From: Oscillospiraceae bacterium
GTDB lineage: Bacteria; Bacillota; Clostridia; Oscillospirales; Oscillospiraceae
Direction: 5' to 3'
DNA: 52,595 nucleotides
Assembly (NCBI GenBank): GCA_017397835.1
Contig: JAFQHV010000022.1
Span: forward strand, 1 to 52,595
Made by a program: the position numbers and the translations under genes. Below, one piece after another: positions 1 through 52,595 of the stretch. Each line of letters opens with the position of its first letter. Position 1 is the first letter of the stretch. The notes beneath the pieces are model-generated. The model ran no database searches, had not been told where the DNA came from, and worked only from the letters and a program-made list of their open reading frames with translations.

Positions 1-11
1 AACACCAAAGT

Positions 12-38
12 CCTTGAGAGGGCTCAGCCCTCTCAAGG
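12..38. repeat. Perfect hairpin upstream of the tRNA pair
   Basis: The arms CCTTGAGAGGGC and GCCCTCTCAAGG form a 12-bp stem with a 3-base loop, ending six bases before tRNA-Gly. No T-run follows, so it is not a typical intrinsic terminator. It may be a processing signal or the end of an upstream stable-RNA unit that lies outside the window. Confidence 0.6.
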
Positions 39-44
39 CAAAAT

Positions 45-120
45 GCGAGTGTAGCTCATCTGGTAGAGCGCCACCTTGCCAAGGTGGAGGTAGCGAGTTC
101 GAGCCTCGTCACTCGCTCCA
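45..120 (+). tRNA. tRNA-Gly (GCC)
   Basis: Acceptor arms GCGAGTG and CACTCGC pair, followed by T and an encoded CCA. The anticodon stem CCACC/GGTGG encloses the loop TTGCCAA, giving anticodon GCC (Gly). The T-arm carries the usual GTTCGAG core. It lies 29 bases before tRNA-Cys on the same strand and the two are probably co-transcribed. Confidence 0.97.
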
Positions 121-149
121 TTTTTTTGGGGCGGAATACCGCTCCATGC

Positions 150-223
150 GGTGCCATAGCCAAGTGGTAAGGCAGAGCTCTGCAAAAGCTCCACCCCCAG
201 TTCAAATCTGGGTGGCACCTCCA
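150..223 (+). tRNA. tRNA-Cys (GCA), integration target
   Basis: Acceptor arms GGTGCCA and TGGCACC pair and CCA is encoded. The anticodon stem GAGCT/AGCTC holds the loop CTGCAAA, so the anticodon is GCA (Cys). The T-stem is CCCAG/CTGGG. Everything from the first base of the anticodon loop (180) to seven bases past the CCA is repeated exactly at 4431-4481. The 3' half of this tRNA is therefore probably supplied by an integrated element, which rebuilt an intact gene. Confidence 0.97.
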
Positions 224-230
224 ATCAAAA
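180..230 (+). repeat. Candidate attL: 51-base direct repeat
   Basis: These 51 bases are identical to 4431-4481 and start at the anticodon loop of tRNA-Cys. The flanking bases differ on both sides (179 T against 4430 C; 231 G against 4482 C). A repeat that begins in an anticodon loop and runs past the tRNA 3' end is a classic product of tyrosine-recombinase integration into a tRNA gene. Confidence 0.85.
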
Positions 231-258
231 GCGACCTTCCAAACGGGAGGTCGCTTTT
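227..258 (+). terminator. Terminator after tRNA-Cys (island copy)
   Basis: The stem AAAAGCGACCTTCC / GGGAGGTCGCTTTT with loop AAAC ends in a T-run. It resembles the terminator at 4478-4511, but the first variable stem pair is G-C here and C-G there. By the geometry of integration this is the copy carried by the element. Confidence 0.85.
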
Positions 259-362
259 CTGTATCTATTGCAGCGCAACGATTTGCTGGTTTTGTTTTTT
301 GGGATTTCGAGATATATTTCGCTCCACTTCTCCCCTGTCTGCACTGCTCAAAACTGGCCTCG

Positions 363-402
363 CGTGCCGTTTCGTACCGTTTTGTACCGTATCGTGACGC
401 AT
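363..402. repeat. Four tandem 10-base repeats near attL
   Basis: Four head-to-tail decamers close to CGTACCGTTT start at 363, 373, 383 and 393, diverging at one to three positions each. One related copy, GTGCCGTTT, sits near the other island end at about 4329-4337. The helical-turn spacing suggests protein binding sites. The stretch 259-503 holds no gene, only these and the next repeats. Confidence 0.6.
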
Positions 403-407
403 AAAAT

Positions 408-441
408 GGTGTACAACTGGTGTACAAATCGGTGTACAAAT
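408..441. repeat. Three GGTGTACAA repeats, candidate integrase arm sites (left)
   Basis: GGTGTACAA occurs at 408, 419 and 431, spaced 11 and 12 bases apart in the same orientation. The block 408-430 recurs at 4353-4375 with one mismatch, in the same orientation, just inside the other island end. Paired direct repeats inside both attachment sites are what arm-type sites of tyrosine recombinases look like. An alternative is a repressor operator, since TGTACA is itself a palindrome. Confidence 0.6.
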
Positions 442-502
442 GCTGTATGTCTGACTTTGATATAAAAATAGATGGGCACAATGCTGTTTGGATAGGCCTT
501 AA

Positions 503-553
503 CAAAAAATCTCCTGCTGATTTCCGAGCTTCAAAATCAGCAGGAGATTTTTA
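503..553 (-). terminator. Terminator of the island operon
   Basis: A long stem (about 507-523 with 533-550, core ATCTCCTGCTGATTT) is flanked by A-runs on the left and T-runs on the right, so it can stop transcription in either direction. It overlaps the stop codon of the DUF2971 gene and closes the two-gene minus-strand operon. Confidence 0.8.
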
Positions 554-1441
554 TTGTATTGGTTTAGGAACTAGTTTATAGCAATCGGACTGCATCTGCA
601 TTTGATAGATTTTTACCCTTGTACCCTTGAAGTGAGTGCATATCTGTTGTTTGTATCTTTCATCTGCTTTTGCACCCAAATATACCCCCGTTATGTAGTT
701 AGCAAGGTTTATTGCACACTTTCCTTTATCGCCTAGAATAACCGTTAACTGCGACAAGTCGTCAACCAAGCGCCACTCTTCTTCATATGCCCAGGCGGCG
801 GATTTGTGAAGGGTTGCATTATATATCTCGGCACGTGCTGTTGCCGAACCCTTATCCGCAAATGTTCCCACAATAAAATTGCGTTCTTCTGAATACCGCA
901 CTCGATTCAAGAGTTTCTTGAGGTTTCCTCTGTTAAAATCATACTCAATGCAAAACCCGGTATGATGATGTGCATAATGACTCCACATGAGTATTGAGTC
1001 TTTTAGTTCCGAAAAACACAAGACTCTGAGTCGCATTTTAAGGTCTTGAAAAGGGTCATTAACGATGTGCATCAGAGCTTCTTCTATATCTGCTGACACT
1101 TCGCCATGCAGTGCAGTTTCCAAGATTTCACGAAAAGAAGTCGCACTTAGAATTTCTTGCTTTCTCTTGCGAATACTCTGCTTTTCTGGATCAGATAGCG
1201 TTTTCATCTGTAACAACGACTCATAGCAAAGATTTCTTCCGGTTTCTGCATTTAGAAAACTGTTATCAACAACCAAATCGCAATCATACGGGTCGTTGAA
1301 CGAGCTTGGTGGGGATAGAAAAAGAATTCCGTCATATAAAGTCTGTTCCCAGCGAGGTATCATCTCTCTTTTGGGCGAAACTAATCTAGGGGTCTCTTCC
1401 TCAATAAACTCGCGGTATTTGTAGAGTTTTGGAATTTGCAT
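551..1441 (-). CDS. DUF2971 domain protein
   Basis: This is a 296-residue protein of unknown biochemical role. It shows the family's signature blocks in order: FNDPYD (residues 48-53), MWSHYA followed by a His (152-160), GFCIEYDF (162-169), and a Trp/Glu-rich segment near 218-224. The ATG follows AGGAG with good spacing, nine bases after the stop of the upstream restriction-modification gene, so the two are one transcript. A hand count of one 60-base line (901-960) gives 40% GC, well below the flanking genome. DUF2971 proteins often occur in accessory and defence islands. A role as partner, effector or regulator of the restriction enzyme is inference from position only. Confidence 0.85.
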   Translation of the reverse strand: MQIPKLYKYREFIEEETPRLVSPKREMIPRWEQTLYDGILFLSPPSSFNDPYDCDLVVDNSFLNAETGRNLCYESLLQMKTLSDPEKQSIRKRKQEILSATSFREILETALHGEVSADIEEALMHIVNDPFQDLKMRLRVLCFSELKDSILMWSHYAHHHTGFCIEYDFNRGNLKKLLNRVRYSEERNFIVGTFADKGSATARAEIYNATLHKSAAWAYEEEWRLVDDLSQLTVILGDKGKCAINLANYITGVYLGAKADERYKQQICTHFKGTRVKIYQMQMQSDCYKLVPKPIQ

Positions 1442-1450
1442 TTGTATCTC

Positions 1451-4213
1451 CTATTTGCTTTCCGTCAGTTTTTGATACATCTTCATCAGCTCTGCCACGC
1501 AGGAGGTTTCTGTGGTGGTCTTGATGTCGAAACCATACGCCTGCATAACTGCCTTGTCGTTCTGCTGGTGCGCCTTACGCAGTTCCGGCGGCATGGCCAC
1601 CTCGTCGTAGAGGTCGGCAAGGCTGGAGTCGGGATACAAGGCGCGGGCGTCAAGGATGGCCTGCGCGGTCTGCTCGATTTTGGCCTTTTGCGCGTCGGTG
1701 GGTGTCGGCCACGGGAAGTTGTTGTAGACGGCAGGGGTGTAGCGGTAATCACTCTTTAAGCGACCACCCACAACACGCATCCACGCCATATGAACGTTGG
1801 AAGTCATAACACCGAACAAATACAAAGTTGCTGTTGGAATAAGCATATTTGCATCACCACAAATGACATCTTTGCTCATATAGCCAAGCGGGATATACTT
1901 TCTGTTCTCAGAAGAATGCCTTGGCACAATCAAATAATCTGTATCGGGCTGTCGTATTTGGGTAAAGAGCATGGGTGTCATGGCATCTTTCTGTACCGAG
2001 GTAGTGGGACTTTTAGACCGCAGTTCCGCTACTCTCTCAAGACGTTCCCTAATAATAGGTACATTCCGATATTCGGAAGGAGAAACTCCTTTAAGCCATA
2101 AGCAATACCGAATTTTGTTATTTATAAACTCCTCTGCACCAACGAATCGTTTAATAAACTTTGCACATTGCGGATATTGTTTTATAAGGGTTTCTCGATC
2201 TTCTTCAGTAATAAATAAATTGCCGCCGTCGGTAGCTTGGCTTCCCTTGACAATTTCAGGCAGTCCATTTGTTAGCTGTTTGCCGCGGGAATCAATAGCC
2301 ACATTGGGTGCAGATATCAAATAGCCGTTTATGTGGTCGACAATTTGAAATCTATCATTTTCGTATAAAAGTTTGTGCTGCTTAGATTGACAACATGCGA
2401 ATCCGATAATGACACAATGAACAGCCGCTTTGTCTTTTGCTTCGCTTGTCCACACAAAGGACCTGTGCGCAAAGATAAACTGTACCGATTTTTCAAAAAG
2501 CGGTTTCCAAAGAATTCCCACAGACTCACCTTGGGAAACGGAGTTTGTAGATACAAATGCGGCATGTATATTTGTTCCCTGCATAAACTCGGTGGCTTTG
2601 ACATACCAGCCACAAACATAATCCAACTTTCCACATTTGGGAATATCTTTACAAACATTCTCCAAATCTGCCGCCTGCTCCTTTGTACGATGTTGATGTC
2701 CCACAAACGGCGGATTGCCCATGATGTAGTCCAATTCTGCCTTGGGGACAACGCTCTCCCAATCCATCCGCAGGGCGTTGCCTTCAACAATGTTGGCGTA
2801 GGATTTCAGGGGCAGGAAGTCCAGGGACATATGGACAACGTCCTCGGTCTCTTTCATCATCTGACTTTCCGCAATCCAAAGGGCGGTCTTGGCCACGGTG
2901 ACGGCGAAGTCATTGATTTCAATGCCATAAAACTGGCCGATAGACACCTGGATAGGGTTGTCCATATCCAAAACGATTTGATCCTCGTTCAGCAGTGCCA
3001 GTACCTCGTTCTCCATCCGCCGCAGGCAGATGTATGTTTCGGTCAGGAAGTTGCCGCTGCCGCAGGCGGGATCAAGGAATATCAGCGAAGCTAGTTTGCT
3101 TCGCTGGAAGCTGTACAGCTTCGCGTTTCGTGTCTTTCTAACCTGTATCTGCTTGATTTCTTCCAGTTCCTCCCGCAGTTCGTCCAGAAACAGCGGGTCA
3201 ATGACCTTGTGAATATTCTCGATGCTGGTATAGTGCATACCACCGGAACGACGGGTTTCGGGGTTCAAAGTGCTTTCAAACACAGCACCAAAAATGGTGG
3301 GACTGATGGCGGACCAGTCGAAGTCTGCGCTGGCTTTGTCCAAAATCAAATCGACAATATCATCGTTCAGTTTTGGGACGATGATGCTCTCGTCGGCAAA
3401 CAGACCGCCGTTGACGTAAGGGAATGCGGCAAGGTCGTCGTCCATATAGGGGTCGCGGTCCTCGGTCTTGGTGTCCAGCACCTTGAACAGGTCAATGAGG
3501 GCACGGCGTGCGTCGCTTTTGTGATGCTCTAAATAGTGGTGGAACATACCATGAGGACCGAAGATGCCCGCATCCTCGGCGTACAGGCAGAACACCAACC
3601 GGACGCACAGGGCGTTCAGACTTTTCAACGTTTCCGGGTCGCCGGGGTCTTTGTACTGCTTCAGCAGTGCATCATACAGCACGCCAACCAACTCGCCAGC
3701 CTTCAGAGATACTTCCATCTCTTTTTTGATTTGGCTGTCCCCAGTGTCTACGAGGAACTGCAGGCGGTAATATTCCTTTTCAAGGTCGGCCAACTTGATG
3801 ACCTCCGCCTCGCCAGTGGGACGCTCCATATCGTAGACGTGGAACTCGGCAAAGTTGCAGGTCACAATCCAGCGGGGCCGCTGGGAGTAAGGCAATTCGG
3901 CGGCGTAGCGCTTGGCCTGCTGGAACGGTGTCAGCATAGAGCCGTCAGCCTGTTTGATGGGTTTGTTCAAGTCCTTGCCAATGCCCTTCTGCTCAATGAG
4001 GACATGGGTGGACGGAATAAAGCCATCGATGAAGGAAGTGTGGTCGAGCATGATTTGGTCTTCAAAAGTAATGAACTTATCCGGCTCGGTCACGCCATAG
4101 ACCTTTTGGAGCAGGGCAAGCCAAAAGGTCTGACTGTGACCTTTCTCATAGCCTTTGCCTGCCCAGTCTGCGGCGAACTGTTTTGCGGCAGCTCTGCGTT
4201 GTGCATCTGTCAT
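1451..4213 (-). CDS. MmeI-like type IIL restriction-modification enzyme
   Basis: This 920-residue protein has the architecture of one-chain MmeI/YeeA enzymes that cut and methylate DNA. An N-terminal nuclease has the PD-(D/E)XK pattern D63, E74, K76. A helical connector follows. The gamma-class adenine methyltransferase shows motif I DPACGSGNF (381-389) and motif IV GNPPF (499-503). Then come a target-recognition region and a conserved tail with GGRLKSDYRY. ATG 4211-4213 is preceded by GGAGGA. Base composition breaks inside the gene: hand-counted 60-base lines are 58-63% GC near 1681, 3601 and 3901, but only 30-43% between 1801 and 2580. That AT-rich block covers roughly residues 505-820, which looks like a replaced specificity region. 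If the nuclease is active, the protein is a self-sufficient restriction system. Confidence 0.88.
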   Translation of the reverse strand: MTDAQRRAAAKQFAADWAGKGYEKGHSQTFWLALLQKVYGVTEPDKFITFEDQIMLDHTSFIDGFIPSTHVLIEQKGIGKDLNKPIKQADGSMLTPFQQAKRYAAELPYSQRPRWIVTCNFAEFHVYDMERPTGEAEVIKLADLEKEYYRLQFLVDTGDSQIKKEMEVSLKAGELVGVLYDALLKQYKDPGDPETLKSLNALCVRLVFCLYAEDAGIFGPHGMFHHYLEHHKSDARRALIDLFKVLDTKTEDRDPYMDDDLAAFPYVNGGLFADESIIVPKLNDDIVDLILDKASADFDWSAISPTIFGAVFESTLNPETRRSGGMHYTSIENIHKVIDPLFLDELREELEEIKQIQVRKTRNAKLYSFQRSKLASLIFLDPACGSGNFLTETYICLRRMENEVLALLNEDQIVLDMDNPIQVSIGQFYGIEINDFAVTVAKTALWIAESQMMKETEDVVHMSLDFLPLKSYANIVEGNALRMDWESVVPKAELDYIMGNPPFVGHQHRTKEQAADLENVCKDIPKCGKLDYVCGWYVKATEFMQGTNIHAAFVSTNSVSQGESVGILWKPLFEKSVQFIFAHRSFVWTSEAKDKAAVHCVIIGFACCQSKQHKLLYENDRFQIVDHINGYLISAPNVAIDSRGKQLTNGLPEIVKGSQATDGGNLFITEEDRETLIKQYPQCAKFIKRFVGAEEFINNKIRYCLWLKGVSPSEYRNVPIIRERLERVAELRSKSPTTSVQKDAMTPMLFTQIRQPDTDYLIVPRHSSENRKYIPLGYMSKDVICGDANMLIPTATLYLFGVMTSNVHMAWMRVVGGRLKSDYRYTPAVYNNFPWPTPTDAQKAKIEQTAQAILDARALYPDSSLADLYDEVAMPPELRKAHQQNDKAVMQAYGFDIKTTTETSCVAELMKMYQKLTESK

Positions 4214-4352
4214 AGCGTCTTCCTCCAGTCGAATTTCCGTGCGTGATTTTTTATATCATAGCACAGACTTAAAAATTTTTCCACACCCTCACAGCAATCT
4301 GAAAAACACAGGGAAAATTTAGCTCCGTGTGCCGTTTTTTCATCATTTTTTT

Positions 4353-4375
4353 GGTGTACAATTGGTGTACAAATC
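4353..4375. repeat. Two GGTGTACAA repeats, candidate integrase arm sites (right)
   Basis: GGTGTACAA occurs at 4353 and 4364, 11 bases apart, and the 23-base block matches 408-430 with a single mismatch. It lies 55 bases before the right 51-base repeat. The rest of 4214-4430 has only the probable promoter and ribosome site of the restriction gene; no other gene is visible. Confidence 0.6.
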
Positions 4376-4430
4376 ATCTTTGTTGCAGCTAACCATTGTG
4401 CCGCAACGGATACGCAAAAAAGGAAGTAGC

Positions 4431-4481
4431 CTGCAAAAGCTCCACCCCCAGTTCAAATCTGGGTGGCACCTCCAATCAAAA
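4431..4481 (+). pseudogene. tRNA-Cys 3' fragment, candidate attR
   Basis: This is an exact copy of positions 180-230: anticodon loop onward, T-arm, acceptor 3' strand, CCA and seven more bases. The tRNA 5' half is missing, so it cannot make a tRNA. By integration geometry this is the original chromosomal 3' end, displaced by the island. Confidence 0.88.
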
Positions 4482-4511
4482 CCGACCTTCCGAATGGAAG
4501 GTCGGTTTTTT
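4478..4511 (+). terminator. Original tRNA-Cys terminator
   Basis: The stem AAAACCGACCTTCC / GGAAGGTCGGTTTT with loop GAAT is followed by more T. It parallels the hairpin at 227-258 with pairing-preserving differences: G-C replaced by C-G, and a T-G wobble replaced by T-A. Confidence 0.85.
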
Positions 4512-4512
4512 G

Positions 4513-4540
4513 TTGCTTTTTCCGCCAAACCTACTATAAT
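4513..4540 (+). promoter_or_regulatory. Promoter of the fumarase operon
   Basis: TTGCTT and TATAAT are separated by 16 bases, ending 40 bases before the start codon of the alpha subunit and just after the terminator at 4478-4511. Confidence 0.65.
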
Positions 4541-4580
4541 AATTGATAGCAACTGCCGCTGGCGGCAAGGAGGAACCCCT

Positions 4581-5423
4581 ATGCGTGAAGTCAACGTCAA
4601 TTTGATAACCGACGCGGTGGAGCGGCTGTGCACCGCCGCCAACACCCACCTGCCCGCCGACGTGAAGCAGGCCATTGAGTCCTGCCGCGCCCGGGAGGAC
4701 GGCATGCTCGCCTGCGGCGTTCTGGACGGCATCATCGAAAATTACAAGCTCGCCGACACCAAACACCTCCCCATCTGTCAGGATACGGGGGTAGCCTGCG
4801 TATTCCTTGAGCTTGGTCAGGACGTGCATCTGGTGGGCGGTGACCTGCGCACGGCGGTGGACGAGGGGGTCCGCCGGGGCTACACCAACGGCTATCTGCG
4901 CAAGTCCGTGGTGGCCGACCCCATCCGACGGGGCAACACCGGGGACAACACCCCCGCTATGCTCTATTTGGACATCGTCCCCGGTGATGCGGTCAAAATC
5001 ACCGTGGCCCCCAAGGGATTCGGCAGCGAGAACATGAGCGCCATTCGGATGCTCAAGCCCTCCGCCGGACTGCAGGGCATCATGGATTTCATTTTGGAAA
5101 CCGTGGAAACTGCAGGTCCAAACCCCTGTCCCCCCATCGTGGTGGGCGTTGGCATCGGCGGCACCTTTGACAAGGCGGCTCTGCTGGCCAAACAGGCTCT
5201 GCTGCGGCCCCTTGATGTGCCCAACCCCGATCCGTACTATGCCGATTTGGAGCAGAATCTGCTGAATAAAATCAACGCGTTGGGCATCGGCCCCCAGGGG
5301 TTCGGCGGTAAAACCACCGCCATCGGGGTCAACATCGAAACCATGCCCACCCACATTGCGGGTATGCCCTGCGCGGTGAACATCAACTGCCACGTGACCC
5401 GCCACGCAACGGAGGTGCTGTAA
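4581..5423 (+). CDS. Fumarate hydratase, class I, alpha subunit
   Basis: This is the 280-residue alpha subunit of the two-subunit [4Fe-4S] hydro-lyase that interconverts fumarate and malate; tartrate dehydratase is the nearest alternative. Cluster-type Cys residues are visible in PICQDTG and near the C-terminus in NINCHVTRHA. GVGIGGTFDKAA is also typical. The reading frame stays open back to 4329, but ATG 4581 follows AAGGAGG and matches the family start; the upstream part runs through the tRNA fragment. The stop overlaps the beta start as TAATG, implying coupled translation. Confidence 0.93.
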   Translation: MREVNVNLITDAVERLCTAANTHLPADVKQAIESCRAREDGMLACGVLDGIIENYKLADTKHLPICQDTGVACVFLELGQDVHLVGGDLRTAVDEGVRRGYTNGYLRKSVVADPIRRGNTGDNTPAMLYLDIVPGDAVKITVAPKGFGSENMSAIRMLKPSAGLQGIMDFILETVETAGPNPCPPIVVGVGIGGTFDKAALLAKQALLRPLDVPNPDPYYADLEQNLLNKINALGIGPQGFGGKTTAIGVNIETMPTHIAGMPCAVNINCHVTRHATEVL

Positions 5424-5980
5424 TGGAACACCACATCACCCTCCCCCTGACCGAAGAAATCGCCCGCACCCTGCGCGCCGGTGACCGCGTGTACCTGACC
5501 GGCACCGTCTACACCTCCCGGGATGCCGGGCACAAGCGTATGTGCGAAAGTCTTGCCCACGGAGAGTCCCTCCCCTTCGACCCCGCCGATGCCACGATCT
5601 ATTACGTGGGCCCCACCCCGGCAAAACCCGCACAGGTCATCGGCTCTGCCGGCCCCACCACCAGCGGCCGCATGGACGCCTACGCCCCCACCCTCATGGC
5701 CGCCGGTGTCCGGGGTATGATCGGCAAGGGCGCGCGCGCGGACGAGGTAGTGGAAGCCATGAAGCAGCACACCTGCGTGTACTTCGGCGCCATCGGCGGT
5801 GCCGGGGCCCTGCTGGCCAAGTGCATCAAAAAGGCCGAGTTGATTGCCTACGAAGATTTGGGTGCCGAGGCCCTGCGGCGGCTGTACGTGGAGAATATGC
5901 CCCTGTACGTCATCATCGACAGCCGGGGAAATAATCTCTATGAAGAGGGCCGCCGGGCCTACTTGAAACAGCGCGGATAA
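5423..5980 (+). CDS. Fumarate hydratase, class I, beta subunit
   Basis: This 185-residue C-terminal-type subunit of class I fumarase pairs with the alpha subunit directly upstream. Family motifs include GPTTSGRMDAY, GKGARADEV and FGAIGGAGALLAKCI. Together the two genes give one oxygen-sensitive enzyme for the C4 branch of an incomplete TCA cycle. A strong hairpin terminator follows the gene. Confidence 0.93.
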   Translation: MEHHITLPLTEEIARTLRAGDRVYLTGTVYTSRDAGHKRMCESLAHGESLPFDPADATIYYVGPTPAKPAQVIGSAGPTTSGRMDAYAPTLMAAGVRGMIGKGARADEVVEAMKQHTCVYFGAIGGAGALLAKCIKKAELIAYEDLGAEALRRLYVENMPLYVIIDSRGNNLYEEGRRAYLKQRG

Positions 5981-6010
5981 ACCGCACGGCGGCAGGTAAC
6001 AGCTTGATCC

Positions 6011-6043
6011 AAAATCCCGACTCGGATGAGTCGGGATTTTTTG
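6011..6043 (+). terminator. Terminator of the fumarase operon
   Basis: The stem AAAATCCCGACTC / GAGTCGGGATTTT with loop GGAT is followed by further T. Confidence 0.9.
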
Positions 6044-6062
6044 TTTCCCCGCCCCTTTTCTA

Positions 6063-6095
6063 TTGACATCCCTCCCACTTGGTTGTATACCAAGT
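6063..6095 (+). promoter_or_regulatory. Promoter with a perfect palindromic operator over the -10
   Basis: A consensus -35 TTGACA (6063-6068) and -10 TATACC (6086-6091) are 17 bases apart. The inverted repeat ACTTGGT-N5-ACCAAGT (6077-6083 and 6089-6095) is exact and covers the -10 element. A repressor bound here would block polymerase. No regulator gene adjoins it. Confidence 0.8.
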
Positions 6096-6124
6096 ACTAG
6101 AACGATCAAGGAGGCGATCATGCC

Positions 6125-7399
6125 ATGGCCGAAATCAAAACCATTGCCGGCGAACTGGTTGGTAACAAGTACAAACCGGGCTTCCAATTCAATTTCACCA
6201 TCGCCGTTCCCATGGTCGATGTACAAGAATTCGCCCTGTTTTTGGAGCACGATCGGCAGAACGATGCCAACCTCAATTCCATGCTCACTCTCGCCGACGA
6301 AGGCAAAGCCCCCTACTGCATCTACATCGGCATAAACCCCGGCAAGCTGACCATGCCCGACGGAACAGTGCGCGGTATGCGCATGAACAGCTACGACCTG
6401 TTTGACCGGGAATACGCCGACTTTGTGGTGTTTGAATTGATCCCCTACATCACCAAAACGTATGGACTGAATATCTCCCCCTCCCCTGACATGCACATGG
6501 TCAGCGGCGGTTCCTCGGGCGGAATCTCCTCCTTTGTGATGGCCTGGTTCCATCCCGAATATTTCCACCGAGTTTATATGTGCTCTCCCTCTTTCCTTGC
6601 CATGGGACGAGGCAACGAGCTGCCTTACTTGATCCGCAAATACGAAACCAAGCCCCTGCGCATTTACCACGAATCCTCGGAAAACGAGCCCAACGACTAC
6701 TTTGGTTGGAGCCGTGGCATCGACGAAGAAACGGATAAGGGTCTGGTATTCGCCGGCTATGACTATCGATTCGAGCAATTCAAGGGCGAGGGTCACAGCA
6801 GCCGTTATCGCAATGAGGCAAACGCCTACAAGCGAAACGAGTGGATCTGGAAGGATTACGCAACCAAGGCCATCGCAGCGCAGGCCAATTCCCCCAGAGT
6901 CAGCAAGGTCATTCCCTTCGGCAGCCGGTGGGAACCGTGCGATGCGTTCCCCACGAAAGCATCGTTTGATATTCCCGATGCAATCCGCACTTACGACCAC
7001 GTGGTTCCGTCCTTTGACAACCTGACGTGGTATGCCGCCGATCAAAACGACGACATCGTATATCTGTACGTTGCAGACGAGGGGATTTCACCTGAAAAGC
7101 GAATCCTCCACGCAACCCTCCACACCATCCCCAGAATCTACCCCAAGGGCGCCATCGCCATGGCGACAGACGCCGTTGACCGGCTCTATGTGCTGACCGC
7201 CATCGGTATCCAGTGTGTCCGCACCTTTGGGCTGATTGACGTCATTCTCGACCTTCCCGATGACAGCGCACCGGTCGATATCGCCGTTACCGATGCTTTG
7301 TACGTAAAAACGGAACGCAGTATTTACCGCAGACCCCTGTGCCCAGATTGCATCGATTTTGAACAAGCGACGAGAAAATATACCAGCTATTACGATTGA
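6125..7399 (+). CDS. Enterochelin-esterase-like hydrolase with SMP-30-like C-terminal tail
   Basis: This is a 424-residue cytoplasmic protein with no signal peptide. Residues 1-265 are an alpha/beta hydrolase of the esterase D/Fes type, with nucleophile motif GGSSG (128-132) and a likely catalytic His at 224 in GEGHSS. Residues about 330-405 resemble the last blades of an SMP-30/gluconolactonase propeller (DRLYVLTAIGIQ, then ALYVKTERSIYRR). The propeller is far too short to be complete. AAGGAGG precedes two overlapping ATGs; 6119 opens a short wrong frame, while 6125 opens this protein eight bases past the site. The substrate is unknown; a sugar or acyl ester is plausible. It is a single-gene unit between two terminators. 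Confidence 0.75.
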   Translation: MAEIKTIAGELVGNKYKPGFQFNFTIAVPMVDVQEFALFLEHDRQNDANLNSMLTLADEGKAPYCIYIGINPGKLTMPDGTVRGMRMNSYDLFDREYADFVVFELIPYITKTYGLNISPSPDMHMVSGGSSGGISSFVMAWFHPEYFHRVYMCSPSFLAMGRGNELPYLIRKYETKPLRIYHESSENEPNDYFGWSRGIDEETDKGLVFAGYDYRFEQFKGEGHSSRYRNEANAYKRNEWIWKDYATKAIAAQANSPRVSKVIPFGSRWEPCDAFPTKASFDIPDAIRTYDHVVPSFDNLTWYAADQNDDIVYLYVADEGISPEKRILHATLHTIPRIYPKGAIAMATDAVDRLYVLTAIGIQCVRTFGLIDVILDLPDDSAPVDIAVTDALYVKTERSIYRRPLCPDCIDFEQATRKYTSYYD

Positions 7400-7433
7400 T
7401 TCCCCGCCCGCGTTTACTATCACACGACCAGCA

Positions 7434-7467
7434 AAACATCCCGGTTCGTTTGAGCCGGGATGTTTCT
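7434..7467 (+). terminator. Terminator of the esterase gene
   Basis: The stem AAACATCCCGG / CCGGGATGTTT, with a short loop, is followed by T-rich sequence. Confidence 0.8.
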
Positions 7468-7496
7468 TATAATATAAAATATTTTCGATTTTTCTG

Positions 7497-7525
7497 TTGA
7501 CAAACCGTTCTTCTACTGGTATACT
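7497..7525 (+). promoter_or_regulatory. infC: Promoter of infC-rpmI-rplT
   Basis: TTGACA (7497-7502) and TATACT (7520-7525) have exact 17-base spacing. Transcription would start near 7532, leaving an untranslated leader of about 150 bases. Confidence 0.85.
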
Positions 7526-7531
7526 ACTCAA

Positions 7532-7683
7532 GCAAAACAAAGCAGGAACGGTTCCCGTCCTCACCCCAAGCCATTGGGCCCAAGGGTCAACATCGTATCT
7601 TCGCACCGGGTTTCCGGTGGTAGTTTCGTTGTGCGGGTGTCGTTTCGGCAGCCGCAATTATTTTTGTCTGGAGGTGCTTTCCC
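7532..7683 (+). promoter_or_regulatory. Long leader of the IF3-L35-L20 operon, possible L20 leader
   Basis: This roughly 150-base 5' leader has hairpin potential, for example ACCGG...CCGGT at 7605-7618 and the competing pair CGCAC (7602-7606) with GTGCG (7631-7635). In Firmicutes this operon is autoregulated by L20 binding its leader. The position fits, but I cannot confirm the L20 binding fold by eye. Confidence 0.45.
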
Positions 7684-8214
7684 ATCGCTAACACAGATCA
7701 TCAGCTCAACGAGGAAATCCGCGACAAGGAAGTTCGCCTGATCTCCGAAACCGGCGAGCAGCTGGGCATCATGTCCGCGCAGGACGCCCTGAAACTGGCC
7801 GAGGAGCAGGGTCTTGACCTGGTCAAGATCTCCCCCAACGCCGTCCCCCCTGTGTGCAAGGTCATGGACTACGGCAAGTTCCGTTTCGAACAGACCAAGC
7901 GCGAGAAAGAAGCACGTAAGAACCAGCGCGTGGTCGAGATCAAAGAAGTCCGTATGTCCCCCAGCATCGACGTCAACGACTTCAATGTCAAGCTGCGCAG
8001 CGCCCAGAAGTTCCTGGGCGAGGGCAACCGTGTCAAGGTCACCGTCCGCTTCCGCGGCCGTGAGATGGCCCACACCGAGATCGGCCAGGACTTGCTGGTC
8101 AAGTTCGCCGAGGACTGCGGTGAGATCGCCGTTCTGGACAAGGCTCCCAAACTGGAAGGTCGGCATATGTCCATCTTCCTGTCCCCCAAGTCTGCGAAAG
8201 AAGCAAAAAAATAA
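7684..8214 (+). CDS. infC: Translation initiation factor IF-3
   Basis: This factor binds the 30S subunit and checks start-codon choice. The start is ATC at 7684: it sits nine bases after GGAGG, no ATG/GTG/TTG lies upstream in frame, and the frame from here encodes the conserved LNEEIRDKEVRLI. Starting at the first ATG (7771) would remove 29 conserved residues. The protein is 176 residues, the usual IF3 length. A non-standard start is typical of infC, because IF3 discriminates against it and so limits its own synthesis. rpmI and rplT follow. Confidence 0.95.
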   Translation: MANTDHQLNEEIRDKEVRLISETGEQLGIMSAQDALKLAEEQGLDLVKISPNAVPPVCKVMDYGKFRFEQTKREKEARKNQRVVEIKEVRMSPSIDVNDFNVKLRSAQKFLGEGNRVKVTVRFRGREMAHTEIGQDLLVKFAEDCGEIAVLDKAPKLEGRHMSIFLSPKSAKEAKK

Positions 8215-8232
8215 GAAAAGGAGTTTTCTGTT

Positions 8233-8436
8233 ATGCCCAAGATCAAAACTCACAGCGGCGCCAAGAAGCGCTTCTCCCTGACCAAGTCCGGCAAGGTCAA
8301 GCGTGCCCACGCCAACAAGCGTCACCTGCTGAACGGCCACGGCAAGACCACCAAGCTCAAGCGCGGTCTGCGCAAGGGCGCCTACGCTGACAAGACCAAC
8401 GAGGCCGCTGTCAAGCGTCTGATTCTGTACAAGTAA
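8233..8436 (+). CDS. rpmI: 50S ribosomal protein L35
   Basis: This 67-residue basic protein starts [14 protein letters not shown] and contains the L35 core [11 protein letters not shown]. It sits 18 bases after infC with its own AAAGGAG site, in the conserved infC-rpmI-rplT order. Confidence 0.97.
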
Positions 8437-8458
8437 GAGGAAAGGGAGGTAGACAACA

Positions 8459-8812
8459 ATGGCAAGAGTTAAGGGCGCGATGATGACGCGCAAGAGAAGA
8501 AACAAGATCCTGAAGCTGGCCAAGGGCTACTGGGGTTCCAAGTCCCGTCACTTCAAGATGGCCAATCAGGCTGTCATGAAGTCCCTGACCTACGCTTACA
8601 CCGGCCGCAAGCTGAAGAAGCGCGACTTCCGTCAGCTGTGGATCACCCGCATCAGCGCCGGCGCCAAGATGAACGGCATGAACTATTCCACCTTCATGAA
8701 CGGTCTGAAGAAGTCCGGCATCGCCATCAACCGCAAGATGCTGGCCGAGCTGGCCGTCAACGACAAGGCTGCGTTCGCTCAGCTGGTCGAGACCGCCAAG
8801 AAGGCTCTGTAA
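8459..8812 (+). CDS. rplT: 50S ribosomal protein L20
   Basis: This 117-residue protein starts [18 protein letters not shown] and contains [15 protein letters not shown], both diagnostic of L20. It is an early assembly protein of the large subunit and, in Firmicutes, the usual repressor of this operon through the mRNA leader. It is the last gene before a strong terminator. Confidence 0.97.
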
Positions 8813-8825
8813 TTCATCCATCCAA

Positions 8826-8862
8826 AACGCCCGTGTTCCAAATGGAACACGGGCGTTTTTTC
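8826..8862 (+). terminator. Terminator of the ribosomal operon
   Basis: A 15-bp GC-rich stem (AACGCCCGTGTTCCA with its complement, loop AA) is followed by a T-run. Confidence 0.95.
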
Positions 8863-8937
8863 GTCTCCCCCACCACCGTTCCTTTCCCTTCGTCGTCTTA
8901 ATCTAATTTTAATTATTATATTTAACAATATTTTATA

Positions 8938-8966
8938 TTGACATTTGTTGTTTTTGAAAATATAAT
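8938..8966 (+). promoter_or_regulatory. Perfect consensus promoter of the hemolysin III gene
   Basis: TTGACA (8938-8943), 17 bases, TATAAT (8961-8966): an exact match to the housekeeping sigma consensus, set in a strongly AT-rich island inside a GC-rich genome. Confidence 0.9.
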
Positions 8967-9005
8967 GTGGTTTGCAAGATTTGTTTTCGTCAAAAGGAGC
9001 CTCCT

Positions 9006-9710
9006 ATGAACCAGCCAAAAAGCCAACAGGCGTCTTCCCTTCACACTCCGGAAGTCTCAACATCCGGCAGAACCCCCTATGATGCTCTGCGTCCCTGGTC
9101 CGCCATCACTCATGGGGCGGGTGCGCTGCTGGCCGTCATTGGAACCATCCTGCTGCTGCAAGGCGCAAGCTTTCCCTTTGAAGTATTCGGCTTCGGCATT
9201 TACGGCTTTTCCATGATCGCTCTGTACACCGCCAGCACCCTATACCACTGCCTGCGCACCCGAGAAAACCTGCGGCCTTTCCTGCGCAAGCTGGACCACA
9301 GCAGCATCTGCCTGCTCATCGCCGGCAGTTACACTCCCATCTGTCTGCTGACGCTGTGGGACTGCTGCGGCCCGGCGCTTTTGGCGGGCGTTTGGTCGTT
9401 TGCACTGGCGGGGATCGTCCTGTCCGTTGCGTGGATCTCCGCTCCCCGCTGGGTCAGTTCGGTGGTCTATCTGGCTATGGGCTGGCTGGTGATCTTCGCC
9501 ATTAAGCCACTCATCACGCGCATGGCCCCCTCCGCCCTGTTTTGGTTGGTCCTGGGCGGAGTCCTCTATTCCGTGGGCGGCGTACTCTACGCCCTGAAAT
9601 GGCCCGGGCGGAACAACTCCCGCTTCGGCTGCCACGAGATTTTCCACCTGTTCATCCTGCTGGGCACCGTCTGCCAGTATATGACCATGTGGATCATCAA
9701 AACGGCATAA
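9006..9710 (+). CDS. Hemolysin III family (PAQR/YqfA-like) membrane protein
   Basis: This is a 234-residue, seven-helix membrane protein of the HlyIII/PAQR superfamily. The conserved polar residues are present: STLYH (His81), LDHSSI (Asp97, His98) and CHEIFH (His210, His214), the set thought to bind zinc in this superfamily. The chosen ATG follows AAAGGAG. The bacterial role is unsettled; membrane-lipid homeostasis is one proposal and haemolysis is not implied. It is a single-gene unit converging on a PAP2 phosphatase. Confidence 0.9.
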   Translation: MNQPKSQQASSLHTPEVSTSGRTPYDALRPWSAITHGAGALLAVIGTILLLQGASFPFEVFGFGIYGFSMIALYTASTLYHCLRTRENLRPFLRKLDHSSICLLIAGSYTPICLLTLWDCCGPALLAGVWSFALAGIVLSVAWISAPRWVSSVVYLAMGWLVIFAIKPLITRMAPSALFWLVLGGVLYSVGGVLYALKWPGRNNSRFGCHEIFHLFILLGTVCQYMTMWIIKTA

Positions 9711-9712
9711 CA

Positions 9713-9744
9713 AAAAGCCTGCTACCGAGGTAGCAGGCTTTTTA
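9713..9744. terminator. Bidirectional terminator
   Basis: The stem AAAAGCCTGCTACC / GGTAGCAGGCTTTT has A- and T-runs on opposite sides, so it can serve both the hemolysin III gene and the convergent phosphatase gene. Confidence 0.9.
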
Positions 9745-10290
9745 TTATGCGAACTTTCGTCCACCCAGCACTTTCCCCATAAGCCAGGCGGAGAAGATAC
9801 CCACCAGCGCACCGGCCAGCACATCCGTGGGAAAGTGGACGCCCAAATACAGCCGGGACAGCCCCATCAACGCGGCCGCAAACATGGCGATTTTCCCCAT
9901 CCAGCGACGGGGCAACTGCTTGCGCCAGGTCCACGCAGCGGCAAAGGCCGCACAGGTGTGCCCGGAGGGGAAGGAGTGCATATCCCCCGGCGCAACCATA
10001 TGCTTTAATCCCTCTACCACCAGCCAGGGGCGGGTACGGTGGAGCAGCGGTTTGAGCAGGCCGTTGCACAGCAAAAATCCCATGGCCAGCGCCGCAAGGC
10101 CCAGCGCCCCCGCCCGGCGGGTGCGGCGGAACAGCAGAAACACCGCGCACAGCACCAGCCACAGCATGCCGGCGTTGCCCAGTTTGCTGAATGCCATGAC
10201 CGGGCCGTTCAGCCAATCAAACCGCAGCCACTGCTGAATCCACAGCAAGATCGTCCCCTCAATTTGAGTCAGATAACCAAACAAATTCAT
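9745..10290 (-). CDS. PAP2-family membrane phosphatase
   Basis: This 181-residue multi-helix membrane phosphatase carries all three motifs of the acid phosphatase/PAP2 family: K80 with R87-P88, PSGH (108-111), and SR (145-146) with His152 and Asp156. Likely substrates are undecaprenyl pyrophosphate or phosphatidyl phosphates, and either would serve wall synthesis. The start follows a GGAGGAGG site read on the minus strand. It diverges from the glycosyltransferase gene at 10452. Confidence 0.9.
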   Translation of the reverse strand: MNLFGYLTQIEGTILLWIQQWLRFDWLNGPVMAFSKLGNAGMLWLVLCAVFLLFRRTRRAGALGLAALAMGFLLCNGLLKPLLHRTRPWLVVEGLKHMVAPGDMHSFPSGHTCAAFAAAWTWRKQLPRRWMGKIAMFAAALMGLSRLYLGVHFPTDVLAGALVGIFSAWLMGKVLGGRKFA

Positions 10291-10451
10291 TTCCTCCTCC
10301 CGGAATATCCGCCCCGCTATTGACCGCGGAGCCCGGCGCGTTTATAATATAATAGTGTTGGTTTCTCGGACCGTTTCGTCCATACCAGTATAACCTATTT
10401 TTGAAGTTTGGACAAGCGTTCATGCCTGTCTTTTCGTTGGGAGGTTTTTTT

Positions 10452-11540
10452 GTGAAATACATTGTCTGCCTATCCGGCAAGCCCTGGAGCAGTATTCCCT
10501 CCCGCACTCAGCATTTAATGACCCGGATGAAAGGTGTTCAGGTTCTGTTCTTCCAGCCTGCCGCCAACCGTCGGGACCGCAGTTGGCGCAAGCCCGGCCG
10601 CAAGGTCCGGCCCGAGGTGACCGTCTACACTCTGCCCCCCCTGGCCACCCGGGAAGAGCGGCTGCCCTTCTTCTTCCGCTGGGGACAGCGCCGTCAGGCC
10701 CGCTACATTCAGCGTCTTTTGGACCGTCAGCGCGTGCGCAACTACCTGCTTTGGACCACCTCTCCCGTTCACGTACACCTGCTGGACCGTCTGTCCTACG
10801 ACGCACTGGTCTACGACTGTGACCGGGACTGGGCCGATCTGCCCGAGCATTGGGAGGGCAGCCTTGCCAAAGCCGCCGACGTGGTCTTCGCCGCATCCCC
10901 CAACCTGTTGGAGCAGCTGTCCCCCTGCAGCAGCAACATCGCACTGCTGCCCAACGGTGTGAACTATTCTCTGTTTGCCAACACCAGCACCACGCCCACC
11001 CCCCTGCTGCCCAAAGTGGACACCCCCATCTTTTGCTGGTCCGGCGTGGTGCACGAGGATCTGGATCTGTCCCCGGTGGTCTACACCGCCGCCCAGCGCC
11101 CCGAGTGGACCTTCCTGTTCGTGGGCCGCACCGAGAAGGATAATCCCTTTTTGGAGCGGCTGCGCCGCTTCCCCAACGTGATTTTTGCCGGTGAGCGGCC
11201 CTTGATGGAGCTGCCCGACTGGCTGGGGCGCAGCGATGTGTGCATCAACCTGCTGCGCCGTGACGCCCCGGACAGCGACATCATCCCCAGCCGCATTTAC
11301 GAATACCTCTCCACAGGCAAGCCGATCGTGTCCATGCTGTGGCCCGAACAGGTGGAGCAGTTCCCCGATGTGGTCTATGCCGCTTACACCGAGCAGTCCT
11401 TTGCCGCGCTGTGCCAGCGCGCTTTGGATGAGGACCGCTCCTGGGTGGCCGACCGCCGCCGCGCCTACGGTGAGCAGGCCGCCTGGCCCAAGCGTGCCGA
11501 AGCGGTGCTTCAGCTGCTGAACACCACCGGCCTGTTGTAA
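10452..11540 (+). CDS. Glycosyltransferase (GT4/TuaH-like)
   Basis: This 362-residue cytoplasmic GT-B-fold enzyme has an N-terminal acceptor half and a C-terminal donor half with LPNGVNYSLF and the DSDIIPSRIYEYLSTGKP loop typical of nucleotide-sugar transferases. It resembles the teichuronic-acid-type protein TuaH, a likely wall-polymer enzyme. The frame can open at TTG 10401, but GTG 10452 is seven bases after GGGAGG and starts KYIVCLSGKPW, so it is preferred. Substrate is unknown. Confidence 0.8.
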   Translation: MKYIVCLSGKPWSSIPSRTQHLMTRMKGVQVLFFQPAANRRDRSWRKPGRKVRPEVTVYTLPPLATREERLPFFFRWGQRRQARYIQRLLDRQRVRNYLLWTTSPVHVHLLDRLSYDALVYDCDRDWADLPEHWEGSLAKAADVVFAASPNLLEQLSPCSSNIALLPNGVNYSLFANTSTTPTPLLPKVDTPIFCWSGVVHEDLDLSPVVYTAAQRPEWTFLFVGRTEKDNPFLERLRRFPNVIFAGERPLMELPDWLGRSDVCINLLRRDAPDSDIIPSRIYEYLSTGKPIVSMLWPEQVEQFPDVVYAAYTEQSFAALCQRALDEDRSWVADRRRAYGEQAAWPKRAEAVLQLLNTTGLL

Positions 11541-11560
11541 GTTTCACCATGCCCCGCCCC

Positions 11561-11599
11561 AAAATTCGCCCCCCCTTGTTCAAGCCTACGAATTTTCGT
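11561..11599 (+). promoter_or_regulatory. Candidate operator upstream of the purine promoter
   Basis: AAAATTCG (11561-11568) and CGAATTTT (11589-11596) are inverted copies; ACGAA-TT-TTCGT (11588-11599) is also a perfect palindrome, ending seven bases before the -35. CGAA-containing boxes are the core of PurR sites in Firmicutes, but spacing and flanks differ from the B. subtilis arrangement. Confidence 0.35.
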
Positions 11600-11606
11600 T
11601 CTGCCC

Positions 11607-11635
11607 TTGCAAATTTGTACTTTTTTCGATAAAAT
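11607..11635 (+). promoter_or_regulatory. Promoter of the purine operon leader
   Basis: TTGCAA (11607-11612), 17 bases, TAAAAT (11630-11635). Transcription would begin near 11642, just ahead of the ribosome site of the leader ORF. Confidence 0.7.
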
Positions 11636-11667
11636 AGGTACCAAGTTATGATGAGGAGGCTATCGGT

Positions 11668-11739
11668 ATGCTGGTTGTTTTTTCTCGTATGAACTGCCTG
11701 TGCGCCTGCGGTCTCTTTGTGTCTAAAATCGCCGTGTAA
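11668..11739 (+). CDS. Cys-rich 23-residue leader peptide
   Basis: A short ORF with a perfect AGGAGG eight bases before its ATG lies between the purine promoter and a strong terminator. Its middle reads MNCLCACG (residues 8-15), three Cys codons alternating with other residues. It ends in TAA only four bases before the terminator stem. This is the layout of a transcription-attenuation leader. The block GCCTGCGG (11704-11711) resembles the terminator 3' arm and could compete for its 5' arm CCGC. I do not recognise the peptide. Whether Cys-tRNA, translation rate or a bound ligand is sensed is unknown. Confidence 0.65.
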   Translation: MLVVFSRMNCLCACGLFVSKIAV

Positions 11740-11743
11740 GCCC

Positions 11744-11781
11744 TCGGCTGTCCGCACCCTGCGGGCAGCCGGTTTTCTTTT
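11744..11781 (+). terminator. Attenuator before purE
   Basis: The stem CGGCTG-T-CCGC / GCGG-G-CAGCCG (11745-11755 with 11761-11771), loop ACCCT, is followed by GTTTTCTTTT. It lies between promoter and purE, so read-through must be regulated or partial. Confidence 0.85.
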
Positions 11782-11807
11782 GACGGCACCGCTATGGAGG
11801 TATGATC

Positions 11808-12305
11808 ATGAGCAAAAAAGTCGCTGTTATCATGGGTTCCGACTCCGACTGGCCCGTGGTAAAGGCCGCCTGCGCCCAACTGGAGCAGTTCGGCATTCCC
11901 TTTGAGGCCCACATCCTCAGCGCCCACCGCACCCCCGCCGCCGCCGCGGAATTTGCAAAGAACGCCCGAGCCAACGGCTTCGGCGTGCTCATCTGCGCCG
12001 CCGGCATGGCCGCTCACCTGGCCGGTGCCTTCGCCGGCAACTCTACCCTGCCCGTCATCGGCATCCCCATGAAGGGCGGCGCCGTGGACGGTTTGGACGC
12101 CCTGCTGGCCACCGTGCAGATGCCCAGCGGCATCCCCGTGGCTACCGTGGCCATCAACGGCGCCAAGAACGCCGCCGTGCTGGCCGCCCAGATGCTGTCT
12201 ATCTATGACGACGAGCTGGCCGCCAAGCTGGACGCCGCCCGCGTGGACATGGCAAACCAGATCGCAGAAAAGGAAGCAAAGCTTCAGGCTGAACTCAACG
12301 GCTGA
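11808..12305 (+). CDS. purE: N5-carboxyaminoimidazole ribonucleotide mutase
   Basis: This is class I PurE, 165 residues, which moves the carboxyl group from N5-CAIR to make CAIR. The phosphate and active-site motifs GSDSDWP, SAHRTP and AAGMAAHL are intact. ATG 11802 is one base from GGAGG, so ATG 11808 ([10 protein letters not shown]) is preferred. No purK lies in the window; its partner must be elsewhere, or bicarbonate supply is sufficient. It is the first structural gene of the purine operon, behind the attenuator. Confidence 0.95.
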
Positions 12306-12345
12306 ACCATCCATTTTGTCAATTAAATTTCGGGAGGAATTATTT

Positions 12346-13032
12346 ATGAATTACGAGCTGCTCTACACCGGCAAGACCAAGAACGTCTACGCCCTGCCCA
12401 ACGGCAACTGCCTGCTGCTGTTCAAGGATGACTGCACCGGCAAGGACGGTGTGTTCGATCCCGGCGAGAACTCCGTCGGTCTGACCATCGAGGGCGTGGG
12501 TGACGTGAACCTGCGTATGTCCATCTATTTCTTCGAGAAGATCAACGCCGCCGGCATCAAGACCCACTACGTCAGCGCGGATCTCGCCAACACCACCATG
12601 GAAGTCCTGTCCGCCAAGGTGTTCGGTAAGGGTCTGGAAGTCATCTGCCGCCGCAAGGCCGTGGGTTCCTTCTTCCGCCGCTACAACCAGTACTGCACCG
12701 AGGGTCAGGATCTGCCCTATTACGTGGAGACCACCTTCAAGAACGACGAGCTGGGCGATCCTCTGGTCACCAAGGACGGTCTGGTGGATCTGGGCGTTAT
12801 GACCGCCGAGCAGTATGACTCCCTGAAGGCTCAGACTCAGGCCATCACCAAAATCGTGGCTGACGATCTTGCCGCGAAGGGTCTGGAGCTGTACGACATC
12901 AAGTTCGAGTTCGGCTACGATGCCGACGGCAACGTCATGCTCATCGACGAGGTCGCCTCCGGCAATATGCGCGTGTACAAGGACGGCGAGTATGTGGATC
13001 CCATGACCCTGAACAAGCTGTTCTTCGCCTGA
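12346..13032 (+). CDS. purC: SAICAR synthase
   Basis: This 228-residue enzyme condenses CAIR with aspartate using ATP. Family features include [11 protein letters not shown], the [10 protein letters not shown] loop, [16 protein letters not shown] and [14 protein letters not shown] 12346 follows GGGAGG and replaces a longer upstream frame that overlaps purE. The active-site loops are somewhat diverged from E. coli PurC but length and order are normal. Confidence 0.93.
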
Positions 13033-13055
13033 TCCGCCCATAGGAGAATCGATAC

Positions 13056-14483
13056 ATGGGTGGCTTTTTCGGCGCAGTTTCCAACCGAGATGTAACGCTC
13101 GACGTGTTCTTCGGCGTGGACTATCACTCCCACTTGGGCACCAAGCGGGCCGGCATGGTCAGCTACGATGCCGAGGCGGGCTTCCACCGCGAGATCCACA
13201 GCATTGAGAACACCCCTTTCCGCACCAAATTCGAAAAAGACCTGCACGAGTTCAAGGGCAACATCGGTATGGGCTGTATCAGCGATACCGACCCCCAGCC
13301 TCTGCTGGTCCGTTCCCACTTGGGTCTGTACGCCATCTGCATCGTGGGCATCATCAACAATGCCGAGGAGCTGGTGCAGACCTACTTCTCCGACCACGGA
13401 CACCAGTTCATGGCCATGAGTTCCGGCAAAGTAAATTCCACCGAGTTGGTAGCCGCGCTGATCAATCAGCGGGAAAACCTGGTGGACGGCATCCTCCACG
13501 CCCAGGAGCTGATCCGCGGCTCGGCCACCATCCTGATCATGACACAGGACGGCATTTTGGCTGCCCGCGACCGGCTGGGCCGCCTGCCCGTGCTTATTGG
13601 CAAGCACCCCGACGGCAGCCACTGCGTATCCTTTGAGTCCTTCGCCTATCACAAAATGGGCTACGAGGATGCCTACGAGCTTGGCCCCCGGGAAATCGTG
13701 GCTCTGACCCGCAGCGGGTTCGAGACTGTGTCCCCCGCCGGCAGGGAGATGAAGATCTGCGCCTTCCTGTGGACCTACTACGGCTATCCCAACTCCAACT
13801 ACGAGGGCCGCAACGTCGAGGTCATGCGTTACCGCAACGGCGAGATCATGGCCCGTGACGAACTGGCGGCGGGGACGCTCCCCGACGTGGACTTCGTCGC
13901 CGGCGTACCCGACTCCGGTGTGCCGCACGCCATCGGCTATTCCAATTGCAGCGGCAAGCACTTTGCCCGTCCCTACGTAAAGTATACCCCCACGTGGGCC
14001 CGTTCGTTCACCCCCGCCGACCAGCGCCTGCGCAGCCAGACCGCAAAAATGAAACAGATCCCCGTGCCCGAGCTCATTCAGGGCAAAAAGCTTCTGTTTG
14101 TGGACGACTCCATCGTCCGCGGCACCCAGCTGCGGGAAACGGTCGAGTTTCTCTACGAGTCCGGCGCCAAGGAAGTGCATATGCGTTCGGCCTGCCCCCC
14201 CATCATGTATGGCTGCAAGTACCTGAACTTCTCCAGCAGCAAGTCCGAAATGGAATTGCTGGCCCGCGCCACGGTGCAGGAGCTGGAGGGCGATGAGGGT
14301 CAGAAGCATCTGTCCGAATACGCCGATGCCGGAACCGAGCGCGGCAAGTGTCTGCTGAAAACCATCTGCAATAAGTTCGGATTTGACTCCCTCGGCTACC
14401 AGTCCCTGGACGGTATGCTGGAGGCCATCGGCCTGGACCGGGACAAGGTGTGCACCTACTGCTGGACCGGGGAAGAAAACTAA
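13056..14483 (+). CDS. purF: Amidophosphoribosyltransferase-like PurF lacking the N-terminal Cys
   Basis: This 475-residue protein has the two-domain PurF layout. The PRPP loop LFVDDSIVRGT (347-356) is intact. Four Cys match the [4Fe-4S] ligands of the B. subtilis type: C235, C387, C466 and C469, the last two as CTYC. The N-terminus, however, is MGGFFGAV, with no Cys to act as the Ntn-hydrolase nucleophile, so glutamine hydrolysis should be impossible as drawn. No alternative start restores a Cys: the ATG follows a ribosome site and purC ends just upstream. It may use free ammonia or another subunit's ammonia, or a second PurF may exist elsewhere in the genome. Confidence 0.88.
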   Translation: MGGFFGAVSNRDVTLDVFFGVDYHSHLGTKRAGMVSYDAEAGFHREIHSIENTPFRTKFEKDLHEFKGNIGMGCISDTDPQPLLVRSHLGLYAICIVGIINNAEELVQTYFSDHGHQFMAMSSGKVNSTELVAALINQRENLVDGILHAQELIRGSATILIMTQDGILAARDRLGRLPVLIGKHPDGSHCVSFESFAYHKMGYEDAYELGPREIVALTRSGFETVSPAGREMKICAFLWTYYGYPNSNYEGRNVEVMRYRNGEIMARDELAAGTLPDVDFVAGVPDSGVPHAIGYSNCSGKHFARPYVKYTPTWARSFTPADQRLRSQTAKMKQIPVPELIQGKKLLFVDDSIVRGTQLRETVEFLYESGAKEVHMRSACPPIMYGCKYLNFSSSKSEMELLARATVQELEGDEGQKHLSEYADAGTERGKCLLKTICNKFGFDSLGYQSLDGMLEAIGLDRDKVCTYCWTGEEN

Positions 14484-14519
14484 CCCCCTGCAACGAACTT
14501 CTGAAAAGGAGCGATTGAT

Positions 14520-15572
14520 ATGGATCACAAGAATTCCAAGTCCGAGTCCTACGCCGCCGCCGGCGTGGACATCGTGGCCGGCTACCGCGCTGTCGAGCTG
14601 ATGAAAAAGCACGTGGCCCGCACTCGAAACGAGGGCTGTTTGGATGACGTGGGCGGCTTCGGCGGCTGCTTCGGCCTGCCCATGGCCGGCATGGAGGAGC
14701 CGGTGCTGGTCTCCGGCACCGACGGCTGCGGCACCAAGGTCAAGCTGGCCATTCTGATGGACAAGCATGACACCATCGGCATCGACGCCGTGGCCATGTG
14801 CGTCAACGACATCATCTGCGTGGGCGCCCGCCCCCTGTTCTTCCTGGACTACATCGCCTGCGGCAAGAACGTCCCCGAGAAGATCGCCGCCATCGTAGGC
14901 GGCGTGGCCGAGGGCTGTGTCCAGTCCGGCGCCGCCCTCATCGGCGGTGAGACCGCCGAGCATCCCGGTCTGATGCCCGTGGAGGACTACGACCTGGCCG
15001 GCTTCGCCGTGGGTATCGTGGACAAGAAGAAGATCATCGACAACACCCGGATGAACGAGGGTGACGTGGTCATCGCCCTGCCCTCCACCGGCATCCACTC
15101 CAACGGCTTCTCCCTGTGCCGCAAGGTGTTTGACATCGACAACAATAATCCCGAGCTGTACGTAACCCGGGACGAGCTGGGCGGCAAGACCATTGCCGAG
15201 GCGCTGCTGACCCCCACCAAGATCTACGTCAAGCCCGTGCTGGCTCTGCTGGAGCAGGTGGACGTGAAGGGTATCAGCCACATCACCGGCGGCGGCTTCT
15301 ACGAGAATATCCCCCGCTCCATCCCCGACGGTCTGTGCGCCAAGATCGCCAAGGCCGACGTGAAGGTGCTGCCCATCTTCGATATGATCGCCAAGTGGGG
15401 CAACATTCCCGAGCGCGATATGTACAACACCTATAACATGGGCGTTGGCATGACCGTGGTGGTTCCCGCCGCACAGGCGGACACCGCTCTGACCGTGCTG
15501 AAGGACAACGGCATCGACGCCTACGTCCTTGGTTCCATTATCAAGGGCGAGGAAAAGGTGATCCTCGAATGA
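14520..15572 (+). CDS. purM: Phosphoribosylformylglycinamidine cyclo-ligase (AIR synthase)
   Basis: This 350-residue ATP-dependent enzyme closes the imidazole ring, FGAM to AIR. Motifs include [17 protein letters not shown], the signature [13 protein letters not shown] and [11 protein letters not shown]. It is preceded by AAAGGAG. It overlaps purN by four bases (ATGA), implying coupled translation of consecutive enzymes. Confidence 0.96.
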
Positions 15573-16192
15573 AGAAGATCGCTGTCCTCGTTTCCGGCGG
15601 CGGCACCAATCTGCAGGCGCTGATCGATGCCCAGTCCCGGGGCGAGATCGCAGGCGGTGAGATCGCCGCCGTCATCGCCTCCACGCCGGAGGCCTACGCT
15701 CTGGAGCGTGCCGCCAAGGCCGGCATCCCCGGCTTCGTTATCCCCCGCAAAGGGTTTGACTCCAACCGCGCCATGACCTTGGCTTTGGTGGATAAGCTCA
15801 AAGAGCTGAACATCGACCTGGTGGTGCTGGCCGGCTTCATGATCATCCTCACCGAGGAGATGGTTCAGGCTTTCCCCAACGCCATCATCAACGTCCATCC
15901 CGCCCTGATCCCCTCCTTCGCCGGCCCGGGCTGCTACGGCCTGCACGTGCACGAAAAGGCGCTGGAGTACGGCGTGAAGCTGTCCGGCGCCACGGTGCAC
16001 TTTGTCAGCGCCGAGTGCGATGGCGGCCCCATCATCAGCCAAAAGGCGGTGGAGGTCCTGCCCGACGACACCCCCGAGGTGCTGCAGCGGCGCATTATGG
16101 AGCAGGCGGAGTGGAAGCTCCTGCCCCAGGCCGTGTCCCTGTTCTGTCAGGACCGCCTGCAGGTGGAGGGACGTACCGTCCGGGTCCTGTAA
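15569..16192 (+). CDS. purN: Phosphoribosylglycinamide formyltransferase
   Basis: This 207-residue, 10-formyl-THF-dependent GAR transformylase has the N-terminal phosphate loop [13 protein letters not shown] and the catalytic region [11 protein letters not shown] with the downstream [19 protein letters not shown] block. It is folate dependent, so it falls under the same folate supply that the following riboswitch senses. A ZTP riboswitch separates it from the next gene. Confidence 0.96.
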
Positions 16193-16202
16193 CCAACAAT
16201 TT

Positions 16203-16312
16203 GACCGCGTGCGATATGACTGACGGAAGTGGAATTGACCACAGGGAATACCGCATAAGAACTGCCGACCGTCTGGGCGCACCATGTTTCTTGCATCGGT
16301 GCGCCCTTTTTT
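16203..16312 (+). promoter_or_regulatory. ZTP (pfl) riboswitch with overlapping terminator
   Basis: The spacer between purN and the PurO-like gene fits the ZMP/ZTP aptamer: a 5' domain with CGTGCGATATGACTGACGG, GGGAATACCG in the junction, then the conserved 3' block CCGACCGTCTGGGC (16265-16278). That last block enters a terminator stem, GGGCGCACC (16275-16283) with GGTGCGCCC (16298-16306), followed by TTTTTT. Ligand binding would hold the 3' block in the aptamer pseudoknot and stop the terminator forming. ZMP/ZTP accumulates when 10-formyl-THF is short; here it would raise the enzymes that consume ZMP. Confidence 0.87.
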
Positions 16313-16334
16313 AACAGAGAAAGGAGAAACGACC

Positions 16335-17042
16335 ATGCAGCTTTTGGACTTTAACAACATCCTGCAAAACCACGCCTACCCCGGCCGCGGCATCATGCTG
16401 GGCCGCTCCGCCGACAACCAAAAGGCGGTCATCGCCTACTTCATCATGGGCCGCAGCGAGAACAGCCGCAACCGCATCTTCGAGACCACCGAGGACGGCA
16501 TCCGCACCAAGGCTTTTGACGAAAGCAAGATGGTGGACCCCTCCCTCATCATCTACCATCCCGTCCGGGTGCTGAACGGTGACACCATCGTCACCAACGG
16601 CGACCAGACCGACACCATCCGCGACTTCATGCTGGAGGGCAAGAGCTATATCGAGGCTCTGCGTACCCGCTGCTACGAGCCTGATCCCCCCAACTACACC
16701 CCCCGCATCTCCGGCGTGGTGAACCAGGACGGCTCCTACTGCCTGTCCATCCTCAAGTCCGCCGACGGCAACCCCGACTGCAACCACCGTTTCTTCTATG
16801 AGTACGATGCCCCCGTGGCCGGCACCGGCCACTTCATCCACACCTATCAGGAGAACCTGGATCCCCTGCCCTCCTTTGAGGGTGAGCCCCGCAAGGTGGC
16901 CGTTACCGCCCCCGATGCCAAGACGTTGGCAGGCGAGCTGTGGGCCAACCTGAACGGGGACAACAAGGTGTCCCTGTTTGTGGAGTATATCGACCTCGCT
17001 ACCGGCAAGCGCGACAGCGTCATCATTAACAAGCACAACTAA
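16335..17042 (+). CDS. purO: IMP cyclohydrolase, archaeal PurO-like
   Basis: This 235-residue protein has the IMP_cyclohyd (PurO) pattern rather than the bacterial PurH N-domain: PGRGIMLGRSADNQKAVIAY, then YFIMGRSENSRNRIF, and YHPVRVLNGDTIVTNGDQTD. It closes FAICAR to IMP. Start ATG 16335 follows AAAGGAG directly after the ZTP riboswitch terminator. Its partner, a stand-alone AICAR transformylase, is the next gene. The symbol is used by similarity to the archaeal enzyme. Confidence 0.85.
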   Translation: MQLLDFNNILQNHAYPGRGIMLGRSADNQKAVIAYFIMGRSENSRNRIFETTEDGIRTKAFDESKMVDPSLIIYHPVRVLNGDTIVTNGDQTDTIRDFMLEGKSYIEALRTRCYEPDPPNYTPRISGVVNQDGSYCLSILKSADGNPDCNHRFFYEYDAPVAGTGHFIHTYQENLDPLPSFEGEPRKVAVTAPDAKTLAGELWANLNGDNKVSLFVEYIDLATGKRDSVIINKHN

Positions 17043-17200
17043 CCCAAATCAAAAGACAAGTCTTTTGATTTGAGTTAAGTTTGCGGCCCCCTGCAGCGCA
17101 CTCGCTGCGCTCGCACGTTTGTGGGCCGAGAAGTGTTTTTTCCGACGCACATGTCGCCGAAAAAAACATTTGTAATTCTTTCGCCGCTGCGGCGGCGAAA
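17041..17200. repeat. Cluster of four hairpins between purO and the transformylase gene
   Basis: Four stems stand in a row: 17041-17057 with 17060-17076 (17 bp, one mismatch, loop AA, starting on the purO stop codon); CGGCCC/GGGCCG around GCAGCG/CGCTGC (17084-17128); an imperfect T-rich/A-rich stem at 17132-17170; and TTTCGCCGC/GCGGCGAAA (17179-17200). None is a clear terminator with a long T-run at its 3' side. No gene is visible. Confidence 0.75.
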
Positions 17201-17249
17201 CAACAGGACAACGACAAAAATCTATCTTTTGGAAAGGCATGTGACTTAA

Positions 17250-18422
17250 ATGACCGAACTGGAACTGAAGTACGGCTGTAACCCCAACCAAAAGCCCGCC
17301 CGCATTTACATGGAGGGCCGCGAGCTGCCTCTGACTGTCCTGAACGGCAAGCCCGGCTACATCAATTTTATGGACGCCCTGAATTCCTGGCAGCTGGTCA
17401 AGGCCCTGAAGAAGTCCACCGGCCTGCCCGCCGCCGCCTCCTTCAAGCATGTCTCCCCTGCCGGCGCCGCTCTGGGCAAGCCCCTGACCGATGTGGAGCG
17501 CAAGATCTACTTCGCCCCCGAGGGTGACCTGTCCCCCATCGCCTGCGCCTACATCCGCGCCCGCGGTGCCGACCGCCTGTGTTCCTTCGGCGACTGGGCC
17601 GCTCTGTCCGACACCTGCGACGCCGATACCGCCCGTTATCTGGCCGCCGAGGTGTCCGACGGTGTCATCGCCCCCGCCTACACCGACGAGGCGCTGGAGA
17701 TCCTGAAGTCCAAGCGCAAGGGCGGCTACAACGTGGTGCAGATCGACCCCGATTACGAGCCTGACCCCGCTGAGCGCCGCAATATTTACGGCATCTGGTT
17801 TGAGCAGGGCTACAACGACCTGTCCATCGACGAGAAGATGCTGGAGAACATCGTCACCGCCAATAAGGAGCTGTCCCAGGACGCCAAGAATGATATGCTC
17901 CTGTCCCTCATCACCCTGAAGTACACCCAGTCCAACTCCGTGTGCTACGTCAAGGACGGCATGACCATCGGCGTGGGCGCCGGCCAGCAGAGCCGCATCC
18001 ACTGCACCCGTCTGGCGGGCAACAAGGCCGACATCTGGTGGCTGCGCCAGCATCCCAAGGTGCTGGGCCTGCAGTTTGTGGACGGCATCCGCCGCCCCGA
18101 CCGTGACAACGCCATTGACATCTACATCTCCGACGAGCACGACGACGTGCTGGCCGAGGGCGTGTGGCAGAACACCTTCAAGGTCCGCCCCGAGGTGCTG
18201 ACCGAGGCCGAGAAGAAAGAGTGGATCGCCAAGATGAGCAGCGTGACCGTCGGCTCCGATGCCTTCTTCCCCTTTGGCGACAATGTTGAGCGCGCCCGCA
18301 AGTCCGGTGTGCAGTACATCGCCCAGCCCGGCGGCTCCATCCGTGACGATCAGGTCATCGCCACCGCCGACAAGTACGGCATGGTCATGGCCTTCACCGG
18401 CATCCGCCTGTTCCACCACTAA
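17250..18422 (+). CDS. Stand-alone AICAR formyltransferase
   Basis: This 390-residue protein corresponds to the C-terminal AICARFT domain of PurH; the N-terminal IMP cyclohydrolase domain is absent. The catalytic Lys-His pair is K66-H67 in FKHVSPAG. Other family blocks are SNSVCYVKDG, GAGQQSRIHCTRLAG, SDAFFPFGDN and AQPGGSIRDD. It adds the formyl group from 10-formyl-THF to AICAR to give FAICAR, which the PurO-like neighbour then closes. It follows the ZTP riboswitch in the same transcript. Confidence 0.93.
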   Translation: MTELELKYGCNPNQKPARIYMEGRELPLTVLNGKPGYINFMDALNSWQLVKALKKSTGLPAAASFKHVSPAGAALGKPLTDVERKIYFAPEGDLSPIACAYIRARGADRLCSFGDWAALSDTCDADTARYLAAEVSDGVIAPAYTDEALEILKSKRKGGYNVVQIDPDYEPDPAERRNIYGIWFEQGYNDLSIDEKMLENIVTANKELSQDAKNDMLLSLITLKYTQSNSVCYVKDGMTIGVGAGQQSRIHCTRLAGNKADIWWLRQHPKVLGLQFVDGIRRPDRDNAIDIYISDEHDDVLAEGVWQNTFKVRPEVLTEAEKKEWIAKMSSVTVGSDAFFPFGDNVERARKSGVQYIAQPGGSIRDDQVIATADKYGMVMAFTGIRLFHH

Positions 18423-18428
18423 GGTTCC

Positions 18429-18614
18429 CATAGGGGGGATTTCTTCCCCCCCTATGTACAAAATCGCCGCGCCGCAAGCGGCACAACGCTTTTGATACCC
18501 CCCTCGCCTTCGCCCGCGAAGGCGGCCCTGGCCGCTACGGCCGGGGGCAGTGGTGTGCTGCGCAGGCACATGTCCTGCTCCGCACGATTTAACCAATTCG
18601 CCGTAACCGGCGAA
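18429..18614. repeat. Cluster of hairpins between the transformylase gene and purD
   Basis: Three clear perfect stems are CATAGGGGGG/CCCCCCTATG (18429-18438 with 18447-18456), CGCCTTCG/CGAAGGCG (18505-18512 with 18517-18524) and TTCGCCG/CGGCGAA (18597-18603 with 18608-18614), with weaker GC-rich ones between. No T-runs follow. The 230-base spacer has no gene and resembles the spacer at 17041-17200. Confidence 0.7.
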
Positions 18615-18652
18615 CTCTGCGAGGCTTATTAACGAGAGGAGCATACGCAAAC

Positions 18653-19909
18653 ATGAAAGTATTAGTCGTCGGCGGTGGCGGCCGTGAGCACGCCATCTGC
18701 TGGAAGCTGGCTCAGTCCCCCCGGGTGACCGAGCTGTTCTGCGCCCCCGGCAACGCCGGTATCGCGCAGGTCGCCACCTGCGTGCCCATCAAGGCCACCG
18801 CGGTGGACGAGATGGTCCAATGGGCCAAGGACAACGCCATGGATTTCGTCATGGTGGCCCCCGATGATCCCCTGGCTCTGGGCATGGTGGACGCTATGGA
18901 GGCCGCCGGTATCCCCGCCTTCGGCCCCCGTGCCAACGCCGCTATTATCGAGGCAAGCAAGGCGTTTTCCAAGGAATTGATGAAAAAATACAACATCCCC
19001 ACTGCCAAGTATGAGACCTTTACAGACCTTGATGCCGCTCTGTCCTACATCCGTGAGCAGGGCGCCCCCATCGTGGTCAAGGCCGACGGCCTGGCTCTGG
19101 GCAAGGGCGTGGTGGTCGCCGCTACCGTGGCCGAGGCGGAGACCGCCGTGCGCGAGATGATGCAGGACAAGAAGTTCGGCGCCTCCGGCTCCACCGTGGT
19201 CATCGAGGAGTGCATGGTAGGCCCCGAGGTCACCGTGCTGGCTTTCTGCGACGGTGAGCATCTGGTCCCCATGCTGTCCAGCCAGGACCACAAGCGCGCC
19301 TACGACGGCAACAAGGGCCCCAACACCGGCGGCATGGGCGCGTTCTGCCCCTCCCCCAACTACACCGCCGAGGTGGCCGAGTTCTGTCAGAAGAACATCT
19401 TCCTGCCCACCGTCAACGCCCTCAAGGCCGAGGGACGTCCTTTCAAGGGTGTCATCTACTTCGGCCTGATGCTGACAAAGGACGGTCCCCGTGTGGTGGA
19501 GTACAACGCCCGCTTCGGTGACCCGGAGACCCAGCCCATCCTGTCCATGCTGGACAGCGACCTGCTGGACATCTTCGAGGCCTGCGTCAACGGCACCCTG
19601 GACAAGGTGGACATCCGTTGGAAGGACGGCGCCGCCTGCTGCATCGTGCTGGCCTCCGGCGGCTACCCTGTGTCCTACGAAAGCGGCTACCCCATCTCCG
19701 GTCTGGAGGAAGCCGCCAAGCTGGCCACCGTGTTCCACGCCGGAACCAAGGTCAATGACAAGGGTGAGATCGTCAACGCCGGCGGCCGTGTGCTGGGCGT
19801 GACCGCCACCGGCAGCAGCCTGCCTGAGGCCATCGAGAAGGCCTATGCCGGCTGCAAGCCCATCTCCTGGACCGATATGCACTTCCGCACCGACATCGGC
19901 AAAGTTTGA
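18653..19909 (+). CDS. purD: Phosphoribosylamine-glycine ligase (GAR synthetase)
   Basis: This 418-residue ATP-grasp enzyme joins glycine to phosphoribosylamine. Visible are the N-terminal VLVVGGGGREHAICWKL, the ATP-grasp core VVKADGLALGKGVVVA, QDHKRAYDGNKGPNTGGMG and the metal-site region EYNARFGDPETQP. A ribosome site GAGAGGAG precedes the ATG. It is the last gene of the purine operon; purL/Q/S, purB, purK and purA are not in this window. Confidence 0.96.
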   Translation: MKVLVVGGGGREHAICWKLAQSPRVTELFCAPGNAGIAQVATCVPIKATAVDEMVQWAKDNAMDFVMVAPDDPLALGMVDAMEAAGIPAFGPRANAAIIEASKAFSKELMKKYNIPTAKYETFTDLDAALSYIREQGAPIVVKADGLALGKGVVVAATVAEAETAVREMMQDKKFGASGSTVVIEECMVGPEVTVLAFCDGEHLVPMLSSQDHKRAYDGNKGPNTGGMGAFCPSPNYTAEVAEFCQKNIFLPTVNALKAEGRPFKGVIYFGLMLTKDGPRVVEYNARFGDPETQPILSMLDSDLLDIFEACVNGTLDKVDIRWKDGAACCIVLASGGYPVSYESGYPISGLEEAAKLATVFHAGTKVNDKGEIVNAGGRVLGVTATGSSLPEAIEKAYAGCKPISWTDMHFRTDIGKV

Positions 19910-19914
19910 TATCA

Positions 19915-19950
19915 AAAACAGCGGCAGACATCTGTCTGCCGCTGTTTTTT
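19915..19950 (+). terminator. Terminator of the purine operon
   Basis: The stem AAAACAGCGGCAGAC with its complement GTCTGCCGCTGTTTT, loop ATCT, plus extra T. Confidence 0.95.
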
Positions 19951-19986
19951 CTTTCAGGGATTGACTTTTAAGATTTAAGCTTTGGG

Positions 19987-20028
19987 AACTGACCCTTTAG
20001 GCTTCGGCTTTGGGGTCGGTTTCTTTTT
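19987..20028 (+). terminator. Second, weaker terminator
   Basis: AACTGACCC (19987-19995) pairs with GGGTCGGTT (20013-20021) with one G-U pair, followed by TCTTTTTT. It backs up the stronger hairpin 40 bases upstream. Confidence 0.5.
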
Positions 20029-20032
20029 TCGC

Positions 20033-20067
20033 AAAAATGACCTGTCCCGTGGGACAGGTCATTTTTT
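20033..20067. terminator. Terminator of the DivIVA-like gene
   Basis: The perfect stem AAAAATGACCTGTCCC/GGGACAGGTCATTTTT has loop GT, with A-run and T-run on opposite sides, so it works in both directions. It lies just past the minus-strand gene's stop. Confidence 0.9.
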
Positions 20068-20074
20068 GTACAAT

Positions 20075-20698
20075 TTACTGTTGTTCTTTTTCCGCTTCCC
20101 GGACGAACTGATCCATGGCGTTGCTCTGCCGATCCATGCACAGGGAGATGTTGCCCAGACTTTGGCGCACCCGGTCCAAATCGCCGGCGGCGTGGGACAC
20201 GGTATTCTCTACCACGGTGCGCAGCTCGTCATACTCCCGGCGCACCTGCAACACCCACTGGCGGGTCTGCTCCTGCACCCGGTCGGACTGTGCCTTGGCC
20301 TCGTTCACGATGCCCTGAGCACGCTGATGCGCCTCCAACTCAATGCCGGCGGCACGCTCCTTGATGGCAACGTAGGCAGCCGCGTCGGGTTCCAGCTCGG
20401 CCACCCGGCTACGCAGCCGCTCCAGCTCCGCCTCCAACTCCGGCACCCGATCCGCTTTCTCGGCCGTTTCCCGGGCCTGACGGCGGCAGTCGTCCCGCTC
20501 GCCGGTCATAGCAGCCAACGTTTGCTCGGCCTGCTGGGCGCGCTGCTGCGCCTCGTCCCGCTGGGCGGTGACCGCAGCCAGCTGGCTGTTCAGCTGCTCC
20601 AAAGCGTGGTTATGCTCGGCAGCGGCGCTGGTCAGATAATTGATCACGTCCTTGCGGTTAAATCCGCCGAACGCCGAACCTCTGAACCGGTTGTCCAT
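20075..20698 (-). CDS. DivIVA-domain coiled-coil protein
   Basis: This 207-residue protein has an N-terminal block FGGFNRKDVINYL (10-22) like the membrane-curvature segment of DivIVA/GpsB proteins. It is followed by one long coiled coil (about 25-205) rich in Ala, Glu, Gln and Arg. Such proteins scaffold division, polar growth or sporulation septation. It is transcribed away from the wall-polymer operon that begins with murJ. Homology beyond the N-terminal block is weak, so the exact partner cannot be named. Confidence 0.75.
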   Translation of the reverse strand: MDNRFRGSAFGGFNRKDVINYLTSAAAEHNHALEQLNSQLAAVTAQRDEAQQRAQQAEQTLAAMTGERDDCRRQARETAEKADRVPELEAELERLRSRVAELEPDAAAYVAIKERAAGIELEAHQRAQGIVNEAKAQSDRVQEQTRQWVLQVRREYDELRTVVENTVSHAAGDLDRVRQSLGNISLCMDRQSNAMDQFVREAEKEQQ

Positions 20699-20838
20699 AG
20701 GACACCTCTCTCCCGCCCAAAAAGGGCGTAAAAATCATATTCTGCGCTTATTCTATCACACTCTGTCGAAAAAAACAATCATCTTTTCACTCCACCGCCC
20801 TTTTCGCGAAAAAACGGCGTTTTTTCTGCCTGCAACGG

Positions 20839-20867
20839 TTGCAACTTTTCCAGTATTCATGTAAAAT
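20839..20867 (+). promoter_or_regulatory. Promoter of the murJ operon
   Basis: TTGCAA (20839-20844), 17 bases, TAAAAT (20862-20867), 35 bases before the preferred murJ start. It has nearly the same elements as the purine promoter. Confidence 0.7.
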
Positions 20868-20901
20868 AAACTGATTGAATATGCCGTCGGGAGGTGCGCC
20901 A

Positions 20902-22461
20902 ATGTCCGGTCAAAAAGACAATTCCACAAAAACCATCAGCATCGTCATGGTCATCACCCTGCTGGGCAAAGTTCTCGGTCTGCTCCGCGACCGCCTGCTT
21001 GCCGTCCACTACGGCACGGGTATGGAGGCCAACGCCTTCTACACCGCAAGCCGCATCCCCCGGGTGTTTTTCGATGCCGTGTTCGCCAGTGCCATCGCCG
21101 CCTGCTTTATCCCTGTGTTCAGCGAGCATCTGACCCGCCACGGCAAGGACAAGGCCATGCGCTTCGGCGGCACCTTCCTGACCGTAATAGCCGTACTGAC
21201 CGCCGCGTTGAGTGTGGTGGGCGTGGCCGGCTCCGGTGCACTGGTCCGCCTGTTTGCCGACGGCTACGATGCCGAGACCACACGTTTGGCCATCCAACTG
21301 ACCCAAATCATGTTCCCCACGGTATTCTTCACCGGCATCGCTTTCTCCTTCGTGGGTATTCTGCAGTCCATGGACGAGTTCAACATCCCCGCCCTTATCA
21401 GCACCATCTCCAATCTGGTCATCATCGGCTACTTCGTGCTGTTCGACCGGCGATTTGGGATTTTCGGCCTTGCCGTGGCCTTTTTGCTGGGCTGGTTCCT
21501 GCAGGCGGCAATACAGCTGCCCGCCCTGCGCCGGCGCGGGTTCCGCTACTATCCCGGTTTTGACTGCCGCAGCGAGGGAATGAAAAAAGTATTTGCCCTG
21601 ATGCTGCCCGTCATGGTTTCCACCTGGGTACAGCCCATCAACCTGACCATCAACTCCCGCTTCGGCTCCCACCTCTACCACGGTGCCGGCGTGTCCGCCA
21701 TTGAGATTTCCACCAACCTGTACCTCATCGTAGCCGGTGTGTTTGTACTGTCGGTGACCAACGTCATCTTCCCCAAGCTGTCCCGACAGGTCGCTCAGGG
21801 GGAGGAGGATGCATTCCGGGGCACCCTGCGCGACACCGTCCACTCCACGCTGTTTTTCGTACTTCCCATGTCCGCGGGCCTTGTGACCCTTGCCCGCCCG
21901 CTGGTGTCCTTCATCTACGGCGGCGGACAGTTTGACGCATTTTCCGTAGACATCACCGCCAGTGGCCTTGCGTGGGTCAGCTTGGGCATGGTGGGTTACG
22001 CGGTACAGAATATCCTCAGCCGGGCCTATTTCGCCCGTCAGGACGGCCGCACCCCCCTGTTGGCCGGTGCTGTATCCATCGCCATCAACCTGATCCTGTG
22101 CATCCTTCTGACCGACCGACTGCAGGTGGCAGGTCTTGCCATCGCCTCTGCCGTGTCCTCCACCGCGTACGCACTGTTCCTGCTGCTGCCTTTGGAGCGA
22201 GCGGGCCGGGTATTCAACGCCCGTTTTTGGCTGGACCTGGGTAAAATGCTTCTTGCCACCCTGCTCATGGCCCTTGCGGTATATGCCGCCGCCCGCGGAC
22301 TGGGCGCGGTTCTGCCGGCGGGCAAGCTTGGCGAGCTGCTGATCCTCGGCCTGTGTGCCGCAAGCGGTGCCATCGTCTATTTCGCCGCCGCCGCCGTTTT
22401 GAACCTTCCGCAGGTACAGCCCCTCCGTCGGCTGGCCGCACGCTTACTGAAACGAGGTTAA
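20902..22461 (+). CDS. murJ: Lipid II flippase MurJ
   Basis: This 519-residue MVF/MOP-family exporter has about 14 membrane helices. The N-terminus shows LGKVLGLLRDRLLAVHYGTG and ASRIPRVFFDAVFASAI, both typical of MurJ. It moves lipid-linked wall precursors to the outer face of the membrane. ATG 20902 is seven bases from GGGAGG; an upstream ATG in frame lies before that site. Its place at the head of a wall-polymer cluster leaves open that it flips the cluster's own lipid-linked unit instead of lipid II. Confidence 0.92.
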   Translation: MSGQKDNSTKTISIVMVITLLGKVLGLLRDRLLAVHYGTGMEANAFYTASRIPRVFFDAVFASAIAACFIPVFSEHLTRHGKDKAMRFGGTFLTVIAVLTAALSVVGVAGSGALVRLFADGYDAETTRLAIQLTQIMFPTVFFTGIAFSFVGILQSMDEFNIPALISTISNLVIIGYFVLFDRRFGIFGLAVAFLLGWFLQAAIQLPALRRRGFRYYPGFDCRSEGMKKVFALMLPVMVSTWVQPINLTINSRFGSHLYHGAGVSAIEISTNLYLIVAGVFVLSVTNVIFPKLSRQVAQGEEDAFRGTLRDTVHSTLFFVLPMSAGLVTLARPLVSFIYGGGQFDAFSVDITASGLAWVSLGMVGYAVQNILSRAYFARQDGRTPLLAGAVSIAINLILCILLTDRLQVAGLAIASAVSSTAYALFLLLPLERAGRVFNARFWLDLGKMLLATLLMALAVYAAARGLGAVLPAGKLGELLILGLCAASGAIVYFAAAAVLNLPQVQPLRRLAARLLKRG

Positions 22462-22465
22462 TGCC

Positions 22466-23914
22466 ATGGAACGAATCAAACGTATTTTACAGGCCAGCTT
22501 CCTCTGCCGCGCCCTGTTTGCCTGCTGTGACTGGGTGGGCCGGCAGTGGTCGTCCAGCCGGGTGGTACAGGCGTACCTGACCCCCTCGGACCTGAGCGTA
22601 CGCGCTTCGCGCAGCAGTGTGTTTGCCCTGTTGTGGGACAAGCTGCACGGCCTTGTCTGCTGGCTGTACGACAAGCTGCGGCTGGAAACGCTGTTCGCCG
22701 GCAGCGTGCTGACCCGGCTCTGGTTTTGGTGCGCTCTGACCATCACCCTGGCCCCATTCCTGCCCACCATGGCCACGGCCGGTCTTGCCTGTCTCTGCTT
22801 CGTTTCGCTGCTGCTGGCCTTTGCGCGGGACCGGGCTCGCCGACTGCAATTTACCGCCATCAATAAATACGTGCTGCTGTATGCCGCCGTATACGCCGTG
22901 GGCACCTTGGCCTCCGTTTCCCCTTGGTCCAGCTTGCTGATCGGCCTGCTTACCATACTGTTCACCCTGTTCGCCCTGGTCCCCGTCAACGCGGTGACCG
23001 GCCGCAAGCAGCTCATTGGGTTGGTCCGCCTTTTGGTGCTGGCCGGTGCCGCAGTCAGTCTGTACGGTCTGTATCAGTTCGTGTTCCGCACGGGTTACCA
23101 GTCTGCCGCCTGGGTAGACAACAATATGTTTGAGGGTATCAGCTTCCGGGTCCCCTCCACCTTCAACAACCCCAATATGCTGGGCCAGTATCTGGTACTG
23201 ATGATCCCCCTGGGCGGCGCGTGCCTGATAAACGACTTTGCAAAGCCGAAGCTTCGCTGGCTGTGGCTGGCCTGCTGCGCGCTGATGTGCGTGTGCATTT
23301 TGCTGACCTTCTCCCGCGGTGCCTGGCTGGCCCTGATGCTGGCCGGTTTGGTCTTTGCCGTGTTGCTCAACCCCCGCCTGCTGATGCTGACCCCCTTCAC
23401 CCTGATCGCTCTCTATTTTGTGATGCCGGACACCATTCTCCAGCGCTTTGCCAGCATCGGCGATCTGGCCGACCGCTCCACCTCCTACCGCGTGTCCATC
23501 TGGTTCGGCACCCTGCGCATGCTGGCCGACTACTGGCTGTGCGGCGTGGGTCCGGGTGATGCGGCCTTCAACACGGTCTACCCCATCTACAGCTACGACG
23601 AGATCGTGGCTCCCCACAGCCACAATTTGCTGCTGCAGATCACCGTGGATGCCGGCATCTGTGCGTTGGTGCTGTTCTGTGTGATTTTGTGGGTGTATTT
23701 CCGCCGCCTGTGCACCGCCATCCACGCCACCGCCTGCAAGACCGGGAAGCTGCTGCAAATCGCTTTCCTGTCCGGTGTCGCCGGCTTTATGGTTCAGGCC
23801 ATGACGGACTATTCCTTCTATAACTACCGGGTCATGTTCCTGTTTTGGGCCTATTTGGCGCTTGGCATGACAGCGGCCCGCTGGAACGAACTGACCAAGG
23901 AGGCAGAAGGATGA
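22466..23914 (+). CDS. O-antigen ligase/polymerase-like membrane protein
   Basis: This 482-residue protein has about 10-12 membrane helices. Wzy/WaaL signatures are present: FSRGAWLALMLAGL, the YRVSIWFGTLRML segment with GVGPGDAAF, and the extracytoplasmic loop ending PHSHNLLLQI. The family joins lipid-linked oligosaccharides into polymers or transfers them to an acceptor. It lies four bases after murJ and overlaps the following glycosyltransferase (ATGA), so the three act together. Polymerase and ligase cannot be told apart by sequence alone. Confidence 0.85.
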   Translation: MERIKRILQASFLCRALFACCDWVGRQWSSSRVVQAYLTPSDLSVRASRSSVFALLWDKLHGLVCWLYDKLRLETLFAGSVLTRLWFWCALTITLAPFLPTMATAGLACLCFVSLLLAFARDRARRLQFTAINKYVLLYAAVYAVGTLASVSPWSSLLIGLLTILFTLFALVPVNAVTGRKQLIGLVRLLVLAGAAVSLYGLYQFVFRTGYQSAAWVDNNMFEGISFRVPSTFNNPNMLGQYLVLMIPLGGACLINDFAKPKLRWLWLACCALMCVCILLTFSRGAWLALMLAGLVFAVLLNPRLLMLTPFTLIALYFVMPDTILQRFASIGDLADRSTSYRVSIWFGTLRMLADYWLCGVGPGDAAFNTVYPIYSYDEIVAPHSHNLLLQITVDAGICALVLFCVILWVYFRRLCTAIHATACKTGKLLQIAFLSGVAGFMVQAMTDYSFYNYRVMFLFWAYLALGMTAARWNELTKEAEG

Positions 23915-25035
23915 TCAAAGTACTCAACATCATCAGCGACACCAACATCGGCGGCGCGGGTCGGGTACTGCTCAACTACATGAGCCGAACCGACCGGGAA
24001 CACTTTGACGTGTCCGTCGCCGTACCCCGGGGCAGTTTGCTGAAAGCCCCGCTGGAAGATCTTGGCACCACCGTATACGAGGTCCCCGGTCTGGCCGACC
24101 GCTCGTATCACAAAGACGATGTAAAAGCGCTCATCACGCTGATCCGTCAGGTCGATCCCGACATCGTCCACACCCACGGTGCCCTGTCCGGCCGAATCGC
24201 CGGCCGCCGCTGCGGCAAGGTGGTCATCTACACCCGGCACTCCGCCTTCCCTGTCCCCGCCAAGCTGAAGTATCCTCCGGGCCGCTGGGTAAACAAGTGG
24301 GTCAACGAGTATTACTCCGACCACATCATTGCCGTCAGCCCGGCAACGGCGGAAAACCTGACCGATGCGGGGATCTCCCCCAAGCGCATCACCATCATGA
24401 TGAACGGCGTGACCCCGGTGGCGCGAAAGTCCCCCGAGGAATGTGCCGCCCTGCGTGAGCGTTGGGGCATTGAACTGGACGACTTCGTTCTAGGCATTTT
24501 GGCCCGCGTCGAGCCGTACAAAGGACACCTGCATATCCTTGAGGCCATGAAACTGCTGGCCGAACAGGGGAAAAAGGTGCGGCTGCTTGTGGCCGGCACC
24601 GGCAGCTTTGAAGCGAAACTCAAGGCAAGCGCGCTGGAAATGGGCGTTTCTGACCGGGTTGTCTTCCTTGGGTTCCAAGGCGACGTTTCCGCCGTGCTGT
24701 CTGTGCTGGACCTGCAGCTGAACGCCTCCTACGGCACCGAGGCGTGCAGCATGGCCCTGCTGGAGGGACTGAGCATGGGTCTGCCCGCGGTGGTCAGCAC
24801 CTACGGTGGAAATCCCTGGCTCATTGACGACGGCGAAACCGGTCTGCTGTTTGAAAACCGCAACAGCGCGGCCCTGGCCGCCTGCATTGCCCGCCTCATG
24901 GACGAGCCGCAGACTTTGGATCGCATGAAGGCCCGTTGCGTCGAGGTATTCTCCCAGCGGTTTACCGCGGAGATTTTTGCCCAAAATACAGAAAAGGTAT
25001 ATTACAACGTGCTGGAGGGAAAAAACCATGAGTGA
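23911..25035 (+). CDS. Glycosyltransferase family 4
   Basis: This 374-residue GT-B enzyme has an N-terminal acceptor domain starting MIKVLNIISDTNIGGAGR and a donor-side region with NASYGTEACSMALLEGLSMG, a GT4 E-x7-E-like motif. ATG 23911 overlaps the stop of the ligase gene. The overlap with the next gene is eight bases. It probably adds a sugar to the lipid-linked repeat unit of the cluster's polymer; substrate unknown. Confidence 0.88.
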   Translation: MIKVLNIISDTNIGGAGRVLLNYMSRTDREHFDVSVAVPRGSLLKAPLEDLGTTVYEVPGLADRSYHKDDVKALITLIRQVDPDIVHTHGALSGRIAGRRCGKVVIYTRHSAFPVPAKLKYPPGRWVNKWVNEYYSDHIIAVSPATAENLTDAGISPKRITIMMNGVTPVARKSPEECAALRERWGIELDDFVLGILARVEPYKGHLHILEAMKLLAEQGKKVRLLVAGTGSFEAKLKASALEMGVSDRVVFLGFQGDVSAVLSVLDLQLNASYGTEACSMALLEGLSMGLPAVVSTYGGNPWLIDDGETGLLFENRNSAALAACIARLMDEPQTLDRMKARCVEVFSQRFTAEIFAQNTEKVYYNVLEGKNHE

Positions 25036-25543
25036 GAAAAAGAGAATCAAGTGGAAGCTGAACCTGTTTGACATCGGCCTGCTGGTGGTGGTTCTGGTGG
25101 CCGCAGCCGGCCTGCTGGCCTGGAAGTTCGTGGGCAGCCGACAGACCGCCGTGGACCCCAACAGCGGCTTGAGCGTTCCCAAGGGGATGCAGGTGGTGCA
25201 CTATGTGGTGGAGCTGGAGCAGGTCCACAAGGAAACCGCCGATATGATCGCTTTGGGTGACACGATCTACGAACGCACCAAGAAAGAGCTGATGGGCACC
25301 GTTGAGTCGGTGGAGGTTTCCCCCGCCCGGACCCTGACCAAGAACGAGCTGCAGGGCACCTTCCAGTTCGTCGAAGTACCGGAGCGCTACAACGTGCTTA
25401 TGAATGTCACCGCCCAGGCAACGGACACCGAAGAGGGCATCGTGCTGGAAAGCGGGCTTGAGGTCCGTGCCGGCACTTCCGTGCGTGTATTCGGTCCCGG
25501 ATACTACGGCGCAGGTTATATCCTGTCTGTGGAGAGAGGTTGA
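25028..25543 (+). CDS. DUF4330-like membrane-anchored protein (first copy)
   Basis: This 171-residue protein has a short basic N-terminus, one membrane helix (about 14-36, LFDIGLLVVVLVAAAGLLAW) and an outside domain with beta-rich segments. It resembles DUF4330, as does the next gene; the two appear to be diverged tandem copies. Function is unknown. Translational coupling with two glycosyltransferases implies a structural or assembly role for the surface polymer. Confidence 0.65.
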   Translation: MSEKKRIKWKLNLFDIGLLVVVLVAAAGLLAWKFVGSRQTAVDPNSGLSVPKGMQVVHYVVELEQVHKETADMIALGDTIYERTKKELMGTVESVEVSPARTLTKNELQGTFQFVEVPERYNVLMNVTAQATDTEEGIVLESGLEVRAGTSVRVFGPGYYGAGYILSVERG

Positions 25544-25545
25544 GC

Positions 25546-26043
25546 ATGATGAAAAAGCTCATTGATGAAAACGGCCGTCTGTTCGGCCTGATCAGCGTGA
25601 TCGACGTGGTGGTTGTGGCTGTAGTCGCCGTGCTGGCCTTTGCCTTGTTCACCAAGGATACCGCAATGCCCATCGCCAGTGTTGCCGACCCCATGCAGAC
25701 CATCCGGTATGAAGTCGCCATCAGCAACATGCCCGCGGGCCGGCTGGAAAGCCTGCGCGTTGAGGACCGGATCTATGACAAAGAGACCGGCAACCCCATG
25801 GGTGTTATCAAGGAGATTCGGTCCGAAGACTGCTCCATCTCCATTCTCAAGGCGGACGGAACCTATACTATCGCCCCCATTGCCGATCGCTACAATGTGA
25901 CCCTGACCGTGGAGGCGCCTGTCCGCGTGGACGAGCGGGGTCACTATTATGTCAACCGCACCAACATTCTGGCCGTGGGCTGGGGTTTGGATCTCTACAC
26001 CAAGACCAGTCTGTTCGGCGGTACGGTTCTGGAGATCAAGTAA
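25546..26043 (+). CDS. DUF4330 protein (second copy)
   Basis: This 165-residue protein has the typical DUF4330 start MKKLIDENGRLFGLISVIDV, a single membrane helix (about 17-38) and an extracytoplasmic domain. The ATG six bases after AGAGG is chosen; TTG 25540 is possible. It lies between the first DUF4330-like gene and the GT-CsaB fusion gene, which starts directly after its stop. Biochemical role unknown. Confidence 0.8.
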   Translation: MMKKLIDENGRLFGLISVIDVVVVAVVAVLAFALFTKDTAMPIASVADPMQTIRYEVAISNMPAGRLESLRVEDRIYDKETGNPMGVIKEIRSEDCSISILKADGTYTIAPIADRYNVTLTVEAPVRVDERGHYYVNRTNILAVGWGLDLYTKTSLFGGTVLEIK

Positions 26044-28254
26044 ATGGCCAACAAGATTTTGATGGTCACGATGGGGTTGGATATCGGCGGTGCCGAGACC
26101 CACATTGTCGAGCTTTCCAAACAGTTGAAAACCATGGGGCACGACGTTGCCGTGGTTTCCAACGGCGGTGTCTACGTGGATGAGATCACCGCCGCCGGCA
26201 TCCGGCACCACAGCGCACCCCTGAACCGCCGCAGCTTAGGCTGTATGCTGCGCTCACTCGCTGCGCTGCGCCGTATCATCCGCGAGGAAAAGCCGGATGT
26301 GGTCCATGCCCATGCCCGCATTCCCGGCTTTCTGTGCGGCCTGCTGCGGCCGCTGATGAAGTTCCCCTTCGTCACTACCGCCCACTGGGTGTTTGAGACC
26401 GGCGGCGCACTGCGCCGGCTGACCAACTGGGGCCAGCGTACCATCGCCGTGTCCGACGACATCAAAGCATATCTCATACGGGAGTACGGCGTGGCCGAGG
26501 ACCATATCCGTATCACCATCAACGGCATCGACACCGACAAGTTCTCCCCCGACGTGCCCGGTGCGGACGTGCAGGCCAAGTTTGGTCTTGATCCCACCCG
26601 CCCCATCGTTTCCTACGTCAGCCGCATGGATGCGGACCGCGCCCTGGTAGCCCGGCAGCTCATTGAGATCGCACCCCAACTGGACAAACAGGTTCCCGGC
26701 GTGCAGCTGCTCATCGCGGGCGGCGGCAACGTGTTTGACGAGCTCAGCGCCATGGCCGAACGGGTCAATACCGATTTGGGCCGCAAGGCGATCACCATGA
26801 CCGGCCCCCGAACCGACATCAATCGCATTGTGGCGGCAGGTCACATCTTTATCGGTGTGTCCCGGGCCGCACTGGAGGCAATGGCTGCCGGCAAGCCCGT
26901 CATCGTGGCCGGCAACGAAGGCTATCACGGCCTGTTCGGCCCCGACAAGCTGGAGCAGGCCCGTCTGGGCAACTTCTGCTGCCGTGGGCTGCCCCTGTCC
27001 GATCCCCAAACCCTGCTGGAGGACGTGGTACAGGCTCTGTCCCTGTCCGAGGAGCGCCGTCACGGACTTGGTCAATACGGTCGGCAGGTCATTTTTGATT
27101 ACTACTCCGTGCGCCGCATGGCGCAGGACTGTCTGGATATGTATCTGCAGGTTATCCCGCCCCGCCGTGTACTGATGAGCGGCTATTACGGCTTCTCCAA
27201 CGCCGGGGATGACGCCATCCTGCAGTCCATCCGTGACAGCCTGCAAAGCTCTGACGAGAACATCGAGATCTCCGTTCTGTCCAACGACCCCGCCCAGACC
27301 GGCAGCCGGTACAGCGTCAACGCCATTCCCCGTTTCAACCTGCCCGCCGTGTGGCGTGCGGTAGGTCGGTGCGACGTGCTGCTCAGCGGCGGCGGCAGCC
27401 TGCTGCAGGACCACACCTCTACCCGCTCCCTGCTGTACTATCTGTCCGTCATGACCCTGGCCCGCCTGCGCGGGAAAAAGGTCGCGCTGTATGCCAACGG
27501 CATCGGCCCGGTCAACCGGCCCGCCAACCGCCGCCGGGTGCGCCGCGCGGTGGAAAAGGCCGACCTTGTCACCCTGCGGGACCACAACTCCCGGCAGGAG
27601 CTGGAAGCCATGGGCGTTGCCCGCGTTGACCTTCACGTCACCGCCGACCCCGTTTTCTCCATGAACTGGGCCGACGACGCCCGCGTTGACGAGATTTTGC
27701 AAACCGCGGGTCTCGCTCCCGATCAGCCCTTTGCCATCATCTCGGTGCGCAGCTGGTCCGGCATGGGTGACTTCCCCGCCCGGCTCGCCAATGTATGCGA
27801 TCACCTGAACACCGCTCATGGACTGCCCTGCCTGTTCGTGCTGATGCAGCCTCATCTGGACCGGGATATCAGCCGCCAAACCATTGCGCAGATGCACACC
27901 CCCGCGCGGCTGCTGGATCAGCCTCTCACCCCCGCCGAGATCATGGGCGTCATCGCCCGCAGCCGCCTGTGCCTTGCCATGCGCCTGCACACGCTGATCT
28001 TTGCCGCCCGCGCCTGCGTTCCTTTGGCCGGTCTGGTCTACGACCCCAAGGTCAGCAGCTTCCTGGCCGAGCTGGATATGCCCTGTGCCGGCAGCGTGGC
28101 CGACTTTGATGCAGACGGAGCCATCGTTCAGCTGGACCGGCTGATGGCCGATTACGAAACCCGCAAAGCGGACTTGACCCGTCGCTCGGAACAGCTGACA
28201 CAGGCCACGGAGCAAAACCGTCACCTGCTGCTGGGCGTACTGGAAGCCAAATAA
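26044..28254 (+). CDS. csaB: Glycosyltransferase fused to polysaccharide pyruvyl transferase CsaB
   Basis: This 736-residue two-enzyme fusion has a GT4 glycosyltransferase at residues 1-370 (MGLDIGGAETHIVELSK, VSRAALEAMAAGKPVIV). Residues about 375-736 are a CsaB-type pyruvyl transferase (SGYYGFSNAGDDAIL, LLSGGGSLLQD, YANGIGPV, SRLCLAMRLHTLIFAA). CsaB adds a ketal-linked pyruvate to secondary wall polymers, which lets SLH-domain proteins bind the wall. No SLH protein is visible in the window. The fusion suggests that sugar addition and pyruvylation occur on one lipid-linked intermediate. It is the last gene of the murJ operon. Confidence 0.9.
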   Translation: MANKILMVTMGLDIGGAETHIVELSKQLKTMGHDVAVVSNGGVYVDEITAAGIRHHSAPLNRRSLGCMLRSLAALRRIIREEKPDVVHAHARIPGFLCGLLRPLMKFPFVTTAHWVFETGGALRRLTNWGQRTIAVSDDIKAYLIREYGVAEDHIRITINGIDTDKFSPDVPGADVQAKFGLDPTRPIVSYVSRMDADRALVARQLIEIAPQLDKQVPGVQLLIAGGGNVFDELSAMAERVNTDLGRKAITMTGPRTDINRIVAAGHIFIGVSRAALEAMAAGKPVIVAGNEGYHGLFGPDKLEQARLGNFCCRGLPLSDPQTLLEDVVQALSLSEERRHGLGQYGRQVIFDYYSVRRMAQDCLDMYLQVIPPRRVLMSGYYGFSNAGDDAILQSIRDSLQSSDENIEISVLSNDPAQTGSRYSVNAIPRFNLPAVWRAVGRCDVLLSGGGSLLQDHTSTRSLLYYLSVMTLARLRGKKVALYANGIGPVNRPANRRRVRRAVEKADLVTLRDHNSRQELEAMGVARVDLHVTADPVFSMNWADDARVDEILQTAGLAPDQPFAIISVRSWSGMGDFPARLANVCDHLNTAHGLPCLFVLMQPHLDRDISRQTIAQMHTPARLLDQPLTPAEIMGVIARSRLCLAMRLHTLIFAARACVPLAGLVYDPKVSSFLAELDMPCAGSVADFDADGAIVQLDRLMADYETRKADLTRRSEQLTQATEQNRHLLLGVLEAK

Positions 28255-28258
28255 CAAA

Positions 28259-28294
28259 CAAAAAGGCAAGAGGCATAACGCCTCTTGCCTTTTT
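28259..28294. terminator. Bidirectional terminator
   Basis: The stem AAAAAGGCAAGAGGC/GCCTCTTGCCTTTTT with loop ATAAC serves the csaB operon and the convergent LTA-synthase-like gene. Confidence 0.92.
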
Positions 28295-28296
28295 AT

Positions 28297-30135
28297 TTAC
28301 CGTACCCCAAAAAATGCTTTTCCGTCCTCATCCATGTCCCGCAGACCGCAGTAACAGAGCTGCTCGTACCACAAAAGCCACTGTTGCTGTTCCCCGGTAA
28401 GATCGGCCCGGTCGTCGGTCACGCGGCCATCGGCCGTGACGTACCCCGCAGGGCTGACCACGGGTATTTGCGCGCTGAACTGCAACAGGAAGTTCAGCCA
28501 GCCGCTTTGGGGCAGTCCGGCCAACTGCGCCACCTTCGCTCCCAGGAAGTTGGAGCTGAGCACCACGTCCCGCTGCTCCGGAATGTCATAATTGGTCCAG
28601 ATGAAGAACGGCACCGCGTACCGCTGCAGATTCTGCTCCACCGTCAGCTCTGCGCCGGTTTCCACACCGGATATTGCGTTGAGAAGTTCCTTTTTCAAAG
28701 ACGGCTGATGGTCACCGAAAAACACCACCATGGTGGGTTCCTCCACCTGCTCATAATGCTCAATGAGCCGGCGCAATGCATCATCACTTTCCCGAACCAG
28801 TGCAAGGTACTGGTTTGCATCCGGGTCCAGCCTCTCCTGCTCCTCGGACAGGGTCACCCACGGGGGCAGATTGCGCCATCCCTGCGCATAACCCGAGTGG
28901 TTCTGCATGGTCACGTTGAAAATAAAGACCGGTTCACCGTTCGCTTCCTCCGTCAAGGAAAACACCTTTTCATAGTTGCTGCGGTCGGAGATATAGCCGC
29001 GCACGTATGCTTTTTCTGTCACGTCATCTTCATAAAGCTGGTTGTCGAACTCCATGTGATCGTACACGATGGGCCGATTCCAACCGGAAGCGCGATAGGG
29101 ATGAAATGCCGTGGTTTGATATCCCTGCCTCCCCATCCATTCGGACAGGGCAGGGACATTATCTTTCACGTAGAGCTGATAGGCCACGCAGTGGGGCGGC
29201 AAAAACGCGTTGGACAACCCGGTAAGAAATTCAAACTCCGTAGCCGCCGTTCCCCCGCCCGTCACCGGCGGGATGAGCCAGCCGCGCACCGTGTTTTTCT
29301 CCATGCCGTGCAGGAAAGGCGTAGGGTCCTCGGACACCTCCAGTCCATCATAGATCGTCATATCCGCAAAGGCCTCGTTCATCACCACGATGAGGTTGGT
29401 AGGCCGCACCGCCTGTTCGTCGCGCTCCACCGCCGGGAATCGTTCCGTCAGTTCCACCAATGCACGTTGAGAATAATCCTCCGGCTTTTCCACCCGGCTG
29501 TACCGCAGGGCAATGGAAAAATTAAATAGGAAGCCGTTTTTCCGGGTGTTCCACTGCTGCGTGTAAATGTTCAGCGCCGGCAGCATGCCGCTGAAAAAGA
29601 ATAACAGCGTATAAGCCACAACGGAAACCGTCAAAATGGCACCGCCCACCCGAGGCAGTGCTTCTCGTTTCGTTTGGGCCGGACAGACCGCAACCAGGAA
29701 AAGATAGGCCGTCAGCACAATGGCCGCCTGCTTCATCCACAGGTCCGGTGTTAGGTCAAAGCCATCCAGCACGTTGACCGCCGTGCGCCAGCCGCTCAGA
29801 TCCGCCGGGAACAGGATCCTCCCCCGGAACCGCAGCACGTAATGGTTGACCACCCCGAACAAGCCGCAGACAAGTGATGCCCCGACCGCCGACCGCCGCA
29901 GCCGCCCCAGCACCAGCCGGAACACAGCAAAGATGATATAATACCAAATCAGATTAAACAACAGCTGCCACCCTTCAAAATCCCGGGCCACGCTGTTTTG
30001 GTTCAGCAGTTCCACAGTCCAAAAGGTAAACCACGGCCCAAGCAAAAACACCAGCCTGCTCAGAAAGCAGCCCGGCCGACGGCACATATCCTCCCACAAC
30101 TGCGGGAACGTTTTGCCGAATAAAAGCTTGTACAT
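28297..30135 (-). CDS. LTA synthase-like sulfatase-family membrane enzyme
   Basis: This 612-residue protein has an N-terminal region of about five membrane helices (25-190) and an outside alkaline-phosphatase/sulfatase-fold domain. Active-site features are NEAF (Glu254), a likely nucleophile Thr296 in GGGTAATEFEFLTG, and FFGDHQPS. The family polymerises glycerol phosphate from phosphatidylglycerol into lipoteichoic acid or transfers phosphoglycerol to polymers. ATG 30135 follows GGAGGA; the frame continues 19 codons upstream without a better site. It faces the wall-polymer operon across a shared terminator. Confidence 0.87.
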   Translation of the reverse strand: MYKLLFGKTFPQLWEDMCRRPGCFLSRLVFLLGPWFTFWTVELLNQNSVARDFEGWQLLFNLIWYYIIFAVFRLVLGRLRRSAVGASLVCGLFGVVNHYVLRFRGRILFPADLSGWRTAVNVLDGFDLTPDLWMKQAAIVLTAYLFLVAVCPAQTKREALPRVGGAILTVSVVAYTLLFFFSGMLPALNIYTQQWNTRKNGFLFNFSIALRYSRVEKPEDYSQRALVELTERFPAVERDEQAVRPTNLIVVMNEAFADMTIYDGLEVSEDPTPFLHGMEKNTVRGWLIPPVTGGGTAATEFEFLTGLSNAFLPPHCVAYQLYVKDNVPALSEWMGRQGYQTTAFHPYRASGWNRPIVYDHMEFDNQLYEDDVTEKAYVRGYISDRSNYEKVFSLTEEANGEPVFIFNVTMQNHSGYAQGWRNLPPWVTLSEEQERLDPDANQYLALVRESDDALRRLIEHYEQVEEPTMVVFFGDHQPSLKKELLNAISGVETGAELTVEQNLQRYAVPFFIWTNYDIPEQRDVVLSSNFLGAKVAQLAGLPQSGWLNFLLQFSAQIPVVSPAGYVTADGRVTDDRADLTGEQQQWLLWYEQLCYCGLRDMDEDGKAFFGVR

Positions 30136-30210
30136 GGTTCCTCCATCCAATTCCGTTTCGTATAGCATACTCCTTCCTCTCCCGTTTGGCAAGGGGCAGC
30201 GCTCCGTATT

Positions 30211-30245
30211 TATTCATGAATATTCACTATATTATGCATAAACGT
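30211..30245. promoter_or_regulatory. Candidate ArgR (ARG-box-like) operator
   Basis: The AT-rich stretch holds TGAATATTCA and TTATGCATAA, both palindromic, followed by ATTCAC. Firmicute ARG boxes have this style (TGAAT with ATTCA half-sites in AT-rich DNA). It is about 65 bases upstream of the importer promoter -35. The rest of 30136-30310 shows no gene. Confidence 0.35.
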
Positions 30246-30310
30246 TAGGTATTCACACCATAAAAACGTATTTCCCCCAAAATCATGCGATGTTTATAAC
30301 CGGAACCCTA

Positions 30311-30339
30311 TTGACGGAGGCCAAAAAAGGGAGTATAAT
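30311..30339 (+). promoter_or_regulatory. Promoter of the amino-acid ABC transporter
   Basis: TTGACG (30311-30316), 17 bases, TATAAT (30334-30339). The 5' leader carries a small hairpin CGGCGG-TATG-CCGCCG ahead of the ribosome site. Confidence 0.85.
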
Positions 30340-30393
30340 CCAATCGTTATTCAATCGGCGGTATGCCGCCGAATAAAAAGGAGAGTTATCATT

Positions 30394-31176
30394 ATGAAGA
30401 AAATCATCGCTGCTGCCATGGCTCTGGCCATGGTGCTGGCTCTGGCTGCCTGCGGTCAGAAGCCTGTTGAGTCCGATTCCTTCACCGCCAACCCCGGCAA
30501 GCTGACCATGGCTACCAACGCCGCGTTCCCCCCCTATGAGTACCTCGAGGGCGGCGAGATCGTGGGTATCGACGCCGAGATCGCCGGTGCCATTGCCGAG
30601 AAGCTGGGCCTGGAGCTGCAGATCGACGACATGGAGTTTGACTCCATCATCGAGGCCGTCAAGGGCGGCAAGGCTGACATCGGTCTGGCCGGCATGACCG
30701 TCACCGACGAGCGCAAGGAAGCTGTCGACTTCACCGCTACTTACGCCACCGGCGTTCAGGTGGTCATCGTGACCGAGGACAGCGCCATCACCTCCGTGGA
30801 CGACCTGTTTGTGGAGGGTGCCAACACCACCATCGGCGTGCAGCGCAACACCACCGGTGACCTGTACTGCACCTGGGACATCCAGGACGAGGGTCTGGGC
30901 ACGGTCGAGCGTTACAGCAAGGGTGCTGACGCCGTTCAGGCTTTGAAGACCGGCAAGGTCGACTGCGTGGTCATCGACAACGAGCCCGCCAAGGCTTTCG
31001 TCAGCGCTATTGAGGGTCTGAAGATTCTGGATACCGAGTACGCCATTGAGGACTACGCCGGCGCCATGAACAAGAACAACCCCGAGCTGTACGACTCCGT
31101 CAACGCCGCTCTGCAGTCCCTGATTACCGACGGCACCGTTCAGAAGATCATCGACAAGTACATCCCCGCCGAGTAA
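30394..31176 (+). CDS. Amino-acid ABC transporter, substrate-binding lipoprotein
   Basis: This 260-residue polar-amino-acid binding protein (SBP_bac_3) has a signal peptide ending in the lipobox LALAAC (lipid-anchored Cys20). The bilobed domain shows TNAAFPPYEYLEGGEIVGID, LAGMTVTDERKEAVDFT and the C-lobe VVIDNEPAKAFV. It captures an amino acid outside the cell for the permease and ATPase downstream. Cationic or polar residues are likely, but the ligand cannot be read from sequence. Confidence 0.92.
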   Translation: MKKIIAAAMALAMVLALAACGQKPVESDSFTANPGKLTMATNAAFPPYEYLEGGEIVGIDAEIAGAIAEKLGLELQIDDMEFDSIIEAVKGGKADIGLAGMTVTDERKEAVDFTATYATGVQVVIVTEDSAITSVDDLFVEGANTTIGVQRNTTGDLYCTWDIQDEGLGTVERYSKGADAVQALKTGKVDCVVIDNEPAKAFVSAIEGLKILDTEYAIEDYAGAMNKNNPELYDSVNAALQSLITDGTVQKIIDKYIPAE

Positions 31177-31200
31177 TCAAAAAAAGAAGATCGCTTATTC

Positions 31201-31229
31201 AAGGGGTCCAGTCCGCTGGACCCCTTGTT
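31201..31229 (+). terminator. Intra-operon hairpin, partial terminator
   Basis: The stem AAGGGGTCCAG/CTGGACCCCTT, loop TCCG, is followed by only GTTT. Weak hairpins after the binding-protein gene often let it be made in excess over the membrane parts. Confidence 0.65.
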
Positions 31230-31249
31230 TACCGTAAGGAGGTTTCTTA

Positions 31250-32032
31250 ATGGGACCCGGTCCTGCAAAACTTTGGCCCACAGTGGCCCCACAGTGGATC
31301 CTTGACCTGCCCGAATGGCTGGAGGAGTTCTGCTACGACATTTATAAATGCTTCATCTTTGACAACCGCTACGAAATGTACATCGAGGGTCTTGGCAACA
31401 CCTTGCTGATGACCCTGCTGGCCCTGCTCATCGGCGTGATGCTGGGTGTCGTCGTATCCCTCGTGCGCGTTACCTGGGACAAGAACGGCGCCCAAATGCG
31501 CGGCCCCGGCAAACTCATTCTGGCCGTGTTCAACTGGCTCTGCAAGGTGTACTTGACCGTCATCCGCGGCACCCCCGTGGTCGTCCAGTTGATGATTTGG
31601 TACTTCGTTGTATTCTCCACCAGCCGGAACGGCCTGATGATCGGCGCATTTGCCTTCGGTATCAACTCCGGTGCCTATGTGGCGGAGATTTTCCGCGGCG
31701 GCATCATGGCCGTGGAAACCGGCCAGATGGAGGCCGGCCGCTCTCTCGGCTTTGGCTACGTGGCCACCATGCGTCACATCATCCTTCCCCAGGCATTTAA
31801 GGCCGTTCTGCCCACTCTGGCCAACGAGTTTATCGTACTGCTCAAAGAAACCGCCGTTGCCGGCTACGTCAGCGTTTGCGACCTGACCTACGCGGGCAAC
31901 ATCGTGGGCGGCAACGCGTTCGACTATCTGCTGCCCCTGCTGCTGACCGCGGCGATCTATCTGGTCATGGTGATGTTCTTCACCTGGCTGGTCGGCAAGC
32001 TGGAAAGGAGGCTGCGTACCAGTGAGCGATAA
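31250..32032 (+). CDS. Amino-acid ABC transporter, permease
   Basis: This 260-residue HisM/GlnP-type permease has about five membrane helices. It shows the start of the HEQRI-type domain [30 protein letters not shown]-like [15 protein letters not shown], and the ATPase-contact EAA-like loop [17 protein letters not shown] lies seven bases before the ATG. It overlaps the ATPase gene by 11 bases. Confidence 0.93.
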
Positions 32033-32765
32033 TGTCATTATCAGCGCCCAAAACGTGCAGAAGTACTTCAAGGGCGGCGAGATCAAGGCTTTGGACGGTG
32101 TATCCACCGATATCCGCCGCGGTGAGGTGGTGGTGGTCATCGGCCCCTCCGGTTCCGGCAAGTCCACGTTCCTGCGCTGCCTGAACCTGCTGGAGGTACC
32201 CACCGGCGGCAGCATCCTGTTCAACGGCACGGATATCACCGATAAAAAGGTGAACATCAACCGCCACCGCCAAAAGATGGGCATGGTGTTCCAGCACTTC
32301 AACCTGTTCCCCCACATGACCATCCTGCAGAATATGACCCTGGCCCCCATGCAGCTTTTGAAAAAGAGCCGTGCCGAGGCCGAGGAAAAGGCCATGGCCC
32401 TGCTGGAACGTGTGGGCCTTGCCGACCGCGCCAATGCCTACCCCAGCCAACTGTCCGGCGGACAGAAGCAGCGCATCGCCATCGTGCGCGCCCTGTGCAT
32501 GGAGCCGGAGGTCATGCTCTTTGACGAACCCACCTCCGCCCTGGACCCCGAGATGGTGGGCGAGGTGCTGGACGTTATGAAGGAACTGGCCCATGAGGGT
32601 ATGACCATGGTGGTGGTCACTCACGAGATGGGCTTTGCCCGCGAGGTGGGCAGCCGCGTGCTGTTCATGGACGAGGGCAAGCTGGTGGAAGAGAACACCC
32701 CCGACGAATTCTTCGCCAATCCTCAGAACGAGCGTACCAAGCTGTTTTTGAGCAAGGTCCTTTGA
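32022..32765 (+). CDS. Amino-acid ABC transporter, ATP-binding protein
   Basis: This 247-residue GlnQ/HisP-type ATPase has Walker [10 protein letters not shown] (41-49), signature [11 protein letters not shown], Walker [13 protein letters not shown] and the switch His in VVTHEM. It starts at GTG, ten bases after AAAGGAGG, inside the permease gene. It powers the importer formed with the two preceding genes and ends at a strong terminator. Confidence 0.95.
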
Positions 32766-32770
32766 GTTAC

Positions 32771-32804
32771 AAACCACCCCGAACAAGTTGTTCGGGGTGG
32801 TTTT
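32771..32804 (+). terminator. Terminator of the ABC transporter operon
   Basis: The stem AAACCACCCCGAACA/TGTTCGGGGTGGTTT with loop AGT, plus TT. Confidence 0.93.
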
Positions 32805-32829
32805 CATCACCGGGAAAGGAGGTCCGACC

Positions 32830-33393
32830 ATGAACTGCCCGGAACAGACCCGCACCGTCCGCACCGACTCCGGCCCTTTGACCTACGTACTGACCCGCAA
32901 ACCCATCCGAAACTGGAATTTGCACGTGCGGGATGAGCAGGTTTTGTTGTCCGCCCCCATGCGGGTGAGCAATCTGCAGGCCGACCTGTTCATTCAGGGC
33001 CGGGCCGATTGGATCTTATCCGTCATGGCCCGTCAGCGGCAGACCGCTCATCACTCACTGGCGCCCATGCCCCGAACCGAGTGTCTGCAGATCCTGTCCG
33101 CGGCACTGGACCGGGTACTGCCCTTGGTAACTGCGTTGGGTATCGCCCGGCCTCAATTGCGCCTGCGTAAAATGCGCAGCCAGTGGGGCAACTGCCACTA
33201 TCAGCAGGGATACATCACCCTGAACGTGGCTTTGGCCGGCTGCCCGGAGGAGCTGCAGGACTATGTGGTGCTGCACGAACTGGTCCACTTCCTCCACCAC
33301 GATCACGGGCAGCAGTTCAAAGCAACCATGACACAACTGATGCCCGACTGGTGGATCCGCCGCCGTGAATTGAAAGCATATGTCCCAACCTAA
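32830..33393 (+). CDS. YgjP/DUF45-type zinc metallopeptidase
   Basis: This 187-residue protein has the YgjP-like pattern: KMRSQWGNC (114-122), a LNxxL-like strand, and the zinc site HELVH (149-153) followed by HDHG. The SprT/WSS1 families are relatives; several YgjP proteins are annotated M48-like without a known substrate. ATG 30 bases after the transporter terminator follows AAAGGAGG, so transcription may depend on partial read-through or a weak promoter of its own. A perfect terminator follows. Confidence 0.88.
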   Translation: MNCPEQTRTVRTDSGPLTYVLTRKPIRNWNLHVRDEQVLLSAPMRVSNLQADLFIQGRADWILSVMARQRQTAHHSLAPMPRTECLQILSAALDRVLPLVTALGIARPQLRLRKMRSQWGNCHYQQGYITLNVALAGCPEELQDYVVLHELVHFLHHDHGQQFKATMTQLMPDWWIRRRELKAYVPT

Positions 33394-33432
33394 AAATCCC
33401 CGGTACATTCCTTGGTGTACCGGGGATTTTTT
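33392..33432 (+). terminator. Terminator of the metallopeptidase gene
   Basis: The stem AAAAATCCCCGGTACA/TGTACCGGGGATTTTT with a short loop, plus T, starting within the stop codon. Confidence 0.93.
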
Positions 33433-33456
33433 GTGCCCGGCACACCGTCGCATTTG

Positions 33457-33485
33457 TTGACGAACCGCGTGAAAAATGGTATACT
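33457..33485 (+). promoter_or_regulatory. Promoter of the methyltransferase-ECF operon
   Basis: TTGACG (33457-33462), 17 bases, TATACT (33480-33485), 37 bases before the methyltransferase start. Confidence 0.85.
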
Positions 33486-33522
33486 GATAAGAACCAATTA
33501 TCGTGGAAGGGTGTGTCTATGT

Positions 33523-34386
33523 ATGTGGATCGCCGACGGTTGGAAGGATTATGAACTTATCGACTGCGGGCGGGGCGAAAAGCTGGAGCGCTGGGGCGAC
33601 CAGCTTCTGGTTCGTCCCGATCCTCAGGCCATTTGGAACACCCCCCGCTCCCATCCCGGCTGGAAGCGCAACGCGGGCCGCTATGCCCGCTCCTCCACCG
33701 GCGGCGGCGCGTGGGAGAACAAGTCCATGCCCGAGCGGTGGACCGTGGATTACAAGGGCCTGACCTTCAACGTCAAGCCCATGAACTTCAAGCACACGGG
33801 CCTGTTCCCCGAGCAGGCCGCCAACTGGGACTGGGCCGGGCAGCTCATTCGCTCTGCCGGCCGCCCCATCAACGTACTGAACCTGTTTGCTTACACCGGC
33901 GGCGCCACCGTGGCCTGCGCCGCAGCCGGTGCCAGCGTGTGCCACGTGGACGCGGCCAAGGGCATGGTCCAGTGGGCCAAGGAGAACGCCAAAAGCTCCG
34001 GTCTGGAGAACGCCCCCATCCGCTGGATCGTGGACGACTGCGCCAAGTTCGTGGAGCGGGAGATCCGCCGCGGCCGCCGGTACGACGCCGTCATCATGGA
34101 TCCCCCCAGCTACGGCCGCGGCCCTACCGGCGAGGTGTGGAAGCTGGAGGAAAATCTGTATCCCTTCGTAGAACTGGTCAGCGGCGTGCTGAGCGACAAC
34201 CCCCTGTTCCTGATTTTGAACTCCTACACCACCGGCCTTGCTCCCAGTGTGGTGACCTATATTTTGGAAACCATTATCTCCAAAAAGTTCGGCGGTCACA
34301 CCGAAAGTCAGGAGCTGGGCCTTCCGGTCAGCGAAACCGGTCTGGTGCTGCCCTGCGGGGCCACCGGCCGCTGGCAATGCAAATGA
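33523..34386 (+). CDS. Class I SAM-dependent methyltransferase (RlmI/K-like)
   Basis: This 287-residue Rossmann-fold methyltransferase of the rRNA m5C/m2G type has a SAM-binding motif NLFAYTGGATV (120-130), an acidic residue after the second strand (HVDAAKG) and a catalytic DPPSYG (193-198). It lacks the N-terminal PUA domain of E. coli RlmI. ATG 33523 fits the promoter spacing; the longer frame begins upstream of the promoter. The target is probably 23S rRNA but cannot be assigned. It leads the ECF transporter genes, nine bases ahead of ecfA1. Confidence 0.82.
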   Translation: MWIADGWKDYELIDCGRGEKLERWGDQLLVRPDPQAIWNTPRSHPGWKRNAGRYARSSTGGGAWENKSMPERWTVDYKGLTFNVKPMNFKHTGLFPEQAANWDWAGQLIRSAGRPINVLNLFAYTGGATVACAAAGASVCHVDAAKGMVQWAKENAKSSGLENAPIRWIVDDCAKFVEREIRRGRRYDAVIMDPPSYGRGPTGEVWKLEENLYPFVELVSGVLSDNPLFLILNSYTTGLAPSVVTYILETIISKKFGGHTESQELGLPVSETGLVLPCGATGRWQCK

Positions 34387-34395
34387 GGTAATCCA

Positions 34396-35244
34396 ATGAA
34401 CGACCCCATCATCAAAACGGAATCGCTGCGCTTTTCCTACACCAACGCCGAGGGTGAGTCCCCCGTGGTGCTGAACGGCGTAGACCTGCAAATTGAAAAA
34501 GGATCTTTCGTGGCTGTGCTGGGCCACAACGGCAGCGGTAAATCCACTCTTGCCAAACACATGAACGCCATCCTGCTGCCCTCCGGCGGCAAGGTGTACG
34601 TTGCGGGCACCGACACCGCCGATGAGGAAAAGCTGATGGAGATCCGCCGCACGGTGGGCATGGTCTTCCAAAATCCGGACAACCAGATCGTTGCCAACGT
34701 GGTGGAGGAGGACGTAGCCTTCGCCCCGGAAAATCTCGGCGTTGCCCCGGAGGAGATCCGCCGCCGGGTGGACGAGGCCCTGCAGGCCGTTGGTATGTAC
34801 GAGTACCGGGAACACGCCCCTCACCTCTTGTCCGGCGGACAGAAGCAGCGCATCGCCATCGCCGGCGTCATCGCCATGGAGCCCCAGTGCATCGTGCTGG
34901 ACGAGCCCACCGCCATGCTGGATCCCGTAGGCCGGGCTGACGTACTGCGTACCATTAAGCAGCTCAACCGCACCAAGGGTGTCACCGTGGTCATCATCAC
35001 CCACCACATGGACGAGGCTGCTCAGGCCGACCGCCTTGTGGTCATGGCGAAGGGCAAAGTCGTGGCCGACGGCACACCCAAAGAGGTGTTTCAGAATGTG
35101 GACGACTTAAAGGCAGTTGGCCTGACCGTCCCCGATACCACCGAGCTTCTTTGGCAGCTGCGCCAATGTGGGCAGGACGTCCCGCTGGATGCGCTCAGCG
35201 ACGAGGAGTGTGCCCGCGCCCTCTACGACCTTTTGAACCCCTGA
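34396..35244 (+). CDS. ecfA1: ECF transporter ATPase EcfA1
   Basis: This 282-residue ATPase of the energy-coupling-factor module has Walker [10 protein letters not shown] (43-51), the ECF-typical [23 protein letters not shown] region, signature [13 protein letters not shown] and Walker [13 protein letters not shown]. It pairs with EcfA2 and EcfT to energise vitamin or metal uptake through separate S components. None of those S components is encoded in this window, as is usual for group II systems. Confidence 0.95.
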
Positions 35245-35307
35245 CCCTCTCCCCCCTTTCCGGGCGCGACCCGCTGGGCGTGCACCACACCAAAAAGGAT
35301 GGAAGCT

Positions 35308-36165
35308 ATGCAGCCTATCATCGAAACCAAACAACTGACCCATATTTATTCCGAGGGAACGCCCTTTCAGCGGGCGGCCCTGAACGCCGTGGACTTTACC
35401 GCCTATCGCGGTGAGTACCTTGGCATCATCGGCCACACCGGTTCGGGCAAGTCCACCCTCATCCAGCATTTGAACGGCCTGTTGAAGCCCACCTCCGGTC
35501 AGGTGCTGTACGAGGGGCAGGATATCTGGTCCGACCCCAAGCTGACCCGGCAGACCCGGTTCAACGTGGGGCTGGTGTTCCAGTACCCGGAGTATCAGCT
35601 GTTTGAGGAAACCGTTTACAAAGATATCGCCTTCGGCCCGGGCAATATGGGCCTTGCCGCCGATGAGATCGATGCCCGTGTGCGCCGCGCCGCCGCCTTC
35701 GTGGGCCTGAAGGAGGACCTGCTGGACAAGTCCCCCTTTGAGCTGTCCGGCGGTCAGAAGCGCCGGGTGGCCATCGCCGGCGTTATCGCCATGGAACCCA
35801 AGGTGCTGATTTTGGACGAGCCTACCGCCGGACTTGACCCGGTGGGTGTGGAGTCCGTCCTTTCCAACATCCGTGACTACCATCTGGCTCACAATGCCAC
35901 CATCATTTTGGTGTCCCACTCCATGGAAGAAGTGGCCCGTTCCGTAGACCGCCTTGTGGTGGTCAACGACGGCTCCATTCCCTTCCAGGGCACCCCCGCC
36001 CAGGTGTTCCGCCACGGGCAGGAACTGGAAGACATGGGCCTTGGCGTGCCTCAGATGACCCGGGTGTTCAACCGCCTGCGGGCCATGGGCGCCAACATCG
36101 ACGGCTCGGTCTACACCGTGGAGCAGGCCCGTGCGGCCATTCTCCGGGCAAAGGGGGTGGGCTGA
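35308..36165 (+). CDS. ecfA2: ECF transporter ATPase EcfA2
   Basis: This 285-residue second ATPase has Walker A GHTGSGKST, the EcfA2 Q-loop FQYPEYQLFEETVYKDIAFGP, signature LSGGQKRRVAIAG and Walker B LILDEPTAGLD. ATG 35308 is the right distance from AAAGGA; ATG 35299 is too close to it. Its stop touches the ecfT start. Together with ecfA1 and ecfT it forms one shared transport module. Confidence 0.95.
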   Translation: MQPIIETKQLTHIYSEGTPFQRAALNAVDFTAYRGEYLGIIGHTGSGKSTLIQHLNGLLKPTSGQVLYEGQDIWSDPKLTRQTRFNVGLVFQYPEYQLFEETVYKDIAFGPGNMGLAADEIDARVRRAAAFVGLKEDLLDKSPFELSGGQKRRVAIAGVIAMEPKVLILDEPTAGLDPVGVESVLSNIRDYHLAHNATIILVSHSMEEVARSVDRLVVVNDGSIPFQGTPAQVFRHGQELEDMGLGVPQMTRVFNRLRAMGANIDGSVYTVEQARAAILRAKGVG

Positions 36166-36975
36166 ATGGCACTAAAAGACATTACGCTGGGCCAGTTTTT
36201 CCCCGGCAATTCCCCCCTGCACCGCATGGATCCCCGCACCAAGCTCATCGGCATCGTGCTGTATATCGTGGCCCTGTTTTTGGCTAAAAGTGTGCTGACC
36301 TACGGCATCCTGTTCGCCCTTTTGGCCACCCTGATCGCCATCTCCCGGGTCCCCTTGAAGTCCATTCTGCGCGGCATGAAGCCGGTGGTCTTCATCTTGA
36401 TCTTTACCGCAATTCTCAACCTGCTTTATACCCCGGGTGAAACCGTTTTGCTGAAGTGGTGGATCTTGACCGTCACGCTGGAGGGGGTGCGCACCGCCAT
36501 CTTCATGGTGGTACGCATCATGATGCTCATTACCGCCACGTTCCTGCTGACCTACACCACCTCCCCCATCCTGCTCACCGACGGCATCGAAAACCTGCTT
36601 GGCCCCCTGAAGCGTATCCGTGTTCCCGTTCACGAGCTGGCCATGATGATGTCCATCGCTCTGCGCTTTATTCCCACGCTGATTGAGGAAACGGACAAAA
36701 TCATGTCCGCCCAGCGGGCCCGGGGCGCCGATTTTGAAAGCGGCAGCCTGCTGCGCCGCGCAAAAGCTTTGGTCCCCCTGCTGGTCCCCCTGTTCATCTC
36801 CGCCTTCCGCCGGGCCGATGAGCTGGCGGTGGCTATGGAGTGCCGCTGCTACCACGGCGGCGAGGGCCGCACCCGTCTGCGCCGGCTGACCTACCGCGCT
36901 TTGGACCGAGTTACCATTGCCGCTGCCCTTTTCCTGTGCGCGGGCATTTTCGTCTTGGGTCGGTTCGGCCTGTAA
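36166..36975 (+). CDS. ecfT: ECF transporter transmembrane protein EcfT
   Basis: This 269-residue membrane scaffold has about five to six helices and the two cytoplasmic Ala-Arg-Gly coupling motifs: AQRARGADF and the C-terminal partner in AMECRCYHG. It contacts both ATPases and any S component. ATG follows directly on the ecfA2 stop. Confidence 0.95.
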   Translation: MALKDITLGQFFPGNSPLHRMDPRTKLIGIVLYIVALFLAKSVLTYGILFALLATLIAISRVPLKSILRGMKPVVFILIFTAILNLLYTPGETVLLKWWILTVTLEGVRTAIFMVVRIMMLITATFLLTYTTSPILLTDGIENLLGPLKRIRVPVHELAMMMSIALRFIPTLIEETDKIMSAQRARGADFESGSLLRRAKALVPLLVPLFISAFRRADELAVAMECRCYHGGEGRTRLRRLTYRALDRVTIAAALFLCAGIFVLGRFGL

Positions 36976-37001
36976 TTTTACCGCAAAGGAGGCGTGTGCC
37001 T

Positions 37002-37751
37002 GTGCGAAATATCGCTCTAAAACTGATGTACGTCGGCACCGCCTATCACGGCTGGCAGGTGCAGAAAAACGCCGTCACCGTGGCGGAAACGCTGGAAAAG
37101 GCACTGTCTACCGTGGTGTGCCACCCGGTCAAATGCACCGGTGCGGGCCGCACCGATGCCGGTGTCCACGCGGAGGTCTATATCGCCAATTTCCACACCA
37201 CCTCCACCATTCCCTGCGACCGTATCCCCCTGGCGGTGAACACCCGTCTCCCCAACGACATCGTGGTGGTCAAAGCCACCGAAGTCAGCGAGGACTTCAA
37301 CGCCATCGGCTCCTGCAAGCAGAAAGAATACACCTACCGCATCTACAACAACCGCCTTGGCAACGCCTTTTTCGTAGACCGGGCGTGGTTCTACCCCAAG
37401 CATTTGGACGAAACCGTGATGCAGCGGGCCGCCGATCAATTTGTAGGAACCCACGACTTTCGGGCCGTGCGTTCGGTGGGAACGGAAACGAAAACCACCG
37501 TCCGCACCGTCTACTACTTCGACATCACCCGGGACGGCGACATGATCGAGTGCCGGGTCAACGCCAACGGTTTTCTATACAACATGGTCCGAGCCATGGT
37601 GGGCACCGTGGTTTACGCCGCCGAGGGCAAGCTGGCCCCGGAGGATATCCCCGCCATCCTGGACTCCGGCAACCGCACGCTGGCCGGGCCCACCGTCCCG
37701 CCCGGCGGTCTGTACATGACCAAGCTGTGGTATGACGAAGACGTTTTGTAA
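37002..37751 (+). CDS. truA: tRNA pseudouridine(38-40) synthase TruA
   Basis: This 249-residue enzyme isomerises uridines in the tRNA anticodon arm. The catalytic Asp52 is in GRTDAGVHA; YVGTAYHGWQVQ and the C-terminal FLYNMVRAMVGT are further signatures. Start GTG 37002 is nine bases from AAGGAGG; GTG 36996 is too close. The ecfA1-ecfA2-ecfT-truA order is common in Firmicutes, usually next to ribosomal protein genes that are absent here. Confidence 0.95.
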   Translation: MRNIALKLMYVGTAYHGWQVQKNAVTVAETLEKALSTVVCHPVKCTGAGRTDAGVHAEVYIANFHTTSTIPCDRIPLAVNTRLPNDIVVVKATEVSEDFNAIGSCKQKEYTYRIYNNRLGNAFFVDRAWFYPKHLDETVMQRAADQFVGTHDFRAVRSVGTETKTTVRTVYYFDITRDGDMIECRVNANGFLYNMVRAMVGTVVYAAEGKLAPEDIPAILDSGNRTLAGPTVPPGGLYMTKLWYDEDVL

Positions 37752-37790
37752 TCACCCTGCGGTGATAGCCGCGCAGATGGGAGCATAGGT

Positions 37791-38960
37791 ATGAAACAGC
37801 CTGACCGCGCCGGCAAGGCGCCAAAAAAACCAAATTTCCTCGTACGGCTGCTGGCCCTTGCGCTGACCGCCGTGCTTATCCTGGGTGCCGTTTCCCTTGT
37901 GGTCTTTCGGGAGCAGCTGAATCTGGACGCGCTGCGCCGTTGGCTCCACTATCGTTCCATCCAGACCGGTCAGACCGGACAGACCGAACCGTTCACCCAC
38001 GGTGGCGGCGACAGTTTGGACATCGCCTGTCTGGAAGACGGGTATCTGTTCTCTTCCACCGCCGGCGCCCACTACTACGCGTTCAGCGGCAAGGAACTGG
38101 AAAGCCACGTTGTCCACACCGAAAAGCCGGTCCTGTCCGGTTCCAACCGTTTCGGCGTGACCTACAACGCAGGCGGTGATACCCTGTATCTGTTCGGCGG
38201 CGGGAAACAGTCCCGCACCTATTCCCCCGAAAGCGGCGGAATCCTTTCCGCCCGGGTGACCAACAGCGGTTGGGTTGCTGTAACCGCCCTGCAAAGTCAT
38301 TACCGCGGTGCGGTTACCGTTCTGGATAACGAGCAGCAGCCCGTCATCCGTCTGAACTACTCCAGTGCCTTTGTCTGCGATGCTGTGCTTTCCCCCGACG
38401 AGCGTACCGTTGCCGTAGTCACCCTGTCTCAAACCGAAGGTTCCGTTCAAAGCACGCTGCACCTGCAGCGGGTCGATGCATCGGAGCCCTTTGCGAGCGT
38501 AGTTTTGGACGGGTTCGTGGTGCTTGACATGGACTTCGACTCCAGCGGCATCTGGCTGCTGGGTCAATCCTCTCTCATTACCCTTTCCGCCAAGGGAACC
38601 GAACAGCACGAGTATTCGTTCGACCCGGATCACCTGAAAGGGTACTCCCTGGACGGCGATGGATTTGCGGTGTTTATGCTGGGCAGATACCGGGCCGGTG
38701 CCGCCAACCAAGTGATCACCACCGACCACGACGGCACCGTTTTGGGTCAGCTGCCCCTGAAGCGTCAGGTCCTGTCCCTGTGCGCCCGGGGTCGTTACGT
38801 CGCCCTGCTGGACGGACATGAGCTGAATATTTACACCCGGAACCTGTCCCTTTACGACACGTTGGACGACACCCAAAGTGCCCGCCACGTGGCCCTGTGC
38901 GAAGATGCAGGCGCCCTGCTGGCTGACAGTCAGGAGGCTTGGCTCTATATCCCCTCCTAA
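37791..38960 (+). CDS. DUF5711 family membrane-anchored protein
   Basis: This 389-residue protein has a basic N-terminus, one membrane helix (about 18-40) and an outside domain of repeated short beta segments suggesting a propeller (repeats such as GGDTLYLFGGG, GIWLLGQSSL, GRYVALLDGHELNIY). Catalytic motifs are not apparent. It lies between truA and a CvpA gene and shares their direction; no terminator separates them. Function unknown; envelope sensing or anchoring is only a guess. Confidence 0.7.
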   Translation: MKQPDRAGKAPKKPNFLVRLLALALTAVLILGAVSLVVFREQLNLDALRRWLHYRSIQTGQTGQTEPFTHGGGDSLDIACLEDGYLFSSTAGAHYYAFSGKELESHVVHTEKPVLSGSNRFGVTYNAGGDTLYLFGGGKQSRTYSPESGGILSARVTNSGWVAVTALQSHYRGAVTVLDNEQQPVIRLNYSSAFVCDAVLSPDERTVAVVTLSQTEGSVQSTLHLQRVDASEPFASVVLDGFVVLDMDFDSSGIWLLGQSSLITLSAKGTEQHEYSFDPDHLKGYSLDGDGFAVFMLGRYRAGAANQVITTDHDGTVLGQLPLKRQVLSLCARGRYVALLDGHELNIYTRNLSLYDTLDDTQSARHVALCEDAGALLADSQEAWLYIPS

Positions 38961-38980
38961 CAGAGAAAGGATCTGTTGTT

Positions 38981-39667
38981 ATGACTCAACTTGCCTGGAT
39001 CATTGACCTTGCCCTTGCGGCGGTTTTGCTGGTATCGTTCCTCCTCGGACAGCGAAAGGGTCTGATTCTGTCCCTGTGCGGTCTGGCCACGTACTTTGTG
39101 GCCCTGTTCGGCGCACGCTTTTTCTCCCAGCAGCTTTCCCCGCTGGTCGCCGATGCCATGACCCCCCACATCACCACCTGGGTGCAGGAGCACGCGGGTG
39201 GCTTTCTGAACGGCACTTTGGATTCGTTTATGAACGCCAATGCGGCGGGCGACTCTCCTCTGTTCCGTGCCCTTCAGTCTCTCGGCCTGCTGGACTCCGT
39301 CCGCGACACACTTTCCCAGCAGGCGATCCAGTCTGTGACCGATGCCGCCGGCATTTTGGCCCATTCCATTGCCGAAGTGGTGGCCAGCGTCCTCATCTTC
39401 ATCGTGGCATTTTTACTTATCCTGCTGGTCTGGCACCTGCTGTCCCGGCTTCTGAACCAGCTTTTCCGCAATCTGCCCATTGTCCGCGGACTCAACCGTC
39501 TGCTGGGCGGTGTCTTCGGTCTTTGTCAGGGACTTGTCATCCTGTTCCTTATTGCCTGGATCCTGCAGCTGTTTGGCGAAACCATCCCGGCCGACACAGT
39601 GGAGGCCAGCACCATACTTAAGTTCTTTATGACCTCCAATCCCATTTCCACATTTACCGGGATTTAA
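38981..39667 (+). CDS. CvpA family membrane protein
   Basis: This 228-residue protein has about four membrane helices with the CvpA-like start (WIIDLALAAVLLVSFLLGQRKG) and a C-terminal pair FRNLPIVRGLNRLLGGVFGLCQGLVI. A central soluble stretch lies between helices. The family was named for colicin V production in E. coli, but its general role in Firmicutes is envelope related and not settled. ATG 38981 is 10 bases after AGAAAGGA. It is the second gene of a pair with DUF5711. Confidence 0.82.
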   Translation: MTQLAWIIDLALAAVLLVSFLLGQRKGLILSLCGLATYFVALFGARFFSQQLSPLVADAMTPHITTWVQEHAGGFLNGTLDSFMNANAAGDSPLFRALQSLGLLDSVRDTLSQQAIQSVTDAAGILAHSIAEVVASVLIFIVAFLLILLVWHLLSRLLNQLFRNLPIVRGLNRLLGGVFGLCQGLVILFLIAWILQLFGETIPADTVEASTILKFFMTSNPISTFTGI

Positions 39668-39750
39668 CACCCACCCCATTCACGACAAGTTCACAATTTT
39701 GGGGTATGGTATGATATAGTTACTCTACTCTCCTGAAAGGAGTATTTGCA

Positions 39751-42054
39751 ATGCAACCCACTATCTGCAGCCGCTGCCAAAAGCACGTGGCAGTGGTCTT
39801 TATCACCAAAGTTGAAAACGGCACCGCCAAAAACGAGGGTCTGTGCCTGAAGTGCGCCAAGGACCTTGGCATCAAGCCCATCGACGACATGATGCGTAAA
39901 ATGGGCATTTCCGACGAGGATCTGGAAAACCTGACCACCGAGATGATGTCCGCCTTTGGCGGCGCCGAGGGTCAGGACAGCCTGCTTCCCAATGCCACCG
40001 AGGACGGCGACGAGGATGACGGACGCACCGCCACCTTCCCCTTCCTGAACCAGCTGTTCGGCGGCAGCGCCCCCGCCCCGCAGGAACCCGTCCGTGAAGA
40101 GTCCCACCAGAACCGCAGCGGTGAGGGCAAACCGCAGAAGTCCAAGCACAAGTTTTTGGACAGCTACTGCATCAACCTGTCCCGCCGGGCCGCCGAGGGC
40201 AAGCTGGACCGCATGATCGGCCGGGACCGGGAGCTGGAGCGGGTCATTCAGATCCTGAACCGCCGTCAGAAAAACAACCCCTGTCTGATCGGTGAACCCG
40301 GTGTGGGCAAAACCGCCATCGCCGAGGGTCTGGCCATGCGCATCTGCAGCGGCGACGTGCCGTACAAGCTGAAAGACAAACAGGTCCACCTGCTGGATAT
40401 GACCGCCCTTGTGGCCGGCACCCAGTTCCGCGGCCAGTTTGAAAGCCGCATGAAGGGCTTGATCGAGGAGATCAAAAAACTGGGCAATATCATCCTCGTT
40501 ATTGACGAGGTCCACACCATCGTGGGTGCCGGCGATGCCGAGGGTTCCATGAACGCCGCCAACATCCTCAAGCCCGCCCTGTCCCGGGGCGAGGTGCAGG
40601 TCATCGGTGCCACCACCCTGACCGAGTACCGCAAGCATATCGAGAAGGACACCGCGTTGGAGCGCCGCTTCCAGCCTGTCATTGTGGAAGAGCCGTCTGT
40701 GGAGGACACCGTGGCCATCCTGCGCGGCATCGCCCCCTATTACGAGAGCTTCCACCACGTGACTATTTCCGACGCCCTGTGCCGTCAGGCCGTGCTGTTG
40801 TCCGAGCGGTACATCACCGACCGCTACCTGCCCGACAAGGCCATCGACCTGATCGACGAGGCCTGTTCCACCGTCAACCTGCAGAACGTGGCTTTGGCCC
40901 GCAAGGCGGATGTGGAAAAAGAACTGGCCGATCTGGCGAAAGAGCGCGAGGTACTCACCGACAATACGGAAGATGCTGCCTACCAGCGCCTTGCGGTCAT
41001 CCGCAGCACCGAGCTGCGCCTGCAGGAGGAGTTGGACCGCCTCAATGCCGAGGCGGCTCCCGCCCTGACCGACGAGCATCTGGCCCGGGTCATCGAATTG
41101 TGGACCAACATCCCCGCCAGCCAGATCTGCCAGCAGGAGTACGAGCGGCTGGCCAAGCTGGAGCAGCGCCTTTCCGATCACGTCATCGGTCAGGACGAGG
41201 CGATCCGCTCCGTATCCGCCGCCGTCCGCCGCGGCCGCGTAGGCATCAGTCCCAAGCGCAAACCCGTGTCCTTCATCTTCGTGGGTTCCACCGGTGTGGG
41301 CAAGACCGAGCTGGTCAAGCAGCTGGCCCGCGACCTGTTCAGCACCCCGGAGGCGCTCATCCGTCTTGATATGTCCGAATTTATGGAAAAGCACGCCGTG
41401 TCCCGCATCATCGGCTCTCCTCCGGGTTACGTCGGCTACGACGAGGCCGGTCAGCTGACCGAAAAGGTCCGCCGAAAGCCGTACAGCGTCGTGCTGTTCG
41501 ACGAGATCGAAAAGGCCCACCCCGACGTGCTGAACATCCTGCTGCAAATTCTGGACGACGGACGCATCACCGACGCCCAGGGCCGTACGGTGAATTTTGA
41601 GAACACCGTCATCGTCATGACTACCAACGCCGGCAGCAACACCAAGGTGGGCAGCGTGGGCTTTGGCCGCACCGCCAACGAGCAGAACAAGGAACGGGCC
41701 ATGAAGGCCCTGCAGGACTTCCTGCGGCCCGAATTCATCAACCGCGTGGACGAGATCATCTGCTTCAACCAGCTGACCGAGGAGGACTTCCGCCGCATCG
41801 CTCTGCTGATGCTGAACGAGCTGAAAGCCTCCATGGAAGAAAAAGGCATCACCCTCATGTGGGAAGACAGCCTCATCGACTATCTGGTGCGCAAGGGCCA
41901 CTCCGTTACCTACGGTGCCCGCAACCTGCGCCGGCTCATCCAGCGGGAGCTGGAGGATGCCATCGCCAGCCGCATCATCGAAAGCTACCGCGACCCCGTC
42001 ACCCACCTGAAGGCCGTGGGCGGCGAAGACAAAATCGAACTGTTCAGCCTGTAA
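39751..42054 (+). CDS. ClpE-like ATP-dependent Clp protease ATPase subunit
   Basis: This 767-residue class I Clp ATPase has an N-terminal four-Cys zinc motif (C6, C9, C32, C35), first AAA+ domain with Walker A GEPGVGKTA near residue 180, a coiled middle domain and a second AAA+ domain with Walker A GSTGVGKTE near 511. The zinc finger without Clp-N repeats is the ClpE pattern. It unfolds proteins for ClpP, which is not in this window. No clear CtsR operator is visible upstream. Single-gene unit, closed by a strong hairpin. Confidence 0.9.
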   Translation: MQPTICSRCQKHVAVVFITKVENGTAKNEGLCLKCAKDLGIKPIDDMMRKMGISDEDLENLTTEMMSAFGGAEGQDSLLPNATEDGDEDDGRTATFPFLNQLFGGSAPAPQEPVREESHQNRSGEGKPQKSKHKFLDSYCINLSRRAAEGKLDRMIGRDRELERVIQILNRRQKNNPCLIGEPGVGKTAIAEGLAMRICSGDVPYKLKDKQVHLLDMTALVAGTQFRGQFESRMKGLIEEIKKLGNIILVIDEVHTIVGAGDAEGSMNAANILKPALSRGEVQVIGATTLTEYRKHIEKDTALERRFQPVIVEEPSVEDTVAILRGIAPYYESFHHVTISDALCRQAVLLSERYITDRYLPDKAIDLIDEACSTVNLQNVALARKADVEKELADLAKEREVLTDNTEDAAYQRLAVIRSTELRLQEELDRLNAEAAPALTDEHLARVIELWTNIPASQICQQEYERLAKLEQRLSDHVIGQDEAIRSVSAAVRRGRVGISPKRKPVSFIFVGSTGVGKTELVKQLARDLFSTPEALIRLDMSEFMEKHAVSRIIGSPPGYVGYDEAGQLTEKVRRKPYSVVLFDEIEKAHPDVLNILLQILDDGRITDAQGRTVNFENTVIVMTTNAGSNTKVGSVGFGRTANEQNKERAMKALQDFLRPEFINRVDEIICFNQLTEEDFRRIALLMLNELKASMEEKGITLMWEDSLIDYLVRKGHSVTYGARNLRRLIQRELEDAIASRIIESYRDPVTHLKAVGGEDKIELFSL

Positions 42055-42056
42055 CA

Positions 42057-42089
42057 CAAAACACCCCGGACAATGTCCGGGGTGTTTTC
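42057..42089. terminator. Bidirectional terminator
   Basis: The stem AAAACACCCCGGAC/GTCCGGGGTGTTTT with loop AAT serves the Clp gene and the convergent spoIIR gene. Confidence 0.93.
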
Positions 42090-42705
42090 ATGTGAATTTC
42101 CGCTTTAAGTGTTCCCACAGCTCGATGGCCTTGAATTTGACCACATAGCCGCCGCTTTCCCCGGTGATGAGAGCCGTCTGTCCGGGGGTGAAGCTGCCCG
42201 CCTGCTCCGCCGCCTCGATTTCCTCGGTCACCGAGCCAAGGCACAGGGGCGGAAACACCACGCACCACCAGTTTTGTCCGCTTCCCTCGCCTATGACGAC
42301 CTGCAGGGCGGTATAGCTGCCCGCGGGCAGCGCAAAGTCTTGATACTGCTTTGTTGGAAACCAAACTTCCTTTACAGCCGTGGTGACCGGATAATCGTAT
42401 CCCTGCTCCCGCACCACCTGCTGCCCCGCCTGCGCCAACCGCGCCAGGTTGTCCTCAATGCTCTTCCGTGCGGTTTCCGCATCTGCACCGTCGGGGTACA
42501 GGTCTGCCGCCTGTGCCAAAATGCGGTCCCGGACCTGCAGCTTCAGCGCCTGATCGGCCTCGCTGTCGGAGTTTGCGATAACGTGCAGGCGGATGACGTT
42601 TTCCGCCAGTGCCCCCTGCTCCCCATCCAGCCACATTCCCGCCAGCATCGCAAAGGCCACCGCGATCATCAATGCCGCTTCCCAGCGGCGAAGCCTGTTG
42701 GACAT
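42088..42705 (-). CDS. spoIIR: Stage II sporulation protein R
   Basis: This 205-residue forespore-made secreted signal activates processing of pro-sigma-E in the mother cell. Shown are an N-terminal membrane/signal helix and the family core NVIRLHVIANSDSEADQALK, followed by VRDRIL. ATG 42705 is used; GTG 42723 would add six residues, but it lies almost at the predicted mRNA 5' end. It is driven by a sigma-F-type promoter that overlaps the stop of ispE. It is direct evidence for endospore formation in the host. Confidence 0.93.
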   Translation of the reverse strand: MSNRLRRWEAALMIAVAFAMLAGMWLDGEQGALAENVIRLHVIANSDSEADQALKLQVRDRILAQAADLYPDGADAETARKSIEDNLARLAQAGQQVVREQGYDYPVTTAVKEVWFPTKQYQDFALPAGSYTALQVVIGEGSGQNWWCVVFPPLCLGSVTEEIEAAEQAGSFTPGQTALITGESGGYVVKFKAIELWEHLKRKFT

Positions 42706-42737
42706 AAAAAAGTCACCGTCCACCGTGTATTTCCTAC

Positions 42738-42766
42738 AGTGTGGACAGTGACGTTCTTTTTTATAC
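42738..42766 (-). promoter_or_regulatory. Sigma-F-type promoter of spoIIR
   Basis: On the minus strand GTATA (42762-42766), exactly 15 bases, then GTCCACACT (42738-42746). This matches the forespore consensus G(C/T)(A/T)TA-N15-GGNNANANT at all but one fixed -10 position. The -35 overlaps the end of ispE. Confidence 0.75.
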
Positions 42767-43621
42767 GGTTTGGGCCAAAAAAGTTTCCGGGTACAGCTTC
42801 AACAATTCGGCCTTTGCCTGCTGAGCCGCCTGCTCGTTATCGAACAGGCCATACACAGCCGAGCCGGTACCGCTCATGACCGCACCCAACGCCCCACAGT
42901 CGATCAAAACGTTTTTCACCTGATTGACCTTGTCGGCACATCGCTCGGGCAGGGCATCCTCAAATACGTTGTACAGCCGCCGGGTCACACCGGGCAGGTC
43001 GCCCTGCTCCAGTGCACGCAGCATCCCCTCCGTATCCGGATGGCAACGCAGTCGCACTGAGTCGATTTTTCCAAACAGCGCCGGGGTAGACACGGAGAAG
43101 TCCGGTTTGCACAGCACCGCCCAGCACTTGGGCAGGGTGGGCAGTTCCCGCAGAACTTCGCCGCGCCCCTCAGCCAGAGCGGTGCTGCCCAGCACGCAGT
43201 AGGGTACGTCAGATCCCACCCGCTCACCGATTTTGGCCAGTTCCGTTAACGACAGGCCCGCGTTGTGCCGCAGGTTCATGCCCCGCAGCACGGCGGCGGC
43301 GTCGCTGCTGCCGCCGCCCAGACCGGCACAGACAGGGATGATTTTTTTCAGGGTAATGTCCAAAGGCTGGGCCGGAATATCCAGCGCCCGCCAAAAGGCC
43401 AGGGCCGCAGCAGCCGCCAGATTGCGCTCGTCACAGGGCAGGAACCCCACGTTGCTGCTGACCCGCACTCCCGCTCCCCCGCCGTCGGCAAGGGTCAGGG
43501 TATCGCACAGGTCCACCGACTGCATCACCATACGCAGGTCGTGGTAGCCGTCTTCGCGCTTGCCCAGCACGTCCAAAGTCAGGTTGATCTTCGCCGGTGC
43601 CTTTACCTCTACGGTCTGCAT
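42761..43621 (-). CDS. ispE: 4-diphosphocytidyl-2-C-methyl-D-erythritol kinase
   Basis: This 286-residue GHMP kinase of the MEP isoprenoid pathway has an N-terminal KAPAKINLTLDVLGKREDGYHDL and the ATP loop PVCAGLGGGSSDAAA (97-110). It phosphorylates CDP-methylerythritol. It shares its direction with DUF1015 and thrH upstream and with spoIIR downstream, 17 bases after the DUF1015 gene. Confidence 0.95.
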   Translation of the reverse strand: MQTVEVKAPAKINLTLDVLGKREDGYHDLRMVMQSVDLCDTLTLADGGGAGVRVSSNVGFLPCDERNLAAAAALAFWRALDIPAQPLDITLKKIIPVCAGLGGGSSDAAAVLRGMNLRHNAGLSLTELAKIGERVGSDVPYCVLGSTALAEGRGEVLRELPTLPKCWAVLCKPDFSVSTPALFGKIDSVRLRCHPDTEGMLRALEQGDLPGVTRRLYNVFEDALPERCADKVNQVKNVLIDCGALGAVMSGTGSAVYGLFDNEQAAQQAKAELLKLYPETFLAQTV

Positions 43622-43638
43622 ACGCTCACCTCCGTTTA

Positions 43639-44925
43639 TCAGCGGATCTTCCGCGCCTCCAGATAGAACCGCTTGTCGTTGGCGTGGCCCATGGAGAAGG
43701 TCTTGCGGGGCAGCACGCCGTCGTGAATGACCGTGGGGAACAACTCCTCCTTGCCCATGGCAGGCAGCAGGAAACCAACGGCATCGGGGCGGCGGGACAG
43801 CTCAGCCACCACGTCCTCACCGTGTATGTAGTCGATGCCCGCCTTCTTGTTGGCGGCCATCCAGCGATCCAAAAAGCTCTGCAGCGTTCCCACCGCCAGT
43901 TGCGCTGTGGGGTTGGGAACGGTGACGGCACCTTCGCCGTCGCGGGTGATGTACTTGAGTACGTGGCCCTCGCCCTCGCCCTCATGGGCGCCGGGGAAGG
44001 CATCCTTCAGGTCATCCAGCAGCTGCCGGGGATCAACGCCGAACAGCACCCGGTGGATGGGTTCAAACTGCAGGGACTCGTCATGCAGGTCGCACAGCTC
44101 CACCAGCGCGTAGCGGGCAGGCAGGTCGGCCCACTGCTCCGGGGCGGTCAGCTTCTTCTGCCGCTCGTAACACTCCTTGGCCGTGGCCAAAGAGTGATTG
44201 CCGTCGCCCACGGCAAACAGCATCACGGACACGTCGGCACCCACAGAATACTTCTGCTGATAGTTGGCTGCATCGCCCAACTGCTCCAGGGCGGCGGCGA
44301 ACGTCCGCTTCTGCTCCTCGCCCATAAGCCAGCCGGTGATGTGGCCGCCGTTCTCCATCAGTTCAAAGTCATAGACCCGCTCCATCTCGCCGGTCTGCTG
44401 CGCCAGAGGAGGCAGGACGGAGCCGGTACGGTCATCGCACAGCAGCATGACGTGGGGCAGCTCCACCGGGGCGTTCTTTCGCACCGCCACACGGGGCGGG
44501 ATGCGGGAGAGCACCGTGCCCTCGGTGGCGCGGATCAGGGCGGGAGAACCCGGCTCGTAGTCGTACTGCTCCAGATCCACCATGCCCACCACGCCCCGGC
44601 GGGTAGCACCGCCGTGGAGCTTGCGCTCCACGTAGATCAAGGCATCGGGCAGCACGCGGAACCGGTCGCCGCGCAGATAACCGGTCATGGTGGAGTTGAT
44701 CTCCATAATGTCGGTCTCCACGTTGGGACCCTCCAGACAGCTTTCCGGCAGAATCAGCTTCAGTGTAGAGGGCTTGTCCCCCACGAAATCCGCCACCCGC
44801 TGCCAGTACTCCGGCTGGGAGGTGTACTGGTCGCAGGCCACCACGCTCCACCGGGTCATGTCGCAGTCCCGGGGCAGCAGAATATCGGCCGGCTTGAAGG
44901 GCAGGCGTTCAAACAGCTTGTCCAT
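43639..44925 (-). CDS. DUF1015 family protein
   Basis: This 428-residue cytoplasmic protein of unknown reaction has the DUF1015 signature GDGNHSLATAKECYE, the RDCDMTRWSVVACDQYTSQ start, IPPRVAVRKNAPVELPHVML and VGFLLPAMGKEELFP. Bacterial DUF1015 genes often lie beside serine biosynthesis genes (phosphoglycerate dehydrogenase, phosphoserine aminotransferase). Here it follows thrH by 12 bases, again a serine-pathway neighbour. A kinase-like role has been discussed for the family but cannot be read here. Confidence 0.88.
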   Translation of the reverse strand: MDKLFERLPFKPADILLPRDCDMTRWSVVACDQYTSQPEYWQRVADFVGDKPSTLKLILPESCLEGPNVETDIMEINSTMTGYLRGDRFRVLPDALIYVERKLHGGATRRGVVGMVDLEQYDYEPGSPALIRATEGTVLSRIPPRVAVRKNAPVELPHVMLLCDDRTGSVLPPLAQQTGEMERVYDFELMENGGHITGWLMGEEQKRTFAAALEQLGDAANYQQKYSVGADVSVMLFAVGDGNHSLATAKECYERQKKLTAPEQWADLPARYALVELCDLHDESLQFEPIHRVLFGVDPRQLLDDLKDAFPGAHEGEGEGHVLKYITRDGEGAVTVPNPTAQLAVGTLQSFLDRWMAANKKAGIDYIHGEDVVAELSRRPDAVGFLLPAMGKEELFPTVIHDGVLPRKTFSMGHANDKRFYLEARKIR

Positions 44926-44937
44926 AGTTACTCCTCC

Positions 44938-45540
44938 TCAGGTAAGGGCGGCACGGATGGCAGCCAGCAAATCGTCAAACTCCTCATAGGCGGCAAGGTC
45001 GGGGTTATCCGCCTTGATCTTATCGGTGCTCTTAAACAGGAAACCGGCCTTGCTGGCCCGGATCATACCCAGGTCGTTGAAGCTGTCGCCGGCGGCGATG
45101 GTGTCAAAGCCGGCGGACTGCAGGGCCTTGACGGTGGTCAGCTTGGACTGAGGGCAGCGCATACGGTAGCCGGTGATACGGCCGTCCCCGGCCACCTCCA
45201 GCGTATTGCAGAAGATGGTGGGCCAGCCCAGCTTTTCCATCAGGGGCTTTGCAAACTGCTCAAAGGTATCGCTGAGGATGATGACCTGTGTCTCTGCCCG
45301 CAGAGCATCCAAAAACTTCTTGGCACCGGGCAGGGGGTCGATTTTGGCGATGGTCTCCTGAATTTCTTTCAGGCCCAGGCCGTGCTGATTCAAAATATCC
45401 AAACGCCAACGCATAAGCTTATCGTAGTCCGGCTCGTCCCGGGTGGTGCGCTTGAGTTCGGGAATGCCGCTTGCCTCGGCAAAGGCGATCCAAATTTCGG
45501 GGACGAGAACGCCCTCCATATCCAAACAGACGGTATACAT
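44938..45540 (-). CDS. thrH: Phosphoserine phosphatase / homoserine phosphotransferase ThrH
   Basis: This 200-residue HAD enzyme is close to Pseudomonas ThrH: CLDMEGVLVPEIWIAFAEAS with nucleophile Asp7 and the unusual DxEG motif in place of DxDGT, VIILSDTFEQFAKPL, and AAGDSFNDLGMI. It can dephosphorylate phosphoserine and in Pseudomonas also transfers phosphate to homoserine. It lies between an aminotransferase and DUF1015, fitting serine synthesis. Confidence 0.9.
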   Translation of the reverse strand: MYTVCLDMEGVLVPEIWIAFAEASGIPELKRTTRDEPDYDKLMRWRLDILNQHGLGLKEIQETIAKIDPLPGAKKFLDALRAETQVIILSDTFEQFAKPLMEKLGWPTIFCNTLEVAGDGRITGYRMRCPQSKLTTVKALQSAGFDTIAAGDSFNDLGMIRASKAGFLFKSTDKIKADNPDLAAYEEFDDLLAAIRAALT

Positions 45541-45557
45541 ATCAAATCACTCTTTCT

Positions 45558-46730
45558 TTATGATTTCAGACTGTTTACGAAGTGCTCGATGCGGCGCAGT
45601 GCCTCGGCCAGATCCTTCATGGATGCGGCGTAGCAGGCACGCACGTACCCCTCGCCTCCGTGGCCGAAGGCAGTACCGGGGATGACGGCCACACGTTCCT
45701 GTTCAATGAGCCGGTCACAGAACTGCTCGCTGGTCAGGCCGGTGGACTTGATACAGGGGAAGGTGTAGAAGGCCCCCTTCGGTTCAAAGCAGTCAAGCCC
45801 CAGCCTGCGGAAGCCGCTGACCAAAAACCGGCGGCGGCCGTCGTACTCGTCCCGCATCTTCTGAATGTCCTTGTCGCCGTGGCGCATGGCCTCGATGGCG
45901 GCGTACTGGCTGGTGGTGGGGGCGGACATAATGCCAAACTGGTGCAGCTTGGTCACGGCGGCGATGATCTCTTTCGGGCCGCACAGAAAGCCCATGCGCC
46001 AGCCGGTCATGGAGTACGCCTTGGAGAAACCGTTGACCACGATTGTCCGCTCGTACATACCGGGCAGCGTGGCGGGGGAACAGTGCTGCTGCCCGTAGGT
46101 CAGCTCGGCGTAGATCTCGTCGGACAACACCATGATGTCCGTACCCTGCAGCACGTCGGCAATGGCCTGCAGATCGCCGCGCTCCATAATGCCGCCGGTG
46201 GGGTTATTGGGGAAGGGCAGTACCACCAGCTTAGTCCGGGGCGTGATGGCTGCGCGCAGCTCCTCCGGCATCAAGCGAAACTCGTTCTCCGGCTTGGTCT
46301 GTACCATAACGGGAACGCCCCCGGCCATGGCCGCCAGCGGTCCGTAGCAGACGAAAGAGGGCGTAGGGATAATGACCTCGTCCCCCGGTGACAGCAGGCT
46401 GCGCATGGCAAGGTCAATGCCCTCACTGCCGCCCACGGTGACCAGGATCTGCCCGTTGTGGGCATAGTCCAGATCAAACCGCCGCTTCATATACTCGCTG
46501 ATGGCCCGGCGCAGGTCGGTCAGTCCGGCATTGGGGGTGTACTTTGTGTACCCCTTCTCCAGCGAGGTGATGCCCGCCTTTCGTATATGAAAGGGGGTAA
46601 TAAAGTCCGGCTCTCCGATACCAAGAGAGATGCCGCCCTCCATCCCGGCCAGCAGGTCAAAATACTTGCGGATACCGGAGGGTGGGATGGATTGAACTGT
46701 TTGGTTGAGAATCTTGGAATAATCCATCAT
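45558..46730 (-). CDS. Class I/II PLP-dependent aminotransferase
   Basis: This 390-residue fold-type I aminotransferase has the PLP Lys237 in GFSKAYSMTGWRMGF, the aspartate-aminotransferase-like NNPTGG (175-180) and SDEIYAEL. It has the look of an aromatic/aspartate or broad-specificity transaminase; the exact substrates cannot be read. The ATG overlaps the stop of the Lrp regulator by four bases, so the regulator probably controls it. Confidence 0.93.
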   Translation of the reverse strand: MMDYSKILNQTVQSIPPSGIRKYFDLLAGMEGGISLGIGEPDFITPFHIRKAGITSLEKGYTKYTPNAGLTDLRRAISEYMKRRFDLDYAHNGQILVTVGGSEGIDLAMRSLLSPGDEVIIPTPSFVCYGPLAAMAGGVPVMVQTKPENEFRLMPEELRAAITPRTKLVVLPFPNNPTGGIMERGDLQAIADVLQGTDIMVLSDEIYAELTYGQQHCSPATLPGMYERTIVVNGFSKAYSMTGWRMGFLCGPKEIIAAVTKLHQFGIMSAPTTSQYAAIEAMRHGDKDIQKMRDEYDGRRRFLVSGFRRLGLDCFEPKGAFYTFPCIKSTGLTSEQFCDRLIEQERVAVIPGTAFGHGGEGYVRACYAASMKDLAEALRRIEHFVNSLKS

Positions 46731-47206
46731 TCGAAGACAAACCTTTCTTGCTGCGCACTCCAGCTGCGGAAACTCTTGTGCTGTTCCTTATAGCGGTTGA
46801 GAATGAAGTGGGTGGCGGTGCCGGTAACACCGTCAATGGGCGCCAGGCGACGGGCAACGAACTCCGCCACCTCCCGCAAGGTGCAGTCGGACAGCAGCAC
46901 TACAAAATCATAGCCGCCGCTCATCAGATACAGGCTCTCCACCTCGTCGTACTGCAGCAGCTGGTCGGCAATGGCATCGTAGCCGTCGGCAGTTTGGGGC
47001 GTGACATTCACCTGGACCAGGGCGCTTACCCGCTCAGGCTCCACACATTCCCAGTCGATCAGGGCCTGATAGCCGCGGATAACACCCTCCTTTTCCAGCT
47101 TTTCGATGGTGCTGTCCACCTCTGTCCGGGTCATACCGGTCATGGCGGCCAGCTGATCCCGGTCCATGGTACAGTTCTTCTCAAGTAATTTCAGCAACTT
47201 CTTCAT
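46727..47206 (-). CDS. Lrp/AsnC family transcriptional regulator
   Basis: This 159-residue protein has an N-terminal winged helix-turn-helix (about 3-50, LAAMTGMTRTEVDSTIEKL) and a C-terminal RAM-type ligand domain (about 60-145). ATG 47206 is eight bases from GGAGG; the longer frame reaches 47281. It is the first gene of the minus-strand run with the aminotransferase and thrH. Its own promoter carries a palindrome covering the -10. An amino acid is the expected effector. Confidence 0.9.
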   Translation of the reverse strand: MKKLLKLLEKNCTMDRDQLAAMTGMTRTEVDSTIEKLEKEGVIRGYQALIDWECVEPERVSALVQVNVTPQTADGYDAIADQLLQYDEVESLYLMSGGYDFVVLLSDCTLREVAEFVARRLAPIDGVTGTATHFILNRYKEQHKSFRSWSAQQERFVFE

Positions 47207-47229
47207 TTGCAATGCCTCCATACCATTAT

Positions 47230-47271
47230 GGTGTAATGATTTATTATACACCACCCGCACCGAAAAAACAA
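47230..47271 (-). promoter_or_regulatory. Promoter and candidate operator of the Lrp gene
   Basis: On the minus strand TTGTTT (47266-47271), 17 bases, TATAAT (47243-47248). The inverted repeat GGTGTA-N11-TACACC (47230-47235 and 47247-47252) overlaps the -10, a likely site of autoregulation. Confidence 0.65.
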
Positions 47272-47307
47272 TCCTGCGCAAATACTTTCTTACCGTCCGT
47301 CCCGGGT

Positions 47308-47344
47308 ATAAAAAAGCGGAGCACGCTGTGCGTACTCCGCTTTT
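47308..47344 (-). terminator. Terminator of the leucine dehydrogenase gene
   Basis: AAAAGCGGAG (47312-47321) pairs with CTCCGCTTTT (47335-47344). Read on the minus strand it ends in a run of seven T. Confidence 0.85.
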
Positions 47345-47352
47345 GGTGCGTC

Positions 47353-48384
47353 TTAGCCGTAGATCAGGGACTCGGCGTAGCGGGTGGCAATGACACCCTC
47401 GGGCTCGCCGGACTTCTTGGACTCGGTGAGGATATGCTCGATGGTGTTGTAGATGTTGTCCACCTTCACCAGCACCTCGTCCTTGTTGTAGGGGCCGTCC
47501 ACCTCGGCAGCCGCGTTGATAACGCCGCCGCCGTTGATGACGAAGTCGGGGGCGTAGAAGATGCCGCGGGCTTTCAGGGCCAGACCGGAAGCGTCGTCCA
47601 GGATCTGGTTGTTGGCGCCGCCGGCCACCGCCTTACACTTCAGGTTGGGGATGGTGTTGGGATTCAGGATGGCGCCCATGGCGTTGGGAGAGAAGATGTC
47701 GCACTCCTGAGCCATGATGTCCTCGGTGGCCACGACCTTGGCGCCGAACTCGGCGGCGGCCTTGTCGGCGATGGCCTTGTTGCTGCGGTTGGCGACGATC
47801 AGCTTGGCGCCGCTTTCGTGGAGCAGGCGGCACAGGTCATAGCCGACCTTGCCCAGACCCTGCACGGCGATGGTCAGACCGTTCAGATCGTCGCTGCCCA
47901 ACGCCACCTTGGCCGTGGCACGGATACCCTGCCACACGCCGCGGGCGGTGAAGGGAGAGGGGTCGCCGCTGTTCATGGGCAGGCCGCACAGATACTTGGT
48001 CTTGCGCAGCATGACCATGGCATCGTCACAGGTGGTGTTCACGTCCTCGGCAGTGATGTAGTCGCCGCCCAGGTTGTTGACCGCCTCGGCAAAGGCCTCG
48101 AACATAGCCTCGGTCTTTTGAGAGGGGTCGGCGATGATCACGCCCTTGCCGCCGCCGTGAGGCAGGCCGGCAACCGCGTTCTTGTGGCTCATGCCGCGGG
48201 ACAGGCGCAGCACGTCAAACAGCGCGTCGTCGTAGCTGGCATAGGGGAACAGGCGGCAGCCGCCGATGGCGGGGCCCAGATTGGTGTTGTGTACGGCGAT
48301 GATGGCCTTCAGACCGGCCTTCTCGTTGTTGACGAACAGCACCTTTTCATGGCGGTAGTTGCTCATTTCAGTCATTGCATTCAT
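47353..48384 (-). CDS. Leucine/valine dehydrogenase (Glu/Leu/Phe/Val DH family)
   Basis: This 343-residue NAD-dependent amino acid dehydrogenase has catalytic Lys in MSHKNAV (68) and GLPHGGGKG (80), and a Rossmann segment VQGLGKVGYDLC. Length and N-terminal sequence fit leucine dehydrogenase more than glutamate dehydrogenase. The reaction is reversible: branched-chain amino acid to 2-oxoacid plus ammonia. AAGGAGG lies nine bases before the ATG. It has its own promoter downstream of the oxidoreductase operon whose substrate it can supply or consume. Confidence 0.9.
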   Translation of the reverse strand: MNAMTEMSNYRHEKVLFVNNEKAGLKAIIAVHNTNLGPAIGGCRLFPYASYDDALFDVLRLSRGMSHKNAVAGLPHGGGKGVIIADPSQKTEAMFEAFAEAVNNLGGDYITAEDVNTTCDDAMVMLRKTKYLCGLPMNSGDPSPFTARGVWQGIRATAKVALGSDDLNGLTIAVQGLGKVGYDLCRLLHESGAKLIVANRSNKAIADKAAAEFGAKVVATEDIMAQECDIFSPNAMGAILNPNTIPNLKCKAVAGGANNQILDDASGLALKARGIFYAPDFVINGGGVINAAAEVDGPYNKDEVLVKVDNIYNTIEHILTESKKSGEPEGVIATRYAESLIYG

Positions 48385-48429
48385 TATTAAGAACCTCCTT
48401 GGATTCGAATAAACGCTTGGGATGGAAAC

Positions 48430-48458
48430 AGTGTAGCAGTTGGTTTTTTATTTTTCAA
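48430..48458 (-). promoter_or_regulatory. Promoter of the leucine dehydrogenase gene
   Basis: On the minus strand TTGAAA (48453-48458), 17 bases, TACACT (48430-48435), in an AT-rich spacer. A short inverted repeat ACAC-AA-GTGT lies just upstream of the -35. Confidence 0.65.
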
Positions 48459-48504
48459 TACACAAGTGTGAATTTTTTGTATTTTTTTGGAATAAGCGAC
48501 CGGA

Positions 48505-49044
48505 TTACCTGCCGTACTCCCTACCGATGGTCAACACCTTCATGTTCAGCTCCACCATAGCCGCTTTCTTGGGCGGAACCATACTGTTGACCACGTTGTC
48601 CACGCCGTTGAAGGACAGCTCGGGGTGGTTCTGCAGCAGGTTGCCCACAAGGACCATGTTGGCCAAGGAACCGGCACCGGCCTCCCGGGCCAGCTGGGTG
48701 GCGGGAACGTAGAACACCTCCACGTCGGTGCGGGTGACCTTTTCCTGAATGAGGGTGCTGTCCACATAGATCTGACCACCGGGGGCCACGGTATCCACGT
48801 ACTTCTGCAGAGAGGGCAGGTTCATGACTACCAGCACGTCGGGGGTGGTGATGATGGGGGAACCCACAGGGGTATCGGAGAGAATGATGTTGCAGTTGGC
48901 GGTACCGCCGCGCATCTCGGGACCGTAGGAGGGCAGCCAGGAGACCTGCAGGTCTTCCTTCAGGCCCTTATAAGCCAGGAACTTACCGGCAAACAGGATG
49001 CCCTGGCCGCCAAAGCCGGCAATGAGGATCTGAGTGGTTTTCAT
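48505..49044 (-). CDS. 2-oxoacid:ferredoxin oxidoreductase, gamma subunit
   Basis: This 179-residue Pfam POR gamma domain starts TQILIAGFGGQGILFAGKFLAY and contains PSYGPEMRGGTANC, both typical. It binds CoA/electron-transfer contacts in the holoenzyme. It is last in the four-subunit operon, two bases after the beta subunit gene (overlap-free), which together oxidise a branched-chain 2-oxoacid to acyl-CoA and CO2 with reduced ferredoxin. Confidence 0.92.
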   Translation of the reverse strand: MKTTQILIAGFGGQGILFAGKFLAYKGLKEDLQVSWLPSYGPEMRGGTANCNIILSDTPVGSPIITTPDVLVVMNLPSLQKYVDTVAPGGQIYVDSTLIQEKVTRTDVEVFYVPATQLAREAGAGSLANMVLVGNLLQNHPELSFNGVDNVVNSMVPPKKAAMVELNMKVLTIGREYGR

Positions 49045-49045
49045 C

Positions 49046-49801
49046 TTACTTGGCCTCCTTTGCGGCGCTGCGGTCCTTGTAGACCCCCATAGGGTAGTAG
49101 GGCAGCATATCGCTGTCCACCCACTTCAGGGCCTGCTCCGGGGTCATTCCCCAGTTGGTGGGACAGGCGGAAATCACTTCCACCAGGCTGAAGCCCTTGC
49201 CCTCCACCTGATTTTGGAACGCCTTTTTGATGGCTTTCTTGGCGTTCATCACGTTCTTGACGTTGTTGACCGCCACGCGGGTGATGTATTCCGGACCCTC
49301 CAGCGTGGCCAGCATCTCGCTGACCCGGATGGGCCAGCCGCATTGGTTGACGTCGCGGCCGTAGGGAGAGGTTTGGGTCACCTGACCGGGCAGTGTGGTG
49401 GGAGCCATCTGACCGCCGGTCATGCCGTAAATGGCGTTGTTGACGAAGATGATGGTAATATTCTCGTTGCGGGCCGCGGCGTGGACGGTCTCCGCCATGC
49501 CGATGGAGGCCAGGTCGCCGTCGCCCTGATAGGTAAAGACGATGTTGTCCGGGCGGCAGCGCTTGATGCCGGTAGCAACGGCGGGGGCGCGGCCGTGGGC
49601 GGATTCGATCATATCGCAGGTGAAGTAATCGTAGGCCATAACGGCGCAGCCGACGGGAGCGATACCGATGGCCTTGCCCTCGATGCCCAGCTCGTCCAGC
49701 GCCTCGGCCACCAGACGGTGGATAATGCCGTGGGGACAGCCGGGACAGTAGTGCAGGGGCAGGTCCGCAAGGGACTTGGGTTTATCAAACACGACAGCCA
49801 T
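49046..49801 (-). CDS. 2-oxoacid:ferredoxin oxidoreductase, TPP-binding beta subunit
   Basis: This 251-residue TPP subunit has the pyrophosphate/Mg motif [17 protein letters not shown] with the downstream [16 protein letters not shown], and an N-terminal CPGCPHG. It carries the thiamine diphosphate that decarboxylates the 2-oxoacid. It starts one codon-length after the VorB gene and is followed by the gamma subunit gene with a single base between. Confidence 0.93.
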
Positions 49802-49802
49802 C

Positions 49803-50864
49803 TCAGTACACTCCTTTCACAGCATTCTCGATACCGGCCAGCACTTCATCGGGGCTGGGGACCATGCCGCCGCTGCGGCAGACAAGGCCAACGTGCCGCT
49901 TGCAGTTGGTGGCAAGGCGTACGTCCTCGATCATCTGACCCATGCTCAGCTCCACGCAGACAAATCCACGAACCTTCTCCGCTGCCTGCTCCAGTACCTT
50001 CTTGGGGAAGGGCCACAGGGTAATGGGACGAATCAGGCCAACCTTGATCCCCTTCTCACGGGCAGCAACCACGGCGTTCTTGGCAACGCGGGAAGCGATG
50101 CCGAAGGCCACCACGCAGTACTCGGCGTCCTCCATCATGTACTCTTCCCACATGGCCTCGTTCTCTTCCACCAGCTTATAGCGCTCGTAGCGTTCAAAGT
50201 TCTTGCGCTCCAGCTCCTCCGGCTTGAGGTAGAGGGAATTGACCACGTTGTGGGGTCGCTTGCCCTCGTGACCGGTCAGGGCCCAGGGTTTGTCGTACTG
50301 GCGGATCTCCTCGTCCTCGAAGGTGATGGGTTCCATCATCTGACCGATGGTGCCGTCGGCCAAAATCATAGCGGTCATGTTGTACTTGTCCGCCAGATCA
50401 AATCCTTTGATGGTCAGGCTGGCCATCTCCTGCACGCTGGCGGGAGCCAGCACGATCATGCGGTAGTCACCGTGACCGCCGCCCTTGGTAGCCTGGAAGT
50501 AGTCCGCCTGACTGGGCTGGATACCGCCCAGGCCGGGGCCGCCGCGCTGGACGTTGACCACGAAAGCGGGAATGTCGGAACCGGCCAGATAGCTCAGGCC
50601 CTCAGCCTTCAAAGAGATGCCGGGGCTGGAAGAGGAGGTCATCACGCGCATACCGGCAGCCGAGGCGCCGTAGACCATATTGATGGACGCGATCTCACTC
50701 TCCGCCTGCAGGAACACGCCGCCGATCTTGGGCATCTTCTTGGCCATATAGGCGGCAATTTCCGTCTGGGGGGTGATGGGATAACCGAAGTAGTGCCGGC
50801 AGCCGGCGCGAATGGCGGCCTCGGCAATGGCTTCGTTACCCTTCATAAGGACTCGTTCTGCCAT
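49803..50864 (-). CDS. vorB: 3-methyl-2-oxobutanoate (2-ketoisovalerate):ferredoxin oxidoreductase, VorB-type alpha subunit
   Basis: This 353-residue alpha subunit shows the VorB-like start [18 protein letters not shown], the [10 protein letters not shown] motif, [15 protein letters not shown] and [12 protein letters not shown]. The closest resemblance is to 2-ketoisovalerate enzymes, so valine/leucine/isoleucine-derived 2-oxoacids are the likely substrates; 2-oxoglutarate is the main alternative. The nearby leucine dehydrogenase favours the branched-chain reading. Confidence 0.92.
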
Positions 50865-50876
50865 GATAGATCCTCC

Positions 50877-51083
50877 TTATTTCTCCACGGTGATGATACA
50901 GTCGGGACACATGGTGGCGCAGAAGGCACAGCCGATGCACTTGTCCTCGTTCACCATCACGGCGGGAGAGTATCCTTTCTTGTTGATGCTTGCGGTGTCG
51001 ATGGCCAGACAGCCCTTGGGGCAGGTGCTGACACACAGGCCGCAGCCCTTGCACAAATCGGTTTTGAATGTAAGCTTTGCCAT
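50877..51083 (-). CDS. 2-oxoacid:ferredoxin oxidoreductase, delta (2x[4Fe-4S] ferredoxin) subunit
   Basis: This 68-residue subunit has two CxxCxxCxxxC clusters: CKGCGLCVSTCPKG and CIGCAFCATMCPDC. It passes electrons from the TPP site to free ferredoxin. It is first of the four subunit genes on the minus strand, 12 bases ahead of vorB, and follows a P-loop ATPase gene by 19 bases. Confidence 0.94.
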   Translation of the reverse strand: MAKLTFKTDLCKGCGLCVSTCPKGCLAIDTASINKKGYSPAVMVNEDKCIGCAFCATMCPDCIITVEK

Positions 51084-51102
51084 TGTGCGTTCCTCCTGTT
51101 TC

Positions 51103-51765
51103 TCACTTTATATCAAAGTATTTTTCCTGTAGTTTCAAGCCAAACACGGACTGCCCCATCTGTGCAGCCAGCTTCTCTTCTGCCGTGGTCAGCCACAGGG
51201 GAAGACCGGAGAGCCGGCACAGCTCGTCCAGCTGCGCTTTGGATTCGTCCAAAATATCTCGGGTCGTCTCGTTGCCCAGATTGGTGTTGTTGACGATGCA
51301 GGTAAAGGGCAGGCCGCAGGCGGCCTCAATTTCCCGCATGACCTCCAGCGCTTCCTGCGCCGTGGTGGTCAGGGGCCGCAGGAAGTTGACTACGAATACC
51401 ATGCGGTAGTTATCCTCTTCCTTAATGTACGGCACGTAACGGCCCAGAGCGTAGGCCCCCCGGTCGTCGCCGCCGATGTCCATGACACCGTAGGTACTGC
51501 GGTCCTGCACCAGCCGATAGGTCTCGGCAGGCAGGGCGGGCAGATCCACGTTGGAGTTTGCAAACTGGGGCGAGATCAGTTCCACCCCCGCCGCTGCCAG
51601 CACCGCGGCGCTGTCCTTGGTGCGGAAGTAGGGGTTGACGATATCCAGATCGCCAACGCAGACCGGTTTTCCCTCCTCCGCCAGGCGCAGGGCATAGTTG
51701 ACGGCGAGGTTGGTCTTGCCGCTGCCGTAGTGGCCGGCAAACAGGGTCAGGCGCTTATGTTCCAT
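51103..51765 (-). CDS. P-loop ATPase (MinD/CobQ-like), function unknown
   Basis: This 220-residue protein has Walker A GHYGSGKTN (11-19), a DLDIVNPYFRTKD segment and VMDIGGDDRGAYAL, a SIMIBI-class fold near CobQ/MinD/ArsA proteins. It lies between the acyl-CoA synthetase gene (12 bases) and the ferredoxin gene (19 bases), so it belongs to the same transcript. A maturation or regulatory role for the oxidoreductase is possible, but nothing in the sequence proves it. Confidence 0.75.
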   Translation of the reverse strand: MEHKRLTLFAGHYGSGKTNLAVNYALRLAEEGKPVCVGDLDIVNPYFRTKDSAAVLAAAGVELISPQFANSNVDLPALPAETYRLVQDRSTYGVMDIGGDDRGAYALGRYVPYIKEEDNYRMVFVVNFLRPLTTTAQEALEVMREIEAACGLPFTCIVNNTNLGNETTRDILDESKAQLDELCRLSGLPLWLTTAEEKLAAQMGQSVFGLKLQEKYFDIK

Positions 51766-51777
51766 ACCCCTGTCCCC

Positions 51778-52595
51778 TTACAGCTTGTTGCGGATGATCT
51801 TGCCGCTGATGGTCTTGGGCAGCTCGTCGCGGAAGACCACGATACGGGGGTACTTGTAGGGTGCGGTACGGGACTTGACGTACTCCTGGATCTCTTTCTT
51901 CAGCTCGTCAGTGCCCTCGGTGCCCTTGACCAGCACGATGCTGGCCTTGACCACCTGGCCGCGGACCTCGTCGGGTTCGGCGGACACGCCGCACTCCAGC
52001 ACGTAGGGCAGCTCCATGATGGTGCTTTCGATCTCGAAGGGACCGATGCGGTAGCCGGAGGACTTGATGACGTCGTCGGCACGGCCAACGTACCAGTAAT
52101 AGCCGTCCTCATCACGCCAGGCAAGGTCGCCGGTGTGATACATACCGTCGTGCCACACGTGGTCGGTGGCCTCCTGATTGCGGTAGTAACCGGAGAACAC
52201 GCCGCAGGTGGGCGCCGGGTCGGTGCGGATGACGATCTCGCCGTTGACACCGTCGGCAACGGGGTTGCCGTCGGTGTCAACCAGGTCGATGCCGTAGCCG
52301 GGCACGGGCTTGCCCATGGCACCGGGCTTGAGCAGGGTGCCCATGAGGTTGGCGATACCCAGGGTCATCTCGGTCTGGCCGAAGCCCTCGGCAATGCGCA
52401 GGCCTGTGGCTTTCTCGAACTGATAGAACACCTCGGGGTTCAGGGCCTCGCCGGCGGTGGTGGCGTGGTGGATGGAAGAAAGATCGTACTTGCTCAGATC
52501 CTGCTTAATGAGCATCCGGTACATGGTAGGCGGTGCGCAGAAAGTAGTAATGTTATACTGCTTAAACATGGGCAGGATCTTCTCCGCGTCGAAGC
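51778..52595 (-). CDS. Acyl-CoA synthetase (AMP-forming), C-terminal part, cut by window edge
   Basis: The last 272 residues of an ANL-family ligase run off the right end; the frame stays open to 52595, so the true start is outside. Visible are GFGQTEMT, the ADP/AMP-binding HTGDLAWRDEDGYYWYVGRADD, the hinge YRIGPFEIES and the catalytic Lys in PKTISGKIIRNKL. It resembles medium- or short-chain acyl-CoA synthetases. As the most upstream gene seen in the oxidoreductase operon, it could charge branched-chain acids to CoA or release them. Confidence 0.9.
   Translation of the reverse strand, partial: FDAEKILPMFKQYNITTFCAPPTMYRMLIKQDLSKYDLSSIHHATTAGEALNPEVFYQFEKATGLRIAEGFGQTEMTLGIANLMGTLLKPGAMGKPVPGYGIDLVDTDGNPVADGVNGEIVIRTDPAPTCGVFSGYYRNQEATDHVWHDGMYHTGDLAWRDEDGYYWYVGRADDVIKSSGYRIGPFEIESTIMELPYVLECGVSAEPDEVRGQVVKASIVLVKGTEGTDELKKEIQEYVKSRTAPYKYPRIVVFRDELPKTISGKIIRNKL

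Follow-up and report, generated by a model that had tools for sequence, protein, structure and literature searches.

A conserved leader ORF with a pause consensus and a terminator precedes purE in Oscillospiraceae and may act as a ribosome-coupled attenuator

The locus raises the question of how the purine operon in the window (the whole 52,595-nt stretch of DNA that was analyzed) is controlled from the leader upstream of its first gene, purE. An earlier note on this DNA had placed a 23-codon open reading frame (ORF) with a Shine-Dalgarno site between a promoter-like pair and purE, with a stop codon 4 bases ahead of a strong terminator and with no purine riboswitch. The ORF was present as claimed and was conserved in relatives; it ends at 11739, and the terminator stem begins at 11744, 4 bases past the stop. 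A purine riboswitch was not detected upstream of purE, and no Rfam family exceeded its threshold in the leader, but a ZTP riboswitch is located inside the operon. The conserved leader ORF and terminator very probably control the purine operon. The regulatory role that had been proposed for them is in line with their conservation in relatives, whereas Cys as the input did not hold. The features of the region are as follows.

11576-11595, + strand: conserved element TTGTTCAAGCCTACGAATTT, a possible operator upstream of the promoter (mismatch search)
11607-11635, + strand: promoter-like sequence (-35 TTGCAA at 11607-11612, -10 TAAAAT at 11630-11635)
11651-11661, + strand: 5' strand of stem P1, which includes the Shine-Dalgarno site (minimum-free-energy [MFE] fold, covariation)
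11654-11659, + strand: Shine-Dalgarno site AGGAGG of the leader ORF
11668-11739, + strand: leader ORF, ATG to TAA, MLVVFSRMNCLCACGLFVSKIAV, 23 codons (ORF list)
11710-11720, + strand: 3' strand of stem P1 (MFE fold), the stretch expected in the RNA-DNA hybrid during the proposed pausing
11710-11721, + strand: match to the pause consensus G-10 Y-3 G-2 Y-1 G+1, GGTCTCTTTGTG
11744-11781, + strand: intrinsic terminator (stem-loop 11744-11772 and T-rich tail)
11808-12305, + strand: purE, the first gene of the operon (TIGR01162; an alternative ORF start at 11802 is also open)
16206-16285, + strand: ZMP/ZTP riboswitch between purN and the purO-like gene (RF01750, 55.2 bits, cut-off 39)

Layout and distribution of the leader

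The terminator stem consists of 13 pairs, 9 of which are G-C, followed by TTTTCTTTT. Its arms covary in congeners (z -7.0 in a pair-energy test), and the promoter-like arrangement is similar in congeners. The leader sequence of the window folded moderately better than shuffled sequences (z -2.04); this single-sequence fold alone would not have proved the leader, which was established by comparison. The element TTGTTCAAGCCTACGAATTT was searched in 20 genomes with up to 2 mismatches allowed and had only one match, an exact one, in the genome of the window. It was found before purE in all 13 searched genomes of the genus (the window's included) and was exact in 9 of them. Every exact match seen was before purE, and several genomes had extra matches with 1 or 2 mismatches elsewhere.

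The operon has the order purE-purC-purF-purM-purN-(purO-like)-AICAR formyltransferase-purD. The products of purE, purM, purN, the AICAR formyltransferase gene (PRK07106) and purD were over the NCBIfam cut-off, and those of purC, purF and the purO-like gene were below it. At 16326-18422, a purO-like IMP cyclohydrolase (below cut-off) and the separate AICAR formyltransferase replace a fused PurH. In other families of the order, the ZTP riboswitch, which lies inside the operon in the window, directly precedes purE. There, a ZTP-like sequence took the place of the leader in 36 order-level upstream regions by pattern match; RF01750 matched all 17 of the ZTP-type regions given to Rfam and none of 3 ORF-type leaders run alongside. 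A Bacillus subtilis-type PurR was not detected over the TIGR01743 cut-off in any of 30 genomes; weaker matches in 29 of the 30 were mainly to the phosphoribosyltransferase part.

PurE was present in 63 of 64 genomes of the genus, and the upstream DNA was read at 63 loci, of which 61 had an alignable leader, including one with a broken ORF (L052). The two loci outside the MAFFT alignment of leaders were L006 (genome G013), where the leader is located about 300 nt further upstream of purE, and L011 (G020), which has neither a leader nor a match to the RNA model R1. By eye, the approximately 300-nt spacer of L006 has apparent inverted repeats, as if a small element had been inserted. The model R1, built from 53 congener leaders, comprises the last block of the ORF and the terminator. 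It matched 61 of 64 congeners (absent from G020, G053 and G058) and 42 of 300 genomes of the family at E<=0.001. At the stronger non-congener R1 loci examined, purE was present in 23 of 24 (absent at L093 by tblastn), and at the weaker loci fetched it was present in 3 of 19. Some of the family-level R1 matches are false.

Similar leaders were found elsewhere, among others in Faecalibacterium, Gemmiger and Ruminococcus (best 80 loci of a named-genome scan and an order-wide sample). The order-wide sample had PurE in 239 of 257 genomes. An upstream region was obtained for 108 of 109 order-level loci, and 90 of these 108 contained a terminator. A terminator together with an ORF that has a Shine-Dalgarno site and ends at the terminator was counted in 50 of the 108 regions; this number is too high, because the same loose rule also counted 8 of 36 ZTP-type leaders.

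Several sets of leaders were used for the comparisons below. The 53 leaders of the P1 and segment-pairing tests remained after 8 of 61 were dropped (near-duplicates and L052). The frame set of 82 leaders used 22 of the 26 other-genus loci offered (L092 was unmatched by the pattern; L128, L129 and L131 were skipped) and does not include L052, which has no start; 63 of the 82 entered the codon and distance counts after removal of out-of-frame leaders and near-duplicates, and 69 entered the P1 pairing counts. The distant set consisted of 55 leaders picked by hand, at least one of them (L312) from the window's own family; 51 of the 55 were used for the frame, +1 and shuffle-pairing tests, with 4 near-duplicates dropped. 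Permutation and binomial p-values are too small throughout because the leaders are related.

Translation of the leader ORF and pairing in the leader

Start codons were picked according to how well their Shine-Dalgarno site paired, with ATG given a bonus and the frame ignored. Of 82 leaders, 75 had the chosen start and the conserved block in the same frame, where one third would be expected; the nominal probability of 4e-28 is overstated since the sequences are related. This frame conservation suggests that the leader ORF is translated. The length from start to block varies, and the distance from the start to the pause position was 43-61 nt in the 63 in-frame leaders. The stop codon began 17 nt past the pause position in 41 of 63 leaders and at least 47 nt past it, in or beyond the terminator, in 7 of 63. 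Given this reach, a ribosome coupled to the polymerase could cover the 5' arm of the terminator; in the window, the stop is 4 nt before the stem. The ORF and the terminator were kept in relatives, but the peptide was variable outside the block, and no conserved run of codons that could serve as control codons for a regulated product was seen in the leader peptides.

In the MFE fold of the window, the region around the Shine-Dalgarno site (11651-11661) pairs with the block at the end of the ORF (11710-11720) in stem P1. In the 53 leaders, the 5' region of a leader paired better with its own block than with the blocks of relatives (z -5.7). Among 21 segment pairings, that of the P1 block gave z -6.3, and those of overlapping stretches before and after the block gave -4.4 and -2.2; only P1 and the terminator covaried strongly. 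The own-versus-cross result held again when 22 leaders from other genera were compared (z -3.9). In the 51 distant leaders, whose sequences are quite different, pairing of the 5' region with the ORF end was compared with dinucleotide shuffles and had a mean z of -1.00 +/- 0.21, versus +0.14 +/- 0.17 (n 30) and -0.32 +/- 0.14 (n 51) in two controls. This shuffle test is preferred to the own-versus-cross value of -7.2 in the distant leaders, which is possibly inflated by differing G+C. RNAalifold on the MAFFT alignment recovered only the terminator, and P1 was found by the pair-energy tests instead. A recurrent internal loop was present in P1 in many congeners.

The earlier note had also proposed that a block of the ORF mimics one terminator arm and could form an antiterminator. 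The ORF of the window and the 3' arm of its terminator do share the sequence CCTGCGG, but in relatives there is only weak covariation between the block and the 5' arm (z -2.0, p 0.027, one of the 21 pairings tested). The comparison with relatives that had been suggested thus bore out covarying stems for the terminator and P1, but not clearly for the antiterminator. A classical antiterminator was not favored for lack of clear conservation.

Pause consensus in the conserved block

The block matches the consensus of bacterial RNA polymerase pauses, which is given as G-10 Y-1 G+1 and G-10 Y-3 G-2 Y-1 G+1 by a review and a study based on machine learning (PMC12288461; PMC8096220). In the window, G-10 is located at 11711, Y-3 at 11718, G-2 at 11719, Y-1 at 11720 and G+1 at 11721. 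G-10, Y-3 and Y-1 were found in all 82 leaders, and G+1 in 80 (A in the other 2). G-2 was present in only 36 of the 82, and the window has the full form. Block positions 4 and 5 were pyrimidines in nearly all 82 leaders. Within the block, variation was lower at third codon positions than at several first and second ones, which swap C and T. By alignment, the block appears to be conserved mainly at the nucleic-acid level. A run of A just past the motif (block positions 15-18, 11725-11728) was also well conserved, in 57, 50, 52 and 36 of 60 congeners.

Pairing in the predicted P1 included G-10 in 87% and G+1 in 64% of 69 leaders, and part of the constancy of these two bases may come from P1. P1 alone is insufficient to explain the constancy of the motif, because G+1 is unpaired in 36% of the leaders and yet hardly varies, whereas block positions 3 and 4 are paired in 93-94% and yet are variable.

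The motif was noticed by eye before it was tested on the hand-picked distant set. There, GGN6TGYR was present in 26 of 55 leaders, compared with 3.6 +/- 1.8 in 200 shuffles (maximum 9), and was missing from 29. Of 36 ZTP-type leaders, 1 contained it, as did 45 of 480 stretches of purE coding sequence. The short consensus G-10 Y-1 G+1 showed no enrichment in the distant set (43 of 55 versus 44.8 in shuffles). When GGN6YGY was fixed, 28 of the 51 distant leaders had a purine at +1 and 6 had a pyrimidine. The one-base-shorter form GGN5YGYR was also common, in 20 of 51.

Proposed mechanism and other readings

A pause-timed, ribosome-coupled transcription attenuator, taken as a whole, is the best explanation of the leader, with a probability of roughly 0.55. 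RNA polymerase would transcribe the Shine-Dalgarno site and the start codon and would pause about 43-61 nt past the start codon, inside the ORF. Judged from the coordinates, the 3' strand of P1 would be held in the RNA-DNA hybrid during the pause, and P1 could close only after escape. The Shine-Dalgarno site would be open during the pause because its partner strand sits in the hybrid. A ribosome could then load, catch up with the polymerase, release it and follow it. On arrival at the stop codon, close to the base of the terminator, the coupled ribosome would cover the 5' arm, the terminator would not fold and purE would be transcribed. If the polymerase escaped before loading, P1 would hide the Shine-Dalgarno site, later ribosomes could not rescue transcription and the terminator would fold.

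The core of this reading, a coupled attenuator, is likely. The signal is a more tentative matter. The single conserved elemental pause, followed by a purine, possibly serves as a gauge of GTP, or of ATP in leaders with A at +1, through the time that it leaves for ribosome loading, which would make the leader a purine counterpart of pyrBI; a shortage of GTP or ATP would prolong the pause and open the operon, in the way that low UTP acts at pyrBI. The comparison of leaders shows a conserved ORF and frame, covarying P1 and terminator stems and a conserved pause consensus; we infer that the pause occurs, that a ribosome blocks termination and that a purine nucleoside triphosphate (NTP) is the signal. 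PMC6336406 describes GTP as needed for escape from the pause, with bypass of about 22% at 100 uM and 7% at 10 uM GTP, and loading of the template base as the step that limits escape; GTP was 10-100 uM in those assays. G+1 need not mean GTP sensing, because it belongs to the general pause consensus.

By sequence, the purE leader would work like the pyrBI and hisL attenuators and would stand outside the amino-acid type, since it has no control codons. Like the pyrBI leader (pyrL) of Escherichia coli, it precedes a nucleotide biosynthesis operon and has an ORF that reaches the terminator, which a coupled ribosome is here proposed to prevent from forming; a coupled ribosome lowers termination on pyrL according to PMC10135430 and PMC5021804. 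Unlike pyrBI, it has a stem over the Shine-Dalgarno site and purine genes downstream, and in place of the nucleotide-rich tract of pyrL it has a single conserved pause motif with a purine, mostly G, at +1. Pauses in the hisL and leuL leader regions of E. coli carry the G-10 Y-1 G+1 consensus and are thought to synchronize ribosome and polymerase, as stated in PMC9291695. The purE leader differs from hisL and leuL in having no end-product codons and no clearly conserved antiterminator, and in that P1 uses the Shine-Dalgarno region and, by its position, could close only after the pause. The tlrB leader of B. subtilis responds to tylosin and has a NusG-dependent pause with TTNTTT at -11 to -6, where the purE leader of the window has GGTCTC.

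If the reading is correct, control of purine synthesis of this kind would be widespread in gut Oscillospirales (Lawsonibacter-like genomes and Pseudoflavonifractor, with leaders of a similar kind in Faecalibacterium and Gemmiger), among relatives in which no B. subtilis-type PurR passed the cut-off (0 of 30 genomes). Selection would be maintaining a consensus elemental pause at a fixed point of a leader ORF, where its regulatory role is directly testable. A purine counterpart of pyrBI would then stand where related families have a ZTP riboswitch, and the stem that contains the pause sequence would close off ribosome loading after the pause. A published description of such a purE leader was not found in the open-access literature, a search whose coverage excludes most subscription journals.

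The main rival to a purine NTP as the signal is the capacity for translation initiation. With the same architecture, the input would be the ease of initiation on the leader (IF2-GTP, formylation of fMet-tRNA by 10-formyl-tetrahydrofolate, ppGpp) instead of NTP-limited pausing. The Shine-Dalgarno site lies within or next to P1, and it is the open frame rather than the peptide that is kept. The operon also encodes two formyltransferases (purN and AICAR formyltransferase) and contains a ZTP riboswitch, the same element that replaces the leader in other families. Taken alone, this sensor leaves the near-invariant pause positions and the +1 purine unexplained, and it is rated unlikely.

The pause-timed attenuator also has to be weighed against a P1 that binds a ligand or a protein, as an unrecognized riboswitch, and so decides the translation of the leader ORF. 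Such an element would fit the covariation of the stem and the internal loop that recurs in many congeners. The leader had no Rfam match at threshold, however, its 5' half is little conserved outside the block, and the sequence of the stem differs strongly among distant leaders, unlike an aptamer. A binding element is improbable on these grounds.

Equally improbable is an arrest peptide, in which a C-terminal G-x-x-[AVLP]-x-K-like motif would stall the ribosome near the stop codon on a metabolite. Many leaders in different groups end with this motif, often nine residues before the stop. The resemblance was convincing by eye and was weakened once the motif appeared in other frames, with the in-frame excess remaining. 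A looser form of the nucleotide motif occurred 30 times in the distant leaders, 19, 5 and 6 times in frames 0, 1 and 2, respectively, and GGN6TGYR was in frame in 17 of 51 leaders versus 1.2 in shuffles. It was present only out of frame in 8 of 51 leaders versus 2.2 in shuffles (1 of 400 shuffles reached 8). Because these out-of-frame occurrences are also enriched, although less strongly, the peptide alone cannot account for the whole motif signal; the in-frame excess could come from common descent or from some peptide constraint. The lower variability of third than of first and second codon positions of the block in the 82 leaders also argues against the peptide. Moreover, the -3 and +1 bases follow the pause consensus even where the peptide motif is in frame: at 27 in-frame G-x-x-[A/V] places in the distant leaders, the -3 base was T in 19 (T accounts for 32% of the third positions) and a purine stood at +1 in 20 (compared with 42%).

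Attenuation through Cys codons, which the earlier note had suggested from the three Cys codons in the window's ORF, is very improbable and was dropped, because Cys made up 68 of 844 codons before the block in the 63 leaders (8.1%), close to the 7.0% predicted by positional base frequencies, and 19 of the 63 had no Cys codon there. A check of these 63 leaders for conserved Cys codons found them not to be conserved. In the other two frames, Cys accounted for 5.6% and 4.0%. The variable part of the ORF was composed of 34% T, 29% C, 23% G and 13% A.
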